A DNA stretch of 25,703 nucleotides from positions 1-25,703 of the IMG/VR virus record IMGVR_UViG_3300031576_000265. One strand, written 5' to 3'. The translations under genes and the position numbers were made by a program. The stretch comes from a virus. The notes beneath the pieces are model-generated. The model saw only the letters and a list, made by a program, of their open reading frames with translations, had not been told where the DNA came from and did not search any database. Each line of letters opens with the position of its first letter. The stretch's first letter is position 1. Positions 1 to 25,703 of the stretch are shown in pieces.

Positions 1-27
1 ACCAGCGTCAAGGATTCCGAGGTCTGA
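1..27 (+). CDS. C-terminal end of an upstream gene (partial)
   Basis: Frame 1 is open from the left edge to a TGA at 25-27 and would give the last eight residues (TSVKDSEV) of a protein. The stop abuts the next ATG at 28, the tight packing seen throughout this genome. Eight codons carry no functional information, so this is inferred only from spacing. Confidence 0.3.
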   Translation, partial: TSVKDSEV

Positions 28-420
28 ATGGGCATTGCGTTTCTGAAGTATCGGGATACGCTACCGATCCTGGAAGTCGTGCTCAAGAATCCGGACGGCA
101 GTGTGTTCAACCTGACCGGGAGCACGGACTGGAAGCTCCACATCTGGCTGAACGATGGCACCGGCACCACGAAGTTGATCCGCACCATGACCAAGTTCGG
201 CGCCGATGCGGGCGGAACGCTGCGCTACCAGTGGATCACCACGGACTGGGACGTCTACGCTTCGGCGGGCGCGGTTGGAGGTCTCTCGCTGACTGGCGCC
301 TGGGATGTAGAGGAGCATCGAATGGAGTACGAGGTCATCGGCGCTGGCGGGGCACGGCTAACGTTCCCCAATGGGGGCCACGATACGCTGCGCATCACCC
401 GTGATATAGGGCAGGGCTGA
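28..420 (+). CDS. BppU N-terminal-domain-like phage protein
   Basis: The 130-residue product is predicted to be mostly beta strand. It follows the pattern of the small immunoglobulin-like domain found at the N-terminus of siphovirus upper baseplate proteins (BppU_N family): an opening with DTLPILEVVL, a 'DGSVFNLTGST' strand-turn, a Gly-rich middle ending in LRYQWITTDWD, and a closing 'RLTFPNGGHDTLRI' strand pair. The family is normally structural, and standalone copies occur in many phages. ATG 28 is preceded by GAGG at 19-22. The stop overlaps the following HNH gene as TGATG. A role as a small fibre or baseplate accessory is inference, since the gene lies next to packaging genes rather than the tail cluster here. 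Confidence 0.6.
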   Translation: MGIAFLKYRDTLPILEVVLKNPDGSVFNLTGSTDWKLHIWLNDGTGTTKLIRTMTKFGADAGGTLRYQWITTDWDVYASAGAVGGLSLTGAWDVEEHRMEYEVIGAGGARLTFPNGGHDTLRITRDIGQG

Positions 421-812
421 TGCCATTTGCTGCGCTCACTCCGTGCGTCGTCTCAGGATGTCCGGCCCTGATCATCCGGGGCTCTGCACATGGGCGCTGC
501 GTGACGCACAGGCGAGAGAAGGAGCGGAGCAGAGAGCGCAGGCGACCGGATCGGGATCGGTTCTATGACACGCAGGCTTGGCGCCGGTTCCGCCGCATGG
601 TGCTGGCCAAGCGCCCGCTGTGTGAGATGGAGTGCAAGGTTGCGGACCTCCTAACGCCGGCCACGGATGTTGACCACATCACGCCTCTTGCCGAGGGTGG
701 AGCTCGGCTGGATGAGTGCAATACCCGGGTGGCCTGCCACGCCTGTCATTCACGCAGGACTGCTCTGGATCAAAGCGGTTGGGGAGGGGGGATTGGAATC
801 TCTAGGGGCTAA
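420..812 (+). CDS. HNH endonuclease
   Basis: This 130-residue protein carries a complete HNH motif: D85-H86 in VDHITPLAEGG, N101 in DECNT and H110 in CHACHSRRT. C106 and C109 form one half of a structural zinc site, and Cys residues near 67-71 are candidates for the other half. The 'FYDTQAWRRFRRMVLAKRP' stretch is the usual helix before the core in phage HNH proteins. HNH genes next to terminase are known to assist DNA packaging in cos-type phages such as HK97 (gp74), where the nuclease works with the terminase. The position directly upstream of the small terminase supports that role here. A homing nuclease is the alternative, but nothing suggests an intron or inserted element. Confidence 0.88.
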   Translation: MPFAALTPCVVSGCPALIIRGSAHGRCVTHRREKERSRERRRPDRDRFYDTQAWRRFRRMVLAKRPLCEMECKVADLLTPATDVDHITPLAEGGARLDECNTRVACHACHSRRTALDQSGWGGGIGISRG

Positions 813-884
813 TGCCTGCCTACCGCTTGGGCACGATGATTTCTTGGCCTACGAGATGAGGGAAGCGGCTACGGGCTGGGGGAC

Positions 885-1403
885 ATGATGCCGGGTCCGC
901 CTCCCAAGCCTGCTGCGCTTCGGCAACGGGTGAACAAGGCCAGCACGAAGGCCACGCTGCCCGCAGAGGGCTCCGAGGAGTTGGTACGTCGGGACATCCC
1001 GGCGTTGCCTGATCGTGCGTGCCCCGGCCCGCTCAATAAGGGTTGCCCCGGGGAAGGCTGCGCATGGTGTGAGGGCAAGGCTGTACTGCCCTGGTGCGAT
1101 CTGGCGAGGGATTTCTGGGAGGCCGTGTGGCGGTCGCCTATGTCTGCGGAGTTTGTCGATGCGGACGTGCCTGGTCTCTACATCCTAGCGGACCTTCATG
1201 ACCGTTTCTGGCGCGGGGAGATGAGCCTGGCGGCGGAGATCAGGCTTGAGCGTCAGCAGTACGGGCTCGACGCGCTGGCCCGGCGTCGGTTGCAGTGGGA
1301 AGTGTCGAAGGTCAAGGAAGCCGAGCGGCGCGCACCGAAGCCAGCTCAGCCAGCACTGAAGGCTTCGGCCGACCCTCGGCGCTTTCTCAGGTCAGTAAAG
1401 TGA
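885..1403 (+). CDS. terS: Terminase small subunit
   Basis: The 172-residue product starts with the Gly/Pro-rich opening (MPGPPPKP) common to small terminase subunits of this type. It continues with a conserved 'LPWCDLARDFWEAVWRSPMSAEFVDADVPGLYILADL' layout (residues about 66-105), a helical middle and a DPRRFL tail close to its end, matching a subunit common in high-GC phages. The subunit recognises packaging sites and delivers DNA to the large subunit. Two adjacent ATGs exist (885 and 888). The GGGGG run at 878-882 suits either, and the second gives the more typical N-terminus. Its stop overlaps the GTG start of the large subunit. A Cys-rich patch (CPGPLNKGCPGEGCAWC) near residues 46-62 is unusual and may bind metal. 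Confidence 0.82.
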   Translation: MMPGPPPKPAALRQRVNKASTKATLPAEGSEELVRRDIPALPDRACPGPLNKGCPGEGCAWCEGKAVLPWCDLARDFWEAVWRSPMSAEFVDADVPGLYILADLHDRFWRGEMSLAAEIRLERQQYGLDALARRRLQWEVSKVKEAERRAPKPAQPALKASADPRRFLRSVK

Positions 1404-3022
1404 GCGTTCTAGTGGTTCCTGTGCTGGATAAGAAGCCCTGGCCAAGCCTGGGCGGTCTGGTCTGCGACTGGATTGAGGAGAACTTGGTGTTCGGGCCTGG
1501 AGATCTCCGTGGCCAACCGGCCAAGGTGGACGACGAGAAGCGCGGCCTGATCTTTCGCATGTACGAGGTACATTCCCGGACCCATGCCGAAGCGGGCCGA
1601 CGTCGATTCCGCCGCGTGGCGCTGTCGCTGCGCAAAGGCAGCGCGAAAACGGAGCTGGCGGCCTGGATCGCCGCGGCCGAGCTGGCCCCGGACGCGCCAG
1701 TGCGCTGCGTCGGTTTCGACAAGAAGGGCAACCCCATCGGGGGGCCGGTCACCGACCCCTACATCCCCATGGTGGCCTACACGGAAGAGCAGAGCGAGGA
1801 CCTAGCGTATGGGGCGCTGCGCGTGATTCTGGAGCTCAGCAGGATCGCCGGGGACTTCGACATCGGCCTCGAGCGGATCATGCGCATCAACGGGGACGGG
1901 AAGGCGGAAGCGCTTGCCACAGCGCCGCACGCTCGCGACGGTGCGAGGACAACCTTTCAGCACTTTGACGAGACTTGGCACATGGTACTCCCGCGGCTCA
2001 AGAAGGCACACCGGGCCATGCTGGCGAACATCCCAAAGCGCATGGGCGCCGATGCCTGGAGTTTGGAGACGACAACCGCCCCAGCCCCAGGAGAAGGCAG
2101 CGTGGCGGAAGACACGATGGAGTTCGCCAAATCAGTGGCGGATGGCCATACGAAGGCGGCGAGCCTGTTTTTCTTTCATCGCCAGGCGTCGGACCAGCAC
2201 GACTTGGCGACGGTGCGAGGACTGAAGGCGGCGATCAGGGAAGCCTCCGGGCCAGTGGCCAAGTGGTCGAACCTCGCCGCGATCGCCGACCAGTGGAAGG
2301 ACCCGACGGCGGACAAGACCTACCTCGCCCGGGTCTGGCTGAACAAGATCGTGCGCTCCGCTGACCGTGCCTTTGACAGCGAGCAATGGGCTAAGCTCCA
2401 CCGCGACAAACACAAGCTATCGGAGCGCGCCCTCATCACCATCGGATTCGACGGGGCCCGGACTTTCGACGCCACCGGGCTCGTCGCCACGGAGATCAAG
2501 ACTGGCTACCAGTCCGTGCTCGGTGTGTGGGAGCGCCCATTCAACGCCAAGGGATGGGAGGTCCCAGTGGCCGAGGTGAACGCCGTTGTGGAGGATGCCT
2601 TCAAGCGTTTCAACGTGTGGCGCCTCTACGCCGACCCGCCGTACTGGGAAGGTGTCGTCGCGGATTGGTCCGGGAAATACGGCGAGGAGCGCGTGCTGCC
2701 TTGGCCGACCTACCGACCGCGGCCTATGGGGCATGCGGTGCGGGCCTACTTCAACGTCATTGCCACGGGCGAGCTGAGCCATGACGGCAACGCCGACTTC
2801 GCCCGGCATATCGCCAACGCCTTCCGGCGCGACTTGCGCATCCGTGATGACAAGGGCGAGGTGCTGTGGACTGTCCAGAAGGAGCGCCCGGATTCGCCGA
2901 ACAAGATCGACTTGGGAGTGGCGGGGATTCTCTCATGGGAGGCCAGGACGGACGCGATTGCCGCCGGCATGGGCGAAACTCAGCCATCCCCATACGAGAC
3001 TCGGGGGTTTCTGTCCCTGTGA
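1400..3022 (+). CDS. terL: Terminase large subunit
   Basis: This is the ATP-driven packaging motor and headful/cos nuclease, 540 residues from GTG 1400. The ATPase domain shows a deviant Walker A (SLRKGSAKTE, Lys83) and a Walker B with catalytic Glu (FQHFDET, D190-E191). The RNase H-like nuclease has its acidic residues at D351 (TIGFDGAR), D412 (LYADPPYW) and D504 (KIDLGVAGIL). GTG 1400 is chosen over the upstream in-frame ATG at 1295 because it forms a GTGA overlap with the small subunit stop and removes an N-terminus that is only the small-subunit gene read in another frame. The gene overlaps the portal start by four bases. All expected motifs are present, so it is probably functional. Confidence 0.95.
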   Translation: MSVLVVPVLDKKPWPSLGGLVCDWIEENLVFGPGDLRGQPAKVDDEKRGLIFRMYEVHSRTHAEAGRRRFRRVALSLRKGSAKTELAAWIAAAELAPDAPVRCVGFDKKGNPIGGPVTDPYIPMVAYTEEQSEDLAYGALRVILELSRIAGDFDIGLERIMRINGDGKAEALATAPHARDGARTTFQHFDETWHMVLPRLKKAHRAMLANIPKRMGADAWSLETTTAPAPGEGSVAEDTMEFAKSVADGHTKAASLFFFHRQASDQHDLATVRGLKAAIREASGPVAKWSNLAAIADQWKDPTADKTYLARVWLNKIVRSADRAFDSEQWAKLHRDKHKLSERALITIGFDGARTFDATGLVATEIKTGYQSVLGVWERPFNAKGWEVPVAEVNAVVEDAFKRFNVWRLYADPPYWEGVVADWSGKYGEERVLPWPTYRPRPMGHAVRAYFNVIATGELSHDGNADFARHIANAFRRDLRIRDDKGEVLWTVQKERPDSPNKIDLGVAGILSWEARTDAIAAGMGETQPSPYETRGFLSL

Positions 3023-4734
3023 GACTTCCACGATTCATGGCCGCTCTGGCGCGGAGATTCGGAGCTGAGCTCCGGAACTTCTCGATCCTGGAGAATCCAG
3101 CAAAAGACCCCGCCCTGGCCAACCTTTTTGGGTGGAGTCCGGCAACCTCTGGCGTCAGCGTGACCGAGCGAACAGCGCTCAACAACACGGCTGTCTGGGC
3201 GGCTGTCAACGTCATCTCCGGCGATCTATCATCGCTGCCGTTGCTTCTCTATCGCCGCCGAGCAGACGGTGGACGCGAGCGCGCCACGGATCATCCACTT
3301 TATAGGCTCTTGTTGAGACGTCCGAACCCAGAAATGAAGTCGGTTGACTTCAGGTGCGCCCTACAGGCGCATGTGTTGACCTGGGGCAATGGCTACGCGG
3401 AGATCGAACGTAACGGGTCCGGGCGTGCAGTGGCGCTGTGGCTGCTTGAACCTTGGCGAGTGACTCCGGATCGCAACCAGCGGAGGCAAATCGTTTATCG
3501 AGTTTCACGCGAGGACGGTCGGGGGGACGACGTTTTACGTGCGGATCAGATGTTCCACATCGCCGGGCTTTCTTGCGACGGCATGATCGGGTACTCGCCA
3601 GTTCGATTGCTACGTGAGGCGATCGGGCTGGGCATCGCCACGGAGAAGTTCGGTGCGGCATTCTTCGGGAATGGCGCGTGGGCTGGCGTGGTATTGGAAC
3701 ATCCTGGCGTTCTGAATGATGAGCAACATACTCGACTCAAGACGTCGTGGAACGAGTCGCATCAAGGACCGACCAAGGGCCATCGCGTGACGATTCTCGA
3801 GGCCGGAATGAAGGCCAGCAAGCCCTTGACCATCCCGCCAGATGATGCCCAGTTCCTTCAGACCCGAACCTTCCAGGTAATCGAGATCGCCAGGGCCTTC
3901 AACATCGCCGTCCACAAGCTCAGGGACATGAGCGATCAGCACTACAACAACATCGAACATGAGAAGATTTCCCATTGGACTGACACGCTTCGTCCGTGGG
4001 CTGTTAGGTGGGAGCAGGAAGCGGATCGGAAGCTATTAACCGACTCCGAACAGGACGAGTTCTATACAGAGCATCTCTTCGATGGAATGCTACGTGGTGA
4101 TCTTGCGAGTCGGTACGCCGCTCACGCCGTAGCGCGACAGTGGGGGTGGCGATCAGTGAATGAAGTGAAGCGCATGGAGAACGAGAATCCTATCGGACCG
4201 GACGGTGACATCTACCTCGTGCCAAGCAACATGATGGCGGCCGACAAACTCAACGACCCACCCGAGACACCAGCTCCCGGCCCTGAGCCAGGGTCAGAGC
4301 CAGGGCCAGAGCCACAGCCTCAGCGGGCGCTTGTCGCTGCCCAGCGCGCCATATTCCTCGAAGCCATGGGCCGTCTCACCAGAAAAGAGGCAGCGGCCGC
4401 TCGGCGGGCTGCTGGCCGTGGCGGGGATGCCTTTCGCGTCTGGGTAGAGGAGTTCTACGCCAAGCACCGCACTAGCCTCATAGAGGCGATCCTGCCCGCG
4501 GTCCGGGCCCATCTCGTGGCTTGCGGTGATGGTGACGGTGCTCAGGAGCGGGCCGAGGCCGTGGCGTCTGAGCATGTAGGCCGATCTGTCCAGGAGTTTG
4601 CGGAGTTGCTCGATAGCAAACCGCGGGTCGCCGAGTTGGAGGGCAGTGTGGACCGTCTCGTGTCAAGATGGGAGATTGCGAGACCGGGAGAGATGGCGGA
4701 CCTTGTGTTCGCCGCTGAGGAGACAGGAAGATGA
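3019..4734 (+). CDS. HK97-type portal protein with C-terminal extension
   Basis: The portal forms the dodecameric ring through which DNA enters the capsid. The diagnostic N-terminal block is TERTALNNTAVWAAVNVISG followed by LSSLPLLLYRRR. Later landmarks are the 'LTWGNGYAEIERNGSGRAVALWLLEP' wing region and the 'FNIAVHKLRDMSDQHYNNIEH' clip/stem region. From GTG 3019, which forms a GTGA overlap with terL, the product is 571 residues; ATG 3037 is an alternative start. The conserved portal part ends near residue 410, about the usual length of the HK97 family. A Pro/Glu linker (about residues 415-433) then leads to roughly 140 residues of charged helix. The stop overlaps the protease start as ATGA. 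Confidence 0.93.
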   Translation: MRLPRFMAALARRFGAELRNFSILENPAKDPALANLFGWSPATSGVSVTERTALNNTAVWAAVNVISGDLSSLPLLLYRRRADGGRERATDHPLYRLLLRRPNPEMKSVDFRCALQAHVLTWGNGYAEIERNGSGRAVALWLLEPWRVTPDRNQRRQIVYRVSREDGRGDDVLRADQMFHIAGLSCDGMIGYSPVRLLREAIGLGIATEKFGAAFFGNGAWAGVVLEHPGVLNDEQHTRLKTSWNESHQGPTKGHRVTILEAGMKASKPLTIPPDDAQFLQTRTFQVIEIARAFNIAVHKLRDMSDQHYNNIEHEKISHWTDTLRPWAVRWEQEADRKLLTDSEQDEFYTEHLFDGMLRGDLASRYAAHAVARQWGWRSVNEVKRMENENPIGPDGDIYLVPSNMMAADKLNDPPETPAPGPEPGSEPGPEPQPQRALVAAQRAIFLEAMGRLTRKEAAAARRAAGRGGDAFRVWVEEFYAKHRTSLIEAILPAVRAHLVACGDGDGAQERAEAVASEHVGRSVQEFAELLDSKPRVAELEGSVDRLVSRWEIARPGEMADLVFAAEETGR

Positions 4735-5354
4735 CGAATCTGGAACGACGTGTGGTGATGACCTCGGAACTGGGGCTGCGCCACGAAGGCGACGGCATGC
4801 CGGTCATCGCCGGCTACGCCGCCGTCTTCGACAGCCTCTCCGAGGATCTCGGCGGATTCCGTGAGCGGATCAAGGTGGGCGCGTTCACCAGATCGCTCCG
4901 TGAGGGCGCCGACGTTCGCGCCCTGGTCGACCACGATCCATCCAAGATCCTCGGGCGGAACCTGGCCGGGACCTTGCGGATCAAGCCGAACGCGAAAGGG
5001 CTCTTCGTGGAGATCGACGCCCCGGATACCTCAATCGGGCGGGATATCCAGAAGAGCATCAAGCGCGGGGATGTCAACGGAATGTCTTTCGCCTTCATGA
5101 CCAGGTCGGATGAGTGGCACATGGAGGACGGCACGGCGATCCGGGAACTGCTCGACGTGGATCTCCACGACGTGTCGGTGGTGACCTATCCGGCCTACCC
5201 CGCCACCGACGTAGCGGTGCGGAGCGCCTGGGGCCTGAGCATCCCGGAGAAGGCCCTTTCCGAGTTCCGCATGCGGCAGGCCAAGACCGAGGAGGATCAG
5301 CGCAAGCTCTCGGCCCTGCGCGCCGATCTGGTGAGGAAGGAAAATCGTACTTGA
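4731..5354 (+). CDS. HK97 prohead protease (S78 family)
   Basis: The protease matures the procapsid by removing the capsid delta domain and then itself. The 207-residue product shows the family core: 'VIAGYAAVFDSLSED', an FRERIKVGAF block, catalytic His68 in ALVDHDP, catalytic Ser119 in NGMSFAF, and LDVDLHDVSVVTYPAYP. Length is normal. The start overlaps the portal stop by four bases, indicating translational coupling. The gene ends in Lys/Arg-rich helix (SALRADLVRKENRT). Its stop lies within a TTGACA hexamer that immediately precedes a perfect hairpin. Confidence 0.95.
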   Translation: MTNLERRVVMTSELGLRHEGDGMPVIAGYAAVFDSLSEDLGGFRERIKVGAFTRSLREGADVRALVDHDPSKILGRNLAGTLRIKPNAKGLFVEIDAPDTSIGRDIQKSIKRGDVNGMSFAFMTRSDEWHMEDGTAIRELLDVDLHDVSVVTYPAYPATDVAVRSAWGLSIPEKALSEFRMRQAKTEEDQRKLSALRADLVRKENRT

Positions 5355-5378
5355 CATCCGCTGCTGCGGATGTAGACT
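5351..5378 (+). promoter_or_regulatory. Candidate sigma70-type promoter for the capsid gene
   Basis: A consensus TTGACA (5351-5356) overlaps the protease stop and is followed after 16 bases by TAGACT (5373-5378), four of six matches to the -10 consensus. The two promoters near 20.2 kb have the same TTGACA plus TAG-CT arrangement, which raises confidence modestly. A promoter here would boost capsid mRNA. The spacer also forms a hairpin, so the site may serve more than one purpose. Confidence 0.4.
5355..5372 (+). terminator. Perfect stem-loop directly after the protease stop
   Basis: CATCCGC and GCGGATG pair perfectly around a TGCT loop (7-bp stem). The element starts on the base after the protease stop. 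It is followed by TAGACTTTTC, a short T-rich run, so it could attenuate transcription or protect the 3' end of the upstream message. It also occupies the spacer of the candidate capsid promoter. Confidence 0.45.
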
Positions 5379-5564
5379 TTTCGGTAAGTGTAGGACATCG
5401 GGATCGGGCCGACACGGGGCCTTAGCCGACCAGCCCTCCCGATTGACGTAGACGCGGCCAGCCTTTGCTAGGCGCGCTACCGCGACGGTTGACGTAAACC
5501 GCCGCCGGGCAGCGCGCCTTTCGCTTTTCTGCGCACCTCCCGGCGAGCCAAGGAGGACGCGGAC
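5379..5564 (+). promoter_or_regulatory. Structured capsid leader with occluded Shine-Dalgarno
   Basis: This non-coding stretch contains nested complementary arms. ATCGGG (5403-5408) can pair with CCCGAT (5438-5443). AGGCGCGCT (5470-5478) pairs with AGCGCGCCT (5511-5519) over nine bases and encloses a CGGTT/AACCG hairpin (5486-5501). CCTCC (5536-5540) pairs with GGAGG (5552-5556), part of the strong capsid Shine-Dalgarno, and is reinforced by GCG/CGC at 5531-5533 and 5558-5560. Two direct repeats, TTGACGTAGAC (5443) and TTGACGTAAAC (5489), lie 46 bases apart. No open frame fills it. Regulation of capsid translation is inference; the complementary arms are read directly. Confidence 0.5.
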
Positions 5565-6908
5565 ATGACGGTCAAAGAGCTGGTCGACCAGCGGGTCAAG
5601 GTGGCGGCCGACGCGCGAGCGATGCTCGACGCGGCCGAGAAGGAGAAGCGCGCCCTGCTGGCAGAGGAACAGGCCAAGTGGGACATGCTCATGGGCGAGA
5701 TCGACAAGCTCGCCGACCGGATCGAGCGCCAGGAGAAGGCCGAGCGCGAGGAGCGCATGACGGCCGTGGAGCGCGAGCTGGAGACGTCCAAGGGCAGGAT
5801 CACCGAGCCCTTGCGGCCCAAGCCCAAGGATCAGCGGGACCAGCCGACGGCGGAGGAACGTGCGCTGGCCTTCCGGGCCTGGGCCAGGGTGCCAGTGTCC
5901 GACGAGTACCCGCATACCGAGGAAGAGCTGAGCGCGGTGGAGCGCTGCGGAATGAACCTGAGCAAAAAGCAGGTCATCCTGCGCCTACTGCCGCAGCAGC
6001 CGCGGACCATCGCCGAGGTCGACAAGGGCCTGGAGAAGCGCGCCCAGGGCGTGGCCACGGGCGCCGCCGGGCTCTTTACCGTTCCGGACGAGGCCATGAG
6101 GCCGCTCGAAGTGGCCCTCCTGGCCTTTGGCGGGATGCGCCAGGGAGCCACCACCATCCGCACCGGTGGCGGGGCGGACCTGCCAATCCCGAACGTGAAC
6201 GACACCACGAACAAGGGCCTGATCCTCGCGGAGAACACCGCGGCTGCGGAGCAGGATCTCGTCTTCACGCAGCTGGTCCTCAAGGCGTTCAAGTACAGCT
6301 CGAAGATGCTCAAGGTGTCGGTCGAGCTGATGCAGGACAGCGCGGTCAACCTGGCCGAGTTCGTCGGGAACGCCCTCGGAGAGCGCATCGGCCGCATCCT
6401 CAACGATCACTTCACGACCGGGGCGGGCACGACGGAACCCAAGGGGATCGTGACCGAGGCCACGTCGGCCTTCACCTCCGCGGCCTCAACGACGGTTTCG
6501 GCGGATGAGCTGATCGACCTTCAGTACTCGGTCGATCTGGCCTACCGCATGAATCCAGGCGCCGCCTACATGTTCAACGACGCGACGGCGAAGATCATCC
6601 GCAAGCTGAAGGGGGGAGACGGGCAGTACATCTGGCAGCCGGGCATGATCGCCGGCCAGCCGGACTTCCTCCTGGGGCATCGGGTGATCATCAACCAGTC
6701 CATGGCCTCTCTGGCCACCACGGCGAAGGGTGTGCTGTTCGGCGACATCGGCAAGTACTGGATTCGCGACGTGATGGACATCACGCTCATCCGGTTGGAC
6801 GAGCGCTTCGCCGAGGCTCACCAGGTGGCCTTCCTGGCGTTCTCGCGGCATGACGGGCGCCTGCTGAATGCCGGTACGAACCCCGTCAAGGTGATCACCC
6901 AGATCTAG
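5565..6908 (+). CDS. HK97-fold major capsid protein
   Basis: The 447-residue product builds the icosahedral shell. Residues 1 to about 85 are a highly charged coiled coil (MLDAAEKEKRALLAEEQAKW and onward), the delta scaffold domain that the upstream protease removes. The mature part carries family landmarks: GGGADLPIPNVNDTTNKG, AFKYSSKMLKVSVELMQDS, GERIGRILNDHFTTGAGTTEPKGI, the A-domain 'YMFNDATAKIIRKLKGGDG', and a closing 'VLFGDIGKYWIRDVMDITLIRLDERFAEAHQVAF'. AAGGAGG at 5550-5556, eight bases before the ATG, is the strongest ribosome-binding site in the structural block, fitting the most abundant virion protein. An independent promoter and structured leader precede it. Confidence 0.96.
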   Translation: MTVKELVDQRVKVAADARAMLDAAEKEKRALLAEEQAKWDMLMGEIDKLADRIERQEKAEREERMTAVERELETSKGRITEPLRPKPKDQRDQPTAEERALAFRAWARVPVSDEYPHTEEELSAVERCGMNLSKKQVILRLLPQQPRTIAEVDKGLEKRAQGVATGAAGLFTVPDEAMRPLEVALLAFGGMRQGATTIRTGGGADLPIPNVNDTTNKGLILAENTAAAEQDLVFTQLVLKAFKYSSKMLKVSVELMQDSAVNLAEFVGNALGERIGRILNDHFTTGAGTTEPKGIVTEATSAFTSAASTTVSADELIDLQYSVDLAYRMNPGAAYMFNDATAKIIRKLKGGDGQYIWQPGMIAGQPDFLLGHRVIINQSMASLATTAKGVLFGDIGKYWIRDVMDITLIRLDERFAEAHQVAFLAFSRHDGRLLNAGTNPVKVITQI

Positions 6909-6917
6909 GAAAGAGAA

Positions 6918-6939
6918 GGGGGGCGTCTATCCCCCCCCC
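6918..6939 (+). terminator. G6/C9 hairpin after the capsid gene
   Basis: Six G (6918-6923) and nine C (6931-6939) can form a GC-only stem around a CGTCTAT loop, starting nine bases after the capsid stop. No U-tract follows, so it is more likely a partial terminator, or a 3' end protecting capsid mRNA, than a full stop. The homopolymer runs are also prone to length error in sequencing. Confidence 0.5.
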
Positions 6940-6948
6940 AACCGTCCG

Positions 6949-7167
6949 ATGCGAGTACGGATGACCATTCACCGACCGATTACGGATAGTTCCGGCCGAA
7001 ACCTTCACGCCTATCCCGGCCTTGAGGTAGACCTCGAGCCAGAGCAGGCAGTTCGGCTGATCCAGTCAGGTCAGGCCGATGCGGCCACCGAGGCCCCCGA
7101 AGCAGCGGTCAGTGAAATGGGAGAGGCGGCTGTGCTCCCATCGGCAAAGAAAGCGAAGAGGAACTGA
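6949..7167 (+). CDS. Small head-region protein
   Basis: The 72-residue product resembles the short proteins often found just after phage capsid genes. They share an opening of the form 'hydrophobic strand - G - x - xG - xxVxLxxxQAxxLIxxGxA', seen here as GLEVDLEPEQAVRLIQSGQAD. The second half is Ala/Glu-rich and ends in a basic KKAKRN tail. Their role is not established; a head accessory or a connector helper fits the position. A second ATG lies in frame at 6961, so the exact start is uncertain. The stop overlaps the next gene as TGATG, implying coupled translation. Confidence 0.65.
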   Translation: MRVRMTIHRPITDSSGRNLHAYPGLEVDLEPEQAVRLIQSGQADAATEAPEAAVSEMGEAAVLPSAKKAKRN

Positions 7168-7565
7168 TGTCGACTCTCACTTATCCGTCCGGTTTCAAGA
7201 GGCTCCATGGCGGCGGCATCGCCTACGAGTTCGAGACGAAGGCGGCCAACTATACGTTGACCCGTGAGGACAGCGGGCGCGTGTTCGTGGCGAACGCCGT
7301 GGACCTCGTCTTCACGTTGCCGGCCACCGAGGAGGGTCTGGTCTACACCTTCGTGGTCAAGACCGTCTCGACGACAACCGGTCTGACCGTCGCTCCCATT
7401 GCCGTGGACAAGGTGATGGGCAACGGGTTCACTTCGGCGGACAACAAGGGGGCCAACAACACGCCCGCGACCGACCGTGAGGGCGACCTGATCGAGGTCA
7501 CCGGAGACGGCCTCGACGGCTGGTACATCACGCGAGTCATCGGGACTTGGGCGCGGGTCGCGTAG
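7167..7565 (+). CDS. Beta-rich head decoration-like or fibre-domain protein
   Basis: The 132-residue product includes 'NYTLTREDSGRVFVANAVDLVFTLPATEEGLVYTFVV', a pattern widespread in phage virion proteins (YTLT-x-DSG-x-F-x-hydrophobic-TLP-x-x-x-x-GL-x-Y-x-F). It is followed by Gly/Asn-rich loops and a WYITRVIGTWA end. The pattern belongs to a compact beta domain used in capsid decoration or fibre proteins. Its position between capsid and connector genes favours a capsid-surface role. Function is inferred from pattern and location, since no enzymatic motif is present. Confidence 0.6.
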   Translation: MSTLTYPSGFKRLHGGGIAYEFETKAANYTLTREDSGRVFVANAVDLVFTLPATEEGLVYTFVVKTVSTTTGLTVAPIAVDKVMGNGFTSADNKGANNTPATDREGDLIEVTGDGLDGWYITRVIGTWARVA

Positions 7566-7588
7566 GGGTCGAATGGGACGAGGACTAG

Positions 7589-8212
7589 GTGTGGTCGCTC
7601 ACTCTCATCACGGCGGCGGTCAAGGAGCCGCTCGACATCTCGCTCGACGTCCGCGCCCATCTCCGGCTCGAACAGATAGCGGACTCCCAGGACAGGCTGC
7701 TCGGGAGCATGGTCGTGGCGGCGCGCCATGCGTGCGAGACGTTCACCGGGCGCCAGCTCCTCGACGCGACGTGGGAGCTGTGGATGGACGACTGGTGGGA
7801 AGCGGGCATCTTCCAGGGAGGCGCGCTGTTCGTCCCGAAACCGCCGCTCCGCTCCATCGTCTCCGTCAAGTACGTGGATATGGCAGGAGTTCTGCAAACC
7901 TGGGACGTGGCGAAGTACTCGGCCGAGGTGCAGGACGTGACGGCGGTGGCGCCCATGTGCCAGCGGGGGCGGGTCTATCCCAACTACGGGGAGATCTGGC
8001 CGGACATACGTTGTCAGCCAGGGGCCGTCAAGGTCCGATTCACTGCCGGCTACGGAGCTACAGGCCCCACCGTCCCAGCCGGGCTCAAGCAGGGGATGCT
8101 GCTCGAAATAGGGGAGATGTACGAGCGCCGCGAACTCGCCGTGGTCGGGAGCAGTGTGACGCCGGCCACTTTGTCAGCGGAGGCCCTGTGGTGGCCATAC
8201 CGAGCGTTCTGA
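7589..8212 (+). CDS. Head-tail connector, gp6/phiE125 gp8-like
   Basis: The 207-residue product opens with 'SLTLITAAVKEPLDISLDVRAHLRL', the signature N-terminus of gp6-like connectors, in which a short strand leads into 'EP-x-x-L-x-x-x-x-AHLR'. It continues with 'VVAARHACETFTGRQLLDATWELWMD', the four-helix part, and ends with the 'KVRFTAGYGATGPTVPAGLKQGMLLEIGEMYERRE' block typical of the family. The protein forms the ring beneath the portal. GTG 7589 is chosen because it gives the conserved N-terminus, with GAGGA-like pairing just upstream. The next gene starts one base after the stop. Confidence 0.88.
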   Translation: MWSLTLITAAVKEPLDISLDVRAHLRLEQIADSQDRLLGSMVVAARHACETFTGRQLLDATWELWMDDWWEAGIFQGGALFVPKPPLRSIVSVKYVDMAGVLQTWDVAKYSAEVQDVTAVAPMCQRGRVYPNYGEIWPDIRCQPGAVKVRFTAGYGATGPTVPAGLKQGMLLEIGEMYERRELAVVGSSVTPATLSAEALWWPYRAF

Positions 8213-8213
8213 G

Positions 8214-8558
8214 ATGAGGGCTGGGGGCTTGGATCGTCGCGTGCGCATCGAGCAGGCCACGGAGACCCAGGACTCCGCGACCGGTGAGCCCATCCGGACC
8301 TGGGGCCTCGTGCGCGAGGTCTGGGCCAACGTGCGGCCCCTGCGTGGCAGCGAGCTTTCTGCGGCGCAGCAGCTCGTGGCGAAGGCGGACACGCTGTTTC
8401 TTATTCGCTTCCCGCACGGGCTCGACCCGCTTCCCAACGCGGACGAGTCCATGCGGCTGGTCTACGGGGACGTGCCGTACAACATCCAACACGTAGCCGA
8501 GATTGGCCGCAGAGAGGGCTTGGAGATCCTGGCCGCGGCGCGCGCGGAGGCTGCATGA
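8214..8558 (+). CDS. Phage head closure protein (SPP1 gp16/HCP1-like)
   Basis: The 114-residue product has the family layout: 'GGLDRRVRIEQATETQDSATGEPIRTW', then VREVWANVRPLRGSEL, 'DTLFLIRF' and an 'YNIQHVAEIGRREGLEILAAA' finish. These proteins sit between the connector ring and the tail and seal the filled head. The start follows the upstream stop directly, and the stop overlaps the next gene as ATGA. Size and gene order are canonical. Confidence 0.9.
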   Translation: MRAGGLDRRVRIEQATETQDSATGEPIRTWGLVREVWANVRPLRGSELSAAQQLVAKADTLFLIRFPHGLDPLPNADESMRLVYGDVPYNIQHVAEIGRREGLEILAAARAEAA

Positions 8559-8983
8559 TCTCCGGGGAGTGGAAGGGCGTCCGTGAAGCCGAGCAGGCCA
8601 TCAAGGCCCTCGGCGATGTCTTCTCCCAGCCGGTCCTCGAAGACGCACTCAAGAAGCTGGCGGCGCCCATCGCCGAGGACATCCGGCACAACCTGGCCCC
8701 ACACCGCCGGAGCGGGTTCACGGAGGAGGACATCGGAGTCAGCGTTTCCAAGGAACGCCGTGAGGCCGGGGAGGCCGTGGTAGTCGTTGGTGCTCACGGG
8801 CGGAAGGGTGGCCGGGCATACATCCTGGGCTTCCTGGAATTCGGGACCTTCCGTCAGCCGGCGCGGCCCGTGATCCGGCCGGCATGGGATGCCGCCGAGG
8901 GCAGCTATCCGGAGCGAGCGCTTCAGGAATTACGCAAGGCTTATGAGCGCGGCATCAAGCGCTTCAGCCGGAGGGCGTCGTGA
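8555..8983 (+). CDS. HK97 gp10-family morphogenesis protein
   Basis: The 142-residue product matches the HK97 gp10 family: an N-terminal helix pair (AEQAIKALGDVF...LEDALKKLAAPIAEDIR), a HRRSGFTEEDIGVSV core strand, and the strongly diagnostic 'YILGFLEFGTFRQPARPVIRPAWD' block near residues 89-112. The family is needed for tail-joining or tail completion. It overlaps its neighbours at both ends (ATGA in, GTGA out), consistent with one polycistronic connector module. Confidence 0.92.
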   Translation: MISGEWKGVREAEQAIKALGDVFSQPVLEDALKKLAAPIAEDIRHNLAPHRRSGFTEEDIGVSVSKERREAGEAVVVVGAHGRKGGRAYILGFLEFGTFRQPARPVIRPAWDAAEGSYPERALQELRKAYERGIKRFSRRAS

Positions 8984-9402
8984 TCGAGAAATCCCTCCGC
9001 GGGGCCCTCCTGGGCAATGCGACCGTGGCCGCGCTGGTCGGGACGCGCATCTATCCCATGATCCTTCCGCAGGCGCGCGTTTGGCCCGGCCCCAGCCTCA
9101 CTTTTCAGCGGATCTCCACCACGTCACCCGTGGCGTTGACGGGGGAGACGGGCCCGGAGCGGATGCGCGTGCAGATCGATTCCTGGGACGACTCCTGGAC
9201 CGGCGTTAGGGCGCTAGCCATCGCAGTCAAGAACGCGCTCCAGGGATTTGCCGGAGCTCTGGGCGGGGGCGAGGAACTGTTCGGGGTGTTCATGGACAGC
9301 CAGAGAGACTTTTTCGAGTCCGAAGTAGGGCCGTCCGGGGAGGGCATGTATCGCGTCTCTCAGGACTTTTTCGTCCACGTCGGCATGGAGGTTGCGGCAT
9401 GA
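8980..9402 (+). CDS. Tail terminator/completion protein (DUF3168)
   Basis: The 140-residue product follows the DUF3168 pattern: 'SLRGALLGNATVAALVGTRIYPMILPQ', LTFQRISTTSPVALTG, 'RMRVQIDSWDDSW', a helix (VRALAIAVKNALQGF) and a final 'YRVSQDFFVHVGME' strand. The family caps the growing tail tube and joins it to the head. GTG 8980 gives the family N-terminus and overlaps the gp10-like stop; the stop overlaps the next ATG. All of this is normal for a siphovirus. Confidence 0.9.
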   Translation: MIEKSLRGALLGNATVAALVGTRIYPMILPQARVWPGPSLTFQRISTTSPVALTGETGPERMRVQIDSWDDSWTGVRALAIAVKNALQGFAGALGGGEELFGVFMDSQRDFFESEVGPSGEGMYRVSQDFFVHVGMEVAA

Positions 9403-9977
9403 AGCGTTTTCTGACAGTGGGCCTCGCGGCCCTTCTGGTGATCGGACTCGGATTCGTGAACATGGGCGACGTGGGTGGGGCCACGCTCAGCACGCGGGTC
9501 GTGGTGGACTTGAGCGGCACCCTTTCCGGCACGACCGGGATCGCCACTCCGGTCGCCAAGCTGACCGCGCCCAGAACGATGGACTTCGTCAACGGGGTAG
9601 CGGCTGGCCAGGCGGACTCGATCTACGTGAGCACGGCAAGCATCACTACGGCTGCCACCCTGACGCTCGATGTCAAGGGGGCGCTGCTGGATCCGCTCGG
9701 AGCGGCATTCACGCCCGCCAAGCTGAAGCTCGTCTACATCTACTCCCAGCCGGCGAACACTACCACCTTGACGCTGTTCGGTGATGTGAACCATGTGCCG
9801 ATCCTGAACACGGTCGCGACGACGAGCACTCTGCTCCCGGGAGGCATGTTCCTGCTGGTTCAGCCACCCTTGGCCGGGATCACCGTCACGGCGGCCACGG
9901 GAGACATCATCAAGATTGTGAACGCCGCGGGAGCGACCGCGGTGGTGGACATCGTTCTCGTCGGGACCTCGAGCTAA
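9399..9977 (+). CDS. Phage structural-type protein with N-terminal signal peptide
   Basis: The 192-residue product begins with a clear signal-like segment: MKR, a hydrophobic stretch FLTVGLAALLVIGLGFV, then a Gly/Ala-rich end (VGGA) suggesting cleavage near residue 28. No lipobox Cys is present. The rest is beta-rich and matches a virion-associated pattern seen in many siphoviruses, with landmarks 'GQADSIYVSTASI', 'ATLTLDVKGALLDPLGAAF', 'GGMFLLVQPPLAG' and 'DIIKIVNAAG...VDIVLVGTSS'. Those relatives usually lack an export signal. It lies between the tail terminator and tail tube genes and overlaps the former by four bases. Its cellular location and role are unresolved. Confidence 0.65.
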   Translation: MKRFLTVGLAALLVIGLGFVNMGDVGGATLSTRVVVDLSGTLSGTTGIATPVAKLTAPRTMDFVNGVAAGQADSIYVSTASITTAATLTLDVKGALLDPLGAAFTPAKLKLVYIYSQPANTTTLTLFGDVNHVPILNTVATTSTLLPGGMFLLVQPPLAGITVTAATGDIIKIVNAAGATAVVDIVLVGTSS

Positions 9978-10007
9978 GCGCTCGGCTGACCCGGAAAGGG
10001 GCAAGAT

Positions 10008-10457
10008 ATGGCGGCAACCCTCGGCAGCATCGGGTACAAGTCGAAAGCCTACCGCGAGGATTCGGCGAACCCGGGGACGTTCCTCCAGATCATCGAAGTC
10101 AAGAGCATCGACCCCGCGGAGCCGCAGTACGACGAGGCTGAATTCACCCACCTGGAGAGCCCGAGCGCGACCAAGGAATTCAAGCCCACCATGAAGGACC
10201 CAGGCGAGGTGAAGTTTACCTGCAACGCCGTGCAGGGCAACGCGGTGCAGCAGGGCATCGAGTCGGACTTTTACGCCGGGACCACGACGGTCCAGAGCTG
10301 GAGGCATGAAATCTGCGACAACGTCACCGGCGCAGTCCAGAAGACCTACACCTACCCCGCGTACATCAAGAGCGTGAAGCGCGGCCCGATCAGCACGTCC
10401 GATCCGATCGAGCTGGCGATCACAATCCGCGTGACCGGAGCCGTCGTCATCACGTAG
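10008..10457 (+). CDS. Major tail tube protein
   Basis: The 149-residue product has the layout of small tube-forming proteins: 'GSIGYKSKAYREDSANPGTFLQIIEVKSI', 'DEAEFTHLESPSATKEFKPTMKDPGEVKFTCN', a middle loop and a final pair of strands (GPISTSDPIELAITIRVTGAV). The protein polymerises into the hollow tail tube. AAAGGGG at 9996-10002 is a good ribosome site, fitting high expression. Position before the chaperone and tape-measure genes is canonical. A fused Ig-like domain, common in larger tube proteins, is absent. Confidence 0.9.
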   Translation: MAATLGSIGYKSKAYREDSANPGTFLQIIEVKSIDPAEPQYDEAEFTHLESPSATKEFKPTMKDPGEVKFTCNAVQGNAVQQGIESDFYAGTTTVQSWRHEICDNVTGAVQKTYTYPAYIKSVKRGPISTSDPIELAITIRVTGAVVIT

Positions 10458-10462
10458 CGGCC

Positions 10463-10879
10463 ATGGTCAACCAATACCGCGGAGAGACACCGTTCGAGGT
10501 GGACGGTGTCTCATACTTCCTCTATCTGGGCCTCAACGAGCTGGCCGCTCTGGAGACGGAATGGGGCACCGTACGCCTGCCCGGAGAGGCAGAGGAGCAG
10601 TGGGCGCCGAAGCGCCAGCAGTTCCTCGAACGTCTGTTCTCTCCGAACAATGCGGAGCTGCGTTCCATCTTCCGGGAAGGCTTGCGCCGCTGGGCGCGAC
10701 TGAATCGTAACGGGGCGACCCCATTGGACGATGAGGCGGTGGGCCAGATCATGGAGCTATCGCCGCCAGCGCTTCGGGAGATTCATGCCCTCGTGCTGAA
10801 AAACTCCTTCGGCGTCAAGAGTGAGGATCAGGACCCAAACGCACCGGGCGGGGAGCCTTCGACCTCGAAGACTTCGTAG
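10463..10879 (+). CDS. Tail assembly chaperone, GTA gp10-like, zero-frame product
   Basis: The 138-residue product opens with 'NQYRGETPFEVDGVSYFLYLGLNELAALETEWG', a strong match to the GTA-gp10/Phage_TAC family whose members bind the tape measure during tail assembly. A helical region with 'LFSPNNAELRSIFREGLRRW' follows. The last twenty or so residues are Pro/Ser/Asp-rich and unstructured. This gene holds a canonical slippery heptamer 12 codons before its stop, so it probably also produces a longer fusion. Confidence 0.88.
   Translation: MVNQYRGETPFEVDGVSYFLYLGLNELAALETEWGTVRLPGEAEEQWAPKRQQFLERLFSPNNAELRSIFREGLRRWARLNRNGATPLDDEAVGQIMELSPPALREIHALVLKNSFGVKSEDQDPNAPGGEPSTSKTS
10834..10840 (+). 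promoter_or_regulatory. Programmed -1 frameshift site C_CCA_AAC
   Basis: The heptamer CCCAAAC lies in register with the chaperone codons GAC-CCA-AAC, fitting the X_XXY_YYZ rule exactly. It falls inside the only interval where a -1 shift works, after the -1 frame stop at 10822-10824 and before the zero-frame stop at 10877-10879. Downstream, CTTCG/CGAAG (10857-10870) and GGAGCC (10852-10857) with GGCTCC (10886-10891 or 10898-10903) offer stimulatory structure. A GT-type frameshift is widely conserved in tail chaperone genes. Confidence 0.82.
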
Positions 10880-11169
10880 CGCAGGGGCTCCGATGGGGGC
10901 TCCGCGAAAGCGAAGTCTGGGACATGACCCCGCGGAGAATCGTCGAGGTCATCGCCGCTGGTCGGGAACGGTGGCTCGATCACCTCGAGCTTCAAGTTCT
11001 GGGTGCTTTCCATACCGAAGCCTTCGCCCGCGAGAAACGGCTCTCCGATCAGAGCCTCCGCAAGGCCCTACCTCAGCGGCAAGAGAGCAGCGAGCAGAGA
11101 GCGCGGAGCGTCGAGCAAGAGATTGCTCGGTGGGACCAGTGGGCGGGGCGCATGAACCGGGGGCAGTGA
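10840..11169 (+). CDS. Tail assembly chaperone, -1 frame extension
   Basis: After the slip, translation resumes at 10840 and reads 109 codons to the TGA at 11167-11169. The opening 'FDLEDFVAQGLRWGLRESEVWDMTPRRIVEVI' is coherent helical protein starting upstream of the first ATG in this frame (10924), so initiation there would discard conserved-looking sequence. A charged coiled-coil end follows (LRKALPQRQESSEQRARSVE). The full fusion would be about 235 residues. The extension corresponds to the T part of lambda GT, which recruits the tape measure. The tape measure gene begins four bases after this stop. Confidence 0.8.
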   Translation, partial: RTGRGAFDLEDFVAQGLRWGLRESEVWDMTPRRIVEVIAAGRERWLDHLELQVLGAFHTEAFAREKRLSDQSLRKALPQRQESSEQRARSVEQEIARWDQWAGRMNRGQ

Positions 11170-11172
11170 TCC

Positions 11173-14100
11173 ATGGCTGATGAAATCATCGGCAGGCCGC
11201 GCCTTGAGCTCGAGGCCACCCGCACGAAGCTGGAGGCCGACCTCAAGGCTGCTCAGGCCGCGGTGGGCGCGGCCATGTCCAAGGCCGAGAAGGTCCAGGC
11301 ACAGGTCAACAAGCAGATCCAGGCCAACATGGACCGCATCAATGCCGTGCGCCCCACGGCACAGATGCAACTGCTGTCCCAGGCCATCGAGCGGATGGGC
11401 GGGGCCTCGAAGCTCTCCGAGGACAAGGTAGCTCGGCTTCGCGGTGAAGTTGAACGGCTCGCTGCGGCTGGTGCCAAGATCCCCAAGAATCTCCAATCCA
11501 TAACCGGTGGTGGGGCTGGCGCTGGCGGTCAGGCTGCGCTCAGTGCGGCACAGCAGCAACTCGCAGCGGCCGGACCCGGAGGAGGGATGTTCGCCGCCGG
11601 GCTAGCCGCGCTCGGACCAGCCGGCTTAGCGGCTGCGGCGGGCATCGGTGCTCTTGCGATCGGCGTAACCGCCGCCGGCAAGGCAATCAGCACCCTCCTC
11701 GCTCGGGCGGACCAGTTGTCCAACCTTTCGTCTCGGCTCCAGATCAGCGCGGTTGCTCTTCAGGGTCTCGAACAGATCGCCAAGCCCGCCGGCGTCTCGC
11801 TGGAGAGTCTCGGCACAACCGTTCTGAAGCTCACCAGAAATCTGGAGCTCAATCCGCAAGCCTTCTCCCGCTACGGCTTGGACATCGAACGGCTCCGGGG
11901 CCTGGCGCCCGATAAGCTGTTCCTGGATGTAGCTCAGTCTATCCGGGAGATGGACTCGCCAGGGCAGCAAGCTGCTGCCGCCATGCAACTCCTCGGAGAT
12001 CGCTCGGGTGAGGCGTTACAAGTCATTCGGCAGGGCGCAACCGACATTCGGGATCTCGGGTTCCTGACAGACGAACAGGTCTCCCGACTGGATGCTCTCG
12101 GCGACGAATGGGGCCATCTTGGGGACGCGGTCAAGAATGCTGCGTTGCAGTTCACGGACGCGGGGCTGAATACCATCGGCCTGGATAGCGGGCTGAAGGA
12201 TGTCACGAACACGATTGCGCTCTTCAGCGGTCTCATTCGGGACAACCAGGCCACGGTCCGCGAATGGTTCAACGAGTTTGCTCTGGGACTTCCAAAGCTC
12301 CTCGGCGGTCTTCAGGCGCTCGAAGACATGGACCTTCCGACAGTCACGACGAAGCTCTTTCAACCCGGCGCTGGCGAAATCAGGCTCCCGGGCGCAGAGG
12401 AGCAGGCGCGACTTCTGGAGAGGGGCCTGGCTGCCGAAAGGGCTGCGGCTGCTAAGGCAGAGGCGGCACAAAAAGAAGCCCTCGCCAAGAGACAGTTGGA
12501 ACTGCACCGACAGAACATGGCGGCAACGGATGCGATCTTGGCGAAGGAACGCGAGATCGACGCCATCACGAAGCGCCAGATCGAGAACTTAGCGAATCAG
12601 CTTCGAACACAGCAAGCAATCGCTCGGGCCGCGCAAGACGAATTCGATGCACGGGCTCGGAGTGCTGGCACGGGCGAACACGAGGCCATGCTTCGACAGC
12701 GCGTCGTGGACGCCCATGCGGAGATGCAGCGCACCACATCCGACGCCAAGAAGACAGCCGAAATCATCGACAACATGACGGCGAGCATGGGGGCCGGTGG
12801 CAGGGAGTTGAATCGGCAACTCAAGCAATCCTTCGGCCTCTTGCGCGATACGGAGAAGCCTGCTGATCGCGTTGCCGAGGCGCTGGCGCAGGCGGCGCAC
12901 TTCGCAGAGATCATGGGCGTGAATGCCGACACCTTCGCCGGGCGCATGACGTCGGCCATGCCGGCCCTCGGCGCCGCATTCAGACAGTTCTCGGATGCCA
13001 CTCGCGCCACGGGCAGGGTCCAGACCATTGGCGGCTCCATGAGCGCCCGGGCCGCGGGCATGATCGGTGCCGGTGCCAATGCGGCCCAACTGATCGGTGG
13101 TGTCATCGGCGGTACGGCGGGCCGGGCCATCTCGGGGGCAGGCGCCGGTGCGGCCATGGGGATGCAGTTCGGGCCGTGGGGCGCGGCGGCCGGAGCAGTC
13201 GTCGGCGGCCTTGTTGGATTGTTCGCAGGCCGCCGGATTCGTCGCCATGCCCAGGAGGCGGGAAGGGTTCTGGGGCGACAGATTTCTGATGAGGCGGCGC
13301 AGGAGATCGAACGCCGAGCGCACGAAACCGGGCGGAGCTTCAGCCAGGTTGTGGCCGACATGAAGAAGGAGGAAGACAAGGCCAAGGCCGAGGCCAAGCG
13401 TGCTGCTACCGCCGAGGGATTGGGACGCGCCCAGACTGGGCTTGACGCGCTGTTCAGCGGCCTGGAAAAACTGAAGCGAAGCCCAGAGCTGGATGCCTTT
13501 GCTGCCGCCATCGAAACCAAGGTCGGCGATGCGTTGCTCAAGGCCGGTCTTGGGTTCATGGCAACTGGGGCGCTCAAGACGTCCGTGGAGTTCGGCGCCG
13601 CCCAGACCGCAGCTGGTGGCGCGGCCGAGGTCATGGCAGGAATGCGCCAGGCGGGCATGGTCGACACCGGCCTCATGGCCGCGATCGGCGGGCTTGCTAC
13701 CGAGCTTCAGAGGCAGGCAATGGAGGCAGCTCTCGCAACAGGGATGACGCAGGAGGAGGCGCAGAAGGCCGGCTTCGGCGCCGTGTCCAACCTACTCCGT
13801 GAGCAGCTCAACGCCTCCATTCAGAGCGGAACAGAGCTGGACGCGAACACGAAAGCTCTCATAGAGGAAGCCAAGGCCAACGGTATCGAGATCCTAGCGG
13901 ACCCAGCGATCGAATCCCTCGCTGTTCAGAGAAAGCAACTTGATGTGCTGCGTCAGATTGCTGGTGGAGGTGGCCCGGAAGGTGATACGGCAGGCAGGAA
14001 GCTTGAGAGGGCGCAAAGGTCCGGCCAACTGCTGCCAGACGTGAGCGGCCAGCATGGGCTGGGTCCAGTCCTCACGCGTAAAGAAGGACTCCTGCACTAC

Positions 14101-14553
14101 CATCCGAACGAGTTGATGCTTGTCGCTCCGCGCAACCAATTCGACGATCTGCTGCTCTCGGTCCCAGGGATACTCAAAGATCGGGGGTCTCTCCGATCGG
14201 CCGCTCGTGGCATGTTCGAGCCCATGGACCTTCCAGGCTACGATGACGATATCGGCCCGGGAGGCGGCGATGCTGGAGTCGGAAGCGCCACCGTTGGCGC
14301 GCCCGGCCCGACTATTCAATCTCTGCTCGATGCGATGCCGGAGTTGATCGCCCAGGCCATCGCCGCTGCGCCGCCCGCGCTCGAAGCATCCCTCAACGTC
14401 GTCCAGAATCTCACGGAAGATCCGCTCCAGACCCAGGAGCGACGCGAGGACATGCGGCGCTTCACCTCGCGGCTGATGGCCAACGAGGTCCGGGCCAAGG
14501 TCGGGGACTTCTACTCGGCGCTCTACGACACGATCGTCAGAGCGAGGCGCTGA
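11173..14553 (+). CDS. Tape measure protein
   Basis: At 1126 residues this is the longest gene and sets tail length. At the usual 0.15 nm per residue the tail would be roughly 170 nm (inference). The N-terminus is a heptad-rich coiled coil (LELEATRTKLEADLKAAQAAVG). An Ala/Gly hydrophobic segment lies near residues 137-172, charged coiled coil near 413-560, and a long Gly/Ala hydrophobic stretch near 630-686 that may insert in the host membrane during DNA entry. The C-terminal third is helical with 'LLHYHPNELMLVAP'. No lysozyme or peptidase motif was recognised. The stop overlaps the next ATG. Confidence 0.93.
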   Translation: MADEIIGRPRLELEATRTKLEADLKAAQAAVGAAMSKAEKVQAQVNKQIQANMDRINAVRPTAQMQLLSQAIERMGGASKLSEDKVARLRGEVERLAAAGAKIPKNLQSITGGGAGAGGQAALSAAQQQLAAAGPGGGMFAAGLAALGPAGLAAAAGIGALAIGVTAAGKAISTLLARADQLSNLSSRLQISAVALQGLEQIAKPAGVSLESLGTTVLKLTRNLELNPQAFSRYGLDIERLRGLAPDKLFLDVAQSIREMDSPGQQAAAAMQLLGDRSGEALQVIRQGATDIRDLGFLTDEQVSRLDALGDEWGHLGDAVKNAALQFTDAGLNTIGLDSGLKDVTNTIALFSGLIRDNQATVREWFNEFALGLPKLLGGLQALEDMDLPTVTTKLFQPGAGEIRLPGAEEQARLLERGLAAERAAAAKAEAAQKEALAKRQLELHRQNMAATDAILAKEREIDAITKRQIENLANQLRTQQAIARAAQDEFDARARSAGTGEHEAMLRQRVVDAHAEMQRTTSDAKKTAEIIDNMTASMGAGGRELNRQLKQSFGLLRDTEKPADRVAEALAQAAHFAEIMGVNADTFAGRMTSAMPALGAAFRQFSDATRATGRVQTIGGSMSARAAGMIGAGANAAQLIGGVIGGTAGRAISGAGAGAAMGMQFGPWGAAAGAVVGGLVGLFAGRRIRRHAQEAGRVLGRQISDEAAQEIERRAHETGRSFSQVVADMKKEEDKAKAEAKRAATAEGLGRAQTGLDALFSGLEKLKRSPELDAFAAAIETKVGDALLKAGLGFMATGALKTSVEFGAAQTAAGGAAEVMAGMRQAGMVDTGLMAAIGGLATELQRQAMEAALATGMTQEEAQKAGFGAVSNLLREQLNASIQSGTELDANTKALIEEAKANGIEILADPAIESLAVQRKQLDVLRQIAGGGGPEGDTAGRKLERAQRSGQLLPDVSGQHGLGPVLTRKEGLLHYHPNELMLVAPRNQFDDLLLSVPGILKDRGSLRSAARGMFEPMDLPGYDDDIGPGGGDAGVGSATVGAPGPTIQSLLDAMPELIAQAIAAAPPALEASLNVVQNLTEDPLQTQERREDMRRFTSRLMANEVRAKVGDFYSALYDTIVRARR

Positions 14554-15911
14554 TGCCGATCCATACCGCCGCCTGGATCGCAGAGGCGGCGAAAGTCTCC
14601 GGTAGCCTCTTCACCATCTGCGACTTCACATTCACCGGGGCCGGAGCCAGACGGTACGCCCCTGTTGGTATCGGCCTCGGAGGGAGCGGCCCGTACGAAG
14701 AGCGCGTTACGGCGATCTCGACAATCAAGCACGGGATCATTGAGCGGCCTGGTCAGCTAGGGTTTCCGGAAGTCACCGTCACTCTTGCGAATACCGACCA
14801 GGCCGTGACGAAGATCGTCGAGGGTAACGCCGTCAGGCGCTCGCCAGTGATTATCAGGAGGGCATCCACAGTCTTAGCAGATGAGGGCGACTGGGCAACG
14901 TACTTCACCGGCGTTCTCGATCGCTGGGAGTATGGCGCTGGCACCGTGGATCTGACGGTCCGCGTCGATTCGTTGCCGTTCGATGGGTTCGTGCCGAAGC
15001 AAGCGATCCTGAAGGGTGACGCGCCCAGGGCCAACAACACGGGGACCAACGTCTGGGGCACCTACATGCCGCTGGTCTACGGAACCCACCGGGCGGATGC
15101 GTTGGACGGCAAGGGCATGCTCCCCACCTTCAACACGGCCTACGACGCCACGGAGCCAGCCTACCACTACATGGTGATGCTGGGTCCCTGGAAGAATGTA
15201 ATTGCAGTCTATACGGACGGCGTGCTTAAGACGTTCGGCACCCACTACAACGGCCTCGATGTGGACTTGGCCGGCAAGCGCGCTTGGCGGATCAGCTTCG
15301 TGGCTGGTCAACAGCCCAGCACGACAGGAGTCGTAACGGTAGATGTCGACGGCGTCGAGACCGTTGGCGGCGCGCCAGCCTCGGCCGGGCCGCTGATCCA
15401 GAATCCCGTTGCCCAGCTCAAGCACTTCCTCACCAACTTCGTTTTCGGGGAGTACCAAACCGGGAACTGGCTCGGAACCGACTCCAGAGTAGACGCCGCC
15501 TCCTTTGCTGCCTCCGAATCCTTCGCCGACAAGTACGCCATGAAGGGCTCGATGTACATCGGGGGGTCCACCGAGCAGCGGCGAGCGCTGGATGTGGTGA
15601 ACGATTGGCTGCAATCGTGGCCGTGCTTCCGGCTGTTCTGGACCAACCTCGGGAAGCTTGGCTGCGTGCCGTTTCATCCGATCATCTCGACGGCATCTGG
15701 CAAGGCGTGGGTCCGACGTTGGGACGAGGTCGGCGCTAGCTTCCACCCGCAGACCGAGACGGCACAACTGGTGTCGCGCATCTCAGCCCCGTACCTCTAC
15801 GGTGTGCGCGCAGGGAAGTACTGGCAGTCACTGGACATCGAGGACGTAGACGCCGCCGAGAAAGTCACCGAGAGCTTCTCGCTGCTCTACAGCCTCGCTT
15901 CGATGGTGTAG
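14553..15911 (+). CDS. Tail tip / baseplate hub-like protein
   Basis: This 452-residue protein directly follows the tape measure, the place of distal tail and hub genes. Residues about 75-135 alternate strands in a manner typical of hub domains (PEVTVTLANTDQAVTKIVEG, 'WATYFTGVLDRWEYGAGTVDLTVRVD'), followed by a 'PLVYGTHRADAL' block and an 'AVYTDGVLKTFGTHYNG' strand region. The last 180 residues include 'QLKHFLTNFVFGEYQTGNW' and 'LDVVNDWLQSWPCFRLFWTNLGKLGCVPF', reminiscent of hub domains in which a helix precedes a beta barrel. The end (KVTESFSLLYSLASMV) stops abruptly before the following gene, which seems to continue the hub theme. The family was not named with certainty. Confidence 0.65.
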   Translation: MPIHTAAWIAEAAKVSGSLFTICDFTFTGAGARRYAPVGIGLGGSGPYEERVTAISTIKHGIIERPGQLGFPEVTVTLANTDQAVTKIVEGNAVRRSPVIIRRASTVLADEGDWATYFTGVLDRWEYGAGTVDLTVRVDSLPFDGFVPKQAILKGDAPRANNTGTNVWGTYMPLVYGTHRADALDGKGMLPTFNTAYDATEPAYHYMVMLGPWKNVIAVYTDGVLKTFGTHYNGLDVDLAGKRAWRISFVAGQQPSTTGVVTVDVDGVETVGGAPASAGPLIQNPVAQLKHFLTNFVFGEYQTGNWLGTDSRVDAASFAASESFADKYAMKGSMYIGGSTEQRRALDVVNDWLQSWPCFRLFWTNLGKLGCVPFHPIISTASGKAWVRRWDEVGASFHPQTETAQLVSRISAPYLYGVRAGKYWQSLDIEDVDAAEKVTESFSLLYSLASMV

Positions 15912-15914
15912 CGC

Positions 15915-18116
15915 ATGCCGACCCAAATCACGTACATGTATCCGGCGTCGGACTTCGACATCGTCAACACCCCGCTCGGCGTTCAAGGTGGATGGGCCGA
16001 GATCGACGATCCGCAGGACGTGCCGGACGACCTGGCGACGATCATGGCGTGCTTCGTTCACGCCTCGCAGGCTTCAGTCGGGCACGTCGACTTCGGTTTC
16101 ACGGCGCCGCCTACCGGGGCCACCATCGTCAGCGTCAAGCTGAAGGCGCGCGTCTTCATTTCCACTGCTGGGCCCGATGCCTGGGACGCCTACCCGGCAG
16201 TCACCGGGAGCGTCCGGCCGGCCGGGGGCACGCGCTACTTCGGCACGACCATCAGCGGCATCAACAATCACTACAACTTCAATACCGCGACGTGGACGAA
16301 TGGCACCGGGCCTATCACCTATACCTTCGGGACATGGACAACGAACCCTGCGACCTCCGTCGCCTGGACGATCTCCGACCTACAGAACCTCAAGGCCGGC
16401 CTGAGTGGCGCCGCCGGCGACTGGTCGCTCCCGACGGCGGGAGGCAACGCGCCGGCCTTCGACGTGACGCAGCTGTTTCTTGAGATCGAGAGCACCCCGA
16501 TCTCGGCGAATGTCGAGCCGGTGCGTTCGCTGCTGTCGCTCTACTACCGCCTGTTCGGCCGGCGGCCACCGCGCTTTGTGGAGATAGATTGCGCACCGCA
16601 GTTCGCGGCGGTCGAAGTGGGCGACGAGATCGAGATGAGCCACCCGGATGGGCCAGCACCGGACGGCTTGGGCTGGCGCGAGGGCCCCGGCGAGAGGCGC
16701 GATCTGGTCGTCTTGACGCGCGAGGTCAACGCCATGACTGGCGTCGTCAAGCTCCGATGCGCAGATATGCGGGACAACGCCTGCCTCTTCTTCGGGTCTT
16801 TCCGGACGACGCTCGGCTACGGCCCGGACTATCAGGGAATCCCCATGCTCCACGCCGGAGGTGGCCCGCTGACGGTAGCACGGGCGCAGACGGCCTACAT
16901 CCAGCGTCCCGGCGATCGACTTTTCGTTGACGCCCCGAGCGACCTACTGAAGTTCTCGGCAGACGGTCTTGCGATCGAGGGCTCGCTCGACAAGAACTGG
17001 ATTCTCAACAGCACCTTCTCCCAGGGCTCGGGCAGCACCTTTACGAGTTGGACGAATACCACGGGTGGTGCGGGCACGCTCACCGCGGACCTCGGCTCCT
17101 GGCTGTTCGACGTGTCCGGCCTGCGACGATCGCCGAAGGTGACCGTGGCCGCCTCCGGCGACTCGGCGTTCCTCGACCAGATCGTGAGCCCAGGGAACGT
17201 CACGTTCAGGGTGAAGTTCCGATTTTTCGCTGATGCCGGTCCCACCCGTCTCGGGATCATCATCAGGCGCGGCTCAGATGGTAAGGACTGGAACGACGCC
17301 ACGGCGACCTGGGACCCGGCGAACGTTATCAACTTTCCCGCTAGCGCCATCGGGCTGGGCAGTTTCATCTCGAAGCTGATCGCGCCCGGATCGGCCACAA
17401 CCATCGACATCTTCACGGGGTTCTTCTCGGTGGGCGGGGGTTCGGCGAGCGGGACAGCGCACCCCTACTCGGTGGAACTGCTCACGGCGGGAAGTCTCTA
17501 CCCCGGAGCTACGCCCGTCGTCACCACGACGGCGACAGTCACGCGGGTCGCCGATCAGGTGAGCCTGCCGAATCCATTGACGGGGCGCGTATGGCTGGCG
17601 CAGACCGGATGCTTTGCCTTCGGTTTCATCCCCATGTGGAACCATACCGACCTTGCTGACGCCGAGACCAAGGTGCTGCTCAGCATTGATTATGTCGCCA
17701 GTTCAAAGAAAGATCGGGTCTACTACGAAAGGGTGGACGGTAACACGGGCAAATTTCACTACGTGCGGGCCACCTCTGGAGCGACTCAGCCAGAAGCGCT
17801 TGTACAGCTCACGACTGGTGCGCTGCCCGTTGCTGGAACAATGTTTAGGGTCGGCGGTTTATGGACAGACGGGGACGGGGAAGGTCAATTGGGTCTGGGC
17901 CGACTGAAGCACCAACTCTATGTCTTCTCCGGCGATACTAACGTGAAGTCAACACTCGCGGTGATCACGGGGACAGCCGGGCTTGATGGTACATCCAAAC
18001 TTTGGCTCGGGTCGGACCTGGGCGCAACTCCCTTCAGCGATGGCTTCTTCACCTTCTTCGAGACGTGCGCCCGCGTCCCCTACCCCGAAGAGCTCTACCG
18101 GAAGATGGGCCTATGA
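15915..18116 (+). CDS. Multidomain baseplate/adhesin protein
   Basis: The 733-residue product appears modular. Residues 1-195 form a beta domain with the motif TNPATSVAWTISDLQNLKAGL (near 143-163), widespread in phage virion proteins. Residues about 200-290 look hub-like (YYRLFGRRPPRFVEID, then 'VEVGDEIEMSHPDGP'), apparently continuing the previous gene. Residues 330-560 are Gly/Thr-rich beta sequence. Residues about 570-733 resemble a LamG/concanavalin sandwich (GCFAFGFIPMWN, 'KLWLGSDLGATPFSDGFFTFFETCARVPYPEELY'), a fold common in glycan-binding adhesins. Host recognition is a reasonable inference. It starts four bases after the hub stop and overlaps the next gene as ATGA. Confidence 0.65.
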   Translation: MPTQITYMYPASDFDIVNTPLGVQGGWAEIDDPQDVPDDLATIMACFVHASQASVGHVDFGFTAPPTGATIVSVKLKARVFISTAGPDAWDAYPAVTGSVRPAGGTRYFGTTISGINNHYNFNTATWTNGTGPITYTFGTWTTNPATSVAWTISDLQNLKAGLSGAAGDWSLPTAGGNAPAFDVTQLFLEIESTPISANVEPVRSLLSLYYRLFGRRPPRFVEIDCAPQFAAVEVGDEIEMSHPDGPAPDGLGWREGPGERRDLVVLTREVNAMTGVVKLRCADMRDNACLFFGSFRTTLGYGPDYQGIPMLHAGGGPLTVARAQTAYIQRPGDRLFVDAPSDLLKFSADGLAIEGSLDKNWILNSTFSQGSGSTFTSWTNTTGGAGTLTADLGSWLFDVSGLRRSPKVTVAASGDSAFLDQIVSPGNVTFRVKFRFFADAGPTRLGIIIRRGSDGKDWNDATATWDPANVINFPASAIGLGSFISKLIAPGSATTIDIFTGFFSVGGGSASGTAHPYSVELLTAGSLYPGATPVVTTTATVTRVADQVSLPNPLTGRVWLAQTGCFAFGFIPMWNHTDLADAETKVLLSIDYVASSKKDRVYYERVDGNTGKFHYVRATSGATQPEALVQLTTGALPVAGTMFRVGGLWTDGDGEGQLGLGRLKHQLYVFSGDTNVKSTLAVITGTAGLDGTSKLWLGSDLGATPFSDGFFTFFETCARVPYPEELYRKMGL

Positions 18117-18349
18117 CGGGATTCCGAGATATTGACGCCCGTCTGGCCCTGGCCGACATCGTGGCCGAAGTCATGGGCGACCGTGACGCAGGCGAGGCTA
18201 ACGTCAGCCTTCTGCGACAGTACGTCGGGATCTTGCGGGCGCAAGTCGCCACACTGCGGGACGAGATGACTGCGGCGCAAGAGGCGATCGCCGCGCTTCG
18301 GGTGACCGTGGCGAATCACGAGACACGGATCAGAGCGCTGGGGGGCTGA
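18113..18349 (+). CDS. Small coiled-coil protein
   Basis: ATG 18113 overlaps the upstream stop (ATGA) and gives 78 residues; longer reads of this frame start inside the adhesin gene and are rejected. Residues about 28-75 form a heptad-like helix (LLRQYVGILRAQVATLRDEM, then AAQEAIAALRVTVANHETRI), so a trimeric or dimeric coiled coil is likely. Small coiled coils among tail fibre genes commonly act as stalks or fibre chaperones. Which applies here is not visible. Confidence 0.7.
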   Translation: MTGFRDIDARLALADIVAEVMGDRDAGEANVSLLRQYVGILRAQVATLRDEMTAAQEAIAALRVTVANHETRIRALGG

Positions 18350-18355
18350 AACAAA

Positions 18356-19597
18356 ATGTCCGTCTACATCGTGGGCGGGGCGAAGTTCAATCACCTATCG
18401 CGGGCGGTTACTGCGGTCACCATGTCCCCAGGGACCGACTCTCTGTACCCGATGGCTGGCCTCTACGATGACCGCCCCGTGGTGCCAGCAAAGTTTTCTG
18501 CCGTCGGGGCCGGGTCCTACGTTCACGCCGACCTCAACGTCCTCGTCAACGGTGATCTCGAATCTTTGCCAGTTTCGCCGGCGACGACCCCGCCGGGATG
18601 GACGGCCTCAGCCGGCACTTTCACCCGTGACACCGTCATCAAGAACAGCGGGGCAGCCTCCGCGAAGTTGGTCCACACGGCCGCGACCAACGCCTATCAG
18701 GACGTGACTTGCCGCTCCGGCGAGTTTCTGAAGATCGAGTGGGCGATCTACGGCGGCGGGGGCGCCATCGCGGCGGCCGTGCAGGTCCAGAACAAGGACA
18801 CCGGGAAGTATCTGAGGACGGACGGGATCTGGGGTGCGGCGCAGGACCTGGACTCGCAGACTACCGCGGCTTGGAAAACTGGCAGCAAGCAATTCACGGT
18901 CGAGGCAGTAGCCGAGACGTTGACCGATCTAACCGTGCTGCGAGTGCTGGTCACGCTGTCGGCGTCGGGCACGATCCAGTTCGATGACATGTACCTCTAT
19001 CCGGCGACAGACTTGTGCGCCGTGTTCGGGAGCAACGTCGGCAAACTGCTGACGCCGGAGTTCAGGAGCGGCGTTTCTGGCAGCACCCTCGAGGCCACGC
19101 TCACGCCGAGGCAGCCCTCCTTCTTCGCCCGGCTGTCGGCGCCGATCTACCAGCGTTATCTCCGGCTCACGCTTTCGGGCACGGCGTACAACGTGCCGTG
19201 GCTGGGCGAGCTGGTCTTTTCCCAGATGGTCACGCTCTCCAGGACGCCGAACGATGTTTCTTTCGAATGGCGCGAGCGCCAGGCGCGCCTCGAAACACCC
19301 GGGGGGGCACAGTGGGCAACGCCGCGGGGCGCCGGGGCGATTCGATCCGCTACGCTCAAGATCAAGTATTCGACCGTGGCCGAGTACGAGCAGTCGCGGG
19401 ATCTCATGTACCGCCGCGCGCGTGGGGGGGTCTATCCGCTGATCGTGATCCCGACAGTGGCCGATGCGGCCGAAATAATCTTCGGTCGGCTGACCGAGGA
19501 CGTGACCTACAACTTTATCAGCGGGGCTACTAGTGCCGTGCCGTACCGCGAGGCGCAGTTTGTGCTCGCGGAGGAGCCTGTGCCCACCATGGTCTAG
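18356..19597 (+). CDS. Tail fibre/tip protein with CBM-like domain
   Basis: The 413-residue product is last in the rightward virion block. Residues about 61-217 follow the CBM4/9-like jelly-roll pattern: 'NVLVNGDLESLPVS...PPGWTASAGTFTRD', 'SGAASAKLVHTA', ending 'SGTIQFDDMYLYPA'. This fold binds sugars in many secreted enzymes and phage fibres. The flanks are different beta domains; the C-terminal part (TLKIKYSTVAEYEQSRDLMYRRARGGVYPLIVI) resembles tail-tip proteins that carry a repeated strand-helix unit. Surface attachment is inferred. The stop lies 18 bases from the end of the convergent minus-strand gene, with no obvious terminator between. Confidence 0.65.
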   Translation: MSVYIVGGAKFNHLSRAVTAVTMSPGTDSLYPMAGLYDDRPVVPAKFSAVGAGSYVHADLNVLVNGDLESLPVSPATTPPGWTASAGTFTRDTVIKNSGAASAKLVHTAATNAYQDVTCRSGEFLKIEWAIYGGGGAIAAAVQVQNKDTGKYLRTDGIWGAAQDLDSQTTAAWKTGSKQFTVEAVAETLTDLTVLRVLVTLSASGTIQFDDMYLYPATDLCAVFGSNVGKLLTPEFRSGVSGSTLEATLTPRQPSFFARLSAPIYQRYLRLTLSGTAYNVPWLGELVFSQMVTLSRTPNDVSFEWRERQARLETPGGAQWATPRGAGAIRSATLKIKYSTVAEYEQSRDLMYRRARGGVYPLIVIPTVADAAEIIFGRLTEDVTYNFISGATSAVPYREAQFVLAEEPVPTMV

Positions 19598-19615
19598 CTT
19601 CACTCACGAGAGGCT

Positions 19616-19840
19616 TCAGGCGGTGCGCCAGTCCGTGATCTCGTCGAAGGCCCGGGCGACGACGTAGGGTACAACGGCGAAGGCTGCGGCGACCGCTGCG
19701 GCGGCGGCTTGCTGCGGTGAGCTCTCGGCCTCGGCCAGGCCGAAGAGGGCGCTGTACCCGCCCGTGACGGCGCCCGCTCCAGCCCCTGCCCACAGCGCTC
19801 GGCTCACGATTCCACGGGCGACCCTCAGCCATTCAAGCAT
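19616..19840 (-). CDS. Small two-segment membrane protein, holin-size
   Basis: The 74-residue product has two hydrophobic stretches, one Gly/Ala-rich near residues 15-35 (ALWAGAGAGAVTGGYSALFGL) and one near 44-62 (AAAAAVAAAFAVVPYVVARA), separated by a short polar loop. The ending AFAVVPYVVARAFDEI resembles a family of uncharacterised bacterial membrane proteins. AGGAGAGG lies just upstream on the minus strand and supports the start at 19840. Size and position after the tail genes would suit a holin, but no endolysin was found nearby, so that role is conjecture. Confidence 0.6.
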   Translation of the reverse strand: MLEWLRVARGIVSRALWAGAGAGAVTGGYSALFGLAEAESSPQQAAAAAVAAAFAVVPYVVARAFDEITDWRTA

Positions 19841-19871
19841 GGCGCACCTCTCCTATCCGAAGCTCGGATCA

Positions 19872-19931
19872 CTAGCGAACGGCTAAGCTCACAGACTTCA
19901 TGAGCAGGTTGGAGTAGACCAGAGGAAGCAT
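19872..19931 (-). CDS. Candidate 19-residue leader peptide
   Basis: On the minus strand, GGGAGGGAGG lies about eight bases before ATG 19931, one of the strongest ribosome-binding matches in the window. The frame runs MLPLVYSNLLMKSVSLAVR and stops at 19872-19874, 31 bases before the membrane protein start. It may be a leader peptide for that gene or a tiny hydrophobic effector. Translation is unproven. Confidence 0.3.
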   Translation of the reverse strand: MLPLVYSNLLMKSVSLAVR

Positions 19932-19963
19932 AGACGGCGCCTCCCTCCCGAGCGAGCCGGGGA

Positions 19964-20131
19964 TCACGCCCCGCGTTTCTTGAGGTACTCGTCCAGGGCC
20001 GCATTGAACACGGCTTTGACGGTTAAGCTCTCGTCCTCGGCGACATAGCGGCGCAAACGCTTCCGAAGCAGGCCCTCTATGAGCACGGCCATCTTCTTGG
20101 CCTTTGGCTCCGGCGTCTTCTTGTTTGACAT
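19964..20131 (-). CDS. Ribbon-helix-helix DNA-binding protein
   Basis: From ATG 20131 the product is 55 residues. The body fits the CopG/ParG-type RHH pattern: strand KKMAVLIEG, helix LLRKRLRRYVAEDE, turn SLT, helix VKAVFNAALDEYLKKR. Such proteins act as dimeric repressors. The start at 20131 is preferred to an in-frame ATG at 20206 because GGAGG lies about nine bases upstream and the deduced promoter (-10 at 20155-20160) places the transcript start near 20148, downstream of the longer alternative. It diverges from the HTH gene at 20229, and a perfect dyad lies between the two -35 boxes. Confidence 0.75.
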   Translation of the reverse strand: MSNKKTPEPKAKKMAVLIEGLLRKRLRRYVAEDESLTVKAVFNAALDEYLKKRGA

Positions 20132-20154
20132 CCGCGCCGTCCTCCGAGACTCAG

Positions 20155-20184
20155 AGGCTACCAAGGAATTTAGTCCAGTGTCAA
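20155..20184 (-). promoter_or_regulatory. Leftward promoter of the RHH gene
   Basis: Read on the minus strand, TTGACA (20179-20184) is followed after 18 bases by TAGCCT (20155-20160). The predicted start falls about 17 bases before ATG 20131, leaving room for the GGAGG site. It mirrors the rightward promoter box for box. Confidence 0.6.
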
Positions 20185-20199
20185 GCTTTTTCCTTGACA
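20179..20199. promoter_or_regulatory. Dyad operator overlapping both -35 boxes
   Basis: TGTCAAG (20179-20185) and CTTGACA (20193-20199) are perfect inverted halves around a seven-base CTTTTTC centre. Each half contains one of the two divergent -35 hexamers, so one bound dimer could control both promoters. The RHH product of the leftward gene is the natural candidate binder (inference). Confidence 0.6.
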
Positions 20200-20222
20200 G
20201 GCACAAGGTAGCTTGCTAGCCT
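20194..20222 (+). promoter_or_regulatory. Rightward early promoter
   Basis: TTGACA (20194-20199), a 17-base spacer and TAGCCT (20217-20222) precede ATG 20229 by six bases. Transcription would therefore begin at or within a base or two of the start codon, giving a leaderless message. GTAGC recurs around the -10 (20208-20212 and 20223-20227), possibly a second binding site. Confidence 0.6.
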
Positions 20223-20228
20223 GTAGCT

Positions 20229-20783
20229 ATGCCTAGGTCAGCACAAGACATCGTGAACGCCCTCTTGAGGCATCGGGGCAACGTCCTTGCGGCGGCCGAA
20301 GACCTGGCGATGAGCCGGAAGAATCTCTATCAACGCATCGGGGGCCTAGGCCTGGACCTACCCGCCATCCGGCGGACAGACCTGCGGCGAGTGGTACCTC
20401 TCACACGTTACATGGGTGACATGAGACCTCCAGGGATCGGGACGGGACATGAAACGACTGTGGCCGAAACTGCGAGTGGACCGTTGCTCTCGGGATCTGT
20501 CGGGCGCAATCTCCGGCCCATGCAGGCAGCCGCAAAGGATGAGGACGCCCAAGGGCCAATCCGGGCGATGGCGCCGCGTCAGCGAACGATCAGGCTTCGC
20601 CCCGACTTCCAAGACCGGCTGCGCGAGGCCAAACTCGAATTCCTCATCCGCTTCCGGATCGAGACAGACGAGAATCTGATCCTCGATCAGTTCTTCGAGG
20701 AGTGCTTCACGCCATGGCTCCAGGCCAAGCTCCAGCCCCAGGCCGAGCCCAAGCGCAAGCCGAAGGCCAAGGAGGAGAAGTGA
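20229..20783 (+). CDS. Fis-type HTH regulator
   Basis: The 184-residue product begins with a Fis/HTH_8-like module: 'IVNALLRHRGNVLAAAEDLAMSRKNLYQRIGGLGLDL' (residues about 8-44), with the classic N-(V/I)-xx-AAE-x-L-x-(I/M)-S-R-x-x-LY-x-R signature. A long polar linker follows. A second folded part (residues about 118-172, 'QRTIRLRPDFQDRLREAKLEFLIRFRIETDENLILDQFFEEC') has a strand-helix-helix look compatible with an RHH-like or dimerisation domain. The end is Lys/Pro/Ala-rich. It heads the early operon and diverges from an RHH gene. No ribosome site is visible, consistent with leaderless translation. Activator or repressor status is unknown. Confidence 0.72.
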   Translation: MPRSAQDIVNALLRHRGNVLAAAEDLAMSRKNLYQRIGGLGLDLPAIRRTDLRRVVPLTRYMGDMRPPGIGTGHETTVAETASGPLLSGSVGRNLRPMQAAAKDEDAQGPIRAMAPRQRTIRLRPDFQDRLREAKLEFLIRFRIETDENLILDQFFEECFTPWLQAKLQPQAEPKRKPKAKEEK

Positions 20784-20807
20784 GCGCCGCGATCCTCCGC
20801 ACCGGCC

Positions 20808-20921
20808 ATGAGTCGTCGTGGTCGCGGTCGTGGTCGGGGTCGTGGTCGGGGTCGGGGTCGGGGTCGTAAAAGAGTCTTGGGCGCTTACCGGCGCGAAGCG
20901 CCGTGCGCCTCGGGCGAATAG
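20808..20921 (+). CDS. Candidate RG-repeat micropeptide
   Basis: ATG 20808 opens a 37-codon frame: MSRR, then alternating Gly-Arg for some sixteen residues, then KRVLGAYRREAPCASGE. RG-rich peptides bind nucleic acids. The DNA beneath is a six-base tandem repeat, and no clear ribosome site precedes it, so the frame could be a by-product of repeat expansion. It starts 24 bases after the HTH gene stop, in the same frame. Confidence 0.35.
   Translation: MSRRGRGRGRGRGRGRGRGRKRVLGAYRREAPCASGE
20814..20866 (+). repeat. Tandem six-base repeat GGTCGN
   Basis: About eight consecutive copies of GGTCGG/GGTCGT/GGTCGC run through this stretch. On the plus strand they encode Gly-Arg in the frame starting at 20808. 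Such repeats expand and contract by slippage, so copy number may vary among relatives. Confidence 0.85.
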
Positions 20922-21016
20922 CAGAATGCCACTTCTGCTTCTTCCCGTGGCCGGAAGAGAATGAGGAGTTGGCGCGGAGGCTTCTCCCATTCTCCCCAGA
21001 GAATCGAAAGGAATAG
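20903..21016 (+). CDS. Candidate small Cys-containing protein
   Basis: Frame 2 between a TAA at 20867 and TAG 21014-21016 encodes protein-like sequence: AECHFCFFPWPEENEELARR, then LLPFSPENRKE. GTG 20903 would give 37 residues. A CHFC pair, aromatic residues and an amphipathic helix argue for coding. The stop lies three bases before the next ATG, as expected in this packed operon. No good ribosome site is visible, and the 5' part overlaps the RG frame. Confidence 0.4.
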   Translation: MRLGRIAECHFCFFPWPEENEELARRLLPFSPENRKE

Positions 21017-21019
21017 TCG

Positions 21020-21235
21020 ATGAAACTGATTAGATGGTTTCTCTGCAAGATGGACATCCGCCATCGGATCGTGAAGGCGTGGCTCCCGATGGCGACGCTC
21101 GGGATCACCGAGGCGACGGCCTTCATCTGGGGATGCGAGGTCGATGGGCCGACCGCCTCGTGTTTCGTCTGCCGGGACTGCGGGTCGGTGATGGCTCCGT
21201 TCGAGGTCCAGCAGCGCGGTTGGACCGTTTCTTAG
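21020..21235 (+). CDS. Small zinc-ribbon-like protein
   Basis: The 71-residue product opens with a basic amphipathic segment (MKLIRWFLCKMDIRHRIVKAW) and ends with a Cys cluster: C39 region (WGCEVDG), then CFVCRDCGSV. This suits a single zinc site. AAAGGA lies about eight bases upstream. It belongs to a run of small Cys-bearing early genes. Function is unknown; host-takeover proteins of this size are common in early phage operons (inference). Confidence 0.65.
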   Translation: MKLIRWFLCKMDIRHRIVKAWLPMATLGITEATAFIWGCEVDGPTASCFVCRDCGSVMAPFEVQQRGWTVS

Positions 21236-21256
21236 AAGAAGGCGTTGGAGACTGAG

Positions 21257-21604
21257 ATGGGAAAGAACCACAACTGCTCAAACTTCGGTGGGAGCGACGG
21301 TTGCCCGGAGTGCATGAACGACCTCAAAGCCGAGGTCGATGGGCTGAAGAATCTCCGTGAAAAGCTCCTGAAGGATTGGTCCGAGGCAGCGGTGAGGGCC
21401 TCAACCGCAGAACTCCAGAATCGAGAATTGCATCAGGCCCTCGGCTCGATGTTGGAGTCCTTCGGGGCGTGCATCGGTGAGACGATGGGATCGAAGACTC
21501 CGCTACCGCCGCTCGCCATTGACGTAGTGAAGGGCTTCTTTCTCGACGCGAAGAACTGCAACGAGGTCTACCACAAGTACGCGGAAAAGAAAGATGGCGT
21601 ATGA
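21257..21604 (+). CDS. Early protein with N-terminal Cys motif and helix
   Basis: From ATG 21257 (GGAG six bases upstream) the product is 115 residues; an in-frame TTG at 21245 is an alternative start. An N-terminal NCSNFGGSDGCPECMND stretch supplies three Cys. It is followed by a long charged helix (DLKAEVDGLKNLREKLLKDW onward) with coiled-coil character and a C-terminal 'LAIDVVKGFFLDAKNCNEVYHKYAEKK' helix. The stop overlaps the next gene as ATGA. The family is not recognised. Confidence 0.65.
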   Translation: MGKNHNCSNFGGSDGCPECMNDLKAEVDGLKNLREKLLKDWSEAAVRASTAELQNRELHQALGSMLESFGACIGETMGSKTPLPPLAIDVVKGFFLDAKNCNEVYHKYAEKKDGV

Positions 21605-22245
21605 ACGACTTCGGCCCGGTCACTGGGTGCCATGGATGCGCGACATCCGGCGGCAGAATGAGCTGCCAGATTCACGGCGGTCAATACACAATCATCAGCC
21701 CCGGTACGATGGTGCTCCCCGCGGACAACCGGGATGCGAGGATACGAGAACTGACCGCCATCGTCGAGATTCACCGTCAAGGCGAGGCGAGCCACAAGGA
21801 ACGGGTCAGAGTCCTCGATCTACAGATCGAAGACTGGAAGAAGAAGGACAAGGCTTTCGAGGATGCGACAGTCAAGAACCTGGAAGCCGTTACCGATCTT
21901 CTGGAAGCCCTCTCCCCCTTCTATCTTCACGGGAAGGCGCTGCGCAACGAGAACATCCTGAACGTGGCTCCTCTGAAGGAAATCAGCCGGGTCGGCTCAA
22001 GCCATCTCGTCGGGGGCGCGTTTCTCACGGCTATCGAAGCCTACGAGAAATGGGGCGAGGTTGGAGAGGCTGTCACCGAAAAGCCAGTCAATGCAACGCT
22101 GAAGGCGCAGTACGAGTGTTCGTTGTGCGGAAAGACCTACACCGGCCAGCGGACGTGTCATCCATACGCTGACAAGCGAGTCGAGGAACCACCGAAGCCG
22201 CGAGAGCGCGGGGATGATGTCAGCGACGACGCAATGATGGGTTAA
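21601..22245 (+). CDS. Coiled-coil protein with terminal zinc ribbon
   Basis: The 214-residue product has three parts: a Cys/His-rich start (GCHGCATSGGRMSCQIHGG), a central charged coiled coil (about residues 45-105, AIVEIHRQGEASHKERVRVL onward) and a C-terminal ribbon (YECSLCGKTYTGQRTCHP). Metal-binding at both ends with a helical spacer suggests a scaffold or DNA/RNA-binding adaptor. It resembles its upstream neighbour in layout (Cys start plus long helix), so the two may be distant paralogs. No enzymatic motif was seen. Confidence 0.68.
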   Translation: MNDFGPVTGCHGCATSGGRMSCQIHGGQYTIISPGTMVLPADNRDARIRELTAIVEIHRQGEASHKERVRVLDLQIEDWKKKDKAFEDATVKNLEAVTDLLEALSPFYLHGKALRNENILNVAPLKEISRVGSSHLVGGAFLTAIEAYEKWGEVGEAVTEKPVNATLKAQYECSLCGKTYTGQRTCHPYADKRVEEPPKPRERGDDVSDDAMMG

Positions 22246-22255
22246 GGGACAGACC

Positions 22256-22558
22256 GTGAACACAATGACTTGGGTGCCGTTCGACCCGAAAGGCCCCCTC
22301 CCCCGAGAGCGCCGAGACGTGCTGGTAAAACTCGATACCGGCATCAATGAGACTGGCGCGGTTGTGGTCGGTTATCTGCGCTACGCTGCGGGCGACAAGG
22401 AGAGCCCCTACTTCGTATGTGGTGGCGTTCCGATGCACGTAGAGAACGGAGAACGTCGTCAGTGGGTCGTCACCCATTGGAGTGATTGCCTTGGCGATGG
22501 CTTCTGGGCTCCCGGCTGGATGTTGACCAACGCCACTGACAAGAGGAGTCGTGTTTGA
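22256..22558 (+). CDS. DUF551-like protein
   Basis: The 100-residue product follows the DUF551 pattern: 'TWVPFDPKGPLPRERRDVLVKLD' at the start (W6-x-P), a central G39-Y40 after a hydrophobic strand, then 'WVVTHWSDCLG' (T73-H74-W75) where the family has THW and a Leu-Pro pair. The family is frequent in phage early regions; its function is unknown. GTG 22256 with AAGGGACA upstream is chosen; ATG 22265 would give MTWVPF and is almost as good. The stop overlaps the following small gene as TGATG. Confidence 0.72.
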   Translation: MNTMTWVPFDPKGPLPRERRDVLVKLDTGINETGAVVVGYLRYAAGDKESPYFVCGGVPMHVENGERRQWVVTHWSDCLGDGFWAPGWMLTNATDKRSRV

Positions 22559-22704
22559 TGAGGAAGATGCCTCGGAAGGGAGAGCGGTGGACGCTCCTGA
22601 AGTGCCCACATCACGACAACCTACCTGGAACCTACATCTGGCAGGGACCGCCGCTCCATGACCCAAGTGTGGAAGAGTCGATCATCCGGATCGACTGCGG
22701 CTGA
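22558..22704 (+). CDS. 48-residue early protein
   Basis: ATG 22558 overlaps the upstream TGA, and the frame runs 48 codons: MRKMPRKGERWTLLKCPHHD, then NLPGTYIWQGPPLHDPSVEE, then SIIRIDCG. Mixed composition with Trp, His and Cys, plus the stop/start overlap, supports real coding. A lone CPHH may bind metal. The family is not recognised. Confidence 0.6.
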   Translation: MRKMPRKGERWTLLKCPHHDNLPGTYIWQGPPLHDPSVEESIIRIDCG

Positions 22705-22766
22705 TGGCACCCTGAAGATCAGGGCGGTCAAGCTCTGAAGGCCGAAGAGGAGGCGACAGTCCAATC

Positions 22767-22880
22767 ATGACATCGGATGCTTGCCCTCCCGGCCGGCGCG
22801 CGCCGCGCGTCGACCAGGAGCGCAGCTCCAGCCCGAGAGAAGCGGGCGTCACCGTAGGAAGTTCGAGGAGGATTGCCTGA
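22767..22880 (+). CDS. Doubtful 37-residue frame
   Basis: ATG 22767 opens a short Arg/Ser/Pro-rich frame. GAGGAGG lies about 12 bases upstream, farther than usual. Composition looks like random high-GC reading, and it overlaps the next gene by eight bases. It is kept because the surrounding stretch (22705-22872) has no other candidate. Confidence 0.2.
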   Translation: MTSDACPPGRRAPRVDQERSSSPREAGVTVGSSRRIA

Positions 22881-23235
22881 AGGCGTAACGAGCTCCCCCG
22901 CCGGGGATTTCGGCCCCTGCTGTGCATGCGGATCCGCCGGGCCCACGGTCCGGAATCTCCTCATGCTGCCGTTTATGGCGCCGGTGCTCGGCGCCGGCTG
23001 GGGATGCTGCGTCTGCAAGGCGCCCTTCGACGGCGCGATCGCCATGGTCTGCGATGAGTGCCATGCGGGCAGCGTTCCCCTCCGGTTCGTCTGCTCAGGC
23101 CCCATCTCCCAGAAGGCGCGCGCCGAGATAGCCGACTTCAAGGCGGGCCCGCGCCACGAGTGCGACGAGCTCTACCACCCCGAGATCGCCGAGCGGCGGA
23201 TCCGGAAGTCGATCGCGGAGGGCCGCCGGCCATGA
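22873..23235 (+). CDS. Zinc-ribbon phage protein
   Basis: The 120-residue product has three Cys pairs: CCACG near residue 16, CCVCKAPFDGAIAMVC near 45-60 and CDECH. The landmarks 'NLLMLPFMAPVLGAGWGCCVC...DGAIAMVCDECH' recur in a phage early-region zinc protein whose function is unknown. Residues 80-120 are helical and charged. TTG 22873 is the only usable start in frame after the TAG at 22855 that retains the first Cys pair. AGGAGG at 22866-22871 is too close to it, while AGGAAG at 22856 has a better spacing. Its stop overlaps the next ATG. From here rightward, codons end in G or C more strongly than in the preceding 2.5 kb. Confidence 0.7.
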   Translation: MPEGVTSSPAGDFGPCCACGSAGPTVRNLLMLPFMAPVLGAGWGCCVCKAPFDGAIAMVCDECHAGSVPLRFVCSGPISQKARAEIADFKAGPRHECDELYHPEIAERRIRKSIAEGRRP

Positions 23236-24092
23236 TCCGCGTCGACGCCGAGAACGTCCGATGCCTTTACTGTCGGCGGACCCTTGAGTGGGAGGGGACG
23301 CCGGACGCGGCCGCGTTCCGCGCCGGCGAGGCCTTGAGGATGAAGTGTCGTCGGTGCGGCAAGCGGTTCCTGGCGAACCTCGTCCCGGATCCGCAGCGCC
23401 CCGGGGAGTTCCTGCGGTCCATGGTCGAGGTCGGGGGGGCGGCAGCCATGAGCGATCACCCGAAGCTCGCGCGAGAGACCGTCCTGCCGGCGGCCGAGCG
23501 CCTGGCCGGAATCCTGTCGAAGGCGTGCCACCGCATCGAGATCGCGGGCTCGCTCCGCCGCGGCCGCGCGGCCGTCGGCGACATCGAGCTGGTGGCCATC
23601 CCGAAGATCGAGCCGCTCGCCAAGCCAGGCTCGCTCTACCCGGAACCCTACAACCTCCTCTGGGAGGGGTTGGACGGCTACGCCAAGCAGGCCGGCTGGC
23701 GGTACCTGAACCACGGCCAGAAGTACCGGAAGTTCCTGATGCCTTACGACCTCCGGCGGCCCGCGGACCAGGTCCAGGTCGACCTCTTCACCTGCGAGCC
23801 TGAGAACTGGGGGAACATCTTCCTGATCCGGACCGGGCCCGCTGAGTTCTCGCAGGCCGTCGTCACGCGCCTGAGGGAGTGCGCGCGGCCGTCGTCGGGC
23901 GGTTTCGTCCGGCTGGCGCCCTCGGTCCATCCCGAGATCCCCTACGGCGGGGAGTTCCGAGAGTGGACCGAGGCCGAGAAGGCCCGGATGGAGAAGGTCC
24001 CGACGCCGCGAGAGGAGGACGTCTTCGAGATCGCCGGCATGGAGTACGTCCCGCCCGATGAGCGGGACGAGTGGAGAGAGGGCCGCCTATGA
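23232..24092 (+). CDS. Zinc finger plus polymerase-beta-type nucleotidyltransferase
   Basis: From ATG 23232 (ATGA overlap) the product is 286 residues. Residues 1-45 form a Com-like zinc finger (C11/C14, C39/C42; VRCLYCRRTL and MKCRRCGKRF). Residues about 75-240 are a nucleotidyltransferase of the DNA polymerase beta/X superfamily, with G106-S107 in IAGSLRRG, D117-x-E119 in GDIEL, and third acid D184 in VQVDLF. All three catalytic acids are present, so nucleotide transfer is likely. The substrate (DNA end, RNA or protein) cannot be read. Internal ATG 23448 could start the enzyme alone. A run of seven Gs (23433-23439) lies at the joint, so the fusion should be confirmed. Confidence 0.78.
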   Translation: MIRVDAENVRCLYCRRTLEWEGTPDAAAFRAGEALRMKCRRCGKRFLANLVPDPQRPGEFLRSMVEVGGAAAMSDHPKLARETVLPAAERLAGILSKACHRIEIAGSLRRGRAAVGDIELVAIPKIEPLAKPGSLYPEPYNLLWEGLDGYAKQAGWRYLNHGQKYRKFLMPYDLRRPADQVQVDLFTCEPENWGNIFLIRTGPAEFSQAVVTRLRECARPSSGGFVRLAPSVHPEIPYGGEFREWTEAEKARMEKVPTPREEDVFEIAGMEYVPPDERDEWREGRL

Positions 24093-24628
24093 CCACCGAA
24101 GTCCGCTTCGAGGCGCGCCAGGTCCTGCCGCCGATCGAGCACCTGATCGCGCAGCTCGGGCCGGCCTGCCACCGGATCGAGCTCGCCGGCGCCGTGCGCC
24201 GCGGGAACCGGGAGCTCGACCTGGTCGACCTCCTCGCAATCCCGCGGATCGACCCGAAGCGGAACCTCCTCTGGGAGCTCCTCGACGGCTGGAAGGAGCT
24301 GCTCCACGGCCGCAGCGGGGAGTTCTCACGGGTCTTCTACTGGCCCGTGTCGCCCGACCAGTCGATCCAGGTGAACCTCTACACCGCCCGCGCGGACACC
24401 TGGGGGAACGCCCTCGTCCACCGGACGGGTCCGGAGGACTTCTGGCTCTACCTGGTCGGGAGGCTTCGCGAGGAGGGCTTCATCTCCAGGAACAACGAGA
24501 TCATCCGCCTGGCCGACAACACCCTCGCCCCATGCCGCGAGGAGGAGGACTTCTTCGCCCTCGCGCGGGCCCACGTGCGGCCGCCCCAGTCGCGGGCCGG
24601 CTTCGGGTCTGAAAGGAGCTCCTGGTGA
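24089..24628 (+). CDS. Degenerate paralog of the nucleotidyltransferase
   Basis: The 179-residue product from ATG 24089 aligns without gaps to its neighbour over the active-site region (CHRIELAGAVRRG against CHRIEIAGSLRRG; later WGNALVHRTGPEDFW against WGNIFLIRTGPAEFS). At the catalytic positions, D117 and E119 become L45 and D47, G106-S107 becomes G34-A35, and D184 becomes N96. D44 might partly substitute for the first acid, but the family geometry is lost. It probably arose by tandem duplication and works as a non-catalytic partner or has a changed activity. The zinc finger is absent. The start overlaps the upstream stop by four bases. Confidence 0.78.
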   Translation: MTTEVRFEARQVLPPIEHLIAQLGPACHRIELAGAVRRGNRELDLVDLLAIPRIDPKRNLLWELLDGWKELLHGRSGEFSRVFYWPVSPDQSIQVNLYTARADTWGNALVHRTGPEDFWLYLVGRLREEGFISRNNEIIRLADNTLAPCREEEDFFALARAHVRPPQSRAGFGSERSSW

Positions 24629-24665
24629 TGGGGATGCAGAGGCCTCTCTGCCCGGGATCGCGCCT

Positions 24666-24675
24666 GGGGGGGGGG
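24666..24675 (+). repeat. Run of ten Gs
   Basis: Ten consecutive Gs precede the initiator start by six bases. The run lies within a 16-codon frame (ATG 24628 to TAG 24676) and may help ribosome binding. Homopolymers this long vary by slippage or sequencing error. Confidence 0.8.
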
Positions 24676-24681
24676 TAGGTC

Positions 24682-25703
24682 GTGAAGGAGAGGGCCTATG
24701 AGGGCTGGTTCCCGTTCCCGCGCGGCGGCGCCCAGGAGTGGCTCTGGGACGACGCCGAGATCCTCCGGGCCTGGGCGACGCTCCACCGGCGCGCCCAGAC
24801 GCGGCCAGGGTCGCACCTCCATCGCGGAGCCGTCCTCGACCTCGAGGTGGGCCAGCTGGCCACGACCCTCCAGGCCTTCTCGAAGACCCTGGGCTGGAGC
24901 CGGGACCGCGTCCGCCACTTCTTCGCCCTCCTCCAGAAGCGGAAGGAGCTCGTGGTGAGACCCAAGACGTTCGACCCGAATTCCGACACTTGGATCGACA
25001 CCAGAACCGACAGGGGAACTCTTCTCTTAACCCTTGTCAACCATCCCTTTAGGGAAAAGGCTCAAGGGAAATCGACACCAGAATCGACACTAGAATCGAC
25101 ACCAGAACGAGAAAATCGACACCAGAACGACACCAGATCGACAGCAGAACCGACACCGAAATCGACACCTGAATCGACACCTAAATCGACACCTGATTCA
25201 GCGCCATTTTCCCATGGTGTTGAGCCGTCGTCGGTCGTTGCGACCGACACCAAATCAGACACTGAATCCGACACCAGAATCGACACCCCTCCGCGCGCGC
25301 ACCCCCCCCAAAAATCGACACGTTTAAACAACAACAACAATACCCCTACCAGAGAACCCTCCGGCGAAAGGGGGGTCCGGGGGGAAATCGAGCGGGTTCT
25401 CGGAGCGGTCCATCCGGACAGAGGCAGGGAGGGGTCCGGAGGGCGAGAGCCCCGTCCTGCGGATCCGCGCCATCCCCTGTTCGGCCTGCCGCACCCCAGA
25501 CGGGCCCTGGACCTCCTGGCCACGATTGGGATGGGACGGGCCGTCTCCCGGTCGATCTCGGTCGAGATCTCGATCGGGCGGATCCTCGACGTCGTCGTGG
25601 CCGCCCGAACGCGGGACAAGCCGGGGGGATGGGCCCGGACTGCGTTCGAGGAGGGCTTCGAGGTGCCTCGAGCCAACGGGGAGGACCTGAAGGCCCTGGT
25701 GCG
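24682..25703 (+). CDS. Replication initiator/replisome-organiser-like protein (partial)
   Basis: The frame is open from GTG 24682 to the right edge, 340 codons without a stop. Residues about 10-120 match the winged-helix domain of phage replication organisers: 'EWLWDDAEILRAWATLHRRA', a 'GAVLDLEVGQLATTLQAFSKTLGWSRDRVRHFFALLQKRKEL' wing-helix core and the closing 'TLLLTLVNHPF'. Residues 125-225 are a Ser/Thr/Pro/Asp linker encoded by a DNA repeat. Residues about 270-325 (RALDLLATIGMGRAVSRSIS, then IGRILDVVVAARTRDKPGGW) match the C-terminal helical module of such proteins, thought to contact the helicase or its loader. The layout parallels lambda O. Confidence 0.75.
   Translation, partial: MKERAYEGWFPFPRGGAQEWLWDDAEILRAWATLHRRAQTRPGSHLHRGAVLDLEVGQLATTLQAFSKTLGWSRDRVRHFFALLQKRKELVVRPKTFDPNSDTWIDTRTDRGTLLLTLVNHPFREKAQGKSTPESTLESTPERENRHQNDTRSTAEPTPKSTPESTPKSTPDSAPFSHGVEPSSVVATDTKSDTESDTRIDTPPRAHPPQKSTRLNNNNNTPTREPSGERGVRGEIERVLGAVHPDRGREGSGGREPRPADPRHPLFGLPHPRRALDLLATIGMGRAVSRSISVEISIGRILDVVVAARTRDKPGGWARTAFEEGFEVPRANGEDLKALV
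24983..25323 (+). repeat. Iteron-like array, candidate phage replication origin
   Basis: The octamer TCGACACC occurs exactly at 24995, 25072, 25096, 25116, 25162, 25174, 25186 and 25280. One- or two-base variants lie at 24983, 25007, 25084, 25127, 25138, 25150, 25244, 25268 and 25315. Most neighbours in 25072-25194 are 11-12 bp apart. A 17-bp copy (AATCGACACCAGAACGA) occurs at 25094 and 25114. The array lies between the DNA-binding and C-terminal parts of the initiator gene. Translation crosses the repeat in all three registers, so the DNA rather than the peptide is conserved. Confidence 0.72.
25031..25068. repeat. Nested inverted repeat inside the array
   Basis: CCCTTG (25031-25036) and CAAGGG (25063-25068) are inverted halves, and inside them TCCCT/AGGGA (25044-25055) can pair. 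This occupies the gap between the first two-three repeat units and the main block. It may be an origin hairpin; no function is shown. Confidence 0.5.
25310..25345. other. AT-rich patch, candidate unwinding element
   Basis: Directly after the last iteron-like unit the sequence turns A/T-rich (AAAAATCG..., GTTTAAAC palindrome at 25322-25329, repeated CAA to 25340) within otherwise GC-rich DNA. An easily melted patch beside iterons is the standard arrangement of an initiator-opened origin. Confidence 0.5.

What the first reader, a model, noticed from the sequence alone, without database searches (positions are those of the whole stretch)
24983..25323. Candidate replication origin: iterons inside the initiator gene, read in all three frames
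About 17 TCGACACC-type units, many on a 12-bp pitch, lie between the winged-helix and C-terminal parts of an initiator-like gene. They are decoded as Ile-Asp-Thr (24994), Ser-Thr-Pro (25072) and Arg-His-Gln (25117). Changing the reading frame while keeping the base repeat argues for selection on DNA, as expected for iterons. Lambda gene O is the established precedent for an origin within its initiator gene; the repeat here is not one I recognise.
Basis: partly seen in the sequence, partly recalled or inferred. Interest (0 to 1): 0.85.

Follow-up and report, generated by a model that had tools for sequence, protein, structure and literature searches.

The report
Phage replication origin inside initiator gene
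In an unclassified virus contig that encodes tailed-phage genes, the gene for the likely replication-starting protein carries 18 copies of a short DNA repeat that is kept while the reading frame shifts, which is how many phages (lambda is the textbook case) keep their replication origin inside that gene; it is a good new example with unusually many copies rather than a new kind of thing.

Summary
Eighteen same-strand units (consensus AAATCGACACCAG, core CGACAC) lie at 24980-25324, mostly on a 12-bp pitch, and fall in all three codon phases (9, 8 and 1 units). More copies are present than synonymous codon choice allows (12 observed; at most 9 and 6 in 200 trials each), and this is the window's AT-richest stretch. 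The gene's N-terminus matches phage DnaD-like helicase loaders ("replisome organizers", phrog_2514, E 6.8e-9) and is modelled as a winged helix. The strongest evidence is comparative. Among 61 non-redundant relatives, the coding DNA just after the winged helix, and only there, shows an 11-bp periodicity. Of 55 examined singly, 52 have at least three 11/12-bp-pitch units, 49 in two or more frames, with 48 different seed 8-mers: the architecture is kept while its letters change. Lambda O's mapped iterons sit at the same distance from the gene start and also span three frames. Best explanation: an initiator-embedded iteron origin of the lambda O / SPP1 gene 38 / pSK41 rep type. Binding, origin activity and melting element are untested; the contig cuts off the C-terminus. 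New member of a known kind, distinguished by copy number and by three units overlapping wing-coding DNA.

The parts
24682..25703 (+). Initiator gene (DnaD-like helicase loader / replisome organizer), GTG start, runs off the contig end (340 codons present)
   Evidence: phrog_2514 E 6.8e-9 over aa 7-95, phrog_186 E 4e-4; tblastn to Vibrio phage F89 and ctekg1 DnaD-like loaders, E 2e-6 and 9e-6; window is a whole virus record, so the gene is cut
24703..25062 (+). Winged-helix DNA-binding domain (aa 8-127), helix 74-86 as recognition helix, wing strands 105-110 and 113-118
   Evidence: AlphaFold2 model, mean pLDDT 77; Foldseek to phage replisome organizers, E down to 4e-8
24980..25016 (+). Iteron cluster 1: three units on 12-bp pitch, codon phase 2, coding for the first wing strand (IDTRTD)
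25017..25068 (+). Repeat-free gap, coding for the second wing strand and following residues (TLLLTLVNHPFREKAQG); gap probably imposed by the protein fold (inference)
25069..25105 (+). Iteron cluster 2: three units on 12-bp pitch, codon phase 1 (Ser-Thr-Pro/Leu)
25113..25195 (+). Iteron cluster 3: seven units, spacings 11,11,12,12,12,12, passing through codon phases 0, 2 and 1
25215..25248 (.). Inverted iteron-like copy TGGTGTTGA (25215-25223) and an 8-bp-arm hairpin GTCGGTCG/CGACCGAC (25230-25248) in the gap between clusters 3 and 4
   Evidence: folds better than shuffles, z -2.3; role unknown
25241..25289 (+). Iteron cluster 4: four units on 12-bp pitch, codon phase 2
25312..25324 (+). Last isolated iteron unit AAATCGACACGTT, codon phase 1
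25320..25345 (.). Short A-rich tract coding for poly-Asn (RLNNNNNT) directly after the last iteron; candidate start of the melting element (inference)
   Evidence: local GC 48% against 64% for the window; relatives have an A-rich, 9-bp in-frame array in the same relative place

Best explanation
This is the phage's replication origin, or its main initiator-binding part, lying inside the coding sequence of its own initiator. The winged-helix N-terminus binds the 18 direct repeats, about one unit per helical turn, and builds a nucleoprotein array. The adjacent A-rich DNA is melted, and the C-terminal part brings in the replicative helicase or its loader. The DNA repeats occupy stretches where the protein tolerates them: the wing strand and the long linker. 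The repeats and initiator homology are shown here; site binding, melting and helicase loading are inferred from lambda O, SPP1 gp38 and pSK41 Rep.
For: 18 same-strand units across three codon phases; repeat exceeds synonymous-codon nulls. Core letters CGACA are nearly invariant in interior units (1/45 mismatches) against 20/63 at the other positions, p 6e-5. Initiator homology by profile, tblastn and fold. AT-richest 380 bp of the window. In relatives, 11-bp periodicity in nt 310-430 of the gene (z 8.6 over 61), none in the winged-helix or C-terminal zones. 52 of 55 relatives have at least 3 units, 49 in two or more frames, 35 in three; 55% have at least 4 units in three frames against 14% for synonymous permutation and 0% in the other zones. 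Lambda O iterons at gene nt 348-432, in three frames. Published: the origin lies within the initiator gene in lambdoid phages (PMC7466680), SPP1 gene 38 (PMC6316719) and pSK41 rep, whose N-terminal domain binds the boxes and whose central part is a dispensable linker (PMC5703833).
Against: No binding or origin data. The C-terminal 106 residues have no match among phages and the gene is truncated, so helicase-loading function is not shown. No close relative of this phage was found, so conservation of this particular repeat could not be followed. There is no long AT tract like lambda's next to the array. Cumulative GC skew shows no interpretable turning point in this fragment. A test for iteron/recognition-helix co-variation was not specific.
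Confidence: 0.85

Rival explanations
1. Neutral minisatellite: a 12-bp unit expanded by replication slippage in a disordered linker, with indels shifting the frame, and no function as binding sites.
For: Tandem 12-bp head-to-tail copies; linkers tolerate such expansions; the linker is low-complexity.
Against: Variation is concentrated outside a nearly invariant core. Repeats resume after gaps of 58 and 65 bp and through several frame changes. Relatives have 11-bp, non-codon-multiple arrays in the same place with unrelated letters, which slippage under a reading-frame constraint does not predict.
Confidence: 0.08
2. Initiator-bound repeats with a different main role, such as autoregulation, incompatibility or copy control, or partition, with the origin proper elsewhere.
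For: Iteron arrays can also control copy number in plasmids; the high copy number (18) would suit titration. SPP1 has a second origin, oriR, away from gene 38 (PMC6316719).
Against: In the closest studied cases (lambda O, SPP1 oriL, pSK41) the in-gene repeats are the origin (PMC7466680, PMC6316719, PMC5703833). The A-rich stretch follows the array as in those origins.
Confidence: 0.06
3. Selection acts on the linker peptide and the DNA repeat is a by-product.
For: Long stretches do read as repeated Ser-Thr-Pro-Glu/Lys.
Against: The same DNA unit is read as three different peptides, and the repeat count exceeds synonymous nulls.
Confidence: 0.01

Closest known systems
Phage lambda ori in gene O (and Stx-phage relatives)
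   Same: Direct-repeat iterons in the middle of the initiator gene, bound by the initiator; iterons at O-gene nt 348-432 in three frames, against nt 299-643 here; A-rich stretch after the array (PMC7466680).
   Different: Lambda has 4 iterons of 18 bp spaced 20-24 bp (6 in Stx phages); here 18 units of about 12 bp. Protein similarity to O only marginal by sequence (phrog_678, E 0.13).
SPP1 oriL in gene 38
   Same: Direct repeats plus AT-rich element inside the origin-binding-protein gene; replisome organizer (PMC6316719).
   Different: SPP1 record was not in the collection, so repeats could not be compared.
DnaD-like helicase loader genes of phages (phrog_2514; e.g. Vibrio phage F89, vB_LmoS_C996, Lactobacillus phiAT3)
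   Same: Same N-terminal domain, and an 11/12-bp-pitch repeat array just after the winged helix.
   Different: They have mostly 3-7 units (up to 10), mostly 11-bp pitch, with different letters; none surveyed has this unit.
RepA_N plasmid initiators (pSK41 rep)
   Same: Origin centrally within rep; N-terminal domain binds it; origin-coded central part is a dispensable linker (PMC5703833).
   Different: Four Rep boxes in a plasmid; homology to this gene not tested.

Membership tests
Phage DnaD-like helicase loader / replisome organizer (phrog_2514) | N-terminal domain homologous to the family | tested here: met
   phrog_2514 E 6.8e-9; tblastn E 2e-6 and 9e-6; 18-29% identity to 39 relatives over the domain
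Phage DnaD-like helicase loader / replisome organizer (phrog_2514) | Winged-helix fold | tested here: met
   AlphaFold2 model pLDDT 77; Foldseek to phage replisome organizers E 4e-8 to 1e-4; PDB hits are generic winged helices at E 0.03 or weaker
Phage DnaD-like helicase loader / replisome organizer (phrog_2514) | C-terminal helicase/loader-interaction domain | tested here: inconclusive
   No phage match for the C-terminal 106 aa; gene cut by the contig end
Phage DnaD-like helicase loader / replisome organizer (phrog_2514) | Neighbouring DnaC-like loader or DnaB-like helicase gene | not testable with these tools
   Contig ends inside the gene
Initiator-embedded iteron origin (lambda O / SPP1 oriL / pSK41 type) | Same-strand direct repeats in the middle of the initiator gene | tested here: met
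   18 units
Initiator-embedded iteron origin (lambda O / SPP1 oriL / pSK41 type) | Repeat maintained at DNA level beyond coding need | tested here: met
   Synonymous nulls; three codon phases; family-wide non-codon periodicity
Initiator-embedded iteron origin (lambda O / SPP1 oriL / pSK41 type) | Adjacent AT-rich melting element | tested here: inconclusive
   Region is the AT-richest 380 bp of the window (52% GC against 64%), but only a short A-rich tract follows the array
Initiator-embedded iteron origin (lambda O / SPP1 oriL / pSK41 type) | Initiator binds the repeats | not testable with these tools
   Needs EMSA or footprinting
Initiator-embedded iteron origin (lambda O / SPP1 oriL / pSK41 type) | Region works as a replication origin | not testable with these tools
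   GC skew of a partial genome is uninformative

The most novel reading that the evidence does not exclude
The array is an expanded variant in which 18 one-turn units form a long initiator filament that also governs copy number, and in which the DNA-binding domain's own wing strand is encoded by its binding sites, so that binding-site evolution and DNA-binding-domain evolution are physically coupled.
Probability: 0.12. Interest if true: 0.5.

Novelty: new member of a known kind. Interest (0 to 1): 0.36.

Why it matters
It locates a probable replication origin in a virus contig with no close relatives in the collections searched. The survey around it shows that a repeat array on an 11/12-bp pitch directly after the winged helix is a near-universal mark of this phage initiator family (52 of 55). 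Candidate origins, and candidate binding sites for each initiator, could therefore be read straight from the gene sequence across many phages, giving matched protein/site pairs for studying how initiator specificity evolves.

Tried and rejected
Exact three-unit pattern TCGACACC on a 12-bp pitch in IMG/VR: 4 contigs. The one with a dense array codes a repeated Pro-Val-Asp-Thr linker in an unrelated protein next to a glycoside-hydrolase-like gene; the others have no array. Close relatives of the initiator, portal and adjacent gene: none; no DNA match among phages; no plasmid match. Co-variation of iteron sequence with the recognition helix looked positive at first, but a control helix of the same domain gave the same partial correlation, so I read it as shared ancestry and do not use it. 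Hairpin in the 25017-25068 gap: no better than shuffles. Cumulative GC skew: not informative. SPP1 was not in the collection.

Full report
Observation. The window is a complete IMG/VR virus record of 25,703 bases with phage terminase, portal and major head protein genes. The gene 24682-25703 (GTG start) runs off its end. Tandem Repeats Finder independently reports 10.8 copies of a 12-bp unit at 25070-25193 and 3.6 copies at 25245-25287. Codon phases of the core are 2 (8 units), 1 (9) and 0 (1).

Significance. In the coding stretch 24958-25330 a 10-mer recurs 12 times with at most one mismatch. With protein and codon composition both held fixed, 200 synonymous permutations give a mean of 5.4 and a maximum of 9; redrawing codons from the phage's usage gives at most 6; base shuffles at most 3. 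In the interior units of each array the core CGACA has 1 mismatch in 45 positions and the rest of the unit 20 in 63 (Fisher p 6e-5). The stretch is also the AT-richest 380 bp of the window (52% GC against a 64% mean).

The gene. Residues 7-95 match phrog_2514, DnaD-like helicase loader, at E 6.8e-9; tblastn finds DnaD-like loaders of Vibrio phage F89 and ctekg1. An AlphaFold2 model of residues 1-134, on an alignment with 39 IMG/VR relatives, has pLDDT 77. It shows a winged helix: helices 63-70 and 74-86, wing strands 105-110 and 113-118. Foldseek's best viral matches include several named replisome organizers. PDB matches are generic winged helices with weak E-values. The C-terminal 106 residues have no phage match.

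The first three units (24980-25016) encode the first wing strand (IDTRTD), so they lie inside the DNA-binding domain. The repeat-free gap 25017-25068 encodes the second wing strand and what follows (TLLLTLVNHPF...), which aligns with the conserved 'TxITIxNYxxYQ' of relatives. The simplest reading, an inference, is that units occupy the positions the protein tolerates.

Comparative test. I collected eight annotated phage relatives and 80 IMG/VR loci. Among 61 non-redundant relatives, autocorrelation of the coding DNA at lag 11 is +0.102 above expectation (z 8.6) in gene nt 310-430, with an echo at 22 (z 5.8). At lag 11 it is absent from the winged-helix zone (-0.005) and the C-terminal zone (-0.010). 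Eleven is not a multiple of three, so the signal is not made by repeated peptides. Of 55 relatives examined one by one, 52 have a chain of at least three units on 11/12- or 22-24-bp spacing, 49 in two or more frames and 35 in all three. The six of the 61 left out were three whose match lacks the N-terminal domain (L014, L049, L053), a near-duplicate (L038), and L032 and L033, which I dropped without a special reason and which had weak arrays. Chains of at least four units in all three frames occur in 55%, against 14% after synonymous permutation, which itself inherits the repeats' codon make-up, and 0% in the other two zones. The seed 8-mers are nearly all different (48 among 55). The array therefore persists while its letters change, as expected if each initiator has its own sites. 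By the uniform count the window has the most copies (13 in 250 bp; next 10 in L064).

Positive control. In lambda the annotated iterons lie at O-gene nt 348, 368, 392 and 415 (starts), in codon phases 0, 2, 2 and 1: the same distance from the gene start and the same frame-crossing. Published work places origins within the initiator gene for lambdoid phages (PMC7466680), for SPP1 oriL in gene 38 with gp38 binding direct repeats next to an AT-rich element (PMC6316719), and for plasmid pSK41, where the origin-coded central part of Rep is a dispensable linker (PMC5703833). From memory, not checked here: the review of phage replication modules by Weigel and Seitz (2006) treats in-gene origins as common.

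Mechanism. Shown: repeats, their DNA-level maintenance, initiator homology and predicted fold, and a family-wide array in the same place. Inferred: the winged helix binds the units, the nucleoprotein array melts the A-rich DNA after it, and the C-terminus recruits helicase or loader. The A-rich tract here is short, so the melting element is the weakest part of the anatomy.

What did not work. Co-variation of iteron sequence with the recognition helix failed its control. GC skew is uninformative on a fragment. No close relatives of this phage were found with any gene tried.

Verdict. It is a new member of a known kind. It stands out by copy number and by the overlap of three units with the wing-coding DNA; the wider interest lies in the family-wide signature.

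Noticed in passing
23421-24092 and 24071-24628: Two adjacent, overlapping genes encode paralogous proteins (35% identity) with a DNA polymerase beta-type thumb (PF14791; one at and one just below the cut-off), directly upstream of the initiator. They look like a tandem duplication of an X-family-polymerase-like nucleotidyltransferase.
   Followed up: partly
20815-20867: A second, unrelated 12-bp array (GTCGTGGTCGGG, 4.4 copies) in the space after a Fis-type helix-turn-helix gene (20229-20783).
   Followed up: no
L007, L009, L013, L015, L036, L037, L060, L073 and others, about nt 380-450 of the initiator gene: Directly after the 11-bp iterons many relatives have an A-rich, 9-bp, in-frame array (AATAAAGAT-like, coding Asn/Lys/Asp); nt 380-480 is more AT-rich than the gene as a whole (69% against 63%, p 3e-9). 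Possibly the melting element; the window has only a short poly-Asn counterpart.
   Followed up: partly
25215-25248: In the gap between iteron clusters 3 and 4: an inverted iteron-like copy and a perfect 8-bp-arm hairpin with a 3-base loop.
   Followed up: partly
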